A stretch of 64,000 nucleotides of DNA from Parapedobacter defluvii (GTDB taxonomy: Bacteria > Bacteroidota > Bacteroidia > Sphingobacteriales > Sphingobacteriaceae): contig NZ_BMIK01000007.1 in the NCBI RefSeq assembly GCF_014642075.1, positions 124,001 through 188,000 of the forward strand, read 5' to 3'. Under the pieces are notes generated by a model. That model was not told where the DNA came from. It did not search any database and was given only the letters and a program-made list of their open reading frames with translations. Shown here one piece after another: positions 1 to 64,000 of this stretch. How positions within the stretch are numbered: position 1 is the first letter of the stretch; each line of letters begins with the position of its first letter. The position numbers and the translations under genes were made by a program.

Positions 1-1495
1 GGTATTTCAAAATATCCGGATGTGATGGATCGGTTTCATTAAGCGCTTCCGCATAATTCAGATACGCCTCTCCCAACCGGTAGAGAATGCCGGGCCTATA
101 AGGGTTTGTACCGTTCCGCGGATCATGGTCGGGATGTACTTTTTTACGGATCAGGTACCCATTCTGCGGTGCATCATGCGTAGGTCCACCATCCCAGTTG
201 CCACTGTAAAACTCTGTCGTCCGCCCTTCACGGCGGTACCAGGCCCCATTGTACAGTACCGAAATGTAAAACCTGGGCTCTCGGTGGGTGTACATGTTAT
301 AGGTACCCGCGAGGGTAACCTGTCCGCCGCCCTGTACTTCGCCCCAAGCCGTATTGCGGACCTCAGGTTCACTGGAGAAGCCTTTTTCGACATATCCTGA
401 ATTAGGGTCGTCAATGGGCAGCCCGTTTTCCATGAAAAAAGCATCTACCAACGATTGGGTAATCCCCAATCCGCCATTACCGCCTGTGCCCCGGGGTTGT
501 GCATGCTTATCGTATTCCCAATGATTGCAGTCTGGCCGGGCAAACAATATCTCATGATTCCCATCCTGTGGCCTGCGGAACAGCATGTTCTGATAGGAAA
601 GAAAGGGGTCGATGCGACCATCCGTATATTCGTAATAAAGACGGTGGCCCGCCGCTTCTGCTGCGTCAATCAGCTGCTTACAGGCGCGCGCAGCACGTTC
701 CCACTTACCCGCATCGTATGTGCTGTTGTAAATGGGCACACCCTCGTTGTTGACAAAATCAGCATAGTCCGCATTACCATTGACCAGGGGACTGGCCGCA
801 AATAGCAGCAACCGGGCGCGCACGGCGAGACACATAATTGAGGTAGCCCGACCGTACTTTTGGGCTGCTGCGTACGAAGAGGGTAATAGCGTGGAGAGTT
901 CAAGCAACTCCTGATCAGCCCAGTTGATCACTTCATCAAACGGCGTCTGCCCGATCATCAGCTCGCTTTCTGGCGCAGCGGGGTTGGTAAGCCCCAAAGT
1001 AAATGGAATGGCTCCGTAAGCATCCAGTAACAACGAATAATAATAAGCGATCATGAAGCGTGCTTCATAACGCATCAGGTTAACCTCTTCTTCGGAGACA
1101 AGCTGTGCGGGGTTGGGCTTTACATTCTCAATAAAGATATAAGCAGAACGGATCCGCTTGGGTAGTTCCACCCAGTAGTTAGGCTGCCAGTCACTCAGCG
1201 TATTCCAGTTGCCGGTCTGTTTGCCTATAACCGTCCAGCCAAACTGTTCCCACCCTGTGGAGGGCGCCATATCATCCGACAACGGGTCGAATACAATGTC
1301 CCGCGTATAACCCCAATAGGGATCGGGGATATTACTATAAATACCCGCCAGCCAGTCTTCCGTACGGGTCTTGTCGTTAAAAACCATTTCCAGCGTCAGC
1401 TGGTCATCAGGCATGCGGTCCAAAAACTTACTGCAGGAGGACAACACTGCCAAGCCGATGATACAGGTTGCTATTTTCATCAATATGTTCTTCAT
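1..1495 (-). CDS. SusD/RagB-family outer-membrane lipoprotein (3' end cut by window edge)
   Basis: SusD-type glycan- or nutrient-binding lipoprotein that forms the lid over its SusC partner at the outer membrane. About 498 codons are visible from ATG 1495, with no stop before the left edge, so only the last part of the C-terminus is missing. The N-terminus is a lipoprotein signal peptide with lipobox LSSC (Cys 21); a second in-frame ATG five codons later is possible. The start is followed by the typical CSKFLD segment, and the motif LYRLGEAYLNYAEALNE near the visible end is the signature SusD helix (RLAEAYLNYAEA). It starts 13 bp after the SusC stop, so the two are co-transcribed and very probably one receptor. 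The ligand cannot be read from the sequence. Confidence 0.93.
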   Translation of the reverse strand, partial: MKNILMKIATCIIGLAVLSSCSKFLDRMPDDQLTLEMVFNDKTRTEDWLAGIYSNIPDPYWGYTRDIVFDPLSDDMAPSTGWEQFGWTVIGKQTGNWNTLSDWQPNYWVELPKRIRSAYIFIENVKPNPAQLVSEEEVNLMRYEARFMIAYYYSLLLDAYGAIPFTLGLTNPAAPESELMIGQTPFDEVINWADQELLELSTLLPSSYAAAQKYGRATSIMCLAVRARLLLFAASPLVNGNADYADFVNNEGVPIYNSTYDAGKWERAARACKQLIDAAEAAGHRLYYEYTDGRIDPFLSYQNMLFRRPQDGNHEILFARPDCNHWEYDKHAQPRGTGGNGGLGITQSLVDAFFMENGLPIDDPNSGYVEKGFSSEPEVRNTAWGEVQGGGQVTLAGTYNMYTHREPRFYISVLYNGAWYRREGRTTEFYSGNWDGGPTHDAPQNGYLIRKKVHPDHDPRNGTNPYRPGILYRLGEAYLNYAEALNETDPSHPDILKY

Positions 1496-1508
1496 CTCAA
1501 ACTTGTAT

Positions 1509-4500
1509 TTACTTAAAATTGAGCTCCAATCCGACCGAAACGGATTTTAGAATGGGATAGCGCATGCCGTTATTTACACCGAGTTCGGGGTCCCACAGTT
1601 TAAAATCGGATAGGGTAAGCAGATTATTGCCCCGAAGGAATATCCGTAGGTTACTAACCGCTATCCGATCCAACCAACCCGAAGGAAGACTGTATCCGGC
1701 CTCGACATTGCGCAGGCGGATAAAACTCATGTCGCGCAGCCACCACGTAGACGGCATATTGTTATTGGCGCTCTGGTAGTCAGATAGCCGCGGATAGAAC
1801 ACATCTTGCCGCGGATTATCCACGGTCCAACGGTTATCCACATTCGAGAAAATATTGCCCATGGAGCCGTTGGCACTTCCGGGGATGAAGTTGGAACCTC
1901 CAATAATCCGATACGTCTCACCAGCACCCTGGAAGAAAAAGCCGAAATCGACGCTCTTATAGCGTACGTTGGCACCCACCCCAAACACCATCTGCGGATC
2001 TTCCGTACCTCCGATTGTGGTACGATCCAGTTCATTGATTACTCCATCGTTATTGATATCCTGATAACGGATATCCCCCGGACGCACCACCCCAAATGTA
2101 TGGACTGGAATCCCTGGGGCAAGAGTTCCCTCGTCGACATCCGAAAAATCAGCCTCTGTAAATAAACCCTCGGCAATAAAACCGGTTAATTGGCTCACCG
2201 GTTTACCGGTTGTGGACCGTGGTTGCCCGATGACACTACTGGGTTCATCTTGTTCGATGATCTTATTGGCTGCGTACGTGAAGGATCCGCGGGCAGATAC
2301 GAACCAATCGGTGCCAATGGCTTTATTGACGTCAAGCGACAGGTCTATGCCACGGTTTTTGACGCGCCCGAAATTTGCCCAGGGAGCAAACGTAAATCCA
2401 CTTGACCCCGGTATGGTACGGCGTTGCATAAAAATATCACGCCGATCTTCGTGAAACACGTCTACCTGAAGTTCAAGAGCATTCCACAGGCCAAGTTCGA
2501 ATCCTATATTAGCCTTGGCCACCGATTCCCAGGTAAGGCTGGCGATACCCTGATCGCCTTCAAACCGGCCAGTTCGGCTGAAATCATTATTAAGCCCCCA
2601 GGTATATCCACCGGTTGTGTTAATGGTGGTGATATAGGCAAACCGACGTCCATCCAAGCGGTCATTACCCACTAGACCATAGGATCCTCTTAGCTTCAGT
2701 TTCGATAATACTTCCTTCGTCCGTCGCATAAAAGGTTCTTCAGAAATATACCATCCCAACGCCACAGAAGGGAAAAAACCAAAACGCTTGCCGGGAGCAA
2801 AGTTTTCGGAACCGTTGTAGCCAAAATTGAATTCGGCAATATACCGGTTTTCGTAATTGTAGGAAAAGCGGCCAGCTATCCCCTGGTTACGAAAGGGAAC
2901 TAAATCACCGTTGTCGAAATTCCGTTGGTTGTAAAGCAGCATGGATTCTACATTGTGCCCGCCAAACGTCTGGGCATAGTTGATGGCCCCTTCCAAATAC
3001 GCGCTTTTTTCACCCCATTCTGCTCCGGTACTGTATCCCAGGAATTCCTGCCCATAACGGTCGATCACTAAGCGCAGGTTTCCGTTTTCATCTCTTCCGA
3101 TAGCGGGGTTGTAATAATCCGGTTGTTTACTCCGCACAACAGAATTGCCGGAAAAACGGTCGAACGCAAATAACCCCCGTACTTTCAATCCGGGCAGGAA
3201 AAATTCCAGATCCTGTTCCAAAGCTACCTGTGATTCGATCTTACTGTCACTGAACCGCTCATACCCCTGTTGTGTAGCAAGGGCCCAGGGGTTAGTCCGT
3301 TCCGGTGTGCGTGGAATCTCTCCCGAAGAATAGACGGTTGGATGTACTTGCGGTGGAATAATAAACGCCTGTTGAAACAGTTCGTCCACACTGTATGGCG
3401 CCCGGCTCCTATCCTGAAGATAACCACCGATATTCAACCTGAAAAGGGTTGTTGGGCTGATATTCACATCGACATTGGAGCGTACATTATATCGGTTCAA
3501 TTTGGAGGAAGAGTTCCAGGTTTGGCTGGGATCACGTTCGATAAGACCTTCTTCGCGGTAGTAGGATGTCACCAGGGAATACCGTAGGATACTCGACCCA
3601 CCGTTAACGCTCAGGTTGGCCCGCGTGTTGCCTGCCTGATCACGCAGAATGGCATCCAGCCAATTCACGTCGGGATAAAGATCGGGATCAAGGCCATTGC
3701 GGGTGCTGTCTATGCGTCCCTGGCTATAAGCTGGAATTGCACCTCGTTCCGTGCGGATGCTGTTCAGAACTTCCAGGTAATCGGCTGCACCAATAAACTC
3801 TGGCAACTGAACCGGTTGGGTCATTCCCTGCTCAACCCGCACGGATACCTTTGGCTTTCCGATCTTGCCCCGTTTTGTGTTGATCAAGATCACACCATTG
3901 GCACCCCGTACACCATATACCGCACTGGCCGCGGCATCCTTCAGGATGGAAAAGGACTCTATTTCTTCCGGATCCATATTATTTAATGAGCGTTCGACCC
4001 CATCCACTAATATTAGGGGGCTGCGCGTGCCTCCGAATGTGCTGATGCCACGGATCCAGAAATTCGAATTATCGTACCCGGGCTCTCCCGAACGTTGAAC
4101 GGCAATTACGCCAGCCAGCTGACCAGCCAGGTTGTTGCTTAACGACCGGGATGTGCCAAGTTGTAACTTCCTTGGCTCAATGGTGGTGATGGCTCCGATC
4201 ACAGATGCCCGCCTTTGAGTACCGAAACCCACAACTACCACCTCATCCAGCTCACTCACGTTCGTTGTTAATACCACGTCTACGGTCAGGTCGTTACCAA
4301 TCACACGTTCCTCTTCCACATAGCCGATCAATGAGTATACGACAACGGAAGCATCTTCAGGAATTGCTAATTGATAGCGGCCATTGACGTCTGTCGTGGT
4401 GGCTACCTGCGTGCTTTTAACGCTCACCGTCACTCCGCTCATCGGATTGCCGTTTTCCTCATTGACGCGCCCTGTGATGATACGCTGCTGTAAGCCCGCC

Positions 4501-4880
4501 GCCGGGTTTATTGATGAGCGCTTTTTGATGATAACGGTATGGTCTGGCTGAAAAAGAAACTCGAAACGGGGGTCTCCAAAACACCGTTGGAGTACTTCTT
4601 CAAGTGGCCGGTTGGCGACGTCGATTGTCACCGGACCTACTCCTTGCAATATGTTTGACTTAGCGATAAAGTTATAACCGGTCTGCTTGGTCAGCCTCAA
4701 CAATACTTCCTGAATACGTGCTTCTTTCACCTGCAGGCTAACCTGCTGTGCGTAGGTAGCCGCAGTAACCTGCAATAAGCCCGTAGTCATGAACAGGGTA
4801 ATCAATTTAACCATGATGAGATACCTAATTGGATAGCAGGGGGTGTCCCTGCATAACAATGCTGAGAATTTTGTATACAT
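1509..4880 (-). CDS. SusC/RagA-family TonB-dependent transporter with N-terminal STN domain
   Basis: Outer-membrane TonB-dependent importer of 1123 residues. In order: an extended signal region (about 1-45, hydrophobic core around 23-42, ending TYAQQ), an STN (secretin/TonB short N-terminal) domain at about 46-120, a carboxypeptidase-regulatory-like beta domain at about 133-208, the DEVVVVGFG box at 212-220, plug, and a 22-strand barrel to the C-terminal Phe-Lys. The STN domain is the part that contacts a FecR-type anti-sigma factor in the periplasm; the fecR and sigma genes lie directly upstream on the same strand, so this receptor is probably a signal-transducing one. The long start (ATG 4880) is kept because similar extended leaders are common in this family; the Met at residue 23 is the alternative. 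Confidence 0.95.
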   Translation of the reverse strand: MYTKFSALLCRDTPCYPIRYLIMVKLITLFMTTGLLQVTAATYAQQVSLQVKEARIQEVLLRLTKQTGYNFIAKSNILQGVGPVTIDVANRPLEEVLQRCFGDPRFEFLFQPDHTVIIKKRSSINPAAGLQQRIITGRVNEENGNPMSGVTVSVKSTQVATTTDVNGRYQLAIPEDASVVVYSLIGYVEEERVIGNDLTVDVVLTTNVSELDEVVVVGFGTQRRASVIGAITTIEPRKLQLGTSRSLSNNLAGQLAGVIAVQRSGEPGYDNSNFWIRGISTFGGTRSPLILVDGVERSLNNMDPEEIESFSILKDAAASAVYGVRGANGVILINTKRGKIGKPKVSVRVEQGMTQPVQLPEFIGAADYLEVLNSIRTERGAIPAYSQGRIDSTRNGLDPDLYPDVNWLDAILRDQAGNTRANLSVNGGSSILRYSLVTSYYREEGLIERDPSQTWNSSSKLNRYNVRSNVDVNISPTTLFRLNIGGYLQDRSRAPYSVDELFQQAFIIPPQVHPTVYSSGEIPRTPERTNPWALATQQGYERFSDSKIESQVALEQDLEFFLPGLKVRGLFAFDRFSGNSVVRSKQPDYYNPAIGRDENGNLRLVIDRYGQEFLGYSTGAEWGEKSAYLEGAINYAQTFGGHNVESMLLYNQRNFDNGDLVPFRNQGIAGRFSYNYENRYIAEFNFGYNGSENFAPGKRFGFFPSVALGWYISEEPFMRRTKEVLSKLKLRGSYGLVGNDRLDGRRFAYITTINTTGGYTWGLNNDFSRTGRFEGDQGIASLTWESVAKANIGFELGLWNALELQVDVFHEDRRDIFMQRRTIPGSSGFTFAPWANFGRVKNRGIDLSLDVNKAIGTDWFVSARGSFTYAANKIIEQDEPSSVIGQPRSTTGKPVSQLTGFIAEGLFTEADFSDVDEGTLAPGIPVHTFGVVRPGDIRYQDINNDGVINELDRTTIGGTEDPQMVFGVGANVRYKSVDFGFFFQGAGETYRIIGGSNFIPGSANGSMGNIFSNVDNRWTVDNPRQDVFYPRLSDYQSANNNMPSTWWLRDMSFIRLRNVEAGYSLPSGWLDRIAVSNLRIFLRGNNLLTLSDFKLWDPELGVNNGMRYPILKSVSVGLELNFK

Positions 4881-4933
4881 TTGAAAAGTGGTTAACGAAT
4901 GTTATGCTTATAATTTAGTTGTTAGCCTACATT

Positions 4934-4966
4934 AGGTCTCAGGGGTGGTAACGACACCCCTGACCT
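4934..4966 (-). promoter_or_regulatory. Strong hairpin between fecR and susC
   Basis: A perfect 9-bp stem (arms 4939-4947 and 4955-4963, loop of 7) of the form TCAGGGGTG/CACCCCTGA. With a 2-nt bulge it can extend by four more pairs (4934-4937 with 4963-4966). It lies in the 114-bp gap between the fecR stop and the susC start. No T-run follows it on the minus strand, so a plain Rho-independent terminator is unlikely; attenuation or mRNA processing that separates regulator and receptor expression is an inference. Confidence 0.5.
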
Positions 4967-4994
4967 TCTATGACGTAGACCAATTGATTTTGTC

Positions 4995-6206
4995 TTAGTC
5001 TTTTATCGCAATAATCCTCCTTTCGTTTGCGGAGTTTCCGACTGTTTCAAACCGGATTCCTTCGGTTAGCGTGATATGTTCGAGCAGGTTGCGCAGGCTC
5101 TTGTCCATGGCATAATTGCCGGTGAACCGAATGTGCTCTGCGCCCCCTTTATAGGACATTTCAATATCATACCAGCGACTTAAGCGCTGCATGATCTTTT
5201 CCAATGGCTCATCGTTAAACACAAATAATCCGTCCTTCCAAGCCCCCACAATACTGGCTTCTGCCTCCCGGGCAACAAGTCCATCGTCAGTCCCTGATGT
5301 GATGGCTTCCTGTCCGGGAGAAAGTATAACCGCTGCCCCCCCCTCCGATTCCCCGGATACCGGGCGCTCCACCCGGACACGCCCTTCGATCAGTGTAGTA
5401 GTAGTAAGCGCTTCATCAGGATAGGCTTTTAAGTTAAACTCCGTACCCAGCACGTGTACGTTCTGCTGGTCAGTAATGACCGAGAAAGGGACCACCCGCC
5501 CATTATCATCCTTTTTTTTTGCAACGTCGAAATAAGCTTCGCCTGTTAGCATCACTATCCGCGCATCCGACGCAAAACGAGCGGGATAGCGAAGGGTAGT
5601 CTGCGCATTTAGCCAAACGTGGGTCCCATCAGGCAATGTTACCTGATAACTACCTCCGTGCGGTGTTCGGAGTTCATAGTAGCTCTCCTTAACTGGCTTT
5701 CCCTGTGCGGATAGATCCACTCCCGTGCCGTCTATATACGATACGCCACGTTCCGTCATGACAATTCCCTCCTGACTGGTCTTGAGTAACAAAGGTTTCC
5801 CTCCATCATAGGAAAGCTCAGCCTTATAGGTACCCGGGTCGGCATCCAGCGGTGTGTTAACCACCGATTGATTGTCTCCCAATCCTGCTCCAAACCGGAG
5901 GTAAAATAGGGCTGAGATACTCACGATCAGCACGACAGTCGCAGCAATGGACCAACGGCTGAGCCATATGGGTCTTTTTTGGCGATCATGGGCCAGTATC
6001 CGCCGTAGAATTTCGTCAGCACTACGTTCATCCTGACGAGGCACACTTCCCTCCGCTCCATCCTGCCAAGCTTCGCCTAATAGTGCTTCCAGCCGCTCCT
6101 GGTATGCGGAATCTCTCAATATCTCTTGCAGTGCAGCCAGTTCTTCGGGCGTACATACTCCATCCAGGTACCGTTGGACCAATTGTTTTAGCCGCTTATC
6201 CTCCAT
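4995..6206 (-). CDS. FecR-family anti-sigma factor
   Basis: Inner-membrane anti-sigma factor of 403 residues that holds the ECF sigma factor encoded upstream and receives the signal from the STN domain of the SusC downstream. Visible parts: a cytoplasmic N-terminal region (1-84) with the LKQLVQRYLDGVCTPEE helix, one transmembrane segment at about 85-104, a periplasmic FecR domain (LRTPHGGSYQVTLPDG, then TLRYPARFA and LTGEAYFDV), and a C-terminal DUF4974-type domain from about 320 (FNDEPLEKIMQRLSRWYDI). Length and order are normal for Bacteroidota FecR. It starts 54 bp after the sigma gene stop, on the same strand. Confidence 0.95.
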   Translation of the reverse strand: MEDKRLKQLVQRYLDGVCTPEELAALQEILRDSAYQERLEALLGEAWQDGAEGSVPRQDERSADEILRRILAHDRQKRPIWLSRWSIAATVVLIVSISALFYLRFGAGLGDNQSVVNTPLDADPGTYKAELSYDGGKPLLLKTSQEGIVMTERGVSYIDGTGVDLSAQGKPVKESYYELRTPHGGSYQVTLPDGTHVWLNAQTTLRYPARFASDARIVMLTGEAYFDVAKKKDDNGRVVPFSVITDQQNVHVLGTEFNLKAYPDEALTTTTLIEGRVRVERPVSGESEGGAAVILSPGQEAITSGTDDGLVAREAEASIVGAWKDGLFVFNDEPLEKIMQRLSRWYDIEMSYKGGAEHIRFTGNYAMDKSLRNLLEHITLTEGIRFETVGNSANERRIIAIKD

Positions 6207-6260
6207 CGTTTCTTAATGACAAACGATCATCCCTTAAGGAGTAATGGCCGGCGAAAAATT

Positions 6261-6857
6261 TTAAAAAAAATAACAGGGGATGATCGCAACGATCAAAAGT
6301 GCAGTGTCCGTATGCGCCATCAGGTAGGCTTTTAAGGATCGTAAGGCTAATTGCATGTGCGTTTTTACCGTGAGTTTAGAGATGGAAAGCTGATCGGCCA
6401 CTTCCTCATATTTCATGCCCTTTTCCTTACACAATTCATAAACCATTCGTTGTTGGGGAGGAAGCAGGCTTTTTGCGGTATCGATTAATCGGGCAGTTTC
6501 GCGGCCGTGGATGTGTTCGGCTGTCGTATCCGCAATATAATCCCGCTCGTCGTTCTTAACATGTTGTTTATAAAGCTCTTCTAGCTTCTGCTTACGTAGC
6601 ACATTCAGTGCCAGGTTTTTAGCAGCCACCTGCAGGTAGGCATCCAGGTTCATGATTGCCGCGGCAGATTCATTGAGCCATAACTTCAAAAACACTTCAT
6701 GCAGAATGTCTTCAGCCAGCTCGTTGGATTTCACCACCCGGACGGCATATGCATACACCTTGTGGCGGTAACGGTTATAGAGGACGCTAAAGGCGGTTTT
6801 ATCTCCCTTGCCTATTTTGGCCAAAAGAATCTCGTCATTTGGATGTCCTTTAAACAC
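6261..6857 (-). CDS. RNA polymerase ECF sigma-70 factor (Bacteroidetes family)
   Basis: Extracytoplasmic-function sigma factor of 198 residues, expected to direct transcription of the downstream fecR-susC-susD genes when released. Region 2 is seen around AFSVLYNRYRHKVYAYAVRV and EDILHEVFLKLW. Region 4 is seen as LPPQQRMVYELCKEKGMKYE followed by the helix-turn-helix ISKLTVKTHMQLALRSLKAY. It ends in a short hydrophobic tail (TALLIVAIIPCYFF), a feature common to this Bacteroidota sigma family. It is first in the minus-strand cluster sigma-fecR-susC-susD, with a -7-like element about 35 bp upstream. Confidence 0.95.
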   Translation of the reverse strand: MFKGHPNDEILLAKIGKGDKTAFSVLYNRYRHKVYAYAVRVVKSNELAEDILHEVFLKLWLNESAAAIMNLDAYLQVAAKNLALNVLRKQKLEELYKQHVKNDERDYIADTTAEHIHGRETARLIDTAKSLLPPQQRMVYELCKEKGMKYEEVADQLSISKLTVKTHMQLALRSLKAYLMAHTDTALLIVAIIPCYFF

Positions 6858-6891
6858 TGCCGTCGGCTTTTTTAACTGGTTGTTAATCGGA

Positions 6892-6899
6892 CAAATCTA
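6892..6899 (-). promoter_or_regulatory. Candidate -7 promoter element of the sigma gene
   Basis: The minus strand reads TAGATTTG, a full match to the Bacteroidetes -7 consensus TAnnTTTG, 35 bp before the ATG of the ECF sigma gene. A TTTG at the -33 position is not evident (TTCG lies nearby), so the match is partial. Confidence 0.45.
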
Positions 6900-6946
6900 A
6901 TTTATTTTTTTGATTTGCCGAAACCGAAACCGTATGTAATACTATG

Positions 6947-9133
6947 CTATTGCAACAGATGGATTGCTTTGACGGATTCCGCGTATTGTGTATATTCTTC
7001 CTGTTGCTGTTGGATAAATGCATTGTCCTCCAAGCGTCCCACTACCGTATCCCGTTCTTCCTCATTTTCATACACCATTTGACGGAACGGATTTCGGTAA
7101 TCCTTGGCACGTGTTTTATAAATTTCTCGGCAGATCCATTCCTTTGTGGCTACGCTTTCCGCCAGGCAGGCATCGAGGTATGCTGGGGTCAGCGCTGATT
7201 TCTCCAGTTCATGGATTTCCAGCAGGGCGGCGAGTGCATGTTCGAATTTATGCGTCAGGTACTGGCTGCTCAGCAGGTGATACTGCTGGTGGATGGCTTC
7301 CCATTCGACGAGCTCCCCGTTACGGATGCGGTCCAGCAAATCGTCAAGATCCGGTTTTCGGATAAGCTGTCCGCCCACATTTTCAAACTCGATCCGTTCC
7401 GGCCGGCCGGGCCGGTCTAGGTAACCGGCCCGGAGTTCGGCAACCGAGTGGGTGTCCAAATAAGACTTAAGTTGAGTAGCCGCATAGTAAGCGATGATGC
7501 GCCGGTAGGTGTTGTATCCTTCGCGCACTTTGATGAGCACTACCTTTCGCTTGGAATTCTCCACATGATCGAGTAGAATTTCCTTTTCATGCAAATCAAT
7601 CGTTGTATCCATCAATATCGCTTTGCCTTTGACGGCCCAATCGGAAGGATTCCCTGCAGGATGGTAAGCCTTGCCTACGGCGATTTCGATTTCACGCAGG
7701 GCCACGAATGCCTCGTTCACCGTGTCGGGTGCCAGCACATCATATTCGAAATGCTGGTTTTTCAGCGAGCGCCGGTCGCGACTGATGAATTTAGCGTTGT
7801 TGCGCATGAGTGCATACATGTTGTACAAGAACCAATAGGCCGGGAGGATTACAATGCAGTCGTTTGCCACATCGTGACTCACCATAGCAAAAGGTAGTCG
7901 GATATCCAATTCGTGGAGGAAATCTCCTTTTACGATAAGCGTATATGATGCAAAACGCGAGTTATGCTTGAGGCTTACGCAGAGTCCGGGCCAAAAGCCC
8001 CGGTGAGCAATGATTTCGCCATCCGCACCGCGTGAGTTGTGGTTAGAACCTACCGTGGCCCCTGCCGCCATGTTACTCTGCCCCATCACCAGCGATGCAC
8101 ACAGGAAGGAATTATTGTGGTGCTGTTCGTGCGCAGGAAAGATGAGTGAGTTTAGCACTTCACAGCAAGAGATGGTACTGTTGTCGGCTAGGAAGGAGTT
8201 GATCAGCCGTGCGCCGTATTTGAGTTGCGAAAACGAGCAGAGGATAAAGCGGACTGCCTTAACGCCGTAAAAAATGCGGCATCCATGGCCAATAATACCG
8301 TTCACCAGTTCGCAACCCTCCCCGATCTGGGTGTAGGCACCCGCGATGGAATTAACCGTAACGTTCTTAAGTTTATTCACTCCCTTGATGTACGCGTCTG
8401 TGCCGATTTTTACGTCTTTGATGGTATGCGAATTTTTAATAACAGTACGGTGGCCCACTACGCTATAGTAGCCCCGGTGGGAATCAAACCGACGGAAGGT
8501 AATTTCGCGGAAGCGCGACTGCAGCACACGATCGTGCCGCTGGCGGGTCCAAAGATATACATCAGAAGCCTGCATGCCTTCAAATGGCAGCACAGCACGG
8601 CCTCCGTTTTCATTACAGAGTTCCAACTGGATGAGGCTGCTTTCCGCATCGCCTTCTTTCAGGATACCATTGCCGAATTTGGCATTATTGCTCGTTTCCA
8701 TCTCATTGATGTTGAAGAGCATCACCTCTTCGCCCAGGATGAAGTGTGCCAAGTAACGTACATTGTGGATGGCATTGCACCCACCAATATCGCTGCTGAC
8801 GATGACGCTGTTGTAAATGCCTATTGGCAACTGCAGGTCGCGAAAATCGAGAAAACTTTCCTCCATATCACCGATTCGCACTCTACCGTAGAACTTAGAT
8901 TGCTGTATTTGTTCGGGCAGAAACCGATCCGTTACCCACACGTCTGCCCAATTGGGGGAATAGTTGCCATTTCGGTTTAGGATCACGATCTCGTCGTCAC
9001 GAAGCTGTCGATACGTACGAACCGTCAATTGCTGCTGATTTCTGAAATGGTATTCATCCGCACCCTTGGGAAGGTATTCCTCTGGGACGAAGCCATACCC
9101 CAACTTGGTCAACGGTTTCCGTTTTGGCGTCAT
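6947..9133 (-). CDS. DUF4954-family protein with left-handed beta-helix (hexapeptide) core
   Basis: A large cytoplasmic protein found across Bacteroidota, of unproven function. The middle third (about 235-400) is built of short repeats such as HTIKDVKIGTDAYIKGVNKL and VGSNHNSRGADGEI, which resemble the hexapeptide left-handed beta-helix of sugar-nucleotide acyltransferases and pyrophosphorylases (GlmU, LpxA type). The C-terminal third is alpha-helical. A TTG at 9142 would add three residues next to the glmS stop; ATG 9133 (MTPKRKPL) is the likelier start and gives 728 residues. It follows glmS by 9 bp, which suggests co-transcription and a role linked to amino-sugar or UDP-GlcNAc supply (inference). 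Confidence 0.85.
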   Translation of the reverse strand: MTPKRKPLTKLGYGFVPEEYLPKGADEYHFRNQQQLTVRTYRQLRDDEIVILNRNGNYSPNWADVWVTDRFLPEQIQQSKFYGRVRIGDMEESFLDFRDLQLPIGIYNSVIVSSDIGGCNAIHNVRYLAHFILGEEVMLFNINEMETSNNAKFGNGILKEGDAESSLIQLELCNENGGRAVLPFEGMQASDVYLWTRQRHDRVLQSRFREITFRRFDSHRGYYSVVGHRTVIKNSHTIKDVKIGTDAYIKGVNKLKNVTVNSIAGAYTQIGEGCELVNGIIGHGCRIFYGVKAVRFILCSFSQLKYGARLINSFLADNSTISCCEVLNSLIFPAHEQHHNNSFLCASLVMGQSNMAAGATVGSNHNSRGADGEIIAHRGFWPGLCVSLKHNSRFASYTLIVKGDFLHELDIRLPFAMVSHDVANDCIVILPAYWFLYNMYALMRNNAKFISRDRRSLKNQHFEYDVLAPDTVNEAFVALREIEIAVGKAYHPAGNPSDWAVKGKAILMDTTIDLHEKEILLDHVENSKRKVVLIKVREGYNTYRRIIAYYAATQLKSYLDTHSVAELRAGYLDRPGRPERIEFENVGGQLIRKPDLDDLLDRIRNGELVEWEAIHQQYHLLSSQYLTHKFEHALAALLEIHELEKSALTPAYLDACLAESVATKEWICREIYKTRAKDYRNPFRQMVYENEEERDTVVGRLEDNAFIQQQQEEYTQYAESVKAIHLLQ

Positions 9134-9142
9134 AAGGTACAA

Positions 9143-10984
9143 CTATTCAACGGTTACCGATTTGGCTAGATTGCGGGGTTTATCCACATCCAACCCCCGT
9201 TCCACGCCGATGTAATACGCCAGTAATTGCAGCGGGATGACCGACAGGAGGGGAGCCACGATTTCATGAGCCTGCGGCACCACCATCACCGCCTCGGCTA
9301 GGTCGTTCACCGTTTCGTCTCCTTCCGAGACCACGGCCACCACCTTGCCTTTCCGCGCATTGATTTCCTGAATGTTGCTCACGATCTTTTCGTGATATAC
9401 GTCTTTGGTAGCTACAAAGACCACCGGAAGTTTTTCATCCACCAGTGCTATAGGTCCGTGCTTCATTTCAGCCGCGGGATATCCTTCGGCATGGATGTAG
9501 GTAATCTCTTTGAGCTTCAATGCCCCTTCCAACGCAATGGGAAAATTGTATCCGCGGCCCAGGTAGAGGAAGTTATCTGCCTCTTTATACCTACGGGCAA
9601 TGGTCCTGATGGCCTCCACCTGCGTGTCAAGAATCCACGCTACCTTGGCTGGCACCGCTTCAAGTTCGTGCAGCAGCTGCCGGAAAAACGCGGGATCAAC
9701 GGTGCCCCGTAGCTGAGCGAGTTTCAGGGCAAACAGCTGCAATACCGCCACCTGTGCAGTAAATGCCTTGGTACTGGCCACGCCGATTTCCGGCCCTGCG
9801 TGGGTATAGGCTCCTGCATCCGTAATCCGCGCGATGGAAGAACCCACCACGTTAACGATGCCAAAGATGGTTGCCCCCTGCTTCTTGGCATTTTCGAGGG
9901 CTACAAGCGTATCGGCGGTCTCGCCACTCTGGGATATCGCGATGATCACATCCTGAGGCGATATGATGGGATTACGATAACGGAATTCCGAGGCGTACTC
10001 CACCTCCACATTAAGGCGGCACAGCTCTTCAATAAGGTATTCACCGATAAGTCCGGCATGCCAGCTGGTGCCACAAGCCACGATAACGATGCGGTGGGCC
10101 TGGCGTAGTTTCTCCTCAATTTTGTCCAGCCCGCTCAGCGTGATGTAACCCTGTTCGGCATTGAGCCTACCACGCAACGAATCGAGAATAGTCTTTGGTT
10201 GTTCGTTGATTTCCTTGAGCATGAAGTGGTCAAAGTTCCCCTTCTCGATGGCCGCCAATTCGAGGTCAAGCTTTTGCACAAACGGCGTAATACGCTCGTT
10301 GCCTAGATTTTTGAGAATAAGTTCGTCAGGTCTGACAATTGCCAATTCATAATCGTTGATGTACACCACCTCTTTGGTGTAAGCCAGCATCGGCGAAGCA
10401 TCCGACCCGAGGAAATGTTCTCCTTTGCCGACGCCGATCACCAACGGGCTTCCTTTGCGAGCCGCGATGATGGTATCGGGATGTTCGGTATCAATCAACA
10501 GGATTACATAAGCACCTGTAACCCGCTTCAGGGCTACGCGCACCGCTTCTTCCAACGTGCATTCGTTGTTATGTTTAATGTCTTCAATGAAGTTCAGCAG
10601 CACTTCGGAATCTGTATCGCTATTGAAGGTATAACCTTTGCCGGCTAACTCGTTCTTGAGCTGTGCATAGTTTTCGATGATGCCATTATGGATCATGGCG
10701 ATGTTGCCCGATGCCGAGTAATGGGGATGTGCATTGCGATCGGACGGTTCGCCGTGAGTAGCCCATCGGGTGTGACCAATACCCGTTGTAGATGCAACCG
10801 GATGATCTCCCGCATAGGCCTCAAGTGCAGCTACCTTACCTTGTTTTTTATAAACCGCGAGGTGATTCCCCAAATGCAACGCAACCCCGGCACTGTCATA
10901 GCCACGGTATTCCAGTTTTTTTAATCCGTCTATCAGTATCGGATAAGCTTGTTTTTGGCCGGTATAGCCTACAATTCCACACAT
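9143..10984 (-). CDS. glmS: Glutamine--fructose-6-phosphate aminotransferase (isomerizing)
   Basis: Makes glucosamine-6-phosphate from fructose-6-phosphate and glutamine, the first committed step to UDP-GlcNAc for peptidoglycan and LPS. The 613 residues start MCGIVGYTGQ, with the N-terminal nucleophile Cys exposed after Met removal. The class II glutaminase domain runs to about 230 (GHTRWATHGEPSDRNAHPH, IHNGIIENY, TDSEVLL). Two SIS domains follow (CGTSWHAGL, SQSGETADTLVAL, GRGYNFPIALEGALKLKE, AEMKHGPIAL). The C-terminus DKPRNLAKSVTVE is the canonical GlmS tail. It heads a two-gene unit with the DUF4954 gene. A -7 element lies 34 bp upstream. Confidence 0.98.
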   Translation of the reverse strand: MCGIVGYTGQKQAYPILIDGLKKLEYRGYDSAGVALHLGNHLAVYKKQGKVAALEAYAGDHPVASTTGIGHTRWATHGEPSDRNAHPHYSASGNIAMIHNGIIENYAQLKNELAGKGYTFNSDTDSEVLLNFIEDIKHNNECTLEEAVRVALKRVTGAYVILLIDTEHPDTIIAARKGSPLVIGVGKGEHFLGSDASPMLAYTKEVVYINDYELAIVRPDELILKNLGNERITPFVQKLDLELAAIEKGNFDHFMLKEINEQPKTILDSLRGRLNAEQGYITLSGLDKIEEKLRQAHRIVIVACGTSWHAGLIGEYLIEELCRLNVEVEYASEFRYRNPIISPQDVIIAISQSGETADTLVALENAKKQGATIFGIVNVVGSSIARITDAGAYTHAGPEIGVASTKAFTAQVAVLQLFALKLAQLRGTVDPAFFRQLLHELEAVPAKVAWILDTQVEAIRTIARRYKEADNFLYLGRGYNFPIALEGALKLKEITYIHAEGYPAAEMKHGPIALVDEKLPVVFVATKDVYHEKIVSNIQEINARKGKVVAVVSEGDETVNDLAEAVMVVPQAHEIVAPLLSVIPLQLLAYYIGVERGLDVDKPRNLAKSVTVE

Positions 10985-11018
10985 AATTTTTCGAAATTAA
11001 TTTTCGATAGAATGTCGG

Positions 11019-11026
11019 CAAAAATA
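11019..11026 (-). promoter_or_regulatory. Candidate -7 promoter element of glmS
   Basis: TATTTTTG on the minus strand matches TAnnTTTG, 34 bp before the glmS ATG. A TTG lies 17 bp upstream of it, slightly short of the usual 19-21 bp spacing to the -33 element. Confidence 0.5.
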
Positions 11027-11158
11027 GTGTTTTTAGTATTAATCAATCGATTGTTTTGTGTTTTTTTTACCCAAGCTAACTTCGGGTTACCAAGTACTTC
11101 CTACAATAAAACAGCTTACCCTTGGTTCAAAACAGCATAACTGCTATATTCGTATCTG

Positions 11159-12553
11159 ATGGAGCGGCTTTATTTTTTTCTAACGACTCTCCTGTGCATG
11201 CTGTTCAATGGCTATGGATTGGCTCAGGAGCGCCCGGTTTGGGAGAATGACTTCCGGGAACGGTTTTCCAAGGTTGTGGACGACATTGAAAAGCGTCACC
11301 ACATCACCATCCAATACGATTCGGCGAAACTAGCACAACTATGGGTTGCTTTTGCCCAGTGGCAATACCGCACAACCCCTGCACAGACACTCACAAACGT
11401 ACTTGCTCCCTTGCCGCTGACCTACCGCCAACTGGATGACAGCACGTACCGCATCACCAGTTATGAGTATTTCCGGAAGCATCCCGAGGAGGGAGCGCAG
11501 GAACTTGCGCGGTTGATGGCCAGTTATCGCACGTTGTCCCAATGGAAAAGTCGTTCCGGCGATTTATCTTCCTGCATCCGTGAAACGCTTGGCTTGCAAC
11601 GTATACACCGTACTCCGGTAACTGCGGCGGTAAAAAACTCCAAACGTCAATACGATGGCTATACCGTGGAAAATATTGCCATCGAAACGTTACCTGGATT
11701 TTACCTGGCGGGCTCTCTTTATGTCCCGACCGGTCATAGCGGGAAGCTGCCTGCCATGCTGTGTCCCAACGGGCACTTTGTCAGTGGACGGTACCGGCCC
11801 GATCATCAGTTGCGCTGCGCAATGCTGGCCAGGATGGGTGTCATCGCCGTTAGTTATGATCTGGTAGGCTATGGAGAGTCTATCCTGCAGCTTGAAGAAA
11901 GCGATCATCGCCGCAGCTTGACTGCTACCATACAAACGATCAACAATCTACGGATGCTCGATTTTATCTACGGCCTTGCAGCGGTTGATACGAGCCGAAT
12001 CGGCATTACCGGCGCATCGGGTGGAGGAAGTCAATCTATCTTAGTGACTGCCCTGGATGATCGCATTAAATTAAGCGTGCCGGTCGTAATGGTCTCTTCC
12101 TATTTCTCTGGAGGATGTCCCTGCGAAACCGGAGCGGGGCATCATTTCTGTGGCGGTGGCACCAACAACGTCGAAATTGCGGCAATGGCTGCTCCCCGGC
12201 CCCAGTTGCTTATTTCCGATGGCAACGATTGGACGGCTGACTTCCCCGCTATTGATCTGCCTTATCTGAAGCAGGTATACAGTTTATACAATCAGGAGGA
12301 CTTGATACAAAATGTCCACCTTCCTAACGATAAACACGACTATGGCCCTGCGAAACGCCAGGCCATGTACGCCTTTGTTGCGGAACATTTTTCGCTGGAA
12401 ACACCGCCCTTCAAAGATCCTTCGGGCCACTTCTCGGAGGAAGGCTGCGTGGTGGAAGAGGAAGCGAAACTTTATACGTTTGAAATGGACAGCCAAAAAC
12501 TGCCAGCTAATGCGTTACACGGCTTTGCCCAATTGCAAGAGGCGCTGCGTTGA
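11159..12553 (+). CDS. Secreted alpha/beta hydrolase with N-terminal STN-like domain
   Basis: Exported hydrolase of 464 residues, related to the acetyl-xylan-esterase / dienelactone-hydrolase type families. A signal peptide (about 1-22, ending GLAQE) leads into about 70 residues (32-100) that read like an STN domain: KVVDDIEKRHHITIQYD, then PAQTLTNVLAPLPLTYRQ and DDSTYRI. The hydrolase domain follows (about 165-415), with nucleophile elbow GASGG (Ser 287), an Asp in ISDGNDWTADFP (354 or 357) and His 393 in NDKHDYG. A cysteine cluster GGCPCETGAGHHFC sits at 318-331. The true substrate is unknown; a carbohydrate or polyphenol ester is plausible. It stands alone and converges on sufD across the 11-bp array. 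The candidate -7 element TATATTCG ends only 7 bp before the ATG. Confidence 0.8.
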   Translation: MERLYFFLTTLLCMLFNGYGLAQERPVWENDFRERFSKVVDDIEKRHHITIQYDSAKLAQLWVAFAQWQYRTTPAQTLTNVLAPLPLTYRQLDDSTYRITSYEYFRKHPEEGAQELARLMASYRTLSQWKSRSGDLSSCIRETLGLQRIHRTPVTAAVKNSKRQYDGYTVENIAIETLPGFYLAGSLYVPTGHSGKLPAMLCPNGHFVSGRYRPDHQLRCAMLARMGVIAVSYDLVGYGESILQLEESDHRRSLTATIQTINNLRMLDFIYGLAAVDTSRIGITGASGGGSQSILVTALDDRIKLSVPVVMVSSYFSGGCPCETGAGHHFCGGGTNNVEIAAMAAPRPQLLISDGNDWTADFPAIDLPYLKQVYSLYNQEDLIQNVHLPNDKHDYGPAKRQAMYAFVAEHFSLETPPFKDPSGHFSEEGCVVEEEAKLYTFEMDSQKLPANALHGFAQLQEALR

Positions 12554-12629
12554 TTTGGGCAGCCGTATCCCTGATAAGCGCCTCCCTTAGCCCTAATTTA
12601 CCCTTTTTATACCTTTTCTTTACTTCCCT

Positions 12630-12882
12630 GGTAAGGAAATGGTAAGGAAATGGTAAGCCTGTGGTAAGGAAATGGTAAGCCTGTGGTAAGGAAATGGTAA
12701 GCCTGTGGTAAGGAAATGGTAAGGCGGAGGTAAAGAAATGGTAAGCCTGTGGTAAGGAAATGGTAAGGCGGAGGTAAAGAAATGGTAAGCCTGTGGTAAA
12801 GGAAAAGTAAGTCAGCAGTAAGCGAGAACTAACCAATTGGTAAGTAAATGGTAAGCAAGTGGTAATAACGAGGTAACAAACG
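12630..12882. repeat. Tandem array of 23 units of exactly 11 bp (GGTAAGnnnnn)
   Basis: Twenty-three head-to-tail 11-bp units with no slippage in phase. All 23 carry TAA at positions 3-5 and 20 begin GGTAA. The main variants are GGTAAGGAAAT, GGTAAGCCTGT, GGTAAGGCGGA and GGTAAAGAAAT. The first two alternate (22-bp period), and a 44-bp higher-order unit is repeated at 12718-12761 and from 12762. The last units (12806-12838) diverge, then order returns. It fills most of the 412-bp gap between the convergent hydrolase gene and sufD; the remaining gap (12554-12629 and 12883-12965) shows nothing I can name. Since 11 is not a multiple of 3 the array does not look coding. Unit length is close to one helical turn. 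Confidence 0.95.
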
Positions 12883-12965
12883 TCCCCGTGCTTTTAGGTG
12901 TGTCTCCACAGCACCGTCAAGACGTCCCGACCGCCAACACATATCCGCACGGCAACGGGACAAGG

Positions 12966-14264
12966 CTAAAGCCCTTCTTCCACTAAATGCTCAACATACT
13001 CCCGTACTACGGTATTGGCAAAGCGACTGGTCACATCAAACGCAAAGGCGTGCACCAGCAGTACCCGTGCCTGTGCCTCGCTGATGCCTCTTGCCCGAAG
13101 GTAAAATAACGCTTCGTTATCAAACTGCCCGATCGTACAACCGTGGCTGCATTTGACATCATCGGCAAAAATCTCCAATTGAGGTTTGGTATACACCGCC
13201 GATTTTTCACCGATGAGCATGTTATTGTTCTGTTGGAAGGCGTTCGTTTTCTGGGCATCGGGACGCACAAATATCTTCCCGTTGAATACCGCCGTAGACG
13301 TATCCTGTGTGATGTTCTTATACCATTCGTAACTCTCGCAATGGGGATGGATATGGTCTACGATGGTGTGGTTGTCTACAAACTGATTGTCGGCCGTAAG
13401 GGTCACGCCGTACAAATGGCTCTCTACTTCGCTATCGCCCAACCGTACGTTGATGTTATTCCGTACAAATGCAGGCCCCGGAAATGTGCAATTGTAATTA
13501 TTATACAGACTGTGCTTTTCCTGATATACCTCCGTATGGTTAAGATAACTGCCTTGTGAAGCCGCCGTCTGCAAATAGTAATGCTGAAACTTAGCTCCTT
13601 CACGTACCACGATTTCCGTCACCTGGTTATTCAGGCTACGTGCCGCTTGCGGATCTGTTACAAATGATTCCACGATTTCCGCTTCCGCGAAGGTACTGAT
13701 CACATATAGGTTACGCACCTGATTAAATACCGGCTGACGCGCGTTGGATACATAGATCACGTGGATGGGCTTTGACAACTGGGTGTTTTTACCCACTTCG
13801 ATAAATAACCCAGCGGTAAACAGCGCTGTATTCAGCGTTACAAACGGATTATCCGTTTTGTCGGCAAACTCAGCAAAATACTTGGCAAAGCAAAGGCGTT
13901 CAAACGCCTGATCAATGGGCATGATGGACAAGCCCGGCATATCAACCGTATCCGAAAGTCCCGCGTGATATTTTCCGTCCACCAATACCACACGGTAGGC
14001 ATCCAGTTGAGGAATATTAGCACCATCAAGATCGACCGCTACCAAAGATGGTTCGGCATCCAGTTCGTAATGCTGACTGATAAGCGGTTGGACATTGGTG
14101 TATTTCCAATCCTCATTTTTGACAGTGGGAAATCCGGTACTTTTGAAGCGTTCAAACGCCTGCTTCCGGATTTCATCCAACGAACGGGGTTCTGCGGAGG
14201 GCAGGTTCCCGCCGTAGGTTTTAATCAATTGACTATATAATGAATCGCTTACTTGTGTAATCAT
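12966..14264 (-). CDS. sufD: Fe-S cluster assembly protein SufD
   Basis: Scaffold subunit of the SufBCD complex (SufB-SufC2-SufD), on which Fe-S clusters are built in the cytosol. The 432 residues have the variable helical N-terminus (RKQAFERFKSTGFPTVKNED, WKYTNVQPL) and the beta-helix core. The C-terminal block holds the conserved KCSHG (DDVKCSHGCTIGQFDNEALF) with the Cys and His of the SufB-SufD interface, then YLRARGI and ARVLLVHAFA. It is last in the sufB-sufC-sufD operon, 17 bp after sufC. No sufS or sufE follows; the 11-bp array lies downstream. Confidence 0.96.
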   Translation of the reverse strand: MITQVSDSLYSQLIKTYGGNLPSAEPRSLDEIRKQAFERFKSTGFPTVKNEDWKYTNVQPLISQHYELDAEPSLVAVDLDGANIPQLDAYRVVLVDGKYHAGLSDTVDMPGLSIMPIDQAFERLCFAKYFAEFADKTDNPFVTLNTALFTAGLFIEVGKNTQLSKPIHVIYVSNARQPVFNQVRNLYVISTFAEAEIVESFVTDPQAARSLNNQVTEIVVREGAKFQHYYLQTAASQGSYLNHTEVYQEKHSLYNNYNCTFPGPAFVRNNINVRLGDSEVESHLYGVTLTADNQFVDNHTIVDHIHPHCESYEWYKNITQDTSTAVFNGKIFVRPDAQKTNAFQQNNNMLIGEKSAVYTKPQLEIFADDVKCSHGCTIGQFDNEALFYLRARGISEAQARVLLVHAFAFDVTSRFANTVVREYVEHLVEEGL

Positions 14265-14281
14265 GATTTCTTTGTGGTGGT

Positions 14282-15046
14282 TTAGACTGCCTTTTCGGCA
14301 TCCACCGTTTCCTTAATCCAATCGTATCCTTTTTCTTCGAGTTCCAACGCCAACTCCTTGGTACCCGAGCGGACAATACGTCCCTTGTACAGTACGTGCA
14401 CAAAATCAGGAACAATATATTCCAATAACCGCTGGTAATGGGTAATAACGATGAAGGCATTTTCCTGAGACCGCAATTGGTTCACGCCCCTTGCAACAAT
14501 ACGCAATGCGTCGATGTCCAGCCCAGAATCGGTCTCGTCAAGGATACCCAGTTTGGGTTCCAGCATAGCCAGCTGGAAAATTTCATTACGTTTTTTCTCA
14601 CCGCCAGAGAATCCCTCATTCAAAGAGCGATTGGCTAGCTTGGCATCAAATTCGACCAATTTCTGCTTCTCCTTGACGCGATTTAAAAATTCGCGGGCTT
14701 CCAACGGGGGAAGTCCTTTATAGGCACGTATCTCGTTAAGCGCAGTCTTAAGAAAATTAATATTGGAAACTCCTGGTATCTCCACCGGGTATTGAAACGC
14801 AAGGAATACTCCTTCCCGTGCGCGGTTTTCCGGTGAAAGCTCCAACAAATCTTTTCCATCCAACAATATTTCGCCTTCGGTGACCTCATACGCCTCTCTT
14901 CCGGCAAGCACATTGCCCAACGTACTCTTGCCTGAGCCATTAGGCCCCATAATAGCATGTACCTCTCCTGCTTTCACTTCGAGGCTAAGCCCTTTCAATA
15001 TCTCTTTATCGTCTACAGATGCGTGTAAATTCTTTATACTTAACAT
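14282..15046 (-). CDS. sufC: Fe-S cluster assembly ATPase SufC
   Basis: ABC-type ATPase that drives the conformational change of SufBCD during cluster assembly. The 254 residues contain the Walker A (GPNGSGKST), the Q-loop region (VFLAFQYPVEIPGVS, specific to SufC), the modified signature FSGGEKKRNEI, Walker B with ILDETDSGLD, and the H-loop (ITHYQRLL). It lies between sufB and sufD with gaps of 21 and 17 bp, so all three genes are co-transcribed. Confidence 0.97.
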   Translation of the reverse strand: MLSIKNLHASVDDKEILKGLSLEVKAGEVHAIMGPNGSGKSTLGNVLAGREAYEVTEGEILLDGKDLLELSPENRAREGVFLAFQYPVEIPGVSNINFLKTALNEIRAYKGLPPLEAREFLNRVKEKQKLVEFDAKLANRSLNEGFSGGEKKRNEIFQLAMLEPKLGILDETDSGLDIDALRIVARGVNQLRSQENAFIVITHYQRLLEYIVPDFVHVLYKGRIVRSGTKELALELEEKGYDWIKETVDAEKAV

Positions 15047-15067
15047 GGTTTCTTTTTCACTATTTTT

Positions 15068-16519
15068 TTACCCCACACTTCCTTCAAGGGAAATGGCCAA
15101 TAATTTCTGTGCCTCCACAGCAAACTCCATAGGCAATTGGTTCAGTACTTCCTTAGCATAACCATTCACAATCAATCCTACAGCCTTTTCGGGGTCAATG
15201 CCCCGCTGCGTGAGGTAAAATAATTGATCCTCGCCAATTTTCGAGGTCGTGGCTTCGTGCTCCAATTTAGCGGTTTTATTCCGATTTTCGATGTATGGAA
15301 ATGTATGCGCTCCACAGCGGTCACCAATCAGCAACGAGTCGCATTGTGTAAAGTTACGTGAGTTTTCAGCTCCCGGGCCAATTTTAACCAACCCGCGGTA
15401 ACTGTTTTGACTTACACCGGCTGAAATCCCCTTGGATACAATCTTACTGCGTGTATTTTTGCCCAGGTGGATCATCTTTGTCCCGGTATCCGCCACCTGC
15501 TTATTGCGAGTCAATGCCACAGAATAAAACTCGCCCACCGAATGATCGCCTTTCAGAATAACTCCCGGGTATTTCCACGTAATCGCCGAACCGGTTTCGA
15601 CCTGTGTCCACGATATTTTGCTGTTATCGCCCTTACATATACCGCGTTTGGTGACAAAGTTGTAGATTCCTCCTTTACCATCCTTATCTCCCGGATACCA
15701 ATTCTGGACCGTGGAATACTTAATTTCCCCATCTTTGAGCGCGATCAATTCTACGACGGCGGCATGCAACTGGTTTTCATCCCGCATGGGCGCAGTACAT
15801 CCTTCCAAATAGCTTACATAAGCACCTTCGTCAGCAATGATCAGCGTGCGTTCAAACTGCCCAGTATTTTCCGCGTTGATTCGGAAATAGGTGGAAAGCT
15901 CCATAGGGCAGTGCACTCCCTTGGGAATGTATACAAAGGAACCATCAGAAAATACGGCCGAATTTAAAGCGGCGTAGATGTTATCCGTTTGCGGCACTAC
16001 CGAACCCAGGTATTGCTTAACCAGCTCAGGATGTTCTTGAACGGCTTCACCAAAGGAGCAGAAAATAACACCCTGCTCTTTCAGTTTCTCACGAAATGTA
16101 GTTTTGACGGACACGCTGTCAAACACGGCATCCACCGCAACCACACCGGCTAATACCTTCTGTTCATTCAGCGGAATGCCTAACTTTTCAAAAGTAGAAA
16201 CCAGTTCAGGATCCACTTCGTCCATGCTATCCAACTGAGGTTTGGCTTTGGGTGCCGCATAATAGGAGATGTCCTGGAAATCTACGTCGGGATGTTCGAA
16301 GTTCTGCCAGGTGGGCATATCCATCTGCAAAAAATGACGCAATGCTTTAAGCCGCCATTCCAACAGCCATTCGGGTTCGTTTTTCTTGGCCGAAATCAGC
16401 CGGACAGTATCTTCGTTAAGCCCTTTGGGGGCAATGTCCATTTCGATATCCGTCGTGAACCCGTATTTATATTCTTCGAGCGCGAGCTCTTTCAATAATT
16501 CATCGTCTTTTGTACTCAT
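15068..16519 (-). CDS. sufB: Fe-S cluster assembly protein SufB
   Basis: Main scaffold subunit of SufBCD. The reading frame stays open to 16582, but ATG 16519 ([12 protein letters not shown]) is preferred. It gives the usual length (483 residues), AGAAAGGTG lies just before it, and the -7 element at 16580-16587 would otherwise overlap the coding region. Conserved parts: [79 protein letters not shown], and the C-terminal [20 protein letters not shown]. First gene of sufBCD and divergent from an Lrp-type regulator. Confidence 0.97.
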
Positions 16520-16579
16520 AACACACCTTTCTCGATGACTGTAATTAAGCCAGCGTGTAGCCGCCAGCCTTTCGAACTG

Positions 16580-16587
16580 CAAAGTTA
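16580..16587 (-). promoter_or_regulatory. Candidate -7 promoter element of sufBCD
   Basis: TAACTTTG on the minus strand matches TAnnTTTG. It predicts a transcript starting near 16573, leaving a leader of about 54 nt before ATG 16519. No clear TTTG is seen at -33. Confidence 0.5.
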
Positions 16588-16752
16588 CAATTTAAGTGGC
16601 AATAAACCTTATATACCCGAACCTTCATTTACACCAGCTCACATTCTCGTTATATTTTTACAAATCAGTGATAATGAAGATGATTTACATCCAAACAGAC
16701 AATTTGGAAAATAAATCGTATTATTGCCAAATATAATTTGGTTGCCTCAAAC

Positions 16753-17223
16753 ATGCCTTTTCAACCCGACAAAACAGATTTCAAAATCCTGAAACTATTG
16801 CAGGAAAACGGCCGGATTACAAACCTGCAGTTAGCATCCAGCATCGGACTTTCGCCGGCTCCCACATTGGAACGCGTGCGCAAACTCGAAAACTCGGGGT
16901 ATATTAAAAGCTACCACGCTTTCGTCGACGAAGAAAAACTGGGGTTAGGTATTAAATCATTCATCCAGGTATCGCTCGACTTTCATACCCACAATGCCAT
17001 TCCCGAATTTGTAGAAGCGGTTCAACATATCAAAGAGGTAACCGAGTGTCATCACGTGACCGGCCAATGTGATTTTATCCTGAAAGTTTACGTAAAAGAC
17101 ATCAAAGCCTATGAAGCCGTTATCATGGAAAAAATAAGTAAAATTCCGTACGTAAAGACTTTTCAAACCATGATGATCATGTCTACCAGTAAAAAAGAAC
17201 CCATCGTACCGATGGAATATTAA
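16753..17223 (+). CDS. Lrp/AsnC-family transcriptional regulator
   Basis: Small DNA-binding regulator of 156 residues of the leucine-responsive / feast-famine family. The N-terminal winged helix-turn-helix is DKTDFKILKLLQENGRITNL followed by LASSIGLSPAPTLERVRKLE and the GYI turn. The C-terminal RAM (ligand-binding) domain shows ECHHVTGQCDFILKVYVKDI. A TTG at 16738 would add five residues; ATG 16753 (MPFQPDKTD) is the natural start. It diverges from sufBCD over about 230 bp. Such regulators often act on themselves or on a divergent neighbour, but no operator is evident here. Confidence 0.93.
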   Translation: MPFQPDKTDFKILKLLQENGRITNLQLASSIGLSPAPTLERVRKLENSGYIKSYHAFVDEEKLGLGIKSFIQVSLDFHTHNAIPEFVEAVQHIKEVTECHHVTGQCDFILKVYVKDIKAYEAVIMEKISKIPYVKTFQTMMIMSTSKKEPIVPMEY

Positions 17224-17227
17224 ACGG

Positions 17228-17899
17228 TTACACTTGCCAGTCGATTGGTTCCAACCCCTGTTCCACCAAAAACGCATTGGCTTTGGAAAAGTGCTTACAG
17301 CCAAAAAAACCGTTATGTGCTGAAAACGGCGAAGGATGGGCGGCTGTCAGGATGTGATGCTTCCGGTAATCGATCAGCGCAGCCTTGTCTTTGGCGTATC
17401 GGCCCCATAGCAAAAATACGATGCCGCTCCGCCTTGCGGACAACTCGGCAATGGCCTTATCCGTGAAAGCTTCCCAGCCCTTTCCCTGATGCGACCCTGC
17501 CGTATGAGCCCGTACCGTAAGCGTCGCATTAAGCAACAGGACTCCCCGATTGGCCCAAGCCGTCAGGTCTCCGTGCGCCGGAATCTGGAATCCGGGTATA
17601 TCGGTACTCAGCTCCTGATACATGTTGCGGAGTGACGGGGGAATTCCCACACCCCGTGGGACAGAAAATGACAAGCCGTGCGCCTGCCCCACATTGTGAT
17701 AAGGATCTTGCCCCAAGATAACCACCTTGACCTGGTCGAAGGGTGTGTGATTAAAGGCATTGAAAATAAGATGACCAGGAGGGAAAACCGTGTGCTGCTT
17801 TTTTTCTATTTGGAGAAATTTTTTGAGTTCGTGCATGTAGGGCTTGTTAAACTCGGGCTCCAGCACAGCCTTCCAACTGCTTTCTAATTGTATGCTCAT
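17228..17899 (-). CDS. ung: Uracil-DNA glycosylase, family 1
   Basis: Removes uracil from DNA and starts base-excision repair. The 223 residues carry the family-1 motifs: the water-activating loop GQDPYHNVGQAHGLSFSV, the uracil-specificity strand GVLLLNATLTVRAHTAGSH, and the DNA-intercalating loop HPSPFSAHNGFFGCKHFS. Length and motif spacing are normal. It converges on the Lrp gene with a 4-bp gap. A -7-like element lies five bases before the ATG, so the mRNA may be leaderless. Confidence 0.98.
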   Translation of the reverse strand: MSIQLESSWKAVLEPEFNKPYMHELKKFLQIEKKQHTVFPPGHLIFNAFNHTPFDQVKVVILGQDPYHNVGQAHGLSFSVPRGVGIPPSLRNMYQELSTDIPGFQIPAHGDLTAWANRGVLLLNATLTVRAHTAGSHQGKGWEAFTDKAIAELSARRSGIVFLLWGRYAKDKAALIDYRKHHILTAAHPSPFSAHNGFFGCKHFSKANAFLVEQGLEPIDWQV

Positions 17900-17903
17900 A
17901 ACG

Positions 17904-17911
17904 CAAAAATA
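17904..17911 (-). promoter_or_regulatory. Candidate -7 element directly upstream of ung
   Basis: TATTTTTG on the minus strand ends four bases before the ung ATG. If used, transcription would begin at or within a base or two of the start codon. No TTTG is seen at -33. Confidence 0.35.
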
Positions 17912-18011
17912 CAGTTATTTGTAAAAAGTTTACGCTCCCTTGTTAAAGCGCGCGAATAAACGGATATTTGCACGATTATTGAGTGCACATTTAAGAATTA
18001 AATCGATCAAC

Positions 18012-18551
18012 ATGTCTAATATCGTCCGCATCATCCTATCTACCCTTCTCCTAATCGGCACCGTCGCCCTGTTCATCTACGGGCAATGGGGATGGGGTAT
18101 ATTGGGTATATTCGTTACCATTCTGGCTTTTGTGACGGTATTTTTTAATGAGAACATGCTGCTCGCCCAGTTTTACCTGCGCAAAGAGAACATGGCCAAG
18201 GCGGGTCAATGGTTAAATCGCATTACCCACTACGAAAAACAACTGATCCGTGCCCAACATGGCTACTATCATCTGCTGTTGGGCCTCATGGAATCGCAGA
18301 AATCTCCCATGCAATCGGAAAAGTACTTCAAAAAAGCCCTATCGTTAGGCCTGCACATGGGACATAATGTTGCCTTAGCCAAACTAAGCCTTGCAGGCAT
18401 CGCCATGGCAAAGCGCAACAAACGGGAAGCCACCAAGTATTTACAGGAGGCCAAACGGGCGGATAAAAACAAATTATTGGCCGATCAGATTAAAATGATG
18501 AAAGATCAGATGGGTATGATGGATCGGCAGCAGCAGATCCGCTATCGATAA
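18012..18551 (+). CDS. Membrane protein with TPR-like cytoplasmic region, function unknown
   Basis: I do not recognise a named family. From ATG 18012 (MSNIVRIILSTLL) the protein has 179 residues; the frame opens earlier at 17940, but those extra residues look non-coding. Two hydrophobic segments at about 5-23 and 27-46 form a hairpin in the membrane. A helical region follows with TPR character: MAKAGQWLNRITHYEKQL, SEKYFKKALSLGLHMGHNVA and KRNKREATKYLQEAKRAD. The end is Met- and Gln-rich (KMMKDQMGMMDRQQQ). Its stop abuts the stop of the convergent gene at 18553. Confidence 0.75.
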   Translation: MSNIVRIILSTLLLIGTVALFIYGQWGWGILGIFVTILAFVTVFFNENMLLAQFYLRKENMAKAGQWLNRITHYEKQLIRAQHGYYHLLLGLMESQKSPMQSEKYFKKALSLGLHMGHNVALAKLSLAGIAMAKRNKREATKYLQEAKRADKNKLLADQIKMMKDQMGMMDRQQQIRYR

Positions 18552-18552
18552 G

Positions 18553-19056
18553 TTAATCTTCCAAGGCAGAAGACCCCATGATATAAACATCCAAAAACCG
18601 GCCTTCTTCCGTACTATCTTCAAACACAATCTTCACCAGCTGGATTGCTTCGCCCTGGATTTCATCAGCAGTGATGGTTAGCTTCGCGGGTGTTTGCGGC
18701 TGCAACAGGTAATGCAGGTAGTTCTGCCTGTCCTCAAAACGCATGAGAACGCGTCCCATCGTGAGGGTTGAAAAATAATATGCGTTCCGAGCGGTGTCTA
18801 CCAACTGTGTTCCATAAACATTGATTTTCAGTTCCCTTGGTTTGTCTTTCAGGCTGGTAAGAGATAGTGTCACGGTGGCTTTTCGGGTGGCCGGGTCAAT
18901 GGCGAATTGCTCTGCTTCGAACCGGATATCGTCGACAACGACCACACTGGAATCTTGCCCGATAACTCCATGGGATACCTGCCGTGCTGACGTAACTAAA
19001 ACAGGGAACATCAACATTCCTATCATTACCAGTCGTATTATCTGTATCGCTTTCAT
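18553..19056 (-). CDS. Exported protein of unknown function
   Basis: A 167-residue protein with an N-terminal signal or anchor (MKAIQIIRLVMIGMLMFPVL). A probable single beta-sandwich domain follows, describing a modest-length periplasmic or envelope protein (ATRKATVTLSLTSLKDKPRE, AKLTITADEIQGEAIQLVKI). No enzyme motif is visible. It is 12 bp downstream of the DUF4293 gene on the same strand, so the two are likely co-transcribed. Confidence 0.7.
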   Translation of the reverse strand: MKAIQIIRLVMIGMLMFPVLVTSARQVSHGVIGQDSSVVVVDDIRFEAEQFAIDPATRKATVTLSLTSLKDKPRELKINVYGTQLVDTARNAYYFSTLTMGRVLMRFEDRQNYLHYLLQPQTPAKLTITADEIQGEAIQLVKIVFEDSTEEGRFLDVYIMGSSALED

Positions 19057-19068
19057 CCCAATCCGATC

Positions 19069-19545
19069 TTATGACCGCAGTCGATCCGCCGATTTAATTA
19101 ACTTTTCATCTTTCCGGATACCCCCCATGGCCATAAACAGAAAGATGATGCTGATGGGTAACAGAAAGAAACCGACCCCGATGTTTTGGGCCGAGAGCGA
19201 TTGACTAGCCGCTGTCAGCGCTGCACTTGCCGCCCCGTAGAGCCAGGCACCAAATAGCAGAATGAGCACCACTGCCAACAAAATTAACCGGACTTGTTGC
19301 TTACGGTTCCGGAATTTAAAAATGATATAAAGCGGGAATACCCCAAGCAACACAGTAGCAACCGTTTGCAAAATGAAAAACTCATCGCGTATCGCCTGCC
19401 CTTCAAGGCCATGATAGATTCCGGTTACCTTCAACGCCTTGCCCAAGCCACCTATGTCCGAATACTGAAGATAAGGGAAAAGGAACAAAGCAAACAGGGT
19501 AGCTGATGCTAAAAACAACCAAATACTTTGGATACGTTGGATCAT
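19069..19545 (-). CDS. DUF4293-family membrane protein
   Basis: A 158-residue integral membrane protein with four predicted transmembrane helices. It starts with the family hallmark MIQRIQSIWLFLASATLFAL, then ILQTVATVLLGVFPLYIIFK, VRLILLAVVLILLFGAWLYG and FFLLPISIIFLFMAMGGIRK DEKLIKSADRLR. The family is Bacteroidota-specific and has no known function. It heads a two-gene unit with the exported protein at 18553. Confidence 0.85.
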   Translation of the reverse strand: MIQRIQSIWLFLASATLFALFLFPYLQYSDIGGLGKALKVTGIYHGLEGQAIRDEFFILQTVATVLLGVFPLYIIFKFRNRKQQVRLILLAVVLILLFGAWLYGAASAALTAASQSLSAQNIGVGFFLLPISIIFLFMAMGGIRKDEKLIKSADRLRS

Positions 19546-19605
19546 AACGCTCGTGATTTACTGGACAGGCAAACTTAGCCAAACTTGCCTACAAAAACAA
19601 ACAAC

Positions 19606-19947
19606 CTAAAGCCACTTGTGTTTGTGAGCGAGGCTGATTGCTTGCGCCTGCGAGTTAATATGGAGTTTGTGGTAAATATTGTCCATATGCTTGCGGATGG
19701 TCAGGTAACTGATACCTAAGGCTAGGCCGATGCGTTTGGCATCCCATCCGTTTACAAGATGACGCAATACTTCCTTTTCCCGTTCGGTGAGCAGGGGTGG
19801 CATCTCCTGCCGTTCAGACGCCGGTAGCTGGTCGCCTACCGATGTGCCACCGGGTTCATGAGCTATCCATTGGATTTGCCAACCGCATTGTTCGGCACGA
19901 AGCCGCATTAAAGACATCGGGTAGTCTGTACATCCATTCGTCAGCAT
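19606..19947 (-). pseudogene. Truncated LuxR-type HTH protein (C-terminal fragment, possibly of a kinase-HTH fusion)
   Basis: The 113-residue frame encodes a complete LuxR/NarL DNA-binding domain (LLTEREKEVLRHLVNGWDAK, LGISYLTIRKHMDNIYHKLH). Just before it comes a piece (MSLMRLRAEQCGWQIQWIAH EPGGTSV) that resembles the extreme C-terminus of an HPK7-type histidine-kinase ATPase domain (consensus NMRxRAxxLG...GT). The frame upstream closes with a TAA at 19981-19983 after twelve codons that show no kinase homology, and no other frame continues it. I therefore read it as the 3' remnant of a larger regulator cut near 19930-19950. A short stand-alone regulator translated from ATG 19947 is the alternative. 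Confidence 0.55.
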
Positions 19948-20408
19948 TGACTTCTTTCGGACTCCCCGTCCTAGAAGCTGTTACCTCAACGGAAGGCCAG
20001 CTTTTTCTCTCAGCACCTAAAATGTCCTCGTTTGACATGTCCATACTGAAAGCCTGCGCCGGCCGCTTCCTGCTCGAAAATTGTTATGCCCCTGACAAAC
20101 TTAGACGGCTTCAATAAGAAGCTGGAAGAAATACGAGGGCACTTTGACATCGTCAATTCCATTCCGATGCCAGCATCAAATCAAATTAGTCACCTCCAAA
20201 GGTATAGGTGGCACATATGACGTTCGTGGCAATGCATACAACCCAACCGCCTCGGATATTACAGCGGGCAACTGCGCCAAATACTTAATCAATTGGATGG
20301 TGAATAATCTCTTTGAGTTAGCGGTCACTCAAAGAGATTACTTTTTACACTGCGTGCATTCATCATCCAATGCACTGAACTTGAGCAGAAAAATGTATTT
20401 TTACTCCC
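19948..20408. other. 461-bp gap without a convincing gene, next to a truncated gene
   Basis: No frame here looks like a real protein start to end. On the plus strand 19946-20117 stays open and reads SFGLPVLEAV before losing any likeness to known families, perhaps by chance. Only the hairpin at 20305-20345 is well formed. Together with the truncated LuxR gene this looks like a rearrangement scar. No transposase, tRNA or flanking direct repeat was found by eye. Confidence 0.4.
20305..20345 (+). terminator. Orphan Rho-independent terminator-like hairpin
   Basis: A perfect 14-bp inverted repeat (arms 20305-20318 and 20327-20340, loop of 8) followed by CTTTTT on the plus strand. No intact plus-strand gene lies upstream within 1.7 kb, so it may have belonged to a lost gene, or it may act as an insulator before the antiporter. 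Confidence 0.55.
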
Positions 20409-22013
20409 ATGATTGAACACCAACTTCTGCTCGTTCTCGCGCTTTTCTTTGCAATGGCTCTGCTTTACCTGCTCAGCCAGCGCATTAACATTTCGTATCC
20501 GATCTTTTTGGTCATCGGTGGGCTGGGTATCAGTTTTATTCCCACGGTCCCCAATATCACGGTCAGTCCGGATCTTATCCTGCTCATTTTCCTGCCTCCG
20601 CTGCTGTTTGAGGCGGCCTGGTACACATCCTGGAACAACTTCTGGCGGTGGAAGCGTTCCATCCTGATGATGGGATTCGGCCTGGTGTTCTTTACATCGC
20701 TGGCCATTGCTTATTTTTCAATCAACATCATCCCCGGTTTTACGCTGGCCCTCGGTTTCCTGCTGGGCGGTATTATTTCTCCGCCCGATGCCGTTGCGGC
20801 CACTTCCGTACTCAAAGGGGTCAACATGCCCCGGAGGGGGCTCACCATTCTTGAGGGCGAAAGCCTGATCAACGATGCCGCTTCCCTCACCGTATTCCGC
20901 TTTGCGGTAGCCGCTATCCTGACCGGACAATTTGTGCTGCAGGAGGCGGTCACGGATTTCTTTGTGCTGGCCGTCATGGGTGTATTCGTAGGGCTGGTCA
21001 TTGGCCACCTGCTTTATTTCATTCTCCGCTATTGGGCCAAGTCGTCCAGCATCACCACGCCGATCACCCTCATCGCTCCGTATATCATGTACGTCGTAGC
21101 CGAAGAGCTGGAATGGTCGGGCGTCCTTGCGGTGGTGAGCGGCGGGCTGTTCCTCTCATTCCGGTCAAAAGACTACCTCAACTACCATACCCGCATGCAG
21201 ACCAAAGAGGTGTGGGAAACAGTGGGCTTCCTGCTCAACGGCTTTGTGTTTATCCTGATCGGATTGGAACTGCCCGTCATCGTAGATGGATTGGGTGATT
21301 ATTCCATGGAAGAAGCCATCCGGTACGCCCTATTAATATCGTCCATGGTGATTGTGATCCGCATTGTCCTCGTTTATATTACCGCTTTCGTACCGCGGTG
21401 GGTCAGTGCCCGTGTCAGGGCTAAAGAAAGGAGTCCTGGATTGAAATTGCCTTTTATCATCGGCTGGGCAGGCATGCGCGGTGTTGTATCCCTAGCTTCG
21501 GCACTCGCTATTCCGCTGGCCCTTCAAAACGGCGATGCTTTTCCGCAGCGCAACCTTATCTTGTTCATTACCTTCGTGGTCATCCTGGTCACGCTGGTGT
21601 TTCAGGGGCTCACCCTGCCTATCTTCCTCCGCCTCCTGAAAGTGGAGGAAGTGGATGACGTGGTGCCCATTGAAGAACAGATGGAATCTATCCGGCTGCG
21701 GCTTGGCAAACAGGCCGTTGCGCACATGGACAGCCACTATCCGCAGGAGATGGCGGCGCATGAAACGATCGCCCGCATCAAGGAGCAGTTTGTCCGCAGC
21801 ATACAGGCCACCGAACTGGCGCTCAATGAAGACGGGAAAAAAGAAGAACTGGCATCGGTACGGCGGCTGCAGAAAAAAATTGCCTTGGAGCTGATCGAGC
21901 TGCGGCGAGCAGAACTGCACCGTATTGCTGAAGAAAAGCGCTATGACGACGAGGTGATCCGCGATTTGGAGCACAACCTTGATCTTGAGGAGGCCCGGTT
22001 GAATAAACAATAA
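20409..22013 (+). CDS. Na+/H+ antiporter, CPA1 family
   Basis: Inner-membrane monovalent cation/proton antiporter of 534 residues, acting in pH and sodium homeostasis. About twelve hydrophobic segments span residues 1-410. Family motifs are LEGESLINDAASLTVFRFAV (ion-binding Asn-Asp) and GWAGMRGVVSLASALAIPLA. A cytoplasmic tail of about 120 residues, rich in charged helix (EEQMESIRLRLGKQAV, LRRAELHRIAEEKRYDD in the same style), resembles the tails of YjcE/NhaP-like members. Start ATG 20409 is followed at once by the first membrane helix. Its 3' end contains the promoter of rbfA. Confidence 0.93.
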   Translation: MIEHQLLLVLALFFAMALLYLLSQRINISYPIFLVIGGLGISFIPTVPNITVSPDLILLIFLPPLLFEAAWYTSWNNFWRWKRSILMMGFGLVFFTSLAIAYFSINIIPGFTLALGFLLGGIISPPDAVAATSVLKGVNMPRRGLTILEGESLINDAASLTVFRFAVAAILTGQFVLQEAVTDFFVLAVMGVFVGLVIGHLLYFILRYWAKSSSITTPITLIAPYIMYVVAEELEWSGVLAVVSGGLFLSFRSKDYLNYHTRMQTKEVWETVGFLLNGFVFILIGLELPVIVDGLGDYSMEEAIRYALLISSMVIVIRIVLVYITAFVPRWVSARVRAKERSPGLKLPFIIGWAGMRGVVSLASALAIPLALQNGDAFPQRNLILFITFVVILVTLVFQGLTLPIFLRLLKVEEVDDVVPIEEQMESIRLRLGKQAVAHMDSHYPQEMAAHETIARIKEQFVRSIQATELALNEDGKKEELASVRRLQKKIALELIELRRAELHRIAEEKRYDDEVIRDLEHNLDLEEARLNKQ

Positions 22014-22029
22014 AAAAACACTATCTTTG
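21999..22029 (+). promoter_or_regulatory. Promoter of rbfA-aat inside the antiporter 3' end
   Basis: TTG at 21999-22001, a 20-bp spacer, and TATCTTTG at 22022-22029 match the Bacteroidetes -33/-7 pattern. The -33 element lies in the last codons of the antiporter gene, so rbfA can be expressed independently; the predicted leader is about 35 nt. Confidence 0.6.
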
Positions 22030-22071
22030 CATAACGTATTGATTACCTCTTTTAATTAAGCACCTACAACC

Positions 22072-22443
22072 ATGAGTACAGAAAGTAAACGGCAGCAACG
22101 ATTTGCTGGGGTTATCCAGCAGGATTTGGGGGAGCTTTTCCAACGGGAAGGCGGTGCATGGGCACCGGGAGCGTTTATAACAGTGACCCGCGTACGCGTT
22201 ACACCGGATTTGGCTATTGCACGGGTATACCTGAGTTTCCTGAATACCAAGCAGGCTAAGGAAGACATCGCTCATGTCAAATCCCACGCCAATGAGATCC
22301 GCTACAAATTGGGAGCACGCATCAAACACCAAGCGCGGATCGTACCGCAATTGGAGTTTTTCCTTGACGACACGAATGAATACGTGGAACACATGGATAA
22401 ACTTTTCGACGAAATCAGCAAAGAACCCCGACAACCGGAATAA
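22072..22443 (+). CDS. rbfA: 30S ribosome-binding factor A
   Basis: Late-stage 30S maturation and cold-adaptation factor that binds near the 5' end of 16S rRNA. The 123 residues form the single KH-like domain: SKRQQRFAGVIQQDLGELFQ, ITVTRVRVTPDLAIARVYLS, NEIRYKLGARIKHQARIVPQ and LEFFLDDTNEYVEHMDKLFD. Length is normal. The aat gene begins 5 bp after its stop, so they form one unit. Confidence 0.96.
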   Translation: MSTESKRQQRFAGVIQQDLGELFQREGGAWAPGAFITVTRVRVTPDLAIARVYLSFLNTKQAKEDIAHVKSHANEIRYKLGARIKHQARIVPQLEFFLDDTNEYVEHMDKLFDEISKEPRQPE

Positions 22444-22448
22444 GTTGG

Positions 22449-23114
22449 ATGATCTTTCAACTGGACGAGCACGACATCCGCTTCCCGGACCCGGCATTCG
22501 CCGAGCCCGATGGGTTGTTAGCCATCGGTGGCGATTTACGCACGGAACGTCTCTTGGAAGCTTATCGGCGGGGTATCTTCCCTTGGTATAGCGATGACAC
22601 CCCCATCTTATGGTATTCGCCCCATGAACGGTTTGTCCTCTTTCCGGAAGAGTTAAAGATCAGCAAAAGCATGCGGCAAATCATGCGATCGGGTCGGTTT
22701 GCTGTGACCGTTGACCGCGCTTTCGATCAGGTGATTTTGGCTTGCGCTACCCAGCCTCGCCCGGGGCAGGATGGTACCTGGATTACAGACGACATGCAGG
22801 ATGCATACATACGGCTCCATACCCTGGGTCACGCACATTCTGTAGAAACATGGCATAACAACGCGCTGGCAGGTGGACTCTATGGCGTATCGGTGGGCAA
22901 CGTATTTTGCGGCGAAAGCATGTTCAGCCGCGAGGCCAATGCTTCCAAAATGGCATTGATTGCACTCTGCCGGTCCGGAACCTACCGATTGATCGATTGC
23001 CAGGTGTATTCCGATCACCTCGCCTCACTGGGAGCGCGGATGATACCGCGCGATCAATATAAGACACTTCTGGATCCAAAAAAAAGCCCTCCGGGGCACC
23101 GAAGGGCTAACTGA
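22449..23114 (+). CDS. aat: Leucyl/phenylalanyl-tRNA--protein transferase
   Basis: Adds Leu or Phe from aminoacyl-tRNA to N-terminal Lys/Arg of proteins, marking them for ClpS-ClpAP (N-end rule). The 221 residues show FPDPAFAEPDGLLAIGGDL, YRRGIFPWYSDDTPILWYSP, WITDDMQDAYIRLHTLGHAH, GGLYGVSVGNVFCGESMFSR and IDCQVYSDHLASLGARMIPR, all classic Aat blocks. The last eleven codons or so (KKSPPGHRRAN) are encoded by the opposite-strand terminator at 23078-23108, so the native C-terminus seems to have been replaced or extended by it. Confidence 0.96.
   Translation: MIFQLDEHDIRFPDPAFAEPDGLLAIGGDLRTERLLEAYRRGIFPWYSDDTPILWYSPHERFVLFPEELKISKSMRQIMRSGRFAVTVDRAFDQVILACATQPRPGQDGTWITDDMQDAYIRLHTLGHAHSVETWHNNALAGGLYGVSVGNVFCGESMFSREANASKMALIALCRSGTYRLIDCQVYSDHLASLGARMIPRDQYKTLLDPKKSPPGHRRAN
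23078..23108 (-). terminator. Rho-independent terminator of the lipoprotein gene, overlapping aat
   Basis: On the minus strand a stem (arms 23085-23094 and 23099-23108, one mismatch, tetraloop) is followed by eight T. It lies 20 bp after the stop of the minus-strand lipoprotein gene and inside the 3' coding end of aat. Confidence 0.85.
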
Positions 23115-23127
23115 TGCGTTGGAGAAT

Positions 23128-23664
23128 TTAAAGGCTCATGTTGAATGCTCCATCCGTAACCTCTCGCATGGATTGGTCCTTCGAGTTTTTGGCGGTGAAT
23201 TGGAATGTACCCTTGATGACTTTGTCAGTCAGCTCAGCAATCTTGATCTCGCCCGACACCGAGGAATCGAAAGGAGCTTGCCATACCTGTGTATTGGTGG
23301 GATTGGAGATGTTGACCTCCGTATAGCTTGCGCTGATGGAGATACTCGCACTGCCACCGATCTGATAGGTTCCCGGGCTATCGACCCCGTTCATTACCAA
23401 TACGATGGCTTTGCCTGAACTCTCATTTCCCTGTACCGTAATCATGGATGTCCCGCCCACGTTGATGCGGTTGGCCACACTCGTCATTTTGAGTGAGGCA
23501 AAGGCCGCACCATTGATTTTGGCTTTGATGGTACCGGGGGCAGCGTCGCCACCGGGGCCTCCATCTTCATTTTTTTTGCAGGATGTCGTTGCCATGGCAC
23601 AGGCTAGCATCAGCAGCAATACAAAGTTAGTTTTCAATCCATTCATTGTTCTTGTTGTTTTCAT
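23128..23664 (-). CDS. Small lipoprotein of unknown function
   Basis: A 178-residue lipoprotein: signal peptide with core NFVLLLMLACAMATTSC and lipid-attachment Cys at about residue 29, followed by a Lys/Asp/Gly-rich linker (KKNEDGGPGGDAAPG). The rest is a likely beta-sandwich (INGAAFASLKMTSVANRINV, MITVQGNESSGKAIVLVMNG, GTYQIGG, GTFQFTAKNSKDQS). The plan resembles the DUF6252-type lipoproteins common in Bacteroidota; the assignment is tentative. It ends at a good terminator and is separated from the propeller gene by a short GC hairpin. Confidence 0.75.
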   Translation of the reverse strand: MKTTRTMNGLKTNFVLLLMLACAMATTSCKKNEDGGPGGDAAPGTIKAKINGAAFASLKMTSVANRINVGGTSMITVQGNESSGKAIVLVMNGVDSPGTYQIGGSASISISASYTEVNISNPTNTQVWQAPFDSSVSGEIKIAELTDKVIKGTFQFTAKNSKDQSMREVTDGAFNMSL

Positions 23665-23719
23665 TTGATACGTATTTGATAGTAGTTAAAAATCTGATTG
23701 CCCGATAACCCGGTAAGGC

Positions 23720-23741
23720 GTGCCGCGCATAAGCGCGGCAC
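23720..23741. other. Perfect 9-bp GC hairpin between two minus-strand genes
   Basis: Arms 23720-23728 (GTGCCGCGC) and 23733-23741, loop of four. It lies between the beta-propeller gene stop and the lipoprotein gene start. No T-run follows on either strand, so it is more likely a processing or partial termination site. Confidence 0.35.
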
Positions 23742-23776
23742 ACGCAGACCAGGCACCATGAAAATGTGTGCCGGAA

Positions 23777-25642
23777 TCACAGCCCATAGGCTGATATTTC
23801 GTTGGCTTTGGATTTATAATACAGCATTCCGCCTAATTCGTCGACTTGATATTCGGGTTTCTTATCCCGCAATACAATTTCCTTTTCCACTTCCCCGGTA
23901 TCCTTCCCCACACGGACCAGCCCTACACCACCGTCGAGGTCGGTAAGGATAAACTGGGCATTCTGCGTGGCCGCCGTCGCCCGGAAACGTTTGTTCATCT
24001 CGGCGAAAGATGCCGACGCAACATTCGCAAATCCCTCCTGATAGGCTTTCATCTCCTCACCATAGCTATTCAGCATGTTGCTGCCGGCATAATGGCCGTA
24101 CCGACCACCTTGGTAAGCTGCTGCCGCTGACATCGCCATCGATGCTACCGCCAGCACACCCGTGGCAGCCTTGACGAAACCACTTTGGCCAGGAGATTTA
24201 TGGTAGGCATGAAATATGTCTTTCCCGTCGAAACCCACCAGCATCAAATTCTGGCTGGAGGTAAGCAGGATTCCCCCGTTTCTTACCATCATAGAAGTGG
24301 GTGCTTCTTTTTCCTTGAAAGCGATCGACGCGAAGGTACTGATATCACCTGTACGCTCATCGATTGCGACCACCTCGTCGCCCGTACTGATTAGATAACG
24401 TTGGTTCGCCTTGTCGTACGTGCTAGCCACCGCTTTCGCTTTCTTGTATTTGATGGGCTTACTCCAAATGGATTCCCCAGTAGTAAGGTTGAAAATATCT
24501 GCATCGGTATCCGTAATGTAAATTAGTCCGCGGGGCGTTAACGCCATCGTGTGGATATTTTCCCCCGTATTGAGCGGCTTCTTAAATAAGGCTTTGCCAT
24601 CAAAGGAAATCTTGTTAATGCCTCCTTCGTATATACCGAACAGGATGCCGTCATCCACGATGTAGAAATGCTGTACAAATCCTTTTGTCTTGGGAGCTTT
24701 CTCCCAAAGATCTTCGCCGGTTGCGGCGCTCAGAAAACTGATCTTCGATTCTGAAGCTCCGGCAAGTTTGCCGGCAATGCCTTTTTTGTCTGAATTGTCC
24801 ACATCGCTTACCACGGCCAATCCCTGCGGTAAAATTTCGAAGCGGGTGACTTTTCCTTTGATCTTGCGTTCTTGCTTCCACAGTTGATCACCGGAATTAC
24901 TCACCTTATGGATGCGTGTATCACCATTGGGCCGTTCCTCGAATCCATAAATCTCGTTGCCCGATTTATCAGCGACCAGCCAGGTGATTTTGTCCAGATC
25001 GGCTTCCCACAGGATTTTCCCATCGCTGAAATCCGCACAGATCAGGTTTTTTGTAGTAGGTACCAGCACTTGGTTGCCAGAAAGATAAGGTTCCCCCGAA
25101 CTCACTGGCACGCTATTGCCCATGCGTACCTTGCCCGCTCCCGCATCCAGCGAAGAAAACCCTTCCTGTTTGCCGGTAGCTAGATCGTAGATTCCGACGG
25201 CAAGCATATCTTTCTCAGCCCGCGTACGGTTTCCCACCACGACCAGCTTGTTTTGGGGAAGAAACACGCGGGCCTTAGCCACCAACTTCCATCCATTTTC
25301 TTCAGTGGCAAAGAGCATCTTGCCCGATACCACGTCTATCACCGTCTTCTTTGACCCCAGCATGCCGCCCTGATTGACGATAACATAAGGCGACATCGGC
25401 ACAAATTCAAGTTCCTCCTGCTTCACTTTGCCGTATTCCTGGAATACAAAGTGAGGTGCGCTAGCTCCGGGCTTGATGCCCGCCAATCCACCCCCGCCTG
25501 CGACTACCAATACGCCCGCCTCCGTGAGCGTCATAAATTCAATCTTGCCTCCCAGATCATACGTAATGTTCGGTTGGTCTTTCTTCTGTCCATAGGCGGT
25601 GAGTAGAAATGCCACCAATGGCGTTACGAGTAATTTTTTCAT
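23777..25642 (-). CDS. PQQ-like beta-propeller protein, exported, function unknown
   Basis: A 621-residue protein with a signal peptide (MKKLLVTPLVAFLLTAYGQ). Repeated four-strand blades of the PQQ/WD-like type follow: DLATGKQEGFSSLDAGAG, DFSDGKILWEADLDKITW, SAATGEDLWEKAPKTKGF, NLTTGESIWSKPIKY and DERTGDISTFAS, each with an xTGxxxW-like signature. At about 485-530 an unusual insertion breaks the propeller: an Ala/Gly/Met-rich hydrophobic stretch (ATGVLAVASMAMSAAAAY) followed by a Gly/Tyr-rich piece and a helix. The final blade then closes the domain. No catalytic motif was seen. A TACCTTTA element close to the -7 consensus lies upstream of the ATG. Confidence 0.8.
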   Translation of the reverse strand: MKKLLVTPLVAFLLTAYGQKKDQPNITYDLGGKIEFMTLTEAGVLVVAGGGGLAGIKPGASAPHFVFQEYGKVKQEELEFVPMSPYVIVNQGGMLGSKKTVIDVVSGKMLFATEENGWKLVAKARVFLPQNKLVVVGNRTRAEKDMLAVGIYDLATGKQEGFSSLDAGAGKVRMGNSVPVSSGEPYLSGNQVLVPTTKNLICADFSDGKILWEADLDKITWLVADKSGNEIYGFEERPNGDTRIHKVSNSGDQLWKQERKIKGKVTRFEILPQGLAVVSDVDNSDKKGIAGKLAGASESKISFLSAATGEDLWEKAPKTKGFVQHFYIVDDGILFGIYEGGINKISFDGKALFKKPLNTGENIHTMALTPRGLIYITDTDADIFNLTTGESIWSKPIKYKKAKAVASTYDKANQRYLISTGDEVVAIDERTGDISTFASIAFKEKEAPTSMMVRNGGILLTSSQNLMLVGFDGKDIFHAYHKSPGQSGFVKAATGVLAVASMAMSAAAAYQGGRYGHYAGSNMLNSYGEEMKAYQEGFANVASASFAEMNKRFRATAATQNAQFILTDLDGGVGLVRVGKDTGEVEKEIVLRDKKPEYQVDELGGMLYYKSKANEISAYGL

Positions 25643-25764
25643 GGTCTATAAACTGTTTTTGAATACTGGGGTAAAGGTAGCGCGGCATGAAAAACCGTCC
25701 TATTCGGAGGGTTACGTATTTCGTATACGGGTTTATACGTAGGTACAATCGGTACTGTTCCGTA

Positions 25765-25795
25765 TTTGCTGCGTTTATAAGCACCCGTACTTTTG
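25765..25795 (+). promoter_or_regulatory. Full-consensus Bacteroidetes promoter of the small beta-barrel gene
   Basis: TTTG at 25765-25768, exactly 19 bp of spacer, then TACTTTTG at 25788-25795. Both boxes match the consensus fully; the ATG of the next gene follows 38 bp after the -7 box. Confidence 0.8.
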
Positions 25796-25832
25796 AGTCG
25801 ATTTAAACAGTAATCCTTTAATCCAAAAAACA

Positions 25833-26360
25833 ATGAAAAAGAAAACTAAACTCGTATCACTTATTGTATTGTTTACCGCTCTCGGAACTTCGAGTTCCTT
25901 TGGCCAAGCGTTTGAACAAGGAGACAAGCTGCTCAACATCGGTGTAGGGCTGGGCAGCCAGTTCATGGCCGCAGGAGCCAAAGGTACCCCGCCGGTAGGC
26001 CTCAGTCTAGAATTTGGCGTCAGTGACAAAATCAGCGTGGGCGGCTATGCCGGCTATGCGGGAGCCAAAGTAGAAACAGTTGTGGGCGACTGGAAATACA
26101 ATTACATCATCGTAGGCGGCCGGGGTTCTTACCATTTTGACTTCGGCGTGGAAAACCTGGATCCCTATGCCGGTGTGCTGTTGGGGTACAACATCGCATC
26201 AGTAAGCACCGATACGAATTTGCCTACCGCTTCGGCAGGTGGATTTATCTGGGGTGCACATGCCGGCGCACGGTATTTTTTTAGCCCCAAATTCGGTGCG
26301 TTCGCAGAAGTCGGCTACGGCATCGCCTGGCTGAACGTGGGCGTGGCGCTAAAGTTTTAG
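25833..26360 (+). CDS. Small outer-membrane beta-barrel protein
   Basis: A 175-residue exported protein: signal peptide MKKKTKLVSLIVLFTALGTS ending SSFGQ, then alternating amphipathic strands (LLNIGVGLGSQFMAAGA, ISVGGYAGYAGAKVE, YIIVGGRGSYHFDF, YAGVLLGYNIASVS, FIWGAHAGARYFF, FGAFAEVGYGIAWLNVGVAL) and a C-terminal Phe. This fits an 8-strand OmpA/OmpW-like or OmpX-like barrel; no enzyme residues are apparent. A full-consensus promoter precedes it, suggesting high expression. Confidence 0.85.
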   Translation: MKKKTKLVSLIVLFTALGTSSSFGQAFEQGDKLLNIGVGLGSQFMAAGAKGTPPVGLSLEFGVSDKISVGGYAGYAGAKVETVVGDWKYNYIIVGGRGSYHFDFGVENLDPYAGVLLGYNIASVSTDTNLPTASAGGFIWGAHAGARYFFSPKFGAFAEVGYGIAWLNVGVALKF

Positions 26361-26394
26361 TATGTCCGGAAATCGTACATACTTGGGTTGGGAA

Positions 26395-26421
26395 CGCTGC
26401 GGTTTCATAGTTACCGCAGCG
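26395..26421. terminator. Hairpin between convergent genes
   Basis: Perfect 9-bp stem (arms 26395-26403 and 26413-26421, loop of nine) in the 63-bp gap between the barrel gene and the convergent response regulator. T-runs are lacking on both sides, so a bidirectional terminator role is only a guess from position. Confidence 0.35.
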
Positions 26422-26423
26422 GC

Positions 26424-27050
26424 TCAAACCAAATTATGGGCAAATGCATACTTAATCAGGCCAACGGTATTGGTACATTTTATTTTGCGCATCAGGTTTT
26501 TGCGGTGCACTTCAACTGTACGGTCGCTGATAAACAACTGGGCCGCAATTTCCTTATTGGTAAGTTCTTTGATAATCAGCCGCAGCACCTCAACCTCACG
26601 GTGGGTAAGCGGCTCATCGGATTCGGGTTGTTTTGCCAGCTGAAATAATTTATGGCCAACGTCGGCACTTAGGTACGGTCTTCCGTTCAGCACCGATTCC
26701 ATGGCCTGGGCTAATTCCTCCATGGCGCACTTCTTCAGCACGTAGCCATCCGCACCCGCAGCGATGACCTCTTTAATGATGGGCGCTTCATCATGCATGG
26801 TCAACACGATGGTTTTAAGCCCTGGAAACAACGTCTTAGCCTGCCGGATTAAGTCAAGGCCATTCATATCGGGCATCGAATAGTCTGTTACCATCAACTC
26901 GATAGGCTTCACTTTCAGCAACGCCAATGCATAAGTGCCTGAGTGGGTTGATGCCACGATATCAAATGTGGTGTTATCCCGGAAAACCATTTTCAGCCCT
27001 TCGGTAAGAATGGGATGGTCATCAACCAATAAAATTCTATGCTTCATCAC
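26424..27050 (-). CDS. NarL/LuxR-type response regulator
   Basis: A 208-residue response regulator. The receiver domain has the acidic pair in ILLVDDHPI, phospho-acceptor Asp 56 (LMVTDYSMPDMNGLDL), the Thr of LKTIVLTMHD and the Lys of GYVLKKCA. The C-terminal LuxR helix-turn-helix is LTHREVEVLRLIIKELTNKE, followed by QLFISDRTVEVHRKNLM. It diverges from a TPR histidine kinase whose HisKA_3 domain is the normal partner for this class, so the two very likely form one phosphorelay. The target genes are not evident; the adjacent beta-barrel gene is one candidate. Confidence 0.96.
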   Translation of the reverse strand: MMKHRILLVDDHPILTEGLKMVFRDNTTFDIVASTHSGTYALALLKVKPIELMVTDYSMPDMNGLDLIRQAKTLFPGLKTIVLTMHDEAPIIKEVIAAGADGYVLKKCAMEELAQAMESVLNGRPYLSADVGHKLFQLAKQPESDEPLTHREVEVLRLIIKELTNKEIAAQLFISDRTVEVHRKNLMRKIKCTNTVGLIKYAFAHNLV

Positions 27051-27081
27051 AGGTTTATATGAAAAAAATTTAGCTTGAACA

Positions 27082-27089
27082 CAAAGTTA
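27082..27089 (-). promoter_or_regulatory. Candidate -7 promoter element of the response regulator
   Basis: TAACTTTG on the minus strand, 32 bp before the ATG, in an A/T-rich stretch between the divergent regulator and kinase genes. A TTG lies about 22 bp upstream. Confidence 0.45.
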
Positions 27090-27148
27090 AATTTTTTTAC
27101 GATTTTTATTTCAATATTCAACTAAATTATGGACACAACCAAATCCTA

Positions 27149-29104
27149 ATGGACATGAAGACCTTTTACCTGCTTTTATTTACACTGATTGCTCAACTGC
27201 CCTGCTATGCACAGCTATCTGCGGAACAACAAATCGACAGCCTGAAAAGGGAACTCGGAAAGAATTTAACCAAGGCTCAGAAGGCCAAAGTATATGGAGA
27301 CTTATCTTGGTATTACAATTCCGTATCGCTGGACTCTGCCTTCCGATACGGCAATGAAGCTTTGGAAATCGCCCGTGAAATCCATGACCGAAAACTAATC
27401 GCTCAGTCTTTAAGCGATTTAGGTGCAATTTATTTCATAAAAGGAGAAATTGATAAATCACTTGATTTATATAATCGATCGCTCGATATACGGAAAATAG
27501 AACAAGACGAAGAAGGCATAGCTTCTCTCAACTTTAAAATTGGCGCGGCTTATTTCAAAAAATCCGAACTGAAAAAAGCGATGTCCCATTACTTAGAAGC
27601 CCTACGCTATTATGAGCAAATCAAAAGTGAAAATGTAGTCGCCAACCTGCATAGCAATATTGCCGTCGTCTATACTTCGCTGCATAATTACTCCAAAGCG
27701 CTTAGTTACCTGAAGATGGCGGAAACTTATTTCCAGCAACATAGCTTATATGCACCTCTTGCCAACGTAACACTTTCAATGGGTAACGTCTATTATGCGT
27801 TGTTAGACACTGCCAAAGCACAAGACAGTTACCAAAGAACCATTGATATTGCAAAAAAGGGTCAAAATTTTCTTGCCGAAGCCTCCGCTTACAACAATTT
27901 GGGACAAATACACACGGATCTTGAACAACATAAATTAGCGGTTGATTATATTCAAAAATCACTGGAAATCCGTACCCGCGAGAAATTGGAATCTGACGTG
28001 GCGAGTAGCAACATTACCTTGGCAATAAATTACGCCAAATTACGCAATTTCACCAAATCAAAATCATTGCTTCTGAGCAGTTTGAACCATTTCCAACAAA
28101 CGGGTAGTGGCGAGAAAATAACTTCAATTTATTACCAGTTAATTGCAGTTTACGCCGGATTGGGCGAAGTAGACAGTGTATTCCACTATATGAATCTTTA
28201 CAAACAAAATCAAACAGCCGAACTGGATAATAAGGTAATCGAAGTCAGTAGCGAACTCGAAACCAAATATCAAACTGAAAAAAAAGAGCAGCAGATCGAA
28301 ATTCTTCATCGGGAAACAGCCATCCAAAAGTTACGGTTACGACAACGTGGTCTGCTTCTGCTGGCCGCTATGGTTGTACTCGCGAGTGGGGGCATCTTGG
28401 TCTTTTTCGTTTTCAAACAACGTCGGTTGAAAGCGGAAGCACGCTTGCAACAGGAAATAAACATCCAACAGGAAAAAGCCACGCGTGATGTATTGGACGC
28501 CGAAGAACGCGAACGTCGCCGTATCGCCAGCGATCTGCACGACGGCGTAGGGCAAACCTTATCCGCCGCACTGCTGAACCTTAACTACCTACACAAAAGC
28601 ATAGCCGAAGGGAAAACACCCGATCCGCAAGCGATGGATAATGCATTGGGCCTAGTAAAAGATAGCTATCAAGAAATGCGTAGCATCTCCCACCAAATGA
28701 TGCCCAATGCACTGCTGAAAGCTGGCCTGGCTACTTCCATCAAAGAATTCCTGGACGCAATAGACGGCAAAAACATCAAGGTAAATCTCAGTGTATCCGG
28801 CTTGGCCGACCGGCTGGACCAACAGCTTGAAACGGTGCTATACCGCGCTGTACAGGAAGCGGTAAACAATGTGGTCAAGCACGCCCAAGCAACCCGGTTG
28901 ACCATCCAGCTTATGAAAGACGAAGAAGGAATCTCGGTCACCATTGAAGACAACGGCAAAGGGTTTGACCCTTCAAGCGTTGACTATACCGAAGGCATAG
29001 GGCTGAAAAATATCCGCTCACGTGTCGGATTGTTGCAGGGAAGTGTGGAGGTAGACACTGCACCGGGCAGAGGAACCGTAATTGTTATTTTCATTCCGAT
29101 CTGA
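27149..29104 (+). CDS. Sensor histidine kinase with periplasmic TPR repeats (HisKA_3 type)
   Basis: A 651-residue inner-membrane kinase. Signal peptide (1-22, ending CYAQL), then a periplasmic TPR array at about 45-335 (DSAFRYGNEALEIAREIHDR, DKSLDLYNRSLDIRKIEQ, KKAMSHYLEALRYYEQIK, AKAQDSYQRTIDIAKKGQ, LAVDYIQKSLEIRTRE), a coiled segment, and a transmembrane helix at about 400-422. The dimerisation box is RRRIASDLHDGVGQTLSAAL, with phospho-acceptor His near residue 462. The ATPase domain has EAVNNVVKHAQATRL, IEDNGKGFDPSS and GLKNIRSRVGLLQGSVEVDT. Divergent from the NarL-type regulator. Its 3' end overlaps the convergent oxidase gene by 14 bp. Codon use looks somewhat richer in A/T than the neighbours over the TPR half. 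Confidence 0.96.
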   Translation: MDMKTFYLLLFTLIAQLPCYAQLSAEQQIDSLKRELGKNLTKAQKAKVYGDLSWYYNSVSLDSAFRYGNEALEIAREIHDRKLIAQSLSDLGAIYFIKGEIDKSLDLYNRSLDIRKIEQDEEGIASLNFKIGAAYFKKSELKKAMSHYLEALRYYEQIKSENVVANLHSNIAVVYTSLHNYSKALSYLKMAETYFQQHSLYAPLANVTLSMGNVYYALLDTAKAQDSYQRTIDIAKKGQNFLAEASAYNNLGQIHTDLEQHKLAVDYIQKSLEIRTREKLESDVASSNITLAINYAKLRNFTKSKSLLLSSLNHFQQTGSGEKITSIYYQLIAVYAGLGEVDSVFHYMNLYKQNQTAELDNKVIEVSSELETKYQTEKKEQQIEILHRETAIQKLRLRQRGLLLLAAMVVLASGGILVFFVFKQRRLKAEARLQQEINIQQEKATRDVLDAEERERRRIASDLHDGVGQTLSAALLNLNYLHKSIAEGKTPDPQAMDNALGLVKDSYQEMRSISHQMMPNALLKAGLATSIKEFLDAIDGKNIKVNLSVSGLADRLDQQLETVLYRAVQEAVNNVVKHAQATRLTIQLMKDEEGISVTIEDNGKGFDPSSVDYTEGIGLKNIRSRVGLLQGSVEVDTAPGRGTVIVIFIPI

Positions 29105-30371
29105 CGGAAACCATGTCTTCATTAATTTCCGAAACACGCCGGCAACCGGCGAGTCTTGCCGTAAGCTCAAAATCATTCAGAAAGTTCTGCAGAACCGCCT
29201 CCACACCTTGCTGTCCCGCTATCGATAAACCATAAGCGTAAGGCCTTCCCAACAGCACCGCGTCGGCCCCGAGGGCAAGTGCTTTGAATAGGTCGCTACC
29301 GCTACGGATACCGCTATCGAGCAGCACAGGATAAGGCTTGGGAAGGGCCTTTCGGATACCCAACAACGCGTCAAGCGTTGGTATCGCACCGTCTACCTGC
29401 CTTCCGCCATGGTTAGACACGATAATGCCGTCGGCCCCCGCATCCACCGCTTTAAGCGCGTCATCCGCACGCAAAATACCCTTGATAAGAATGGGCAACT
29501 GGGTTTGCTGCCGCAACTCATAGACCTGATCCCAGCTCAATGCCGGATTCGAATAAATATTGACAAACAAGCGAACCGCTTCCAGCGGCGCTTTGCGTAA
29601 AAGGTTCTTAACGAGACCACCCGGATAATTTGCTTTGAGCCGCAACAGGTTACCGATCGTGGCCCATGTTACAGCCGGTTTGGGTGTTCCTGACATAGCC
29701 ATCCCTTCGCCTTCCGCAAGCAAGGCATTGAATACCGGATCGGATGTATACTGCGCAATGCCCATCCCCCGCAGAAAGGGCAAATAGGCAAGTTTCAGGT
29801 CGCGGTTACGCCATCCCAATAAGGTAGTATCCACTGTGAGGACAATCGCGCTACAGCCACAGGCTTCCGCACGCTGCACAAAAGAGCGTACCAAATCATC
29901 CGATTTACTCCAATACAGCTGGAACCAACGGGAAGTATCGCCCATATCCTGTGCACATAGCTCCATCGGTGTGCCCGCCTGATTAGAGAATATGAACGGA
30001 ACGCCTACCTCCCGGCAGGCACGGGCCACCAAACGGTCTGCCTCCGGGCAGATTAGGTCAAGCACACCAATGGGGGCCAGCAAAAGAGGGAATGCCAAGT
30101 CCTGCCCAAACAACCGGGTGGAAAAATCCGGAGAAGCATCGCCACGCATCATACGGGGCCGGATAGAAACCTTTGAAAACGCAGTCCGGTTGGCTGCTAC
30201 ACTTAATTCGTCGCCCGCACCGCCCGCCAAATACGCCCACGCATGTGCGGACAGCCTTTTTTTTGCCGCTGCACGCAGTTCGTCCGCATGAAAGGGTACC
30301 GCAGCGCGCTTTCCCGACATGCCGGTTAAAAAAATGGTTTTCTGCCGCTGCAAGGCATCGATATAGGCCAT
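29091..30371 (-). CDS. FMN-dependent alpha-hydroxy-acid oxidase/dehydrogenase
   Basis: Flavoenzyme of the glycolate oxidase / L-lactate dehydrogenase family that oxidises an L-2-hydroxy acid to the 2-oxo acid. The 426 residues show AHAWAYLAGGAGDELSVAAN, LLLAPIGVLDLICPEAD, WFQLYWSKSDD, the FMN phosphate-binding Lys in PILIKGIL, and the catalytic His 321 with substrate Arg in SNHGGRQVDGAIP, then LLDSGIRSGSDLFKALALGA and the GRPYAYGL end block. An N-terminal extension of about 30 residues precedes the fold. The substrate cannot be decided between lactate, glycolate and others. It overlaps the kinase gene tail-to-tail. Confidence 0.93.
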   Translation of the reverse strand: MAYIDALQRQKTIFLTGMSGKRAAVPFHADELRAAAKKRLSAHAWAYLAGGAGDELSVAANRTAFSKVSIRPRMMRGDASPDFSTRLFGQDLAFPLLLAPIGVLDLICPEADRLVARACREVGVPFIFSNQAGTPMELCAQDMGDTSRWFQLYWSKSDDLVRSFVQRAEACGCSAIVLTVDTTLLGWRNRDLKLAYLPFLRGMGIAQYTSDPVFNALLAEGEGMAMSGTPKPAVTWATIGNLLRLKANYPGGLVKNLLRKAPLEAVRLFVNIYSNPALSWDQVYELRQQTQLPILIKGILRADDALKAVDAGADGIIVSNHGGRQVDGAIPTLDALLGIRKALPKPYPVLLDSGIRSGSDLFKALALGADAVLLGRPYAYGLSIAGQQGVEAVLQNFLNDFELTARLAGCRRVSEINEDMVSVRSE

Positions 30372-30415
30372 CTGTCTGTCATTGGTTTGAACAATGACTT
30401 AAAGGTACATAAATT

Positions 30416-31168
30416 TTAAGGGGTTTTCCGCTCCAATACCCAAAAATTGTTGAAACCCAATCCGCTTTGCAATTCCAGGAGTTGTTGCTGGAGCATTTCC
30501 AGGATGGCCAGGAAGTTGTAGACAAACTGCACCTTGTTTTCGGAATTTCTAACAATTGTGCCGAAATCCAGCTTTTTGTTGATAGCCACCAACGAAGCCA
30601 TCGCTTTTTTCTGCTGCTCAATTGTATAGGGATACTTAACCACCGTATGCCGCACTTCGTTATTGCGTGATGTATAGTTGTACATGAGTTTCTCATACAC
30701 CAACATCAGCTTATATAAGTCGAACGTCGTTAGCTCCTCTCCCTGACCGGCGTGTTCCCCTGCCCGGCGTAGATCGGTAATTAGGTTACCCCGCCTGAAT
30801 TGCAGCAACCGCTGTTCTTCGAGCAAACGCAGCTCTTCCGATATTTCCTTAAACTGTTTGTACAGCACCAGTTTCTGTACAAGGTCTTGCTTCGGATCTA
30901 TTTCGTTACCCGCTTCGTCCAATTCCGGCCGGGGTAGCAGCATCTTTGCTTTAATCCGCATCAAGGTGGCTGCCACAAAGATAAATTCACTCGCCAATTC
31001 GATGTTGAGTGCCTGCATATGCAGGATGTAGTCCAGGAAATCGTTGGTAATTTTGGCAATCGGGATGTCGTGGATATTCAATTCATCGCGCTCGATGAAA
31101 AACAATAACAAATCAAAAGGCCCCTCAAATTGGGGGAGCTTGATCTCATATCCTTCAGCTTCCGTCAT
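30416..31168 (-). CDS. scpA: Segregation and condensation protein A
   Basis: Kleisin subunit of the SMC-ScpAB condensin that organises and segregates chromosomes. The 250 residues carry the N-terminal SMC-neck-binding block (IKLPQFEGPFDLLLFFIERD ELNIHDIPIAKITNDFLDYI), the helical ELASEFIFVAATLMRIKAKM LLPRPE segment, an acidic linker, and the C-terminal winged helix (RNSENKVQFVYNFLAILEML QQQLLELQ). scpB is not adjacent. It starts 19 bp after the DUF5683 gene on the same strand. Confidence 0.95.
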   Translation of the reverse strand: MTEAEGYEIKLPQFEGPFDLLLFFIERDELNIHDIPIAKITNDFLDYILHMQALNIELASEFIFVAATLMRIKAKMLLPRPELDEAGNEIDPKQDLVQKLVLYKQFKEISEELRLLEEQRLLQFRRGNLITDLRRAGEHAGQGEELTTFDLYKLMLVYEKLMYNYTSRNNEVRHTVVKYPYTIEQQKKAMASLVAINKKLDFGTIVRNSENKVQFVYNFLAILEMLQQQLLELQSGLGFNNFWVLERKTP

Positions 31169-31187
31169 ACAGTTCCAAAAATAAGAA

Positions 31188-31793
31188 TTAAGGCAATGTC
31201 ACAGCAACCCGTAGACCGATTGCTGTTTCATTCCACACCGGCTGCGCTGCGGGAGATACGCGAACCGAAACATCGTTGTCAACATTCCACCGGTATTTAA
31301 ACATGGAGCTGACGTAAGCTTCCACTGCATTCAGTGCATACCACCCCACGGTGGTTAAAATCATGAGGTCCCTATTACGCCGGTAATAATCCTTTCCGTT
31401 GATGAATGCCTGTGTCATCTGCGCGTTTGCACGCGGGTAGTTGGTGTTAAGAGGAGCCGCGTCGTGGTATTTGACCCGATATTGGGCTTCTTCCAGGTAC
31501 GCCCGGTAATTATCATGATTCCAATCGACAGCCCATATGCCAGCAATGAATCCCCCATAAATGACGGGTACCTTCAACCACCACAACCCACCGTTCGTAT
31601 ATTGCCCCAAACCCGGCAGTAGCAGAGACCGCTTCCATGTTTTCTTGATTTGTAATTCGGTAGCTGTCCGCATCGAATCCTTAAAAATTGCCCCTCCTTT
31701 CAACTCATCAGCTGCCTGCTGTTGGGCAAATGCGTAAGCCGTTACCGATAAGGCAATTAATCCTACGAAAAGCATTTTTAAAAAGAATGGCAT
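31188..31793 (-). CDS. DUF5683-domain membrane protein
   Basis: Bacteroidota envelope protein of unknown role. The frame is open from 31904, but the added residues are not signal-like. ATG 31793 (MPFFLKMLFVGLIALSVTAY AFAQQ) gives a clean signal peptide and 202 residues, and AAGG lies just upstream; ATG 31808 is the alternative. Family features are KKTWKRSLLLPGLGQYTNGG LWWLKVPVIYGGFIAGIWAV and a later membrane segment (DLMILTTVGWYALNAVEAYV). It probably sits in the inner membrane with two or three helices and shares a transcript with scpA. Confidence 0.85.
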   Translation of the reverse strand: MPFFLKMLFVGLIALSVTAYAFAQQQAADELKGGAIFKDSMRTATELQIKKTWKRSLLLPGLGQYTNGGLWWLKVPVIYGGFIAGIWAVDWNHDNYRAYLEEAQYRVKYHDAAPLNTNYPRANAQMTQAFINGKDYYRRNRDLMILTTVGWYALNAVEAYVSSMFKYRWNVDNDVSVRVSPAAQPVWNETAIGLRVAVTLP

Positions 31794-32019
31794 AATCCTT
31801 GGTTCCATGCCCAGTAAAGTTGCATTAATTTTTGTAGATAGACAAAAAAACAACTCTTTTGACTGAGTTCCGAAGATATCCAACCAAATTGGAGCCATAA
31901 ACAATCCCTCAAATCAGTTGTTCCCCAGATAATTAGTAATTATCAAATATGTAAGAAATTTACGACACGGGGTCTCAATAATTATTATTTAATTTGTAAC
32001 GATTTTTAAACCGGACGCT

Positions 32020-33948
32020 ATGGAGATTGAAGCCGGAGAGCTGCTTAAAAAAATAAATACACCTGCAGACTTGAAACAGCTCAGCCAAGCTGAGCTAGTA
32101 AAGCTGTGCAGTGAATTGCGTCAATATATCATTGACACCGTCTCCGTACATGGGGGGCACTTTGCTGCCAGCCTCGGCGTCGTGGAATTAACGGTGGCAT
32201 TACATTATGTTCTCAATACGCCCTATGACCAACTGGTGTGGGATGTGGGTCACCAAGCTTATGGCCACAAAATCCTGACAGGCAGGCGTGAAGTATTCCA
32301 TACCAACCGGATGCTTGGAGGCATCAGCGGATTTCCAAAGCGGGGCGAGAGTGAATACGACACATTTGGTGTCGGGCATTCTTCCACTTCCATCTCAGCG
32401 GCGTTGGGCATGGCAGTAGCTTCCAATTACAAAGGAGAAACGGATCGGCAGCACGTGGCTGTCATTGGCGATGGGGCAATGACCGCAGGTATGGCTTTCG
32501 AAGCCCTCAATCATGCCGGTATCGAAAAATCCAATCTACTGGTTATCCTTAATGACAACTGCATGTCCATCGATCCAAACGTCGGTGCACTTAAGGATTA
32601 CCTGACCAGTATCACCACATCACGGTCGTGGAATCGATTCAGGGATGACATTGCCCATGTGCTCACCAAGATATCCGAAATCGGTCCAGATGCGCTCGGT
32701 ATCGCCAAAAAGATCGAGAAGAGCATCAAAGGGACGCTTCTCAAAAACAGTAACCTGTTTGAATCACTCAATTTTCGCTATTTCGGTCCGGTAGATGGGC
32801 ACGATGTAAAGCGGCTGATCCATACGCTGGATGACCTACGGGACATCCCAGGCCCCAAACTTCTCCATTGCATCACCGTAAAAGGGAAAGGCTACGCGCT
32901 GGCGGAAAAAGATCAGACTACCTGGCATGCCCCTGGCCTGTTTGATAAAATCACGGGTGAAATCAAGAAATCGAAAAACGACAAACCCGTTGCCCCCAAA
33001 TATCAAGATGTATTCGGTCACACACTGGTGGAACTGGCTGAGAAGAACGACAAAATCCTTGGTATCACGCCTGCCATGCCTTCCGGATCTTCCATGAACA
33101 TCATGATGAAAGCCATGCCCGATCGGGCTTTTGACGTGGGCATTGCTGAGCAACACGCGGTAACATTTTCCGCCGGCCTTGCGACTCAGGGTATGGTACC
33201 GTTTTGCAACATCTACTCCAGTTTTATGCAGCGGGCGTATGACCAGGTGATACACGACGTAGCCATCCAGAATCTACATGTGGTATTCTGCCTTGACCGG
33301 GCGGGTATTGCAGGTGCCGATGGCCCGACGCACCACGGGGCTTATGACCTCGCTTATATGCGGTGTATTCCTAACCTGACTGTCGCCGCCCCCATGAACG
33401 AGGAAGAACTACGCAACCTGATGTTCACTGCCCAACAAGAGGGCATGGGTCCATTTGTGATCCGGTATCCCCGCGGGCAGGGGGTTATGCCCGATTGGCG
33501 GAGGCCACTCAACGCTGTGGCAGTCGGCAAAGGCCGCAAACTATGCGATGGGGAAGAACTTGCCCTGCTCAGCATTGGCCATGTGGGCAACGAGGCGGTG
33601 AAAGCCCGCATCACGCTGAATGAAGAGGGAATATTCCCGGCACACTACGACCTACGCTTTGTCAAGCCGTTGGACGCCGATCTCTTGCACGAAGTCTTTA
33701 GCAAATTCAAAAAAATAGTTACCATAGAGGATGGCTGCATTCAGGGAGGAATGGGAAGTGCCGTACTGGAATTTATGGCAGACCATGGCTACCAAGCTAC
33801 TGTGGTGCGCTTGGGTATCCCCGATACAGTCGTAGAACATGGTGAACAGCACGAATTGTGGTCAATTTGTGGATACGACAGTTCCCATATCATCAATACC
33901 GTACGAAATATGGCCATAAGCCGCAAAACAGATACGATGGTGAGCTAA
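32020..33948 (+). CDS. dxs: 1-deoxy-D-xylulose-5-phosphate synthase
   Basis: Thiamine-diphosphate enzyme that joins pyruvate and glyceraldehyde-3-phosphate to make DXP, the first step of the MEP isoprenoid pathway. The 642 residues show [36 protein letters not shown], the TPP/Mg motif [19 protein letters not shown] ending in NDNCMSI, the central transketolase domain with [40 protein letters not shown], and the C-terminal domain ([32 protein letters not shown]). Length is typical. The PagL-like gene starts 20 bp after its stop. Confidence 0.98.
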
Positions 33949-33968
33949 AGAGCCACCGATATAGTACC

Positions 33969-35090
33969 ATGGAAAACAATCGACTCCCGCAGCTAACAAC
34001 AACGGTGATTGTCTGGTTAGTTTTATGCCTGACTACCGGACGGGCACAGCAACCCCCATCCATTCATGCGCTCTCAATTAAGCCCACCTATGGACTCGAT
34101 ATGGCCAACACAGGGGGGGGCAATCGCAACTTCCTATATGGGCTCCATGCCAGCTATGACCGCGACTTATCGGCGAGTAGTCAGGCTTGGGTAAACCTAC
34201 TCAACGCCAAAGGGTTGTCATTCGGGGTTTTGTGGCATAACATGGATCATATGACGGAAATCGTGGAGAGCCAGGCTTATACACATGGGATGGCGATTGG
34301 TTTGCTGAGTGAAGTGGATTTCCAACTGTTGCAAGCAGGATCGGTCAAATTTCTCCTTACACCCGGAGTAGGCCTTACCTATATTACCCAGACCATTAAA
34401 ACCCAACCGGCTACCACCACCGTGGGCAGCCACCTGAACCTGGCGCTTTCCGCCGAGTTGGGCCTCGAAATACCAGTAAGCAACCGTACCAGCTTCTTAG
34501 CTGCGGCCAACGTACTCCACTATTCCAATGGTGGATTGAAAATCCCCAATGGCGGAATCAATACTGTCAATGGTTCCATTGGTATCAAAACTGCGCTGGG
34601 CCATGCAAAGCATACGCCATCGGCAGGAAGCAGCAATTTCCAACCGATTGTAGGCAGCAGCGGCGAATTGGTTGTCGGTGTCGGCCAACGGGGTAAATAC
34701 CGCACCAGTGGCGGATTCTGGCGCACAGGCGTTTATGGCGGTTATAATTATTACCTCAACCAAGCCGTTGGTTTTAAGGCTGGATTGGACATGGTCTATT
34801 ACCATCAGGTATTTGATGGTAATTTTGAGAAAACTTTTCAATATTACGGATCGTCATACGATCGCATCCGCCTTGGTACCAGTGCCGGCGCTGAAGTAGC
34901 GTTGGGACGATTTGCTATAAATGGAATGTTTGGTAAATACCTTCATTATAATAGTTTCCACGGTGTCCAATGGTACTGGACGTCTGCCCTACGTTACTAT
35001 ATTACTCCCAATATCGGTTTGCAAAGCACGCTCTACATGCACCGGATGCAAGCCGATTACCTAAACTGGGCGCTTGTTTTTCGCATCTAG
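33969..35090 (+). CDS. Acyloxyacyl hydrolase, PagL-like lipid A 3-O-deacylase family
   Basis: Outer-membrane beta-barrel of 373 residues, related to PagL-type enzymes that remove an acyl chain from lipid A. The frame is open from 33858 inside dxs, but ATG 33969 (MENNRLPQL) begins a clear signal peptide (VIVWLVLCLTTGRAQQ). The family motif with the catalytic His and Ser is AANVLHYSNGGLKIPNGGIN (H-Y-S-N), preceded by LTPGVGLTYITQTIKTQP and SHLNLALSAELGLEIP. The barrel continues for about 150 residues beyond the usual PagL length. Activity on lipid A is inferred only from the family; a structural barrel role is possible. Confidence 0.85.
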   Translation: MENNRLPQLTTTVIVWLVLCLTTGRAQQPPSIHALSIKPTYGLDMANTGGGNRNFLYGLHASYDRDLSASSQAWVNLLNAKGLSFGVLWHNMDHMTEIVESQAYTHGMAIGLLSEVDFQLLQAGSVKFLLTPGVGLTYITQTIKTQPATTTVGSHLNLALSAELGLEIPVSNRTSFLAAANVLHYSNGGLKIPNGGINTVNGSIGIKTALGHAKHTPSAGSSNFQPIVGSSGELVVGVGQRGKYRTSGGFWRTGVYGGYNYYLNQAVGFKAGLDMVYYHQVFDGNFEKTFQYYGSSYDRIRLGTSAGAEVALGRFAINGMFGKYLHYNSFHGVQWYWTSALRYYITPNIGLQSTLYMHRMQADYLNWALVFRI

Positions 35091-35173
35091 GTTTTATGCA
35101 ACAGGCTTGTTACGGTTTGCTTTTCATTTCGCGCCAGGATTTGCTACCTTAGCTGTTTTCACACCAACTTACA

Positions 35174-36823
35174 ATGAAGTCGATGAAATTACGTGTAGCG
35201 ATAGTAGCGTTAAGCTTATTTACACTGCATGCCCATGCACAACAGTCGGTTCCGAGACCGAAACTGGTTGTGGGCATTATGGTTGATCAGATGCGCTGGG
35301 ATTATCTGTACCGCTTTTATGACCGGTATGGCGAAGGCGGATTTAAACGCATGCTGAATGAAGGGTTTTCCTGTGAAAATACCTATATCCCGTATGTGCC
35401 TACCTATACAGCGATCGGGCACAGCTGCGTTTATACAGGCAGCGTTCCCGCTATACACGGCATCGCGGGTAATGATTTCATCATCCAGCAGACGGGGCAA
35501 CGCATGTACTGTACCCAGGATGACAACGTGAGCGGTGTGGGCACCGATCAGGCCGAAGGGAAGCAATCCCCACGGAACCTGCTTGTATCAACCATCACCG
35601 ACCAGCTCAAACTGGCCACCAACTTTCACTCAAAGGTCATTGGTATCGCCATCAAAGACCGTGGAGGCATTCTTCCTGCGGGGCATTTTGCCGATGCTGC
35701 CTATTGGTTTGAGGGGAAGTCGGGTGATTGGATTTCCAGCACTTTCTACATGCAGGATCTGCCCGATTGGGTAAAAAAATTCAATGCACAGAAACTCGCC
35801 GAAAAATACCTGCAACAGGACTGGAATACCCTGTATCCCATCGAAACCTATACCCAAAGCATCGAAGACGATAACGCCTACGAAGCGACCTACCGGGGTG
35901 AAGAAGCACCGGTATTCCCCAAAAAACTACGCCCCCTTATTAAAGACAATGGTTTAGGCCTTATCCGCTCCACGCCGTTCGGCAATACCTTTACGCTGGA
36001 TTTGGCGAAGGCTGCTATTGATAACGAACGGATGGGCAACAACCCAGGCGGTTTCACGGATTTCCTGGCCGTAAGCCTTTCTTCCACAGACTATGTAGGC
36101 CACCAGTTTTCCGTCAATGCGATTGAAGTGGAAGATACCTACCTCCGGCTGGATAAAGAGCTGGAAGCTTTCTTTGCCTATCTCGATGCGCATGTAGGCA
36201 AAGGAGAATATACGGTGTTTCTTACGGCAGACCACGGGGCGTCCCACAATCCACTGTTCTTTTTGGACAAACGCGGCAATGCGGGGTACTTTGACGAACG
36301 CAACGCCCTGACTGGCCTCAATGCACTGCTGGCCGAAAAATTCGGGCAGGAAAAGCTTGTTCGCAGCCTGATGAATTATCAGGTGCACCTGGATTACGAC
36401 ATCATTCAGGCAAACGAGCTGGACGAAGAGGACATCAGGGAAACAGCCATCAAATTTCTCCGTACACTCGAAGGCGTATCCTTCGTAACGGATATGGAAA
36501 ATGCCGGCTCATCCAGTATCCCCGCACGCATCCGCGAGCGTATTGTCAATGGATATAATCCCAAACGGAGTGGCTGCATCCAGATCATCCTTGATCCCCA
36601 ATGGTACAGCGGGTCGCCCCGCTCAAGGGGCACTACGCACGGCACCTGGGCTTCCTATGATGCACACATTCCCTTTGTGATGATGGGCTGGGGTATCAAA
36701 CATGGCAGTACCAACCGCGAGACACACATGACCGACATTGCTCCTACGGTGGCCGCACTGCTCCATATCGAAGAACCCAACGGCAACATCGGGCAACCGG
36801 TGGTAGAGATCCTAAACAAGTAG
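35174..36823 (+). CDS. pafA: PafA-type alkaline phosphatase
   Basis: Periplasmic or secreted phosphomonoesterase of the alkaline phosphatase superfamily, resembling the phosphate-irrepressible PafA of Elizabethkingia. The 549 residues include a signal peptide (ending HAHAQQ). Active-site residues can be read off: Asp 38 (zinc), Thr 79 as nucleophile in VPTYTAIGHS, Asn 100 in GIAGNDF, Lys 161 and Arg 163 in AIKDRGG (the PafA phosphate-site pair), Asp 306 and His 310 in SSTDYVGHQF, Asp 353-His 354 in TADHGASHN, and His 489 in TTHGTW. The Thr nucleophile with the KxR pair marks the PafA class. It lies 41 bp upstream of the hybrid sensor gene. Confidence 0.94.
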   Translation: MKSMKLRVAIVALSLFTLHAHAQQSVPRPKLVVGIMVDQMRWDYLYRFYDRYGEGGFKRMLNEGFSCENTYIPYVPTYTAIGHSCVYTGSVPAIHGIAGNDFIIQQTGQRMYCTQDDNVSGVGTDQAEGKQSPRNLLVSTITDQLKLATNFHSKVIGIAIKDRGGILPAGHFADAAYWFEGKSGDWISSTFYMQDLPDWVKKFNAQKLAEKYLQQDWNTLYPIETYTQSIEDDNAYEATYRGEEAPVFPKKLRPLIKDNGLGLIRSTPFGNTFTLDLAKAAIDNERMGNNPGGFTDFLAVSLSSTDYVGHQFSVNAIEVEDTYLRLDKELEAFFAYLDAHVGKGEYTVFLTADHGASHNPLFFLDKRGNAGYFDERNALTGLNALLAEKFGQEKLVRSLMNYQVHLDYDIIQANELDEEDIRETAIKFLRTLEGVSFVTDMENAGSSSIPARIRERIVNGYNPKRSGCIQIILDPQWYSGSPRSRGTTHGTWASYDAHIPFVMMGWGIKHGSTNRETHMTDIAPTVAALLHIEEPNGNIGQPVVEILNK

Positions 36824-36853
36824 CGGCCATACGCTGGATTGCACGGGAATGTG

Positions 36854-36861
36854 TAACTTTG
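36854..36861 (+). promoter_or_regulatory. -7-like element directly before the hybrid sensor gene
   Basis: TAACTTTG matches TAnnTTTG and ends three bases before ATG 36865. A transcript starting from it would be leaderless. No TTTG at the proper -33 distance is evident, so the match may be chance. Confidence 0.3.
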
Positions 36862-36864
36862 AAC

Positions 36865-39800
36865 ATGCACTTCCGTCGGGCAGCAACAATCATTTCGACA
36901 CTGGTACTTGCTTGGGCAAGTTGGCTACCCGGTTTTTCCCAATCCAACGAATCGGCTTATACCCTGTTGCAACTGGATAACCGCTATGGATTGTCGAACA
37001 GTGCGGTGAACTGCTTGCTGCAGGACAGCGACGGAATGCTTTGGATAGGTACCTGGGATGGATTGAACCGGTACGATGGGCAGGAATTTCACGTATTCAA
37101 CTTCGGCGGCAGCGACGCAAGACAGGGACTGATCAGCAACATTGTTAGGGGATTGCTGGAAGATCGCGACCACCGCATATGGATCAGTACCGTAGAAGGC
37201 ATTTCCCGTTACGATAAATTAACCGGCACTTTCAAGCATTATTTTTACGGAACAGGACGCGGGCAGGGGATCGGTGAAAATGGTTTTGGCCTGATTGCCG
37301 ATACCAACGGCCGCTTGTTTGCCCGCACCCCTACAGAAACCCTGATGCGCTACGATGCGGGGCGCGACACATTTGTCAGCTGTAAGCTCCCCGGACTTAC
37401 CGGCACCCTTTCGGATCTCAGTATCGACGCGGTCAACCGGTTTTGGGTACGTACGGAAGCAGGTGAAATCGCCGCCTACACGCTCAATGAAGATGGCTTT
37501 CACTTGGCACATCGCCTTCCGGCGGCCGAAACATCTGTATCACGGCTACATCTCGCAAACGGTTTCCTGTTCTTAAGTGACCCAAAGGGTATGCTTTACC
37601 GGGTTGACCCCGGTACATTCGAACTGGAACAGGTGGCTGATCTTGGGAGTGCCGTCAGTGCCATCACCTGGTACGGCTCGCGTTACTATGTAGCGCTGGC
37701 TACCCAAGGCTTGCGTACATTCGATGTCTCTTTCGCACCCCAACCCCCGGCTGCGGGTTTGCAACCTTTGCAGGGGATGAAGATACGCGGGTGGGCGGCA
37801 AACGGGCCGGAACAGCTGCTATGGGTGGCCACGGATGGCAACGGCTTTGTCCGCGTTTCGCAATACAATACGCCTTTCCGTACCTTATCCTCTTCCGATG
37901 CCTTTTCACGTCCCCCCGTCCGTGCTTTTGCCGAAATCAGCGGCGACCTTTGGGTAGGCACAAAAGGAGGTGGCATATCCATCCTGTCCGATTTTGCTCC
38001 TCAAAACGCAGATAACGTTGCCTGGGACAATCGACTCACCGGCAAACTAGTCAACCAGGATGTATTTACCATCGTGCAGGGTATACAGAGCGACCTGGTG
38101 TATATTGGCACAGACGGAAGTGGTCTGAGCATCTATGACCCGCGCCGGAAACAACTGGCTAACTGGACACAGTTGGATGGCCACGCCGACTTCCCGGCAT
38201 TCGGATCCGTATATGCCATCCTCGAAGATCCCGATGGGACACTGTGGGTGGGTACAAGCGGTTATGGATTGCTGCACCTGCGCGTCGTCCGCTCGCATCA
38301 CGGCGACCTGCATGTTGAATTCATCGAACAGTACCGATACAAAACCTCGAATCAGGGATTGGCAAATGACATCGTCTATTCACTGTGTTTCGGTCGGAAC
38401 GACCAGCTATGGGTTGCCTGCCGCTACGGTGGACTATCGCTATTGGACAAAAAAAGTGGCCATATTATCAATTTCAAGGCATTTACCTACGAAGGAAGCC
38501 TCAGCAACAACGACGTTCTCTCGCTGTACCGCGACACGCACGACCGCCTATGGGTGGGCACCAGTTACGGCCTGAATTGGCTATCGCTTACCGACATTAC
38601 CCGCGGAGAACCGGTTTTCCAGCGTATCACCGCCGCCGAGGGGTTGCCCAACAACACCATCCACGCTATTACCGCCGATGGCTTCGGCCACATTTGGGTC
38701 AGTACCAACCGGGGATTGGCCCGGATCGATCCCTCCAGCGGCCAGGTGGTGCAGTTTCAGGAAAACGATGGGTTGCACCGTGCCGAGTTCAGCGACGGTG
38801 CTGTATGGAAAGACCCTGCTGGATTCCTTTATTTCGGCGGCATCTACGGTTTCAGCTACTTCCACCCCCAGCAGATCCCCCAGGATACGCTGCTGCCCAA
38901 TGCGATCATCCGCAGCCTGCAACTGGGCAACCGGGGATTAAACGAAGGCCAGTATTGGGTACTCCGCCCCCGGAAAGGAATGGAACAACAGGTTACGCTA
39001 TCGCGCAAAGACAATTATTTTTCCGCAACGGTACATGCACTCAGCTACCTCTACGCCGACAGGTGCCAGTTTGCCTGGATGCTGGAAGGGCATGATAAAA
39101 CCTGGCAATACGACCGCTCGGATGGGCACATCAGTTACAGCAACATTCCGCCCGGCACGTACCGGCTGCTCATCAAATGGTCCAACGGCAGCGGCATGTG
39201 GACCGAAGCAACCCCCGTAATGGACGTGCAGGTCAACCCGTACTGGTGGCAAACCTGGCCGGTGACATTAAGTGCGCTGCTCACGCTGGCGGGTGTAGCC
39301 TATTGGTGGTATATCGGCCGTAAAAACAAGCTTAAAATCCAGCACCGGCTGCAATTGGAACGGACACTCCGCGAAAAAGACGAAGCGCTACACGAAAGCC
39401 AGTTGTCCTTTTTTACGAATATTGCCCACGAATTACAGACCCCACTCACGCTACTCGTGGGCGTTGCCGAGCAAATCGAAAACCTGCAGGGCGATCCCAC
39501 ACCGCCCCGATCTGCCAGGTCGCAGCCCCTGGTTGCGTTATTGAAACAACAGACTTCGCGGCTCACCTACCTGGTGCACCAGCTGCTCGAATTCCGCAAG
39601 GCCCAGGCCGGACACCTCACCGCAGAGTATCAGCTCCAAGACGTTTCGGCGTTGCTGTCCAAACTTTGTGAGGTATTTAAACCCCTGAGTGTACGGCAAC
39701 AGAACACCTACGAACTGCACATACCCGACGGAATGCAATTTGCCGTGGACAGCGATAAACTGGAAAAGATTGTGTTCAACCTGCTGTCCAACGCATTCAA

Positions 39801-40989
39801 ACACGGAGGGATGTTCCAGCACGTTACCTTTACTGCACGCACGGATGTTAGCTTATCCACGCTGCTTCTGCAGGTTTCCAACTCCGGATGCCGCCTGGCA
39901 CCGGAGGAAAGCGAACGCATTTTCGAACAATTCCAGAGCCGGCGTTCCGGCGTTTCCGGTACCTACAGCACCGGTATCGGGCTGGCCTTCACACGGGAAC
40001 TCGTCGGTGTGCTGGGCGGCCGCATCCACGCCTCCATTGAAGAAGGATGGATTATCTTTGATGTCGCCCTGCCCATACCTGCCGAAGGACGGCCGTTCCA
40101 TCCGGCAGAGATCAACACGTCCATTGCACCGATCTATACCGAAATGGCTACGCCGGCTACCCACTCACTGGATTCAGCAGCCTACAATAAGGTAGCATTG
40201 CTAGAAAAGCTCACCGAGGCCCATAAAAAGTCCGTATTGGTGGTAGAAGATGAACAGGAAATCCGATTTCTCATCCGTGAGGTACTTAAAACACATTACA
40301 TCGTTTACGAAGCCTCCGATGGCATCGAAGCCATCGGTGTACTCCAGCAGCATCCACCGGATCTGATCATCAGTGACGTGATGATGCCTGGTATGGACGG
40401 CCTTACCCTCTGCGACAAGGTGAAAAATACGCCTGCCACCTGTCACATTCCCTTTATCATCCTCTCCGCAAAAGGTACGCTGGAGCAGCGCAACGAAGGT
40501 TATCAGGTGGGTGCAGATGCGTATATCGCCAAACCTTTCCACGCCAGTCACCTGCTCATCCGGGTGAAAAACCTTTTTGAACAGCAGGCACGGCTGCACA
40601 AACGCTTCCTGCAGGCCGATTCAATCGAAGGAGTGATCCATACCGGCAATCCCGAGGAAGAGCGCTTCCTTGAGCCGTTGGTTGCCCAAATCATGAAGCA
40701 CCTCGAAGATCCCGAACTGAACGCCACCGTACTGGAAGAAGCTTTATCGATGAGCAGGATGCAGCTCTACCGGAAACTGAAGATCATCAGCGGCATGACG
40801 CCTGCCGAATTTATCCGCCATATCCGGCTCAAACAAGCCACGCATTTATTGGCTACGACTACGCTCACGATCAACGAAATCTTTTACCAAACCGGATTTA
40901 ACAATCAGTCCTATTTCTTCCGGGAATTCAAAAAACACTATGGGTGTTCGCCGAACGAGTATCGATTTCGCACCCAAATCAACACATAA
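36865..40989 (+). CDS. Hybrid two-component system regulator (one-polypeptide sensor, kinase, receiver, AraC)
   Basis: A 1374-residue inner-membrane HTCS that senses a glycan breakdown product in the periplasm and activates the downstream SusCD locus. Order: signal peptide (1-26), about fourteen Reg_prop propeller repeats (SDGMLWIGTWDGLNRYDG, DHRIWISTVEGISRYDK, DGTLWVGTSGYGLLHL, HDRLWVGTSYGLNWL, FGHIWVSTNRGLARID), a Y_Y_Y domain (about 690-790), a transmembrane helix near 797-817, HisKA with FFTNIAHELQTPLTLL (His near 855), an ATPase domain (LLSNAFKHG, GIGLAFTREL), a receiver (VLVVEDEQEI, phospho-acceptor Asp near 1170 in ISDVMMPGMDGL), and a C-terminal AraC HTH (SRMQLYRKLKIISGMTPAEF, NQSYFFREFKKHYGCSPNEY). 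A TTG at 36859 would add two residues; ATG 36865 is used. Confidence 0.97.
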   Translation: MHFRRAATIISTLVLAWASWLPGFSQSNESAYTLLQLDNRYGLSNSAVNCLLQDSDGMLWIGTWDGLNRYDGQEFHVFNFGGSDARQGLISNIVRGLLEDRDHRIWISTVEGISRYDKLTGTFKHYFYGTGRGQGIGENGFGLIADTNGRLFARTPTETLMRYDAGRDTFVSCKLPGLTGTLSDLSIDAVNRFWVRTEAGEIAAYTLNEDGFHLAHRLPAAETSVSRLHLANGFLFLSDPKGMLYRVDPGTFELEQVADLGSAVSAITWYGSRYYVALATQGLRTFDVSFAPQPPAAGLQPLQGMKIRGWAANGPEQLLWVATDGNGFVRVSQYNTPFRTLSSSDAFSRPPVRAFAEISGDLWVGTKGGGISILSDFAPQNADNVAWDNRLTGKLVNQDVFTIVQGIQSDLVYIGTDGSGLSIYDPRRKQLANWTQLDGHADFPAFGSVYAILEDPDGTLWVGTSGYGLLHLRVVRSHHGDLHVEFIEQYRYKTSNQGLANDIVYSLCFGRNDQLWVACRYGGLSLLDKKSGHIINFKAFTYEGSLSNNDVLSLYRDTHDRLWVGTSYGLNWLSLTDITRGEPVFQRITAAEGLPNNTIHAITADGFGHIWVSTNRGLARIDPSSGQVVQFQENDGLHRAEFSDGAVWKDPAGFLYFGGIYGFSYFHPQQIPQDTLLPNAIIRSLQLGNRGLNEGQYWVLRPRKGMEQQVTLSRKDNYFSATVHALSYLYADRCQFAWMLEGHDKTWQYDRSDGHISYSNIPPGTYRLLIKWSNGSGMWTEATPVMDVQVNPYWWQTWPVTLSALLTLAGVAYWWYIGRKNKLKIQHRLQLERTLREKDEALHESQLSFFTNIAHELQTPLTLLVGVAEQIENLQGDPTPPRSARSQPLVALLKQQTSRLTYLVHQLLEFRKAQAGHLTAEYQLQDVSALLSKLCEVFKPLSVRQQNTYELHIPDGMQFAVDSDKLEKIVFNLLSNAFKHGGMFQHVTFTARTDVSLSTLLLQVSNSGCRLAPEESERIFEQFQSRRSGVSGTYSTGIGLAFTRELVGVLGGRIHASIEEGWIIFDVALPIPAEGRPFHPAEINTSIAPIYTEMATPATHSLDSAAYNKVALLEKLTEAHKKSVLVVEDEQEIRFLIREVLKTHYIVYEASDGIEAIGVLQQHPPDLIISDVMMPGMDGLTLCDKVKNTPATCHIPFIILSAKGTLEQRNEGYQVGADAYIAKPFHASHLLIRVKNLFEQQARLHKRFLQADSIEGVIHTGNPEEERFLEPLVAQIMKHLEDPELNATVLEEALSMSRMQLYRKLKIISGMTPAEFIRHIRLKQATHLLATTTLTINEIFYQTGFNNQSYFFREFKKHYGCSPNEYRFRTQINT

Positions 40990-41067
40990 CACACTTGTTT
41001 ACAGATATTTTAACCGTTTGTACATAAAATTGAGATTATAGTACAGTCCTTGCTACAACCCTGATCT

Positions 41068-41075
41068 TACATTTG
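41068..41075 (+). promoter_or_regulatory. Candidate -7 promoter element of the PUL susC
   Basis: TACATTTG matches TAnnTTTG, 35 bp before the susC ATG in the 121-bp gap after the HTCS gene. The nearest TTG is only 15 bp upstream of it, so a weak core promoter depending on the AraC-type output domain is plausible. Confidence 0.5.
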
Positions 41076-41110
41076 TGGTTACCAATTGTGCTATATTAAA
41101 TTTATGACGA

Positions 41111-44100
41111 ATGGAACCAATTAATCAACTATTTAACAAGCTATTTGTGTCCCTGTTGGTATTGGCAGTTACCTTGGGTTCCGCCTATGCGGCGCAACAA
41201 CCCATCCATGGGCGCGTGGTGGATGAACAGGGCCTTCCGCTTGCCGGAGCCACCGTGGAACGAAAAGGTGGTACACAAAAAACAAGTACCGGCAACGATG
41301 GATCGTTTACGATCAGCGCCTCCCCGGGAGATGTCCTTTTGGTGAGCTTCATCGGGTATGTCTCCGAGGAGATCATCGTGGGCAACGCGGGTACGGTTTC
41401 CGTGACCCTACAGTCTTCGGCCAATGACCTGGATGAAGTGGTCGTAGTGGGCTATACCGCGCAACGCCGCACGGATATTTCCGGTGCAGTGGGCAGTGTG
41501 GATATGGCAGCCGCGGCAAAACGGCGGGTACCCGATATCGGACAGGTACTGCAGGGCCAGGTGGCCGGTGTCCAGGTGAGCCAGGCTACCGGTGCTCCCG
41601 GCGATCCCATTGACATCCGTATCCGGGGTGTGGGCACCATCGGCAGTAATGACCCGCTGTATATTATCGACGGCGTACCTTCAACAAATTTCACCTTCAT
41701 CAATCCGCAGGATATCGAATCAATGAATGTCCTTAAGGATGCTTCTGCGGCGGCAATGTACGGTGCCCGTGCAGCAGCCGGGGTGGTGGTTATTACCACG
41801 AAGCAGGGCAAGGCAGGCAAACCAACCCTGGATATTAACTATTTCAACGGGGTACAGCGCGTAGCCGATCTTCCCACGATGCTCAATAGCCAACAGTATC
41901 TCAATACGCTTGAACAAGCGTGGAATAATGCCGGTTACAGTGGCACCAATCCGTATACAGCCGAAAAGAACCGTACCGATCTGGCCAACACCGATTGGCT
42001 GGACGAACTTTTTGAGACCGGTCATTCACAGAACGTGCAACTGACAGCCAGCGGAGGAACCGAAAAAACAAGGTACCTGCTTTCGGGAGGTTATTACCGG
42101 CAAAACGGTATTGTTGTGTTTGACAACGATACATATGAGCGGCTCAACTTCCGTTCCAACATAAACAGCGACCTTACGGATCGCTTGCGGGTTGGAACCA
42201 ACTTACAATTGTCTTACGAGCAGCGGAACCCCCTTTCCTCCCGCGGCGATGCGCCGGGAATCATCCGGCATGCGCTGCTGAGGCCTCCCGTCCTAAGCGT
42301 GTATAAAGATCCTTCCGATCCGACCTATACGGCAGACGATCCGTTTACCGACCTGCCTTTTTATAAAGGTGTGGGTGCCGATCAGCGGAGCCAATATGAG
42401 CTGACCTCCAATCCCATCGCATTGGCCTACTTCACGGACAATACCCGTTCGCAGTTTAAGACGTTCGGCAATGTATTTGCCGAGTTCGATGTGCTGCGCG
42501 ACAAATCGTTGAAATTTAAAACCAACTTCGGTGCCGATCTCAACTTCAATCACAACAAAGCCTTCTTCCGCAATTTCGGCGATGACGATGGCGGCGGGAA
42601 CGACACCGACAAAGGACTGGGCCGCCAGAACCGCCCCAACACGCTCAACGAAGACCGTGGCGACGATTTCACCTTCACCTGGAACAACACGCTGAGTTAC
42701 GACAAGGTGTTCGGCGGCAAACATGCCCTCAATGCCCTGGCCGGGACGGAATTTATCCGTTTCACAGGTTCGTCCATCAACGTATCCAGAAGCCGCTTTG
42801 AATACGAAGACGATGCGTTCCGCTATATCGACCTGGGTGGTACGGAACTCGACCTTTGGAACGGCGGCATCGGCTCCGAATGGGCCTTATTCTCCCTCTT
42901 CGGAACGGCCACCTATGTATACGATGGCAAGTACCTGCTTACCGCCAACCTGCGGGCCGATGCGTCCTCACGTTTCGGACAGAACAATCAATGGGGTTAC
43001 TTCCCTTCCGTCTCTGCCGGATGGGTCATTTCCCGCGAGGCATTCATGCGCGACATCGACTGGTTATCCAATCTGAAGCTTCGCCTCAGTACGGGATCGC
43101 TGGGCAATCAAGCTTCGCTGGGCAATTACGACTACATGACGCTGTACCGCAAGGAGGGTGATAATTTCGTCGTAGCCCGGTATGGTAACGCCGATCTGCG
43201 CTGGGAAAGCACCACGCAGCACAACGTCGGTCTGGATGCCGGTTTCTTCAACAACCGACTAAGCCTCACAGCGGATTACTTTATCAAGCAGACCAAAGAC
43301 ATTCTGCTGCCCATCAGCCTGCCCAGCCTGGGAGGTGATGTAGATCCCACCGTTGTAAATGCCGGAGAAGTACGCAACGCTGGCTTCGAGTTCGGTGCCG
43401 GATACCGGGGCAGCACCTCCGGAGGGTTCAGTTATGCCCTGAACGCAAACCTGGCAACGCTCACAAACGAGGTGGAAAAACTGCACAGTAATCTACCCTA
43501 TATCTCCGGTACGGTAAGCCGTACCCAAGTGGGCCATCCGTTGGATGCCTATTACGGCTTTATCATGGAGGGCGTTTATCAAAATACGGCCGAAATTTCA
43601 CAACACCTGTCCGGTACCGCTAACCCATCGGCTGTGCCGGGGGATATCCGCTTCAAGGATCTCAACGGAGACGGCATCATCAACGACGTAGACCGCACCT
43701 TTATCGGCAGCCCCATTCCGGACCTGACGTATGGTATCAATTTATCCGGCGCATGGAAGGGATTTGACCTGGCGATATTGGTTCAGGGTGTCTCTGGGAT
43801 CGACCGCTATAACGATGCGAAGAAAATACTCGACTACGATACCCGTCCGTTTAACTATACCACTGCGGTATTGGGTGCCTGGAATGGCGAAGGCAGCACA
43901 AACAGCATTCCGCGTGTCAGCTTCACGGATAACGGCAGCAGCCGCATTTCCAGCATCTTTGTGGAAGATGCCTCCTATGTGCGGTTGAAAAACGTCGAAC
44001 TGGGCTACTCCTTTGGCAGCCTGCTGCAGCAGGCAAATTGGGGTGTACAGAACATACGCCTGTATGCATCGGGTCAAAACCTGTTTACACATACCAAGTA

Positions 44101-44194
44101 TACCGGACTGGACCCTGAATCAACGGATCTCATGGATATGGGTACCTATCCGCTATCCAGGGCGTTTCTTTTCGGCATTAATGTTACCTTCTAA
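41111..44194 (+). CDS. SusC/RagA-family TonB-dependent transporter (PUL)
   Basis: Outer-membrane importer of 1027 residues. Signal peptide (1-28, ending AYAAQ), carboxypeptidase-regulatory-like domain at about 32-103 (IHGRVVDEQGLPLAGATVE, DVLLVSFIGYVSEE), the DEVVVVGYTAQRR box at 108-120, plug (IRIRGVGTIGSNDPLYIIDG VPSTNF, VLKDASAAAMYGARAAAGVV), and barrel with the C-terminal LFGINVTF. Unlike the SusC at 1509 it has no STN domain, as expected for a system run by an HTCS and not by sigma/FecR. First structural gene of the locus. Confidence 0.97.
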   Translation: MEPINQLFNKLFVSLLVLAVTLGSAYAAQQPIHGRVVDEQGLPLAGATVERKGGTQKTSTGNDGSFTISASPGDVLLVSFIGYVSEEIIVGNAGTVSVTLQSSANDLDEVVVVGYTAQRRTDISGAVGSVDMAAAAKRRVPDIGQVLQGQVAGVQVSQATGAPGDPIDIRIRGVGTIGSNDPLYIIDGVPSTNFTFINPQDIESMNVLKDASAAAMYGARAAAGVVVITTKQGKAGKPTLDINYFNGVQRVADLPTMLNSQQYLNTLEQAWNNAGYSGTNPYTAEKNRTDLANTDWLDELFETGHSQNVQLTASGGTEKTRYLLSGGYYRQNGIVVFDNDTYERLNFRSNINSDLTDRLRVGTNLQLSYEQRNPLSSRGDAPGIIRHALLRPPVLSVYKDPSDPTYTADDPFTDLPFYKGVGADQRSQYELTSNPIALAYFTDNTRSQFKTFGNVFAEFDVLRDKSLKFKTNFGADLNFNHNKAFFRNFGDDDGGGNDTDKGLGRQNRPNTLNEDRGDDFTFTWNNTLSYDKVFGGKHALNALAGTEFIRFTGSSINVSRSRFEYEDDAFRYIDLGGTELDLWNGGIGSEWALFSLFGTATYVYDGKYLLTANLRADASSRFGQNNQWGYFPSVSAGWVISREAFMRDIDWLSNLKLRLSTGSLGNQASLGNYDYMTLYRKEGDNFVVARYGNADLRWESTTQHNVGLDAGFFNNRLSLTADYFIKQTKDILLPISLPSLGGDVDPTVVNAGEVRNAGFEFGAGYRGSTSGGFSYALNANLATLTNEVEKLHSNLPYISGTVSRTQVGHPLDAYYGFIMEGVYQNTAEISQHLSGTANPSAVPGDIRFKDLNGDGIINDVDRTFIGSPIPDLTYGINLSGAWKGFDLAILVQGVSGIDRYNDAKKILDYDTRPFNYTTAVLGAWNGEGSTNSIPRVSFTDNGSSRISSIFVEDASYVRLKNVELGYSFGSLLQQANWGVQNIRLYASGQNLFTHTKYTGLDPESTDLMDMGTYPLSRAFLFGINVTF

Positions 44195-44215
44195 AAACCA
44201 GCTAAAAAGGAAACC

Positions 44216-45709
44216 ATGAAAAAGATATTTGTTACCGGTGCTACTGCAGCTATTGCTGCCCTGACACTGAACAGCTGCGAAAAATACCTGGACCGTCCTC
44301 CCATCGGCCAGATCAATGAAGACATGATTACCACTCAACCATCCGTTTCCACGGTGTCGGCCCTGGTGGATGCAACTTATGTGCCCTTATCCACCACCCT
44401 AAACCTATTGGGCGACTGGGATTGGGACAATGGGCTGGTCGTCCGCAATGACTTTATCATCGAAGACATCGCTTCGGGCGATATGCTAAAAAAATGGGCG
44501 CCCGACGGTGACCAGGCGTGGATGGATGAAGTGAGCTCGTTTAATTTTACATCCATGAATCCCGCCTTTAACGGCGTATGGGCCTATGGATTTGAGGGAA
44601 TCACCCGCGCCAACCGGGCCATTGCCCAGTTGGAAGATCAGGCGCTGATGACTGAGATCGGCATGGATGGGTCCTTGCGTAATCGGTTATTGGGCGAGAT
44701 GTATTTCCTCCGTGCCTTCAACAACTTTGGGTTGGTCACAAACTTCGGAGACGTACCCATCCTGACCCATCCGTTTACCGATTTCAACGAGATTTATGAG
44801 GCCGCCAAACGTCAGCCCGCTGAAGAGGTTTGGCAGCAGATCGCGACCGACCTTTCCCGTGCCGAGGAGCTTTTGCCCGCCACCAAATACGCGGATGCCG
44901 CCCAGCCATGGCGTGCGTCACGGGGTGCTGTAATCGCTCTCCAAGCCAAAGCAGCGCTTTATAACCGCCAATGGCAAACCGTGGTGGACAAGGTTACTGC
45001 ACTGGAACAGCTTGGCTATTACCAGTTGAACACCAACTACTTTGATGCCTTCGATGTGGCCAAGGAGTTTACCGAAAACGAAGTGATCTTCGCGTATGAC
45101 CACCGCTCGGGAACGGTACCCCGCCGGGGCAACGGACTCACTGCTCTGATGGGCTGGGGATTTATCGCTCCTTCCGAAGATTTCCTGTCGGAGTTCGAAC
45201 CCAACGATCCCCGGCTGGCCTACACGGTAGACACCGAAAACAGAAATGTCTATAAGTTGCTCGGAGCAACCAACGATGGGAACAAAGGCAATGAAGATGC
45301 GCCCAACAACCGGGTCTATATCCGTTGGGCAGACGTTTTACTTTGGAAAGCCGAGGCCTACAACGAACTGGGCAATTATGCCGAAGCCGTAGGGATCATC
45401 AACGACATCCGAGCACGGGCACGTACCACACCGGTTCTCGGCGGAGGCACGGCCCCGGCAGGTACCCTGCCCGCCCGGAATGCAGCAGTAACTGACAAGG
45501 CACAGGTACAGCAGTGGCTTGACCACGAGCGCCGTGTAGAGCTGGGCTTCGAAAGCCACCGCTTCAGCGATCTGCGCCGGTGGGGCACGGCAAAAGCGGT
45601 ACTGACCGGCCTCGGCAAAAACTTCCAGGACCGCAATTACCTCTATCCGATCCCGCAGGGCGAAGTAGACAAATCCGCGGGTTCCATCACGCAAAACCAA
45701 GGTTATTAG
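44216..45709 (+). CDS. SusD/RagB-family glycan-binding lipoprotein (PUL)
   Basis: Surface lipoprotein of 497 residues that pairs with the SusC 21 bp upstream. Lipobox LNSC with Cys 21 (CEKYLDRPPIGQ follows). N-terminal TPR-like helices, MYFLRAFNNFGLVTNFGDVP, the long helix block ALQAKAALYNRQWQTVVDKV, and the C-terminal SusD region (YIRWADVLLWKAEAYNELGN, INDIRARA, VELGFESHRFSDLRRWG, YPIPQGEVDKSAGSITQN). Complete and of usual length. The glycan bound is not readable; the GH130 gene 3 bp downstream suggests a mannose-containing or related beta-linked glycan. Confidence 0.97.
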   Translation: MKKIFVTGATAAIAALTLNSCEKYLDRPPIGQINEDMITTQPSVSTVSALVDATYVPLSTTLNLLGDWDWDNGLVVRNDFIIEDIASGDMLKKWAPDGDQAWMDEVSSFNFTSMNPAFNGVWAYGFEGITRANRAIAQLEDQALMTEIGMDGSLRNRLLGEMYFLRAFNNFGLVTNFGDVPILTHPFTDFNEIYEAAKRQPAEEVWQQIATDLSRAEELLPATKYADAAQPWRASRGAVIALQAKAALYNRQWQTVVDKVTALEQLGYYQLNTNYFDAFDVAKEFTENEVIFAYDHRSGTVPRRGNGLTALMGWGFIAPSEDFLSEFEPNDPRLAYTVDTENRNVYKLLGATNDGNKGNEDAPNNRVYIRWADVLLWKAEAYNELGNYAEAVGIINDIRARARTTPVLGGGTAPAGTLPARNAAVTDKAQVQQWLDHERRVELGFESHRFSDLRRWGTAKAVLTGLGKNFQDRNYLYPIPQGEVDKSAGSITQNQGY

Positions 45710-45712
45710 CAG

Positions 45713-46765
45713 ATGTCAACAAATTCTGATCTATCCATCCGTTTCGAACAAAATCCCCTGTTATCGCCAGCGGATCTCCAGCCCTCCACACCGGGGCTGG
45801 AGATTGCCTGCCTGCTCAATCCGGGTGTATTCCGGTATCAGGGCAAAACCTGGCTTATCGTCCGTGTTGCGGAGCGCCCCCCGCAGCGGGCGGGTATCCT
45901 GTCTTTTCCGGTACTGAAACCCGAAGGCGGCATGGAGATCATCACCCTGCCGGCCGACGATCCGGACCTCGACGCTTCGGATCCGCGGGTCATCAACTTC
46001 CGGGGTGTGGATTACCTGACCACACTTTCGCATTTGCGGCTACTGAGCAGCGAAGATGGCGTCGTATTCCGCGAAGGGCCGGGTTATGGCCCTTTGTGGG
46101 GTCAGGGACTGTACGAAACGTTCGGCATCGAAGATTGCCGCGTAAGCCAATTGGGCGCCGACTACTACCTTACCTTTACCGCGGTGTCGCCCAACGGTGT
46201 GGCCGTGGGACTGCGCACCACGCAAAACTGGCAGGACTTTGTACACCACGGCTTGATTTTCCCTCCCCATAACAAGGACTGTGCATTGTTCGAGGCCAGG
46301 ATCGGTGGCAGTTACTATGCCTTCCACCGCCCCAGCAGTGTCGACCTCGGTGGCAATTATATCTGGCTCGCCAGCTCGCCCGATGGCATCCACTGGGGCG
46401 GGCATAAGCTGATCGCCCGCACACGGACCGGATATTGGGACAGCCAACGCGTGGGAGCCGGAGCATCCCCCATCCGTACCGATAAGGGATGGTTGGCCAT
46501 CTACCATGGAGCAGACGCCAACCACCGCTATTGCCTCGGGGCCCTGCTGCTCGACCTCAACGATCCCTCGGTTGTCCTTGGCCGGAGCGAACACCCCATC
46601 ATGGAACCTACCGCGCCGTATGAGACGACCGGATTTTTCGGTCATGTCGTGTTTACCAACGGGCACGTGGTTGACGGCGATCGGCTGACCATCTACTACG
46701 GTGCTGCTGATGAATATGTATGCGGCGCCCATTTTTCCGTCCGTGAAATCCTCGATACCCTTTGA
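45713..46765 (+). CDS. GH130-family glycosidase or glycoside phosphorylase
   Basis: A 350-residue, five-bladed beta-propeller enzyme of glycoside hydrolase family 130, whose members phosphorolyse or hydrolyse beta-mannosides. Blocks seen: NPLLSPADL, LNPGVFRYQGKTWLIVRVAE, YETFGIEDCRVSQLGADYYL TFTA with the catalytic Asp 141 (most members have EDPR here), PPHNKDCALF, WDSQRVGAGASPIRTDKGWL AIYHG, and YYGAADEYVCGAHF. No signal peptide is visible, which points to a cytoplasmic enzyme. Whether it is a phosphorylase depends on phosphate-binding residues that I cannot assign without alignment. Co-transcribed with susCD and the MFS gene. Confidence 0.88.
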   Translation: MSTNSDLSIRFEQNPLLSPADLQPSTPGLEIACLLNPGVFRYQGKTWLIVRVAERPPQRAGILSFPVLKPEGGMEIITLPADDPDLDASDPRVINFRGVDYLTTLSHLRLLSSEDGVVFREGPGYGPLWGQGLYETFGIEDCRVSQLGADYYLTFTAVSPNGVAVGLRTTQNWQDFVHHGLIFPPHNKDCALFEARIGGSYYAFHRPSSVDLGGNYIWLASSPDGIHWGGHKLIARTRTGYWDSQRVGAGASPIRTDKGWLAIYHGADANHRYCLGALLLDLNDPSVVLGRSEHPIMEPTAPYETTGFFGHVVFTNGHVVDGDRLTIYYGAADEYVCGAHFSVREILDTL

Positions 46766-46780
46766 TGTAACCGTATAAAT

Positions 46781-48043
46781 ATGTTCAAAAAACTTCAGGC
46801 AGAGGCCGCCCATTTCCGGCAGCAACCGCGTAACTTCCGGGTGCTGGTACTGACCAATTTGATCTACGCTTTCGTCTTGCCGGTCATTGACATTTTCGTA
46901 GCCGCCTACGTCATGCGCAACTCCAACGACCCGGTTAAGGTGGTAGTCTACCAGCTTACGATCTATACAGGTATTCCGCTCACATTCCTGCTCAACGGGT
47001 ATCTGCTCAACCGCATCAACATCAAAACGCTCTATTCCGTCGGAATGATGCTCAGTGCGGTGTCGATGACGATTATGATGTCACTGAAAACATTGGATAT
47101 CGCCGGTATCGCCGTAGCCGGGCTGACCATGGGTATGTCTTTCGGATTCTACTGGGCCAACCGGGATTACCTGGCTCTATCCATCACACACGACGGGAAC
47201 CGCAATTACTACTATGGGCTGGAAACCTTTTTTTATACGATTATCGCCGTATTGGTACCCATTGGTATCGGATGGTTCATCGAGTGGGTGGGCCATACCG
47301 GCGGGGAGGCCAATGCCGCCTACCGCATCGTAACGCTCGCGGTATTTATCACCACGGTGATCGCCTCGGTGATGTGTTTCCGCGGTACGTTCACCAATCC
47401 TGCCCGGCAGCGCTTCATTTATTTCAAATTTCATCGGCAATGGTACCGCTTGCTGCTGTTGGCCGCGCTGAAGGGACTTGCCCAAGGGTTCCTGGTTACG
47501 GCCCCGGCCATGCTGATCATGCGGCTGGTGGGACAGGAAGGTGCGCTCGGCACGGCACAATCAGCCGGGGCCATTGTGGCCGCGATCATCATGTATATCC
47601 TCGGCCGCCGCACCAAACCTTCACACCGTCTGCTCATCTTTACCATCGGGTTGGTTTGTTTCGCGTTGGCCGCGGTGATCAACGGCGTGTTTTTTGACGC
47701 CATGGGCGTATTGCTCTTCATGCTGTTTTTGCTGATTGCCAAACCGTTGCTGGATCTGGCTTATTTCCCCATCCAGTTCAGTGTGATCGATATCCTGAAG
47801 CGCATTGAAAACCGCCATGAATTTGCCTACATCCTCAACCACGAAGCGGGGCTTTATGCTGGCCGACTACTCGGGGCGTTTACGTTCATCGCACTGGCCG
47901 TCTACGTGAGCGAAGAAGCCGCGCTCCGATACGCCATCATTCTGATTGCGTTGTTGCAATTATGTTCTATTTTTGTTGCCAAACGCCTGTTGCGTGGCAA
48001 TGCCGAGCTGAGTAAGCAGTTGCCAGCCGATAAACTAACTTGA
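46781..48043 (+). CDS. MFS transporter (PUL)
   Basis: Major facilitator protein of 420 residues with about twelve hydrophobic segments, for example VLVLTNLIYAFVLPVIDIFV, VVYQLTIYTGIPLTFLLNGY, IAVAGLTMGMSFGFYWANRD and ETFFYTIIAVLVPIGIGWFI. Likely the inner-membrane importer of the sugar released by the surface system, feeding the cytoplasmic GH130 enzyme; the substrate is inferred from context only. It starts 15 bp after the GH130 gene and ends 2 bp before the lipoprotein gene. Confidence 0.9.
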   Translation: MFKKLQAEAAHFRQQPRNFRVLVLTNLIYAFVLPVIDIFVAAYVMRNSNDPVKVVVYQLTIYTGIPLTFLLNGYLLNRINIKTLYSVGMMLSAVSMTIMMSLKTLDIAGIAVAGLTMGMSFGFYWANRDYLALSITHDGNRNYYYGLETFFYTIIAVLVPIGIGWFIEWVGHTGGEANAAYRIVTLAVFITTVIASVMCFRGTFTNPARQRFIYFKFHRQWYRLLLLAALKGLAQGFLVTAPAMLIMRLVGQEGALGTAQSAGAIVAAIIMYILGRRTKPSHRLLIFTIGLVCFALAAVINGVFFDAMGVLLFMLFLLIAKPLLDLAYFPIQFSVIDILKRIENRHEFAYILNHEAGLYAGRLLGAFTFIALAVYVSEEAALRYAIILIALLQLCSIFVAKRLLRGNAELSKQLPADKLT

Positions 48044-48045
48044 TT

Positions 48046-49821
48046 ATGTTCCGAAATACGATCTTTCTATTCGTCGCCGGCCTGTGGCTGGCCTCCTGTT
48101 CCGAACCCGCTGCCATCCAGGGCACTCCGGTAGCCCAGCAACGGCTGCCGCGCATCGACTCCATGGCACAGTTGCCGCAGCCGCTTGAAATAATCGATTG
48201 GCGGGCGATGGCCGTGGCTTATGACAGCACCGTATACGATTTTGACGCGCAGGGTGAATACTGGCCCCTGATCTGGATGGACAGCACCCATAAGAACTTC
48301 AACCAGCCCACGCTGGGGTTGTATACCGCCATGGGGGATGCCCGCCAGGGCCTGAAAAACAACAAGGGCATGTTCCATGAATCGCTGGCCACGATGGGAG
48401 GCGTGCTTGGGGCTACCCTGGTCGGCATCGACAAGCAGCGGAAGGACGGCATGAACTATGTGGGCATGCTGCGCAATTACTTCAACAAAGACAACGGGTG
48501 GAACATCATGATGAACAACACCGCCCCCGAAGTCGCGCTGCTGGGCGGCGGCTATGGGCGCGATTGGTGGTATGACGTTTACCCCAACATGCTGTTTTAC
48601 GCCATCTACGACCGCTATCCCAACGAAGCCGGTTTCGATACGCTGGCGCGCCGTATTGCCGAGCAGTTTTACCGGGCCGACTCGGTACTGGCGGGCAATT
48701 ACAGCCATACGTTTTTCGACTATGCACGGATGGAACCCGAATCCAATTGGATCTGCGCACAGGAAGATGCAGCCGCCGGCCACGCATGGGTGCTATATGG
48801 CGCCTACCGGAAGTTCGGCGATAAGCGCTACCTGGAAGCCGCCCAACGGGCCCAGCGGGCACTCGAATCGCAATCCGAGAATCGCTTCTACGAAATCCTG
48901 ATGCCCTATGGAGCCTATACCGCCGCACGGATGAATGCCGAGCAGGGCACGGACTTCGACATACAGAAGATTCTCGGATGGACCTTTGACGGCACGTCGG
49001 TATGCCGCAAAGGCTGGGGCGTTCTGGTGGGCCGATGGAATGGGTTTGATATCTCCGGCATCGTAGGCAGCACGGTAGACCACGGCGGATATGGGTTTCT
49101 CATGAATACCTTTGATACCGCCATCCCATTGGTGCCGATGGTCCGGTATGACCAATCCTATGCCAGCGCCATTGGCAAATGGATGCTCCATGCCGCCAAT
49201 GCCGCCCGCTTGTTCTATCCGCAATACATGCCGGCCGAGCACCAGACGATTCCCCAACTCGCTGCAACGACCAAAGGCGTCATCGGCTACGAAGGACTGG
49301 TGAAAGAATCGACATTTGATCGGTACAAACACATCCCGGCGCCGGTCGCCCAGGGCGATGGCCCCAACTGGGTTCCCGGCAAAAACCCCGAAGTATCGCA
49401 GTTCAGTGTATACGGAAGTGCCCACGCGGGTGTGTTCGGCAGCATCATCCAACGTACCGATGTGGAAGGCATCCTGCAGCTCGACCTGCTGGCCACGGAT
49501 TTCTTCCGGGACAAGGCCTACCCCAGTTACCTTTGCTACAACCCCTATGACGAGGATCGCGAAGTGATCCTTTCGTTACCTTTCAAAAGCGGCGAGGTAG
49601 ACCTTTACGATGCTGTACAGGCCCGTTTCGTCGCCCATAACGTATCTGGTAAGGCAAAAGTGAAGCTTCCTGCAGCGGGAGCAGCGGTGTTGGTGGCAGT
49701 GCCTGCGGGAGCTGAAATCCGGCAGGAAGGAGGCAAGCTATGGGCGGGCGATGCGGTCATCGATTACCGGTTTGACGTCCCGGCGGAAACTTCAACTACT
49801 CGTACCGGAGCGCCTCAATAG
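48046..49821 (+). CDS. Lipoprotein of unassigned family, candidate (alpha/alpha)6-type glycan-active enzyme (PUL)
   Basis: A 591-residue lipoprotein: signal peptide with lipobox LASC (Cys 18, from ATG 48046; a TTG at 48040 would add two residues). The body to about 490 is mostly helical, with repeated aromatic- and acid-rich loops (FDAQGEYWPLIWMDSTHKNF, GGGYGRDWWYDVYPNMLFYA, MEPESNWICAQEDAAAGHAW, KGWGVLVGRWNGFDISGIVG), as in six-hairpin glycosidases. A C-terminal beta-sandwich-like part (LCYNPYDEDREVILSLPF, DLYDAVQARFVAHNVSGKAK, VLVAVPAGAEIR) resembles the C-terminal domains of such enzymes. I do not recognise the family. Acid residues in EYWPLIWMD, GYGRDWW and AQEDAAAGHA are candidates for catalysis. 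Last gene of the locus; its tail overlaps the convergent permease gene by 26 bp. Confidence 0.8.
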   Translation: MFRNTIFLFVAGLWLASCSEPAAIQGTPVAQQRLPRIDSMAQLPQPLEIIDWRAMAVAYDSTVYDFDAQGEYWPLIWMDSTHKNFNQPTLGLYTAMGDARQGLKNNKGMFHESLATMGGVLGATLVGIDKQRKDGMNYVGMLRNYFNKDNGWNIMMNNTAPEVALLGGGYGRDWWYDVYPNMLFYAIYDRYPNEAGFDTLARRIAEQFYRADSVLAGNYSHTFFDYARMEPESNWICAQEDAAAGHAWVLYGAYRKFGDKRYLEAAQRAQRALESQSENRFYEILMPYGAYTAARMNAEQGTDFDIQKILGWTFDGTSVCRKGWGVLVGRWNGFDISGIVGSTVDHGGYGFLMNTFDTAIPLVPMVRYDQSYASAIGKWMLHAANAARLFYPQYMPAEHQTIPQLAATTKGVIGYEGLVKESTFDRYKHIPAPVAQGDGPNWVPGKNPEVSQFSVYGSAHAGVFGSIIQRTDVEGILQLDLLATDFFRDKAYPSYLCYNPYDEDREVILSLPFKSGEVDLYDAVQARFVAHNVSGKAKVKLPAAGAAVLVAVPAGAEIRQEGGKLWAGDAVIDYRFDVPAETSTTRTGAPQ

Positions 49822-51022
49822 GATCCAGTTTCGATGCCTTCACTGCTGGATAGTAACCGAAAAACATGCCGGTGAATGCACAGACAAAGAATGAAATCAG
49901 CATGGATGTCTGTGATAGGATCGTGGGCCACGAAAGCAGGGAGCCGATGCCGAACGAAGCCGATATGCCCAGCACTACGCCAATCACGCCTCCCGTTATG
50001 CTGATCATCACGGCCTCGGTCAGGAATTGGAGCAGGATATCCCTTCCCTTGGCTCCCAAGGACATGCGCAGGCCGATCTCGCGCGTCCGTTCCGTCACGG
50101 ACACGTACATGATGTTCATGATTCCGATACCGCCGATGACGAGTGAAATCCCGGCCACAGCCGTCAGCAACGTCGTCATCATGCCGCTGGTGGAACTCAG
50201 CATGCTGATCAGTTCTTCCTGCGTACGCACATCAAAGTCATTTTCCTGTCCTTCACGCAGGCGGTGGTTTTCGCGGAGCACACGGATGATGTCTTCGGTG
50301 GCCTGTTCAGACACGGCCTCCGTTGTTGCCGAGGCGTAAATGTTCTGCAGATAAATGGTTGCCAGCACCCGTTTCATCACGGCCGTATAGGGCGCCACGA
50401 TGATGTCATCCTGGTCCTGGCCGAAGGTATTCTGCCCTTTCGGCTGCAGCACGCCGATCACCTGGAAAGGAATGTTGCCGAAGCGGATGATCTGGCCGAT
50501 CGGATCCTCACCGTTGGTAAACAGGTTGTCCACCACCGTCTGGCCGAGCACGCAGACCTTGGCCGAGGTACGTACGTGTTCCTCGGTTAGGTTGCTGCCT
50601 TCGCGGACACTGAGTTTCCGTATTTGCAGGTAATCGGGCGATACGCCCTGGATGTTGGTCGGCCAGTTATTCGCCCCTTTGATGGCCTGTCCGTTGGAAG
50701 AAACGCCCGGTGAGAGTGCACTGATATCTGTCACCTCCTGCCGGATCTTTTCCACATCGCTTATGGTGAGGGTCTGTACGCTGGAAGCCCCCAGCCGCAC
50801 GCCGCCCGGCATGGCCATGTTGCTATAGGGCATCACGGTGATCATGTTGGATCCCATACTGGAAAAGGTTTGCTGTATGCTCTGTTTGGATCCCTCGCCG
50901 ATAGACATCATGGTAATGACCGCCGCTACGCCGATGATGATGCCCAGCATGGTCAGGAATGCCCGGAGCTTGTTGCGCTGCAGGGCGATGAGTGCGATTC
51001 GTATGAGGTTTGCGAAATTCAT
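49796..51022 (-). CDS. MacB-type ABC transporter permease
   Basis: Inner-membrane mechanotransmission permease of 408 residues (MacB/FtsX superfamily). N-terminal transmembrane helix (KLRAFLTMLGIIIGVAAVIT), a large periplasmic domain (MacB_PCD; GSNMITVMPYSNMAMPGG, VREGSNLTEEHVRTSAKVCV LGQTV), then three C-terminal helices of the FtsX fold (TLLTAVAGISLVIGGIGIMN IMYVSVTERTREIGLRMSLG, ISITGGVIGVVLGISASFGI, ISFFVCAFTGMFFGYYPAVK) and the KASKLDPIEALRYE end. The ATPase is a separate gene here. Last in the four-gene exporter operon. Confidence 0.95.
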   Translation of the reverse strand: MNFANLIRIALIALQRNKLRAFLTMLGIIIGVAAVITMMSIGEGSKQSIQQTFSSMGSNMITVMPYSNMAMPGGVRLGASSVQTLTISDVEKIRQEVTDISALSPGVSSNGQAIKGANNWPTNIQGVSPDYLQIRKLSVREGSNLTEEHVRTSAKVCVLGQTVVDNLFTNGEDPIGQIIRFGNIPFQVIGVLQPKGQNTFGQDQDDIIVAPYTAVMKRVLATIYLQNIYASATTEAVSEQATEDIIRVLRENHRLREGQENDFDVRTQEELISMLSSTSGMMTTLLTAVAGISLVIGGIGIMNIMYVSVTERTREIGLRMSLGAKGRDILLQFLTEAVMISITGGVIGVVLGISASFGIGSLLSWPTILSQTSMLISFFVCAFTGMFFGYYPAVKASKLDPIEALRYE

Positions 51023-51040
51023 AATCCTGTGTTGAAAAAA

Positions 51041-51793
51041 CTAATAATCATCGGCCGGAGGCAGCGATTCCAGCATTTCTTTGGCCGAACGGACGGTTTC
51101 ATTGGGGCCATCGCGCAGTACACGGCCGTCGCGGAGCATCAACGTGCGTCCGCTGAAAGCGGCGATATCGGGTTCGTGGGTTACAAAGACAATGGTCTTT
51201 TGCTGCTGCTGGTTCAACTCCTGCATCAGGGTCATGATCTCGTAGGATGTCCGTGTATCCAGGTTTCCCGTGGCCTCATCGGCCAGGATCATGACCGGTT
51301 CGTTCACCAACGCCCGTGCGATGGCTACACGTTGCTGCTGCCCGCCCGACAGCTGGCTTGGCGTGTGATCGAACCGGTCGGCCAGCTTCACCTGTTCCAG
51401 CGCATGCATGGCCCGTTCGCGCCGCTCACGGTGTCCCAGCCCCGGCCGGTACAGCAGAGGAAGTTCTACATTTTCCACGGCCGATGTACGCGGCAGGAGG
51501 TTGTACGCCTGAAACACGAAGCCGATCTTCTGGTTGCGGATCGTGGCCAGTTCGTTGCGGTCGCGCTTGCGTACATCCACCCCATCGATGAAATAGGTAC
51601 CCGAAGTGGGTTTATCCAAGCATCCCAGTATGTTGAGCAGCGTGGATTTGCCGGAGCCGCTACTGCCCATGATCGTCAGGAATTCGCCCGGCGAGACGGA
51701 AAACGACACGCCTTTGAGTGCACGTACGGTCTGCGCCCCGACAATAAATTCACGCGCGAGCTCCTGAATATCAATGATGTGGTCCTTCGTCAT
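51041..51793 (-). CDS. MacB/LolD-type ABC transporter ATP-binding protein
   Basis: ATPase of 250 residues that powers the permease encoded 18 bp downstream. Walker [11 protein letters not shown]-loop [20 protein letters not shown], signature [15 protein letters not shown], Walker [13 protein letters not shown], and H-loop [22 protein letters not shown]-terminal extension of about 25 acidic residues ([20 protein letters not shown]) goes beyond the typical LolD length. Begins 2 bp after the adaptor gene. Confidence 0.96.
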
Positions 51794-51795
51794 GA

Positions 51796-53013
51796 TTAAC
51801 CTCCTCTTCCTCCCGACGATGATCTTCTGGCGGGTGGCCTGGGCATGAACGGACTTCCTGTGCCGGTTGCGCCATTCCCGCTTCCTGCTGCCGCCCCGGT
51901 GGCGACCCCGGTAACCACGGAGTCCTGCGGCGTGAGTCCGGACAGTACCTGCACGACGGTGTTGTCATTGATCCCGGTTGTGATGGGCCGCTCAACCACG
52001 GTATTCCCCTTAACGATCCAGACCTTTTCTCCGCTGCCGTTGCCTACAGGCCCGTTACCCTCTGGTACGATGCGATAGTTAGGGCCGAGTACCTGCGGAT
52101 CGGGCACGAATTTAAGGGCCGCCACAGGGATCAGCAGCGCATCCTTTGCTTCCTGTGTATATACCGTCACCGTAGCCGTCATTCCGGGCTTGAGTTTCAT
52201 GTCGTCGTTGTTCGTCTCGATGATGGTTGTATACGTCACCACGTTGGACGAGGTCGTAGGCTGTAAGCGGACTTCCGACACGTTTCCTTCAAATACGTCA
52301 TCCACAAATGCATCCACCGTAAAGGTAACACGCTGGCCGGCCGCCACCTCACCGATGTCCGCCTCATCAACCTTCGCCTGCACCTGCATCTTGGTAATAT
52401 CTTTGGCCAGACTGAACAGGGTCGGCGTATTGAAACTAGCCGCGACGGTTTGCCCTACGCTCACGCTGCGGTTGAGCACCACCCCGTTGATGGGCGAATA
52501 AATCTTGGTAAACGCCAGGTTCTGGTTGGCCGCTTTCAGTTGTGCCTGAATATTGGCGATGGATGTTTTCGCCACCTGGTACGAATTGCGGGCGATGTCG
52601 TAATTTGCCTTGCTGATGGCACCTACCCGGTACAATTCTTCCTGACGGCCGAAATTGGCCGTTTCGTACTCAAGATTGCTTTTGGCCTGTTCAAGCGAGG
52701 CCTTGAGCTGATCTACGTTGGCTTGCATCAGCGTCGGATCCAGTTCGGCCAGTAGCTGGCCCTGGGTGACCTCGGCATTGTAATCCGTATAGATCGCCGA
52801 GATGATACCTGATATCTGGGTGCCCACGGCCACCGTGTCCACCGGCTGTACCGTACCGGTAGAGGTGATAATCCGGGCCACGGGCCCTTTTGTGGGCACG
52901 GTAGTCTCCAATTGCACCACTTCCCGTTTCCCTGTCATCCGGAAATACAGGAAAACCGTCAATGCCGCTATTCCTATTACGGCACTCATCAGTATGACCT
53001 TTTGCTTTGTCAT
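51796..53013 (-). CDS. MacA-type periplasmic adaptor (membrane fusion protein)
   Basis: Adaptor of 405 residues bridging the ABC permease and the TolC-like channel. N-terminal anchor (VILMSAVIGIAALTVFLYF), barrel-sandwich strands (RIITSTGTVQPVDTVAVGTQ ISGIISAIYTDYNAEVTQGQ), an alpha-hairpin (QANVDQLKASLEQAKSNLEY), the second lipoyl half (KIYSPINGVVLNRSVSVGQT) and beta-barrel domains (VDEADIGEVAAGQRVTFTVD). The C-terminus is a Gly/Ala/Arg-rich tail (TGVATGAAAGSGNGATGTGS, then basic), unusual and probably disordered. It overlaps the TolC gene by 4 nt. Confidence 0.95.
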   Translation of the reverse strand: MTKQKVILMSAVIGIAALTVFLYFRMTGKREVVQLETTVPTKGPVARIITSTGTVQPVDTVAVGTQISGIISAIYTDYNAEVTQGQLLAELDPTLMQANVDQLKASLEQAKSNLEYETANFGRQEELYRVGAISKANYDIARNSYQVAKTSIANIQAQLKAANQNLAFTKIYSPINGVVLNRSVSVGQTVAASFNTPTLFSLAKDITKMQVQAKVDEADIGEVAAGQRVTFTVDAFVDDVFEGNVSEVRLQPTTSSNVVTYTTIIETNNDDMKLKPGMTATVTVYTQEAKDALLIPVAALKFVPDPQVLGPNYRIVPEGNGPVGNGSGEKVWIVKGNTVVERPITTGINDNTVVQVLSGLTPQDSVVTGVATGAAAGSGNGATGTGSPFMPRPPARRSSSGGRGG

Positions 53014-54332
53014 GGGTATTCGTTACGTTGTTGTCTATAAAATTCGTAGGTATCCACTGCGAGCAGCGCATTGTATTTGGCCTGTGTATAGGCCTGCAGG
53101 GCCTGCACATAGGTGTTGCGCTGCTGGACAAATTCCACGCTGTTGTAGGTTTCCACACGCAGCTCTTCCTGCGCAATGCGGTAGGCTTCCTCGGCGTAGG
53201 CGAGCTGCCCTTTGGCTGCCTCGAACTGCTGAAAGGCATTCAGTGCGGCAATGTAGGCCTGCTCAACCTCCTGCGACAATACCAGTTCCGTATTGGCGAG
53301 GTTCAGCTCGGCCTGCTTGACAGCGATATCTGCCTTCGCGGTATTTGTCTTGTTGACCTGCCTGGTAAAAATCGGAATGCTGACGGATACGCCCACCTGC
53401 TGGTAGAAGGAGCGATCCAGTTGTGTGCCTAGGGAACTGCCGTTTCCATTGGAAAACCCGGTTCCGATATCGCCGTTGAGACCCACTGTGGGTAGGTAAC
53501 CCGCCTTGGCAATGCGCAACCCCGTCTTGGCGAGTTCTACGGCCGTTTTACCGTTTTCCACCTCAGGCCGGTTGGCCAAAGCCGCTTCCAATGTACTTTC
53601 CAGCGAAGCAATCGCTCCCGGTTGCAGCGAGGTATCGGGTTCGACAATGTCAAAATCTGACTCCACGGGCAGTTGCAGCAGTTGTTTGAGATTGATCTTA
53701 TCCAGCCGTTCGGCGTTGCGGGCCGCGGTGAGCGTATACTGATCGTTGGCCAGTACCGCTTCGATCTGGACCAGTTCCTTACGGGCTGCGGTGCCGACCC
53801 GGTACATGGCTTCCATCTGCGTTTTCTGCTGCGTGGTGGTGGCCACCAGGTCTTCTGCATATTTAATGGTTTCCTTATCCAACAGAATGGCATTGTATGC
53901 CTGGATAACCTGCAGGTAGAGGCCGCTTTCGGCCTCCAGGATGTCCAGCTCGCTGCTGGTCTCCGCCAGCTGGCTTTCCGCCATTCTTGCACGCAGCGCT
54001 CCTCCGCTGTAGAGGGTCATGGACGATCCCACGCTTCCCGAGCCGCTGGCTCCCACGAGCGGATGCGTAACCCCCTGGGTATGGTTCACCCCTGCAGAAA
54101 GGGACGCTGCCAGATCAGGGAGCACGGCAGCCTTGGCCTGAATCACATCCTGACCCGCTGTGGCTTTCGCCAGGCGCAGCGTGTTTAACGTGATGTTATG
54201 TGCTTTGGCGTATTCCAGGCATGCTTCCAGCGTCCATCCACCGGCGGGTATTGCCGTGGCGACCGTATCCTGCGCCGCACTTACCAGCGGGAACAGGGTG
54301 ATGAGTAAGCCTATAAGCCGTATCGTTCGCAT
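53010..54332 (-). CDS. TolC-family outer-membrane efflux protein
   Basis: Outer-membrane channel of 440 residues from ATG 54332 (MRTIRLIGLLITLFPLVSAA Q signal peptide). The frame is open to 54536, but the extra residues are basic and non-signal, so the internal start is used. Two OEP repeats are seen: WTLEACLEYAKAHNITLNTL, SELDILEAESGLYLQVIQAY, TTQQKTQMEAMYRVGTAARK ELVQIEAVL and RPEVENGKTAVELAKTGLRI AKAGYLPTVGLNGDIG, QAELNLANTELVLSQEVEQA YIAALNAF. First gene of the exporter operon, divergent from the LytS-type kinase. Confidence 0.95.
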   Translation of the reverse strand: MRTIRLIGLLITLFPLVSAAQDTVATAIPAGGWTLEACLEYAKAHNITLNTLRLAKATAGQDVIQAKAAVLPDLAASLSAGVNHTQGVTHPLVGASGSGSVGSSMTLYSGGALRARMAESQLAETSSELDILEAESGLYLQVIQAYNAILLDKETIKYAEDLVATTTQQKTQMEAMYRVGTAARKELVQIEAVLANDQYTLTAARNAERLDKINLKQLLQLPVESDFDIVEPDTSLQPGAIASLESTLEAALANRPEVENGKTAVELAKTGLRIAKAGYLPTVGLNGDIGTGFSNGNGSSLGTQLDRSFYQQVGVSVSIPIFTRQVNKTNTAKADIAVKQAELNLANTELVLSQEVEQAYIAALNAFQQFEAAKGQLAYAEEAYRIAQEELRVETYNSVEFVQQRNTYVQALQAYTQAKYNALLAVDTYEFYRQQRNEYP

Positions 54333-54574
54333 ATGTCTGTTTCGATAAACCGAAGGCAAAACAATCTCATCCGCTGCAAACATCCCGACCCTCCTCGAAG
54401 TATAGCTCCTTTTCAGCGATAAAAGGCGTTTATTTACCGATACAAAGGTTGGAAGAAAGCTTCGTCGGGAAAAAAACAGTCTACGCCGTGAAAAACCGCA
54501 CCGCCATCGTTTTTCTTTTTTCTTCCTGATTTTCATGGTATCTTGGCTCTTAATTCGTCACTGAGCATTTAAAA

Positions 54575-55636
54575 ATGGAAATACGCAGGAAGAGCAAAGC
54601 AGGCATATTTCTCACTCACTTTTTCATGTGGGCACTTTTTGTCTTTGTGATGTTCTTCTACCAGCCGCTTTCCTGGGGGGTGGACCTCCCCGATAGATTT
54701 TGGTGGCGGCAGGGGCTTCAGGTGCTCTTGATGCTCTCGATTTTCTATTTCAACTACCTAATCTGTGTACCCCGGTTATTGTTTCGCGGACGAAGTGTAT
54801 GGTTTGTTATCTGGATCGTTTCGGTAACGATATTCCTTTCCTTTTTTGCCAACCGGCTTGCCGAGAAGGCTCTGCCGGTACGCGCACAGATTGAGCGCAG
54901 ACTGATGATCAAAGTACCCCGCGCGCGCAACGCTTTTGATGGTTTTCTATTTACCTCGGGGTTGTTGGTACTGGCAGTCAGCACCAGCATCGCGGCCTTA
55001 CAGCGCTGGCAGCGCGACCAGCGGCGACATGAGGAACTGCAGCGGCAGCAGGTTACCGCGGAACTGGCCTATCTGAAAGCACAGATCAACCCCCATTTTT
55101 TCTTCAACACGCTCAACAGCATCTATGCCCTTTCCTTCGGCGATGTACAGCTCGCACGGGAGGCGCTGCATACCCTATCGCGTATGATGCGGTACCTGCT
55201 GTATGAAACCCAGCAAAACCAGGTCGGCCTGCGGGGGGAGATCAGCTTCCTGAAAGACCACGTATCACTCATGAAATTGCGGCTCCACGACCATACGACG
55301 GTTGAATTTGCCGAACCGGAGCTGACGAGAGAGTGGCTGATCGCCCCGATGCTGCTGCTGCCATTTGTCGAAAATGCGTTTAAGCACGGCGTATCGGCCA
55401 CTACCCCCGGCAAGATCCGCATCGCACTGGCCATTCAAGGGAACCGCCTTGCCATGACCGTGGAAAATACGATTGTCAGAAGCAGCGGTGTTTCGCACGA
55501 ATCCGGGGGCGGAATCGGACTGGACAACACCCGCAGGCGGCTGGAACTACTCTACCCTGAAAAACATACGTTGGCCATCTACGAGGATGCCGACCGGGGG
55601 ATTTATGTTGTAGACTTAACCATCGAACTTGCATGA
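54575..55636 (+). CDS. LytS-type sensor histidine kinase (His_kinase domain)
   Basis: A 353-residue inner-membrane kinase with four N-terminal transmembrane helices (about 11-30, 45-66, 74-93, 122-143), a short coiled linker, and a His_kinase domain with phospho-acceptor His 174 in QINPHFFFNTLNSIYALS. The ATPase domain shows PMLLLPFVENAFKHGVS and GGGIGLDNTRRRLELLYPEK. No periplasmic sensor domain is present; stimulus probably arises in the membrane. It overlaps the LytTR regulator gene by 4 nt and diverges from the tolC-macA-ABC operon. Confidence 0.95.
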   Translation: MEIRRKSKAGIFLTHFFMWALFVFVMFFYQPLSWGVDLPDRFWWRQGLQVLLMLSIFYFNYLICVPRLLFRGRSVWFVIWIVSVTIFLSFFANRLAEKALPVRAQIERRLMIKVPRARNAFDGFLFTSGLLVLAVSTSIAALQRWQRDQRRHEELQRQQVTAELAYLKAQINPHFFFNTLNSIYALSFGDVQLAREALHTLSRMMRYLLYETQQNQVGLRGEISFLKDHVSLMKLRLHDHTTVEFAEPELTREWLIAPMLLLPFVENAFKHGVSATTPGKIRIALAIQGNRLAMTVENTIVRSSGVSHESGGGIGLDNTRRRLELLYPEKHTLAIYEDADRGIYVVDLTIELA

Positions 55637-56358
55637 CACTTAACTGCATTGCCGTAGACGACGAGCCGCTGGCGCTCAATTTAATTGCAGGCTATATCCG
55701 GCAGACACCTTTTCTGTCGCTGAAAGGATCCTATTCCAGCGCCATGGAAGCATTGCCGGTTTTGCTGGCCGGCGGTATCCAGTTGGTCTTCCTCGATATC
55801 CAGATGCCCGACTTCAGCGGACTTGAATTTTCCAAAATGCTGCAACGCAGCAACGCGACTTCGGATTTCCGTGTCATCTTCACCACCGCTTACGATCGGT
55901 ACGCCATCGAAGGTTACCAAGTGGATGCACTGTATTACCTACTCAAACCTTTCAACTATCAGGAATTCCTGCAGGCGGCCCTTAAAGGGGTCAACTATTT
56001 CGAACGCCAGGCAACCTTTGAAACGGTAAACGCTGACGAACCCTACCTGTATGTCAAATCCGATTATAAAACTGTGCGGATTGATCTGCGGAAAATCACC
56101 TACATCGAATCGTTGAAGGACTATGTCATCATTCACCTGACAGGGGAAGCAAAAGCCATTAAAACCCTGATGAGCTTGAAGTCTATTGAAGACCGCCTGC
56201 CGGCAGACCGCTTCCTCCGCATCCACCGATCGTTTGTCGTTTCGATGGCACAGGTCCATGCTATTGGCAAAAATACCGTCCACATCGGCGGGCAGGAAAT
56301 CAGCGTGGGCGACCAGTACCGGGAGGCGTTCCAGCGACTGGTGGACCGCTGGGCCTGA
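55633..56358 (+). CDS. LytTR-family response regulator
   Basis: A 241-residue regulator: receiver domain with AVDDEP, phospho-acceptor Asp 55 in VFLDIQMPDFSGLEF, the Thr of VIFTTAYDRYAIEGYQVDAL and Lys of YYLLKPF. The C-terminal LytTR DNA-binding domain (about 137-240) has VKSDYKTVRIDLRKITYIES LKDYVIIHL, MSLKSIEDRLPADRFLRIHR SFVV and VGDQYREAF. Translationally coupled to the kinase. The adjacent exporter operon is the natural target, which is an inference. Confidence 0.96.
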   Translation: MTLNCIAVDDEPLALNLIAGYIRQTPFLSLKGSYSSAMEALPVLLAGGIQLVFLDIQMPDFSGLEFSKMLQRSNATSDFRVIFTTAYDRYAIEGYQVDALYYLLKPFNYQEFLQAALKGVNYFERQATFETVNADEPYLYVKSDYKTVRIDLRKITYIESLKDYVIIHLTGEAKAIKTLMSLKSIEDRLPADRFLRIHRSFVVSMAQVHAIGKNTVHIGGQEISVGDQYREAFQRLVDRWA

Positions 56359-56421
56359 TCCGTAGGACCATATACACATTTTCTTAAAACTGAATCGGCT
56401 TATGGGTGTTATTTAGAAGCT

Positions 56422-59112
56422 ATGACGCTCGATCAGTACCGGAAAAAAAGAGACTTCAAAAAGACCAGCGAACCGAAAGCGGGCAAGAGTCCTAACAAGA
56501 AGCTGCTCACGTTTGTGGTGCAGAAGCACGATGCTTCGCGGCTGCACTACGATTTCCGCCTGGAAATGGGCGGCGTGCTGAAAAGCTGGGCGGTACCCAA
56601 AGGTCCGTCCACCGACCCGCAAACCAAACGGCTGGCGATGAAAGTGGAGGATCATCCGATGGATTACCGGTTATTTGAGGGTATCATCCCCAAAGGCGAG
56701 TACGGGGGTGGTACCGTCATTGTATGGGACGAAGGCACGTACGAGCCGATCGAGCCCCTGAAAACCAAGAAAGCACAGGAAAAACACCTGTTGGAACAGC
56801 TCAACCAAGGGTCGCTGAAAATCCGGCTGCATGGCCAGAAACTGCAGGGGGAGTATGCCCTGGTCAAAACATCCGGCATGGGGGAAAATGGCTGGCTGCT
56901 GATCAAACATAAAGATGAGTTTGCCAGCAAATCCGATGTCACCAAAAAAGACAAATCGGTGCTTTCAGGAAAAACCATCGCGGCCGTGGAAAAAAGCAGT
57001 GACAAGGTATGGCGTAACGGCCGCGAAGCGGATGCCAAGAAGGCCAAAGCCCCCGGGAAAGCCGTTCGGAAAGCGCCCAAGGAGGCCGACGAGCACCTCG
57101 CGGAGGAAGTGGACGAAAGCACCGAACCTCAAAAATTGGATGTCGAAGCCCTGCTGAAAAATGCCCCGAAGTCCCCCGCTCCGGATAAAATCAAACCCAT
57201 GAAGGCTACGCTCATTGACGAGCCTTTTGACGATCCGGATTGGGTATACGAGGTGAAATGGGACGGTTACCGCGCCGTTGCCCGGGTGAGCAAGACCGAT
57301 GTAAAACTGGCTTCCCGCAACAGCATTCCGTTTGATAAATATTATCCGCTCATAGACCTGCTGAAAACATGGCGTATCAACGCCGTGATTGACGGCGAAA
57401 TAGTGGTACTGAACGACAAAGGGCTGTCCGATTTCAGTGCGTTGCAGAACTGGCGGAGTGAGGCAGACGGAAATCTCGTCTACTACGTTTTTGATGTCCT
57501 GTGGTACGAAGGGAAAAACCTGATGGATTTACCGCTTACCGAGCGGCAGGCCATCCTGCAGGATATCCTGCCGACGGACGACAAGCGCATCCGCCTGAGC
57601 AAGGTATTCGCCGCACGGGGCATTGAGTTTTTCGATGCCGCCGAACAGGTAGGACTGGAAGGGATCATGGCCAAAAAAGCCGACAGCAGGTATACTTCCG
57701 ATCTCCGGTCAAAAGAATGGTTGAAGATAAAGGTGCAACGTCGGCAGGAAGTGGTGATTGCGGGCTTCACCCGGAATGCGGGTACTTCCAAAGCATTCAG
57801 TGCACTTGTGTTGGGCGTGTATGAGGGTAAAAACCTACGCTATGCGGGCAAAGTAGGAACCGGCTTTTCAGACAAACAGCAACAGGACATGATGAAACGG
57901 TTCAAACCGTTGATCACCCCCAAAAGCCCCTTTGACACCGTACCCGATGTGAATAAGCCCTCCCGCTTCCGTCCACAGCGCCTTGGCGCAAAACCCACCT
58001 GGCTGAAACCGGAATTGGTCTGCGAGGTCAATTATGCCGAAGTGACCAGCGAGGGGGTATTCCGCCAGGCTTCCTTTAAAGGCATGCGGGAAGATAAAGA
58101 CGCCGATGAGGTGGTACTGGAAAAGCCCGCTGATACCGAAAGCACGGTGGCGGAAGCAGAAAACAAAGCTCCCAAAGATCGGCGTACCCTACTGAATCCG
58201 CGTGAGGAAACGCAGGTGCGCAAGATAAATGGCAAGGAGCTGAAATTTACGCACCTAAGCAAGGTATACTGGCCGGGCGAGGGCATCACCAAACGGGATC
58301 TATTCAACTATTATTACCGCGTGGCTGAATACATCCTTCCATACCTGAAAGACCGCCCCCTATCGCTGAACCGCTTTCCAAACGGCATCAAAGGGCCCAG
58401 CTTCTATCAGAAGGATATTAAGGGAAAAGCTCCGGAATGGATCACGAAGACCTATCCCTATGTAACCGGCGAGGGTGAACATAAGGAATACCTGGTAGGC
58501 GACGACGAAGCCACCCTGCTGTGGATGGCTTCGCTGGCCTGTATCGAGATGAATCCCTGGTTCAGCCGTGTCCAGTCTCCCGATAATCCCGACTATTGTG
58601 TGATCGATCTTGACCCGGATAAAAACACCTTTGAGCAGGTGATCCAGGCTGCGCAGGAAGTCAAAAAGGTGCTGGATGGCCTGGACGTGCCCGGATATCC
58701 GAAGACATCGGGTTCCACAGGTATTCACATCTATATTCCGTTAGGTGCAAAATACACCTACGACCAATCACAGCTTTTTGCCAGGGTAATCGTTAACCTC
58801 GTGCATGAACAGTTGCCGAATTTCACCACCCTGGAGCGGAAGGTGAGCAGCCGGAACGGGAAAATGTACCTTGATTTCCTCCAGAACAGACCGGGGGCTA
58901 CCATCGCCGGGCCGTATTCGCTGCGCCCGAAACCGGGGGCTACGGTGTCCATGCCCTTGACATGGGAGGAAGTAAAGCCCGGCCTAAAGATGAGCAACTT
59001 TACCATTCACAATGCCCACGACCGCCTGAAAGAAACCGGCGACCTGTTTAAGGGTGTGCTCGGAAAAGGTATCGACTTAAAAAAGACGATTCAGAAAGCA
59101 CAATCTAGCTAA
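56422..59112 (+). CDS. ligD: ATP-dependent DNA ligase LigD (phosphoesterase-ligase-polymerase)
   Basis: Non-homologous end-joining enzyme of 896 residues. The 3'-phosphoesterase domain comes first (about 1-165; metal residues His 36, His 42 and Asp 44 in QKHDASRLHYDFRLEMGG). A Lys/Ala/Glu-rich linker (about 170-255) follows. The ATP-dependent ligase domain has nucleophile Lys 279 in YEVKWDGYRA, then DGEIVVLN, YYVFDVLWYEGKNL, EGIMAKKADSRY and EWLKIKVQRRQE, with its OB fold. The archaeo-eukaryotic primase-type polymerase is at the C-terminus (HLSKVYWPGEGITKRDLFNY Y, CVIDLDPD, TSGSTGIHIYIPLG). Some other LigD proteins place these domains in a different order. Ku is absent from the window. The YjbR gene overlaps its stop codon. 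Confidence 0.97.
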   Translation: MTLDQYRKKRDFKKTSEPKAGKSPNKKLLTFVVQKHDASRLHYDFRLEMGGVLKSWAVPKGPSTDPQTKRLAMKVEDHPMDYRLFEGIIPKGEYGGGTVIVWDEGTYEPIEPLKTKKAQEKHLLEQLNQGSLKIRLHGQKLQGEYALVKTSGMGENGWLLIKHKDEFASKSDVTKKDKSVLSGKTIAAVEKSSDKVWRNGREADAKKAKAPGKAVRKAPKEADEHLAEEVDESTEPQKLDVEALLKNAPKSPAPDKIKPMKATLIDEPFDDPDWVYEVKWDGYRAVARVSKTDVKLASRNSIPFDKYYPLIDLLKTWRINAVIDGEIVVLNDKGLSDFSALQNWRSEADGNLVYYVFDVLWYEGKNLMDLPLTERQAILQDILPTDDKRIRLSKVFAARGIEFFDAAEQVGLEGIMAKKADSRYTSDLRSKEWLKIKVQRRQEVVIAGFTRNAGTSKAFSALVLGVYEGKNLRYAGKVGTGFSDKQQQDMMKRFKPLITPKSPFDTVPDVNKPSRFRPQRLGAKPTWLKPELVCEVNYAEVTSEGVFRQASFKGMREDKDADEVVLEKPADTESTVAEAENKAPKDRRTLLNPREETQVRKINGKELKFTHLSKVYWPGEGITKRDLFNYYYRVAEYILPYLKDRPLSLNRFPNGIKGPSFYQKDIKGKAPEWITKTYPYVTGEGEHKEYLVGDDEATLLWMASLACIEMNPWFSRVQSPDNPDYCVIDLDPDKNTFEQVIQAAQEVKKVLDGLDVPGYPKTSGSTGIHIYIPLGAKYTYDQSQLFARVIVNLVHEQLPNFTTLERKVSSRNGKMYLDFLQNRPGATIAGPYSLRPKPGATVSMPLTWEEVKPGLKMSNFTIHNAHDRLKETGDLFKGVLGKGIDLKKTIQKAQSS

Positions 59113-59423
59113 CGTCGTACATCGTTGTAGGCAGAAATCAGTGCTTCCAGGACCAGCTCTTTGCCAACCCCGTTCAAATTGAATGTAGTTGCTCCCTTTT
59201 CACCCCATTTATTGGGAACCGGGTAAATATGAACGGTATCCATCGCACAGAACAGGGCCTGCTCGCCCGGGGTAAGGAAAATATTGGCGGTGTTGTCACT
59301 CGCCAGATAGGTGGCAAACATGCGTTTTCCGGTTACACGGAAACCCACCCGGTCAAAATGCGGCCTTTGCTCCGTCCCCGGAAAAGACAGCGCCATTTCG
59401 GCAAATGTATTCCCATTGATCAT
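59109..59423 (-). CDS. MmcQ/YjbR-family protein
   Basis: A 104-residue cytoplasmic protein of the MmcQ/YjbR double-wing fold (CyaY-like). Seen: FAEMALSFPGTEQRPHFDRV GFRVTGKRMFATYL, IFLTPGEQALFCAMD, YPVPNKWGEKGATTFNLNGV, and VLEALISAYNDVRR. These proteins are often annotated as DNA-binding, with little evidence. Its stop codon overlaps that of ligD on the other strand (shared bases 59109-59112). Confidence 0.88.
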   Translation of the reverse strand: MINGNTFAEMALSFPGTEQRPHFDRVGFRVTGKRMFATYLASDNTANIFLTPGEQALFCAMDTVHIYPVPNKWGEKGATTFNLNGVGKELVLEALISAYNDVRR

Positions 59424-59447
59424 GCTCTGTACGTGCCGCCTTTTTGA

Positions 59448-59906
59448 CTAATAGTCGTCATTGATTTCGATCCAATAGCCATCCGGATCCTGAAGGTAAA
59501 TCTGCTTGACGCCATCTATCCGGAGGGTTACCTGCTGCTTTTCTCCCTGCCAATTGTTATACGGAATTCCGTAACGGTCAAGGCGGGCGATGAAATCCGT
59601 AACGGAAGGAACGCTGAAACACAGGTGTGTCGCCATGTCATGAGCAACGATCTCAGCTGCCCCCTCAATCAAATGCAAATGGCTATTGGGCCCAATTTCC
59701 AACCAGGTATGCTTGCCGTCGTGGAAAGGTTCCGGTACGGTATCCAACTGTAGCACATCGCGGTAAAACACCGTGCTTTTTTCAAGATTATAGACTGAAA
59801 AGGCCATGTGATTCAGTTTCGATTTCTTTTCCTGGGCCGATGCCGGTGCCGATAGCACCGCAACAACTGCACAGATAAACAAGAGAGTCAGCGTGATATT
59901 CTTCAT
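59448..59906 (-). CDS. Exported VOC-family (glyoxalase-fold) protein
   Basis: A 152-residue protein: signal peptide (MKNITLTLLFICAVVAVLSA PASAQ) followed by one glyoxalase/bleomycin-resistance/dioxygenase domain of two beta-alpha-beta-beta-beta units: KLNHMAFSVYNLEKSTVFYR DVLQLDTVP, HTWLEIGPNSHLHLIEG, THLCFSVPSVTDFIARLDRY and QIYLQDPDGYWIEINDD. Metal-ligand positions are His (LNHMAF), Glu or His in the second and third strands, and Glu in YWIEIND. A secreted location is unusual for this fold but recurs in Bacteroidota. The substrate is unknown. Confidence 0.88.
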   Translation of the reverse strand: MKNITLTLLFICAVVAVLSAPASAQEKKSKLNHMAFSVYNLEKSTVFYRDVLQLDTVPEPFHDGKHTWLEIGPNSHLHLIEGAAEIVAHDMATHLCFSVPSVTDFIARLDRYGIPYNNWQGEKQQVTLRIDGVKQIYLQDPDGYWIEINDDY

Positions 59907-60096
59907 AAAGCAAACTTAGTTATATTTAGGTTCCAATCGAAACTAATTCTTTGTGAGTTATTTACCGCCCACTAAAATACCGATTTATAGGTATTGCTTT
60001 CAAGCTCGCTATCGGCTATTTTTACATTGAATTTAATGTATTTGTCTTGACAGTTAAACATTTGTTGGTTTGCGAGACCCTAACCGGGTAATTCCC

Positions 60097-60125
60097 ACTG
60101 GTCGGTGGAAACACCGGCCAGTTTT
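60097..60125 (+). terminator. GAAA-capped hairpin with T-run in the leader of the patatin-like gene
   Basis: Eleven-pair stem (arms 60097-60107 and 60112-60122, one G-U pair) closed by a GAAA tetraloop and followed by TTTT. It lies 55 bp before the ATG at 60180 in a 273-bp gap; no plus-strand gene precedes it nearby. A leader attenuator, or a terminator of a small transcript, is possible. Nothing else in 59907-60179 is recognisable. Confidence 0.55.
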
Positions 60126-60179
60126 AGTTAACCTTTCGCCCATAAAACCAGGCCATGGTCCCCATATGAAATCCTGACG

Positions 60180-62498
60180 ATGAAAAAGAAAACACTCTAT
60201 GGTTTTTTATTGAGATTGTACAATACCATCAAACTCAACCTCTTCTACGTGCTGCTGTCGTTATTGGTGCCCGTAATTCTGTGGAAAGTACAGGTTGGCC
60301 GGGACATCGTAGTGAGTCTAGCGGAGTCTTCGCAGCACAGCTACCTCAACACTCCATTGTTGATCGCTTCATTTTCATTGTTAGCCCTGAGCAATTGGGC
60401 CATTCCAGTGCTGGCAATCGATATCTGGCGTGCCCTCACCCGGCGTCGCGTGAACTCCCAATCGTTATACAGCGGTCTCATCTCGTTGTACAACGGCGAT
60501 TCGGTGGAAGGCAAGCGACAATTTCCCATACGGTATTTCGCGAGTCTCCCTTGGGTAATCTTTCTGTATGTAACGGTTACCTCCTTTTTTCCCGGGAAAA
60601 CCTTCGTCGGAATAGGTGTTCTTGTCTTATTGGTAGCCGGAATCTTCCTGCTTGACTGGCAATATCGGAGAAAGCGGGTGCCACGTGTTTTTCAACAATT
60701 ATGGGACAATGCCGCCGACGGAAATACTGCGGCAGCCCGTAAAAAAGCCCTCCGGTATGTCGCCTTCATGACCCTGTTTTTCTTGCTTTTCCTCGCGTTA
60801 ATCGGTGGCATCGGATATGGGCTGCGTTCCAGCCGGACGGGAGTGATCCTACTGATTGTTAGTGCCCACTTTGTCAGTATCCTGGCCAACTACGCTTATA
60901 TGAAATTTGCAGAAAACGTCGATATAAAAAACAGGGAGGTGTCGTACTTCGTCAGTAAGTACATCCATATCTGCTCGTTATCGTGTACACTGCTGCTGGC
61001 GATCTTTCTTCAATTCTGCAACGGCAGCAAGTGGCCCGTCGAAATTGGCTTTTTCTCCCCTATTTTCATTTTAATTACGGCCATCTCCCTCTTTCTTTTT
61101 TTAACGGATGTTCTGATTACCGCCCAGTTGAACATCACCTGGGTATATAACGGGCTGTCATCGGGACAACCCGTATGGGCATGGTATAATCCCATGATCC
61201 GGTTGTTTGCATTGGGATTCTTGTTTTTATTTTTCTTTAATTCAGTCAATTCGCACCGGATCCGTAAACAGATCGCCCCACCCGATCGGGTATTTACGGC
61301 AGACATGAGGCCTTCGCTCACAGCCTATTTTGACCGATGGGTGCAAGACCGTGTGACAGGTGATCGTGATACACTCAATGTATACCTCATCTCCGGGCAA
61401 GGAGGCGGATCGCGCGCTGCCGTCTGGTTTTTTATGGCTATGAACTACCTGGATAGCTTGAAAAGCACTCCATCCAGCCGATTTTCGGAACACGTGTTTT
61501 CAATCTCCACGGTTTCCGGCTCTACATCGGGTGCCGCCATGTACCTGGCCGATCGCTACCTAAATGTATCCCCGCAGCCGATGTCGGTGGTTCCCCGCAT
61601 GAAAACGCTGTACGCCCGGAATTACCTGAGCAGCTCATTTTGGGGCGCATTGATTGGCGATGGTTTCGAAGGGATCAAATACGAAGCAGTCGGCAGGTTA
61701 TCGGATCGCCGCGCGTTTCCCAAAGACCGGAACTACTATTTCCAACAGGAAGAAATACAGGGATACACGGAAGCAACACCTTCACTGCACCGGAAAGAAA
61801 TCGATGGCTTTTTCAAAACCGACTATCTGAAACCTTACGTGCTGACCGCAGATACGGGTCAATCCCGATCGGCCACGGATCCGATCACATTCCATACCGC
61901 ATTACCCCTTTTCTTCATCAACAGTGCCATTGTAGAAACAGGGCAACGGGGTGTCTTCGCTCCGGTGGATTTAGCAAGCTTCAGCCTCGGCACCGATCTA
62001 TATGCGTCGTTTAAGCGATACAACCCCCATTACAATATCCCATTAATAGCCTGTGTAAACCAAAGTCAGGCGTTCCCCATCATCAATGCCTACAACTACC
62101 TGGATGGCGCCGGCAGGCTGATCGATGGCGGAATCTACGAGAATTCCGGTACCGCTACCACGCTGGAAATCTACGAAACCTTGAGGCGCCATCTCGCCGC
62201 GAAACCCGATGCCCCTTACCGCGTCAGGTTTGTCTGCATCAACCTAGTAAATACCAATATGGATGCGGTACGGGATGACGTTCGCTTCCGTCCGGCCTCA
62301 GTGCTCAATACGCTCACCGCGGCGTTTCAAAGTCCTTTTGGCGGACATGAACAGTTTAGCTATCGGAATATCTTAAGGAGGGTTATCGCCCCTGACACCG
62401 CGTACTCATTTCCGTTGGATAAACCGGTGCCGCTCACCCGGATGCTCCAATCTGCGGCAATCGATACCATGTATGTATCCCTGCGCGCGATGAAGTAA
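60180..62498 (+). CDS. Patatin-like phospholipase with large N-terminal membrane domain
   Basis: A 772-residue protein. The first ~375 residues hold seven or eight hydrophobic segments (FYVLLSLLVPVILWKVQVG, LIASFSLLALSNWAIPVLAI, WVIFLYVTVTSFFPG, VGIGVLVLLVAGIFLLDW, YVAFMTLFFLLFLALIGGIG, ILLIVSAHFVSILANYAYM, CTLLLAIFLQFC, LFALGFLFLFFF). The rest is a patatin-like domain with oxyanion loop GQGGGSRAA (406-414), nucleophile elbow TVSGS (Ser 446, in a place usually read GxSxG, with both outer Gly changed), and Asp 649 in IDGGIYENSG. Such enzymes cleave phospholipid or other acyl esters; here the active site would face a membrane. The neighbour is a PAP2-like protein. Confidence 0.82.
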   Translation: MKKKTLYGFLLRLYNTIKLNLFYVLLSLLVPVILWKVQVGRDIVVSLAESSQHSYLNTPLLIASFSLLALSNWAIPVLAIDIWRALTRRRVNSQSLYSGLISLYNGDSVEGKRQFPIRYFASLPWVIFLYVTVTSFFPGKTFVGIGVLVLLVAGIFLLDWQYRRKRVPRVFQQLWDNAADGNTAAARKKALRYVAFMTLFFLLFLALIGGIGYGLRSSRTGVILLIVSAHFVSILANYAYMKFAENVDIKNREVSYFVSKYIHICSLSCTLLLAIFLQFCNGSKWPVEIGFFSPIFILITAISLFLFLTDVLITAQLNITWVYNGLSSGQPVWAWYNPMIRLFALGFLFLFFFNSVNSHRIRKQIAPPDRVFTADMRPSLTAYFDRWVQDRVTGDRDTLNVYLISGQGGGSRAAVWFFMAMNYLDSLKSTPSSRFSEHVFSISTVSGSTSGAAMYLADRYLNVSPQPMSVVPRMKTLYARNYLSSSFWGALIGDGFEGIKYEAVGRLSDRRAFPKDRNYYFQQEEIQGYTEATPSLHRKEIDGFFKTDYLKPYVLTADTGQSRSATDPITFHTALPLFFINSAIVETGQRGVFAPVDLASFSLGTDLYASFKRYNPHYNIPLIACVNQSQAFPIINAYNYLDGAGRLIDGGIYENSGTATTLEIYETLRRHLAAKPDAPYRVRFVCINLVNTNMDAVRDDVRFRPASVLNTLTAAFQSPFGGHEQFSYRNILRRVIAPDTAYSFPLDKPVPLTRMLQSAAIDTMYVSLRAMK

Positions 62499-62537
62499 CC
62501 GCCTCCCCGGCTATTCCCATGGATCGGATCGGTAAAA

Positions 62538-62568
62538 TTGTCAACTTACAAAAGTTTGGTTACCTTCG
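62538..62568 (+). promoter_or_regulatory. Candidate promoter of the PAP2-like gene
   Basis: TTG at 62538-62540, 20-bp spacer, and TACCTTCG at 62561-62568, one mismatch from TAnnTTTG. The TTG start codon of the gene lies 39 bp downstream. Confidence 0.45.
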
Positions 62569-62607
62569 CAAAGTCGGGCAGTTCATCGCTTTATCAATGG
62601 TATACAC

Positions 62608-63180
62608 TTGAAAACAACGATCGCAAAACTGATTTCTACGGTAGGTCATCCCTTTTTGACCGTTCCGGTATTTGTCATTTTCTTATTATTCAGCATCGAA
62701 TCTCCCCGACAAGCCGCCTATCTTTCGCTGCTGATTATCGGTGGTATTTTTGTTCCGATCGGAATCAGAACCCTTTGGGGCGTACGAAAAGGGACCTATA
62801 CCAACCTGGATGTTTCAGATCAGGGCCAACGGCAGAAGTGGTTTATTGCCACGACCCTGTTATTGCTCGTAGTTACCGTAATTATTTGGCTAACCAACCA
62901 GGATAGGACGCTCCGGCTGGCGGTAACGTGTGCATTGGTGTTGTTAGTTACGGCACAGGTGGTCAATACGCGCGTGAAAGCTTCCATGCACCTTGCGTTC
63001 CATGTCTTTCTCGGCTTTTTGATTCTTCATTTCAATGTGATTGCCGGAATCGTTTTCCTGATGTTTGCTCCGTTACTGGCTTGGTCTAGAATCCATCTCA
63101 AACGCCATGTATGGAAAGAAATCATTGTCGGTGTGATTCTAGGTGCCGTTTTGGGAACCACCTTTTGGCTGGTGAATTAA
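62608..63180 (+). CDS. PAP2-like integral membrane protein
   Basis: A 190-residue membrane protein with six hydrophobic segments. It resembles divergent PAP2 (phosphatidic-acid phosphatase type 2) proteins: the second and third PAP2 motifs appear as KASMHLAFHVFLGF and SRIHLKRHVWKEII, and DVSDQGQRQKWF stands where the first motif (KxxxxxxRP) is expected. Whether it keeps phosphatase activity is doubtful from the altered first motif. No ATG is available upstream in frame, so translation most likely starts at TTG 62608 (MKTTIAKLISTVGHPF). It follows the patatin-like gene on the same strand but seems to have its own promoter. Confidence 0.75.
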   Translation: MKTTIAKLISTVGHPFLTVPVFVIFLLFSIESPRQAAYLSLLIIGGIFVPIGIRTLWGVRKGTYTNLDVSDQGQRQKWFIATTLLLLVVTVIIWLTNQDRTLRLAVTCALVLLVTAQVVNTRVKASMHLAFHVFLGFLILHFNVIAGIVFLMFAPLLAWSRIHLKRHVWKEIIVGVILGAVLGTTFWLVN

Positions 63181-63206
63181 CCGAACCGATTTCCCGTCTT
63201 TTGCGG

Positions 63207-64000
63207 CTATACCAAACGGATGACTTCGGTATCAGCAGTAACACGAAGCCCATCGGTAGACGTAAGCAGGTTAAGTCCCGGCGTTTTCCCCGTCTCTAGC
63301 GACCCGTATTTTTCCGCGATCTCAAGAAACTGTGCCCCATTAATAGTGGCCCATTTGATGGTTTCATCAAAGGGAATCTCCGGAAAATATTTGTGTATCG
63401 TTTTCAGTTCGGCCAATATGCATAGCCGGTCGTTGGAAGCGAGACTGTCCGTACCCAGTGTGATTTTATGACGGTACGTGACAAAATTTTTCATTTTCGG
63501 AAGCACCCCTTCGATGTAAAGATTCGCATTGGGACAAAAACACCAGAAGACATTCCGCTCCTGGCGTTCGATGAAGAAAATATCTTTGGAGGAAGTATAT
63601 GTGTTATGCACCAACAGGACCGGCGTGTCTCGCGATAGATAAGACATAACGGTTTGCAGGGAGTTCCGTGCCTGCGCTTTAAAGCCGGAAATGTCTTTGC
63701 CGATTGCCCGATAAAAGTCTAAAAATTGCCCGGTCTTGTACCGAAATAATCGGTTTTCTTCCTCACTTTCCTGGTTATGCACACTGAGCGGCATGTTGGA
63801 TATAACCGCGTCTTCGTTGAGTAACCGGAATAATTCTTTCGATACGGAATAAGGCGCATGTGCCGTAATGGAAGCGGCATCTTTCTGAAAAAGACAGGCA
63901 ATCGCCCGCGCCTCCATCAGCTTTTGAGAAGCCACCTCCGGCTCAAATCCAAGTACTTCCACAAACGTATGGTAATACATTTTACTACGGGCTTTTACCG
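63207..64000 (-). CDS. Amidohydrolase-family protein (5' end cut by window edge)
   Basis: The C-terminal 264 or so residues of a metal-dependent amidohydrolase of the SsnA / aminofutalosine-deaminase / chlorohydrolase type. The frame is open through the right edge, so the N-terminal metal-binding HxH strand is outside the window; ATG 63980 is internal. Visible: the metal-ligand His in ITAHAPYSVS, PLSVHNQESEEE, LLVHNTYTSS, WCFCPNANLYIEG, the metal-ligand Asp in LGTDSLASN, and a C-terminal domain with FDETIKWATINGAQFLEIAE, YGSLETGKTPGLNLL. The substrate cannot be judged. Tail-to-tail with the PAP2-like gene (26 bp). Confidence 0.88.
   Translation of the reverse strand, partial: VKARSKMYYHTFVEVLGFEPEVASQKLMEARAIACLFQKDAASITAHAPYSVSKELFRLLNEDAVISNMPLSVHNQESEEENRLFRYKTGQFLDFYRAIGKDISGFKAQARNSLQTVMSYLSRDTPVLLVHNTYTSSKDIFFIERQERNVFWCFCPNANLYIEGVLPKMKNFVTYRHKITLGTDSLASNDRLCILAELKTIHKYFPEIPFDETIKWATINGAQFLEIAEKYGSLETGKTPGLNLLTSTDGLRVTADTEVIRLV

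Follow-up and report, generated by a model that had tools for sequence, protein, structure and literature searches.

Streptomyces BldC assembles head-to-tail on direct repeats into extended filaments, and at smeA-sffA the protected tracts lie one helical turn apart. The protein has 68 amino acids and consists of a winged helix-turn-helix (wHTH) only, and the cases described in the available text of the paper have two to four sites of 9-bp repeats (PMC5859096). RdfS occupies DNA at about one molecule per 10 bp, on sites that have no apparent consensus in the available part of its description (PMC11963761).

Here, we analyse an array of 11-bp direct repeats in a stretch of 64,000 nucleotides of Parapedobacter defluvii (genome G000), called the window, together with its relatives and the small HTH proteins encoded beside some of them. 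As far as the BldC text goes, the arrays resemble the smeA-sffA sites, being direct repeats in varying number one helical turn apart, but they have 11-bp units, up to 25 of them, in two opposed arms. The proteins resemble BldC, as it is characterised in the same text, in the fold of their small, MerR-like winged HTH and in the arginine kept in the recognition helix; unlike BldC, they carry an N-terminal helix and belong to a multi-copy cassette of Bacteroidota. With RdfS and phage Xis they have in common the HTH_17-type winged HTH, which in the systems described oligomerises head-to-tail on DNA. In contrast to the RdfS sites of that description, the core of the arrays is strongly conserved, and inspection of the nine listed cassette loci by eye revealed no adjacent integrase.

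ParR/parC and phage iteron origins are also built from short direct repeats in clusters, of which parC has two placed around a centre, and the arrays have such clustered short repeats too. Unlike parC and iteron origins they occur several times per chromosome, and in the single-contig genome G286 three out of seven run along the replication direction, with the origin taken from coarse GC skew. Neither partition genes nor motor genes of the ParM/TubZ type were recognised by eye among the listed neighbours of the arrays. Ordinary bacterial minisatellites can likewise be tandem 11-bp units that change copy number by whole units; the arrays differ from them in the uneven conservation of the unit, the reverse arm, the orthologous retention and the linkage to genes.

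The array in the window

The array consists of 23 consecutive units of exactly 11 bp, as the initial annotation had it, and TRF detects it independently with a score of 267 at period 22 and 140 at period 11. The GGTAAG with which the unit was written there is not invariant, as opposed to its TAA core: TAA, at unit positions 3-5, is present in 23/23 units, GGTAA in 20/23 and GGTAAG in 15/23. A higher-order unit of 44 bp was also described, and it was recovered here. The self-match of the array is 0.77 for a shift of 22 bp and 0.78 for one of 44 bp, and positions 12707-12750 and 12751-12794 are exact copies, which looks like a sign of recent expansion by whole units. Tail units similar to those of the window are found at the same end of several other arrays. 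The statement that the array has no dyad does not hold. Directly to its left there are four units in reverse orientation; one fits TTACC exactly and the other three differ from it at one position each, and as the four are in the same 11-bp register the element has two arms and a dyad, see Table 1.

Table 1. Features of the window, with the recognition helices and cores that are proposed to belong together in the last row.
Feature	Position	Strand	Description or basis
Left arm	12586..12629	-	four reverse 11-bp units, in register with right arm
Dyad centre	12619..12634	.	here TTTACT-N5-GGTAA; usual form YTACC-N5-GGTAA
Right arm	12630..12882	+	23 units of 11 bp in direct orientation, each with TAA
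Four-unit block of 44 bp, duplicated exactly in tandem	12707..12794	+	self-comparison
Diverged tail units (AGTAAG.., ACTAA.., GGTAAGCAA..)	12806..12882	+	comparison of printed arrays
Hydrolase gene, weak AXE1 / Peptidase_S15 matches, convergent	11159..12553	+	ORF and profile match
SufD gene (SUFBD_core)	12966..14264	-	ORF and profile match
Recognition helices in the proposed filament system			T-L-R-R or T-Y-K-R with core GGTAA; T-Y-Y-R, S-Y-Y-R or S-Y-F-R with TCGAA; T-L-L-R with CGTAA

The position between convergent genes would suit an RNA element, structured or translated, or a terminator or roadblock for the two genes. The predicted fold is worse than or like that of shuffled sequences (z of +2.1 and +0.4), and Rfam gave no match at the gathering score for window positions 12300-13200 and ten loci, with one match at chance level. 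Translation is opposed by the GGTAA strand of the GGTAA arrays, where every frame contains stops, and the claim that there is no coding phase stands for this strand. On the other one TTACC itself yields no stop in any frame, and an ORF of 109 aa (12507-12836) spans most of the array; TCGAA arrays, described below, are open to translation. A roadblock for convergent genes, together with a mostly convergent location of such arrays, had been suggested initially, and it is unsupported because only two out of 13 locus groups are convergent, with six divergent and five codirectional (our own reading, in which all HTH-DUF6266 places form one group and the ambiguous L046 is scored as codirectional). 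Most relatives are thus outside convergent gene pairs, and we regard a role as RNA, terminator or roadblock as highly improbable. The location next to suf genes does not recur either, as by eye none of the other Parapedobacter arrays (24 in total) adjoins them.

Curved or easily wrapped DNA could be functional with no specific protein, or through wrapping by gyrase. AA and TA steps do recur at each turn, and with a wedge table three out of 14 arrays exceed at least 98/100 shuffles in bending. A roll-only table singles out L231 alone among the 14, and for the window array 17/100 shuffles (wedge) or 91/100 (roll-only) are at least as bent. The consistent curvature that had been considered for the array is not seen, and bendability alone would not require the uniform cores that each array shows. 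We find this explanation very unlikely.

Distribution of the arrays

A strict pattern of four GGTAA units was found in 24 out of 301 genomes of the bacterial family, in 3 out of 25 genera, and the same pattern read backwards gave no match in the 301 genomes. With one mismatch allowed, arrays are present in 6/9 Parapedobacter genomes, compared with one match of the backwards control over all nine. The window genome has four GGTAA arrays, all with the two-arm plan. The bare pattern is not confined to the family: a scan of 84,980 species gave at least 117 stretches, many of them in unrelated bacteria. The class-wide search for the two-arm pattern gave, besides G000, one match in 294 genomes, a draw that omitted the other known array-bearing relatives, and this match is probably due to chance.

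The reverse core nearest to the edge of the right arm is at exactly 5 bp in 20 of the 24 Parapedobacter arrays and at 16 bp in two; in the other two no reverse core was found. The number of forward units ranges from 5 to 25. The initial annotation expected several intergenic arrays per genome with conserved phase and variable copy number if the array had a function, and this is largely what is found, with four arrays here and others in the related genomes. Neutral slippage was to be favoured if the array were unique to one strain or if the unit length varied freely. Arrays do occur in other strains and genera, and the period is fixed while the number of units varies.

The place between erpA and ileS holds arrays in 5/9 Parapedobacter genomes, with different numbers of units, and the flanks at this place do not align between genomes. 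In G005 the array at this place has a second core, TCGAA, in an 11-bp two-arm plan with the longer arm on the opposite side, so an independent origin of this array is possible. The CGAA pattern is found in 8/9 Parapedobacter genomes, among them G000; in two of the eight it matches just once, and the backwards control has two matches in total. The TCGAA set comprises 20 loci among the matches listed, including the weak L230, L232 and L239; L052 is weak as well. G005 has 175 CGAA pattern matches in a genome of 3.6 Mb, and the loci L240-L246 and L205 of this genome have a palindromic centre that is strongly kept and resembles TTCGGAACGCAACGGATTGCAC. At six loci (L227, L228, L229, L235, L236, L246) TCGAA arrays are located just before thioredoxin/TlpA-like genes with signal peptides, and in open frame with them (by eye). 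The leaders of some of these TlpA-like genes contain further 11-bp runs with the cores AGCG and CCAAG. All neighbouring genes were called as mechanical ORFs, and ileS, clpC, fabI, dnaK, ribD, sdhC, murI and TlpA were named by eye.

Most of the printed Pedobacter arrays close with a fixed series that includes a GGTTAAC-type unit. A tRNA-Met (CAT) was found by ARAGORN at most about 500 bp from the array in two loci (L435:2999-3073 and L449:3708-3782), possibly an insertion hot spot. Similar units (GGTAACC.., GGTAAAGAAAA) are seen in Niastella (L105, L130), there with a reverse arm, and in Longitalea (L117, L136, L139).

A generic period scan of the fetched loci, which is biased as the loci were chosen for having arrays, found 56 clusters with period 11, compared with 0-8 for each of the remaining periods between 7 and 15. 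In unbiased samples such arrays are rare: the period-11 scan of 464 kb of G000 found the window array only, and 200 kb of G008 contained a single array (L272:7861-7960), upstream of a DUF6266-like gene. The latter array has a CGGA core and overlaps the end of the preceding ORF. A literature search gave nothing concerning array-bearing bacteria among the matches listed.

Arrays beside HTH_17 and DUF6266 genes

An HTH_17-like gene adjoins the array in four Pedobacter loci (L438, L440, L441, L446), in one locus of a third genus (L453) and, in Parapedobacter, at six GGTAA arrays (L048, L053, L055, L058, L060, L063) and four TCGAA arrays (L231, L233, L237, L238). All of these except L063 have a DUF6266 gene within 2.6 kb, which is incomplete in L440. 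The full cassette, present in several copies, runs from the excisionase-like HTH_17 gene through the array to the DUF6266 gene. In the Pedobacter cassettes a membrane-like protein and an endolysin-like gene come next.

The association was examined from three sides. Starting from the arrays, a match to the HTH, to DUF6266 or to both is found no more than 2.6 kb away in 20 out of 64 loci, compared with 1/120 background tiles of 5.3 kb. The 64 loci are 24 GGTAA and 20 listed TCGAA loci of Parapedobacter and 20 loci of Pedobacter and others, each represented by its best array. For 44/64 arrays there is no cassette part nearby, and within 2.6 kb of the window array neither an HTH gene nor a DUF6266 remnant was found.

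Starting from HTH genes with at least 100 bits, a GGTAA array is located directly downstream in six out of eight GGTAA-type genes, and a TCGAA array accompanies all five TCGAA-type genes, with no crossed pairs. Hence, 11/13 strong HTH genes adjoin direct repeats about one helical turn apart. This set overlaps the previous one, as 10/13 were already known; the new ones are L498, which has an array, and L489 and L495, with no matching array. Both L489 (G008) and L495 (G006) have the recognition helix TLRR of the array-linked HTHs, the former with no array within 450 bp and the latter with only a weak array of a different core.

DUF6266 genes are present in 60/121 genomes of the family, with up to 19 copies per genome. 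In the third comparison, a fixed region of 450 bp upstream of 30 of these genes, one per genome, was compared with shuffles. The mean z is 2.9 at period 10 and 3.0 at period 11, and at most 0.64 at the remaining periods from 6 to 17, while a control region, for which the final 450 bp of the loci were used, gives 0.2 at period 10 and 0.1 at period 11. A z above 2 is reached at period 10 and/or 11 by 27/30 loci and at period 10 by 20/30. The cores of these repeats differ by locus. At L455-L484, period-10 direct repeats (GTCAAACGCC, GCAAA.., CAAAG.., GCCAA..) are located about 120-170 bp upstream of many DUF6266 starts, followed just downstream by TAnnTTTG, which we take to be a promoter-like box. 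The model of the DUF6266 protein from L438 (pLDDT 82.5) has an N-terminal helical part and an FN3-like beta-sandwich. A literature search on DUF6266 found no paper.

Conservation and decay

In 345 units, T3 and A4 are conserved at 1.00 and G1, G2, A5 and A9 at 0.80-0.92, while positions 10-11 are near random, and the profile of the reverse arm is similar. Between adjacent units the agreement is 0.874 for the core and 0.498 for the spacer; the ends of the arrays were set by the core match, and the core is favoured there. The TA is kept in 74/74, 96/97 and 61/62 distinct units of three groups. The 11-bp phase is mostly kept, with one-base shifts in L047, L048, L068, L079, L450-L452 and the Longitalea loci. 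In a neutral minisatellite the substitutions should be even over the unit, which is not the case here, and these profiles point to selection and not to drift.

Five stand-alone Pedobacter arrays (L436, L442, L443, L444, L449) retain pieces of the HTH gene (3' end), of the DUF6266 gene (5' end) or of both. Aligned to intact copies, the arrays of these five loci and of L445 have an identity of 0.90-0.97 and no indel except one whole unit, and the gene remnants have 0.40-0.91 and are mostly gapped. The first 200 bp downstream of the arrays are nearly as well kept (0.87-0.93, one pair 0.78). Between intact Pedobacter cassettes the arrays are at 0.82-0.92, below the HTH end at 0.91-0.98.

The window array could then be a neutral slippage minisatellite or the decaying relic of a lost cassette. 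Its exact duplication and the range of unit numbers show slippage by whole units, decayed cassettes do leave stand-alone arrays, and viral contigs often carry ordinary minisatellites of 11 bp. The difference between core and spacer, with two positions fixed, and the better preservation of arrays than of gene remnants in the decayed copies, even if the 200 bp of flank are nearly as well kept, argue against both versions. We consider a minisatellite or a relic unlikely.

The HTH protein and the core

The cassette HTH proteins have 89-116 aa, with an N-terminal helical extension in addition to the wHTH. Their sequence profile matches the BldC structures 6amk (1.4e-7) and 6ama (3.4e-7); the top match overall is a designed coiled coil, aligned to the N-terminal helix. 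When the AlphaFold2 model (mean pLDDT 70.5) was compared with the PDB using Foldseek, the first rows were 6ama/6amk, with TMt 0.70-0.80 and a best E of 1.4e-3, and the next matches include Pukovnik Xis and RdfS. Several excisionase families are also among the PHROGs matches. According to the profile and the model, the closest natural relative is Streptomyces BldC. By the NCBIfam cut-off the proteins are outside the BldC family, as L053 and L460 reach 25.8 and 25.0 bits with HTH_BldC against a cut-off of 77, and L438 and L237 have no match to it. An arginine that is invariant in 16/16 HTHs aligns with BldC Arg30, preceding Trp31.

Residue 3 of the recognition helix is R or K in 12 GGTAA-linked HTHs, Y or F in four TCGAA-linked ones and L in one that is CGTAA-linked; the exceptions are L489 and L495, which have R and no GGTAA array. 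The Pedobacter GGTAA-type HTH is at 46% to the Parapedobacter TCGAA-type and at 24% to the GGTAA-type, so the core does not simply track the ancestry of the HTH. The agreement between HTH and core may still come merely from the shared ancestry of cassettes of one subfamily. In G000 and G001, which both have GGTAA arrays, no close GGTAA-type HTH was found (best 22 bits). The profile search of G000 gave 11 HTH matches, one of them inside its TCGAA cassette, and any of these could be the reader of the window array.

Another DNA-binding protein, of the nucleoid, partition, silencing or replication-iteron type, might instead read the arrays, and the link to HTH_17 would then reflect shared cassette ancestry. 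In genomes that have no close GGTAA-type HTH, all 74 distinct GGTAA units keep the TA, and the repeated occupation of the erpA-ileS place fits such a reader as well. ParR/parC is a precedent. Opposed 11-bp GGTAA arms are also found in the viral contigs L340 and L341, and inward-facing ones in L321, and by eye the neighbours of the arrays in L340 and L321 resemble replication genes. On the other side, HTH subfamily and core agree in 11/11 array-bearing cassettes, which are not independent events, and the fold of the cassette HTH is the one known for head-to-tail binding. We see a different reader as possible, although not probable.

A phage origin of the arrays was considered and rejected. Among the best 18 viral matches, about 14 are by eye minisatellites of near-identical units, and none has a reverse arm of several units. 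Yet opposed arms occur in three out of 74 viral GGTAA matches, the contigs L340, L341 and L321 (TTTACC/GGTAAA units), and these are possibly iteron origins.

A proposed phased operator

A motif that recurs once per turn, in an array some of whose relatives are located beside HTH genes of a polymerising type, makes a landing strip for a protein likelier than a random stutter. RNA structure, consistent curvature, a roadblock for convergent genes and minisatellite drift all fit worse than an operator. The suggestion that a conserved face recurs with each helical turn is borne out, and its reading by a protein is supported, with the binding itself inferred. We propose that the array of the window serves as an operator made of direct repeats, along which a BldC/Xis-like protein builds two filaments in opposite directions, and give this about an even chance. 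The estimate is no higher because no close GGTAA-type HTH was found in G000, the array has no cassette remnant beside it, similar arrays occur in viral contigs and binding is deduced. For the arrays within cassettes an operator is, in our judgement, a more probable reading than for the window array.

According to the proposed mechanism, the array would offer one protein site per helical turn, and the HTH_17 protein would bind each 11-bp unit head-to-tail. Two filaments would then extend outward on either side of the dyad, and the GGTAA arm would carry the long one. Within cassettes, the DUF6266 operon would be controlled in this way. The window array would be a stand-alone copy of the operator, perhaps read by an HTH_17-like protein of G000 or kept from a lost cassette, a step in which we have less confidence.

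A wider version, which we find rather doubtful, is that the paralogous HTH_17 proteins of the DUF6266 cassettes form bidirectional filaments nucleated at the dyad, each on its own type of array (GGTAA, TCGAA, CGTAA and others), with the recognition helix tracking the core, and that stand-alone arrays are long-kept sites acting on unrelated genes. If true, the cassettes would be a natural set of matched pairs of protein and DNA array, with variation in core motif, period and copy number between the pairs. How BldC/Xis-like proteins select their DNA, and why they need helical phase, could then be tested directly. There would also be a first point of entry to the multi-copy family DUF6266, and some bacterial "minisatellites" may be operators.
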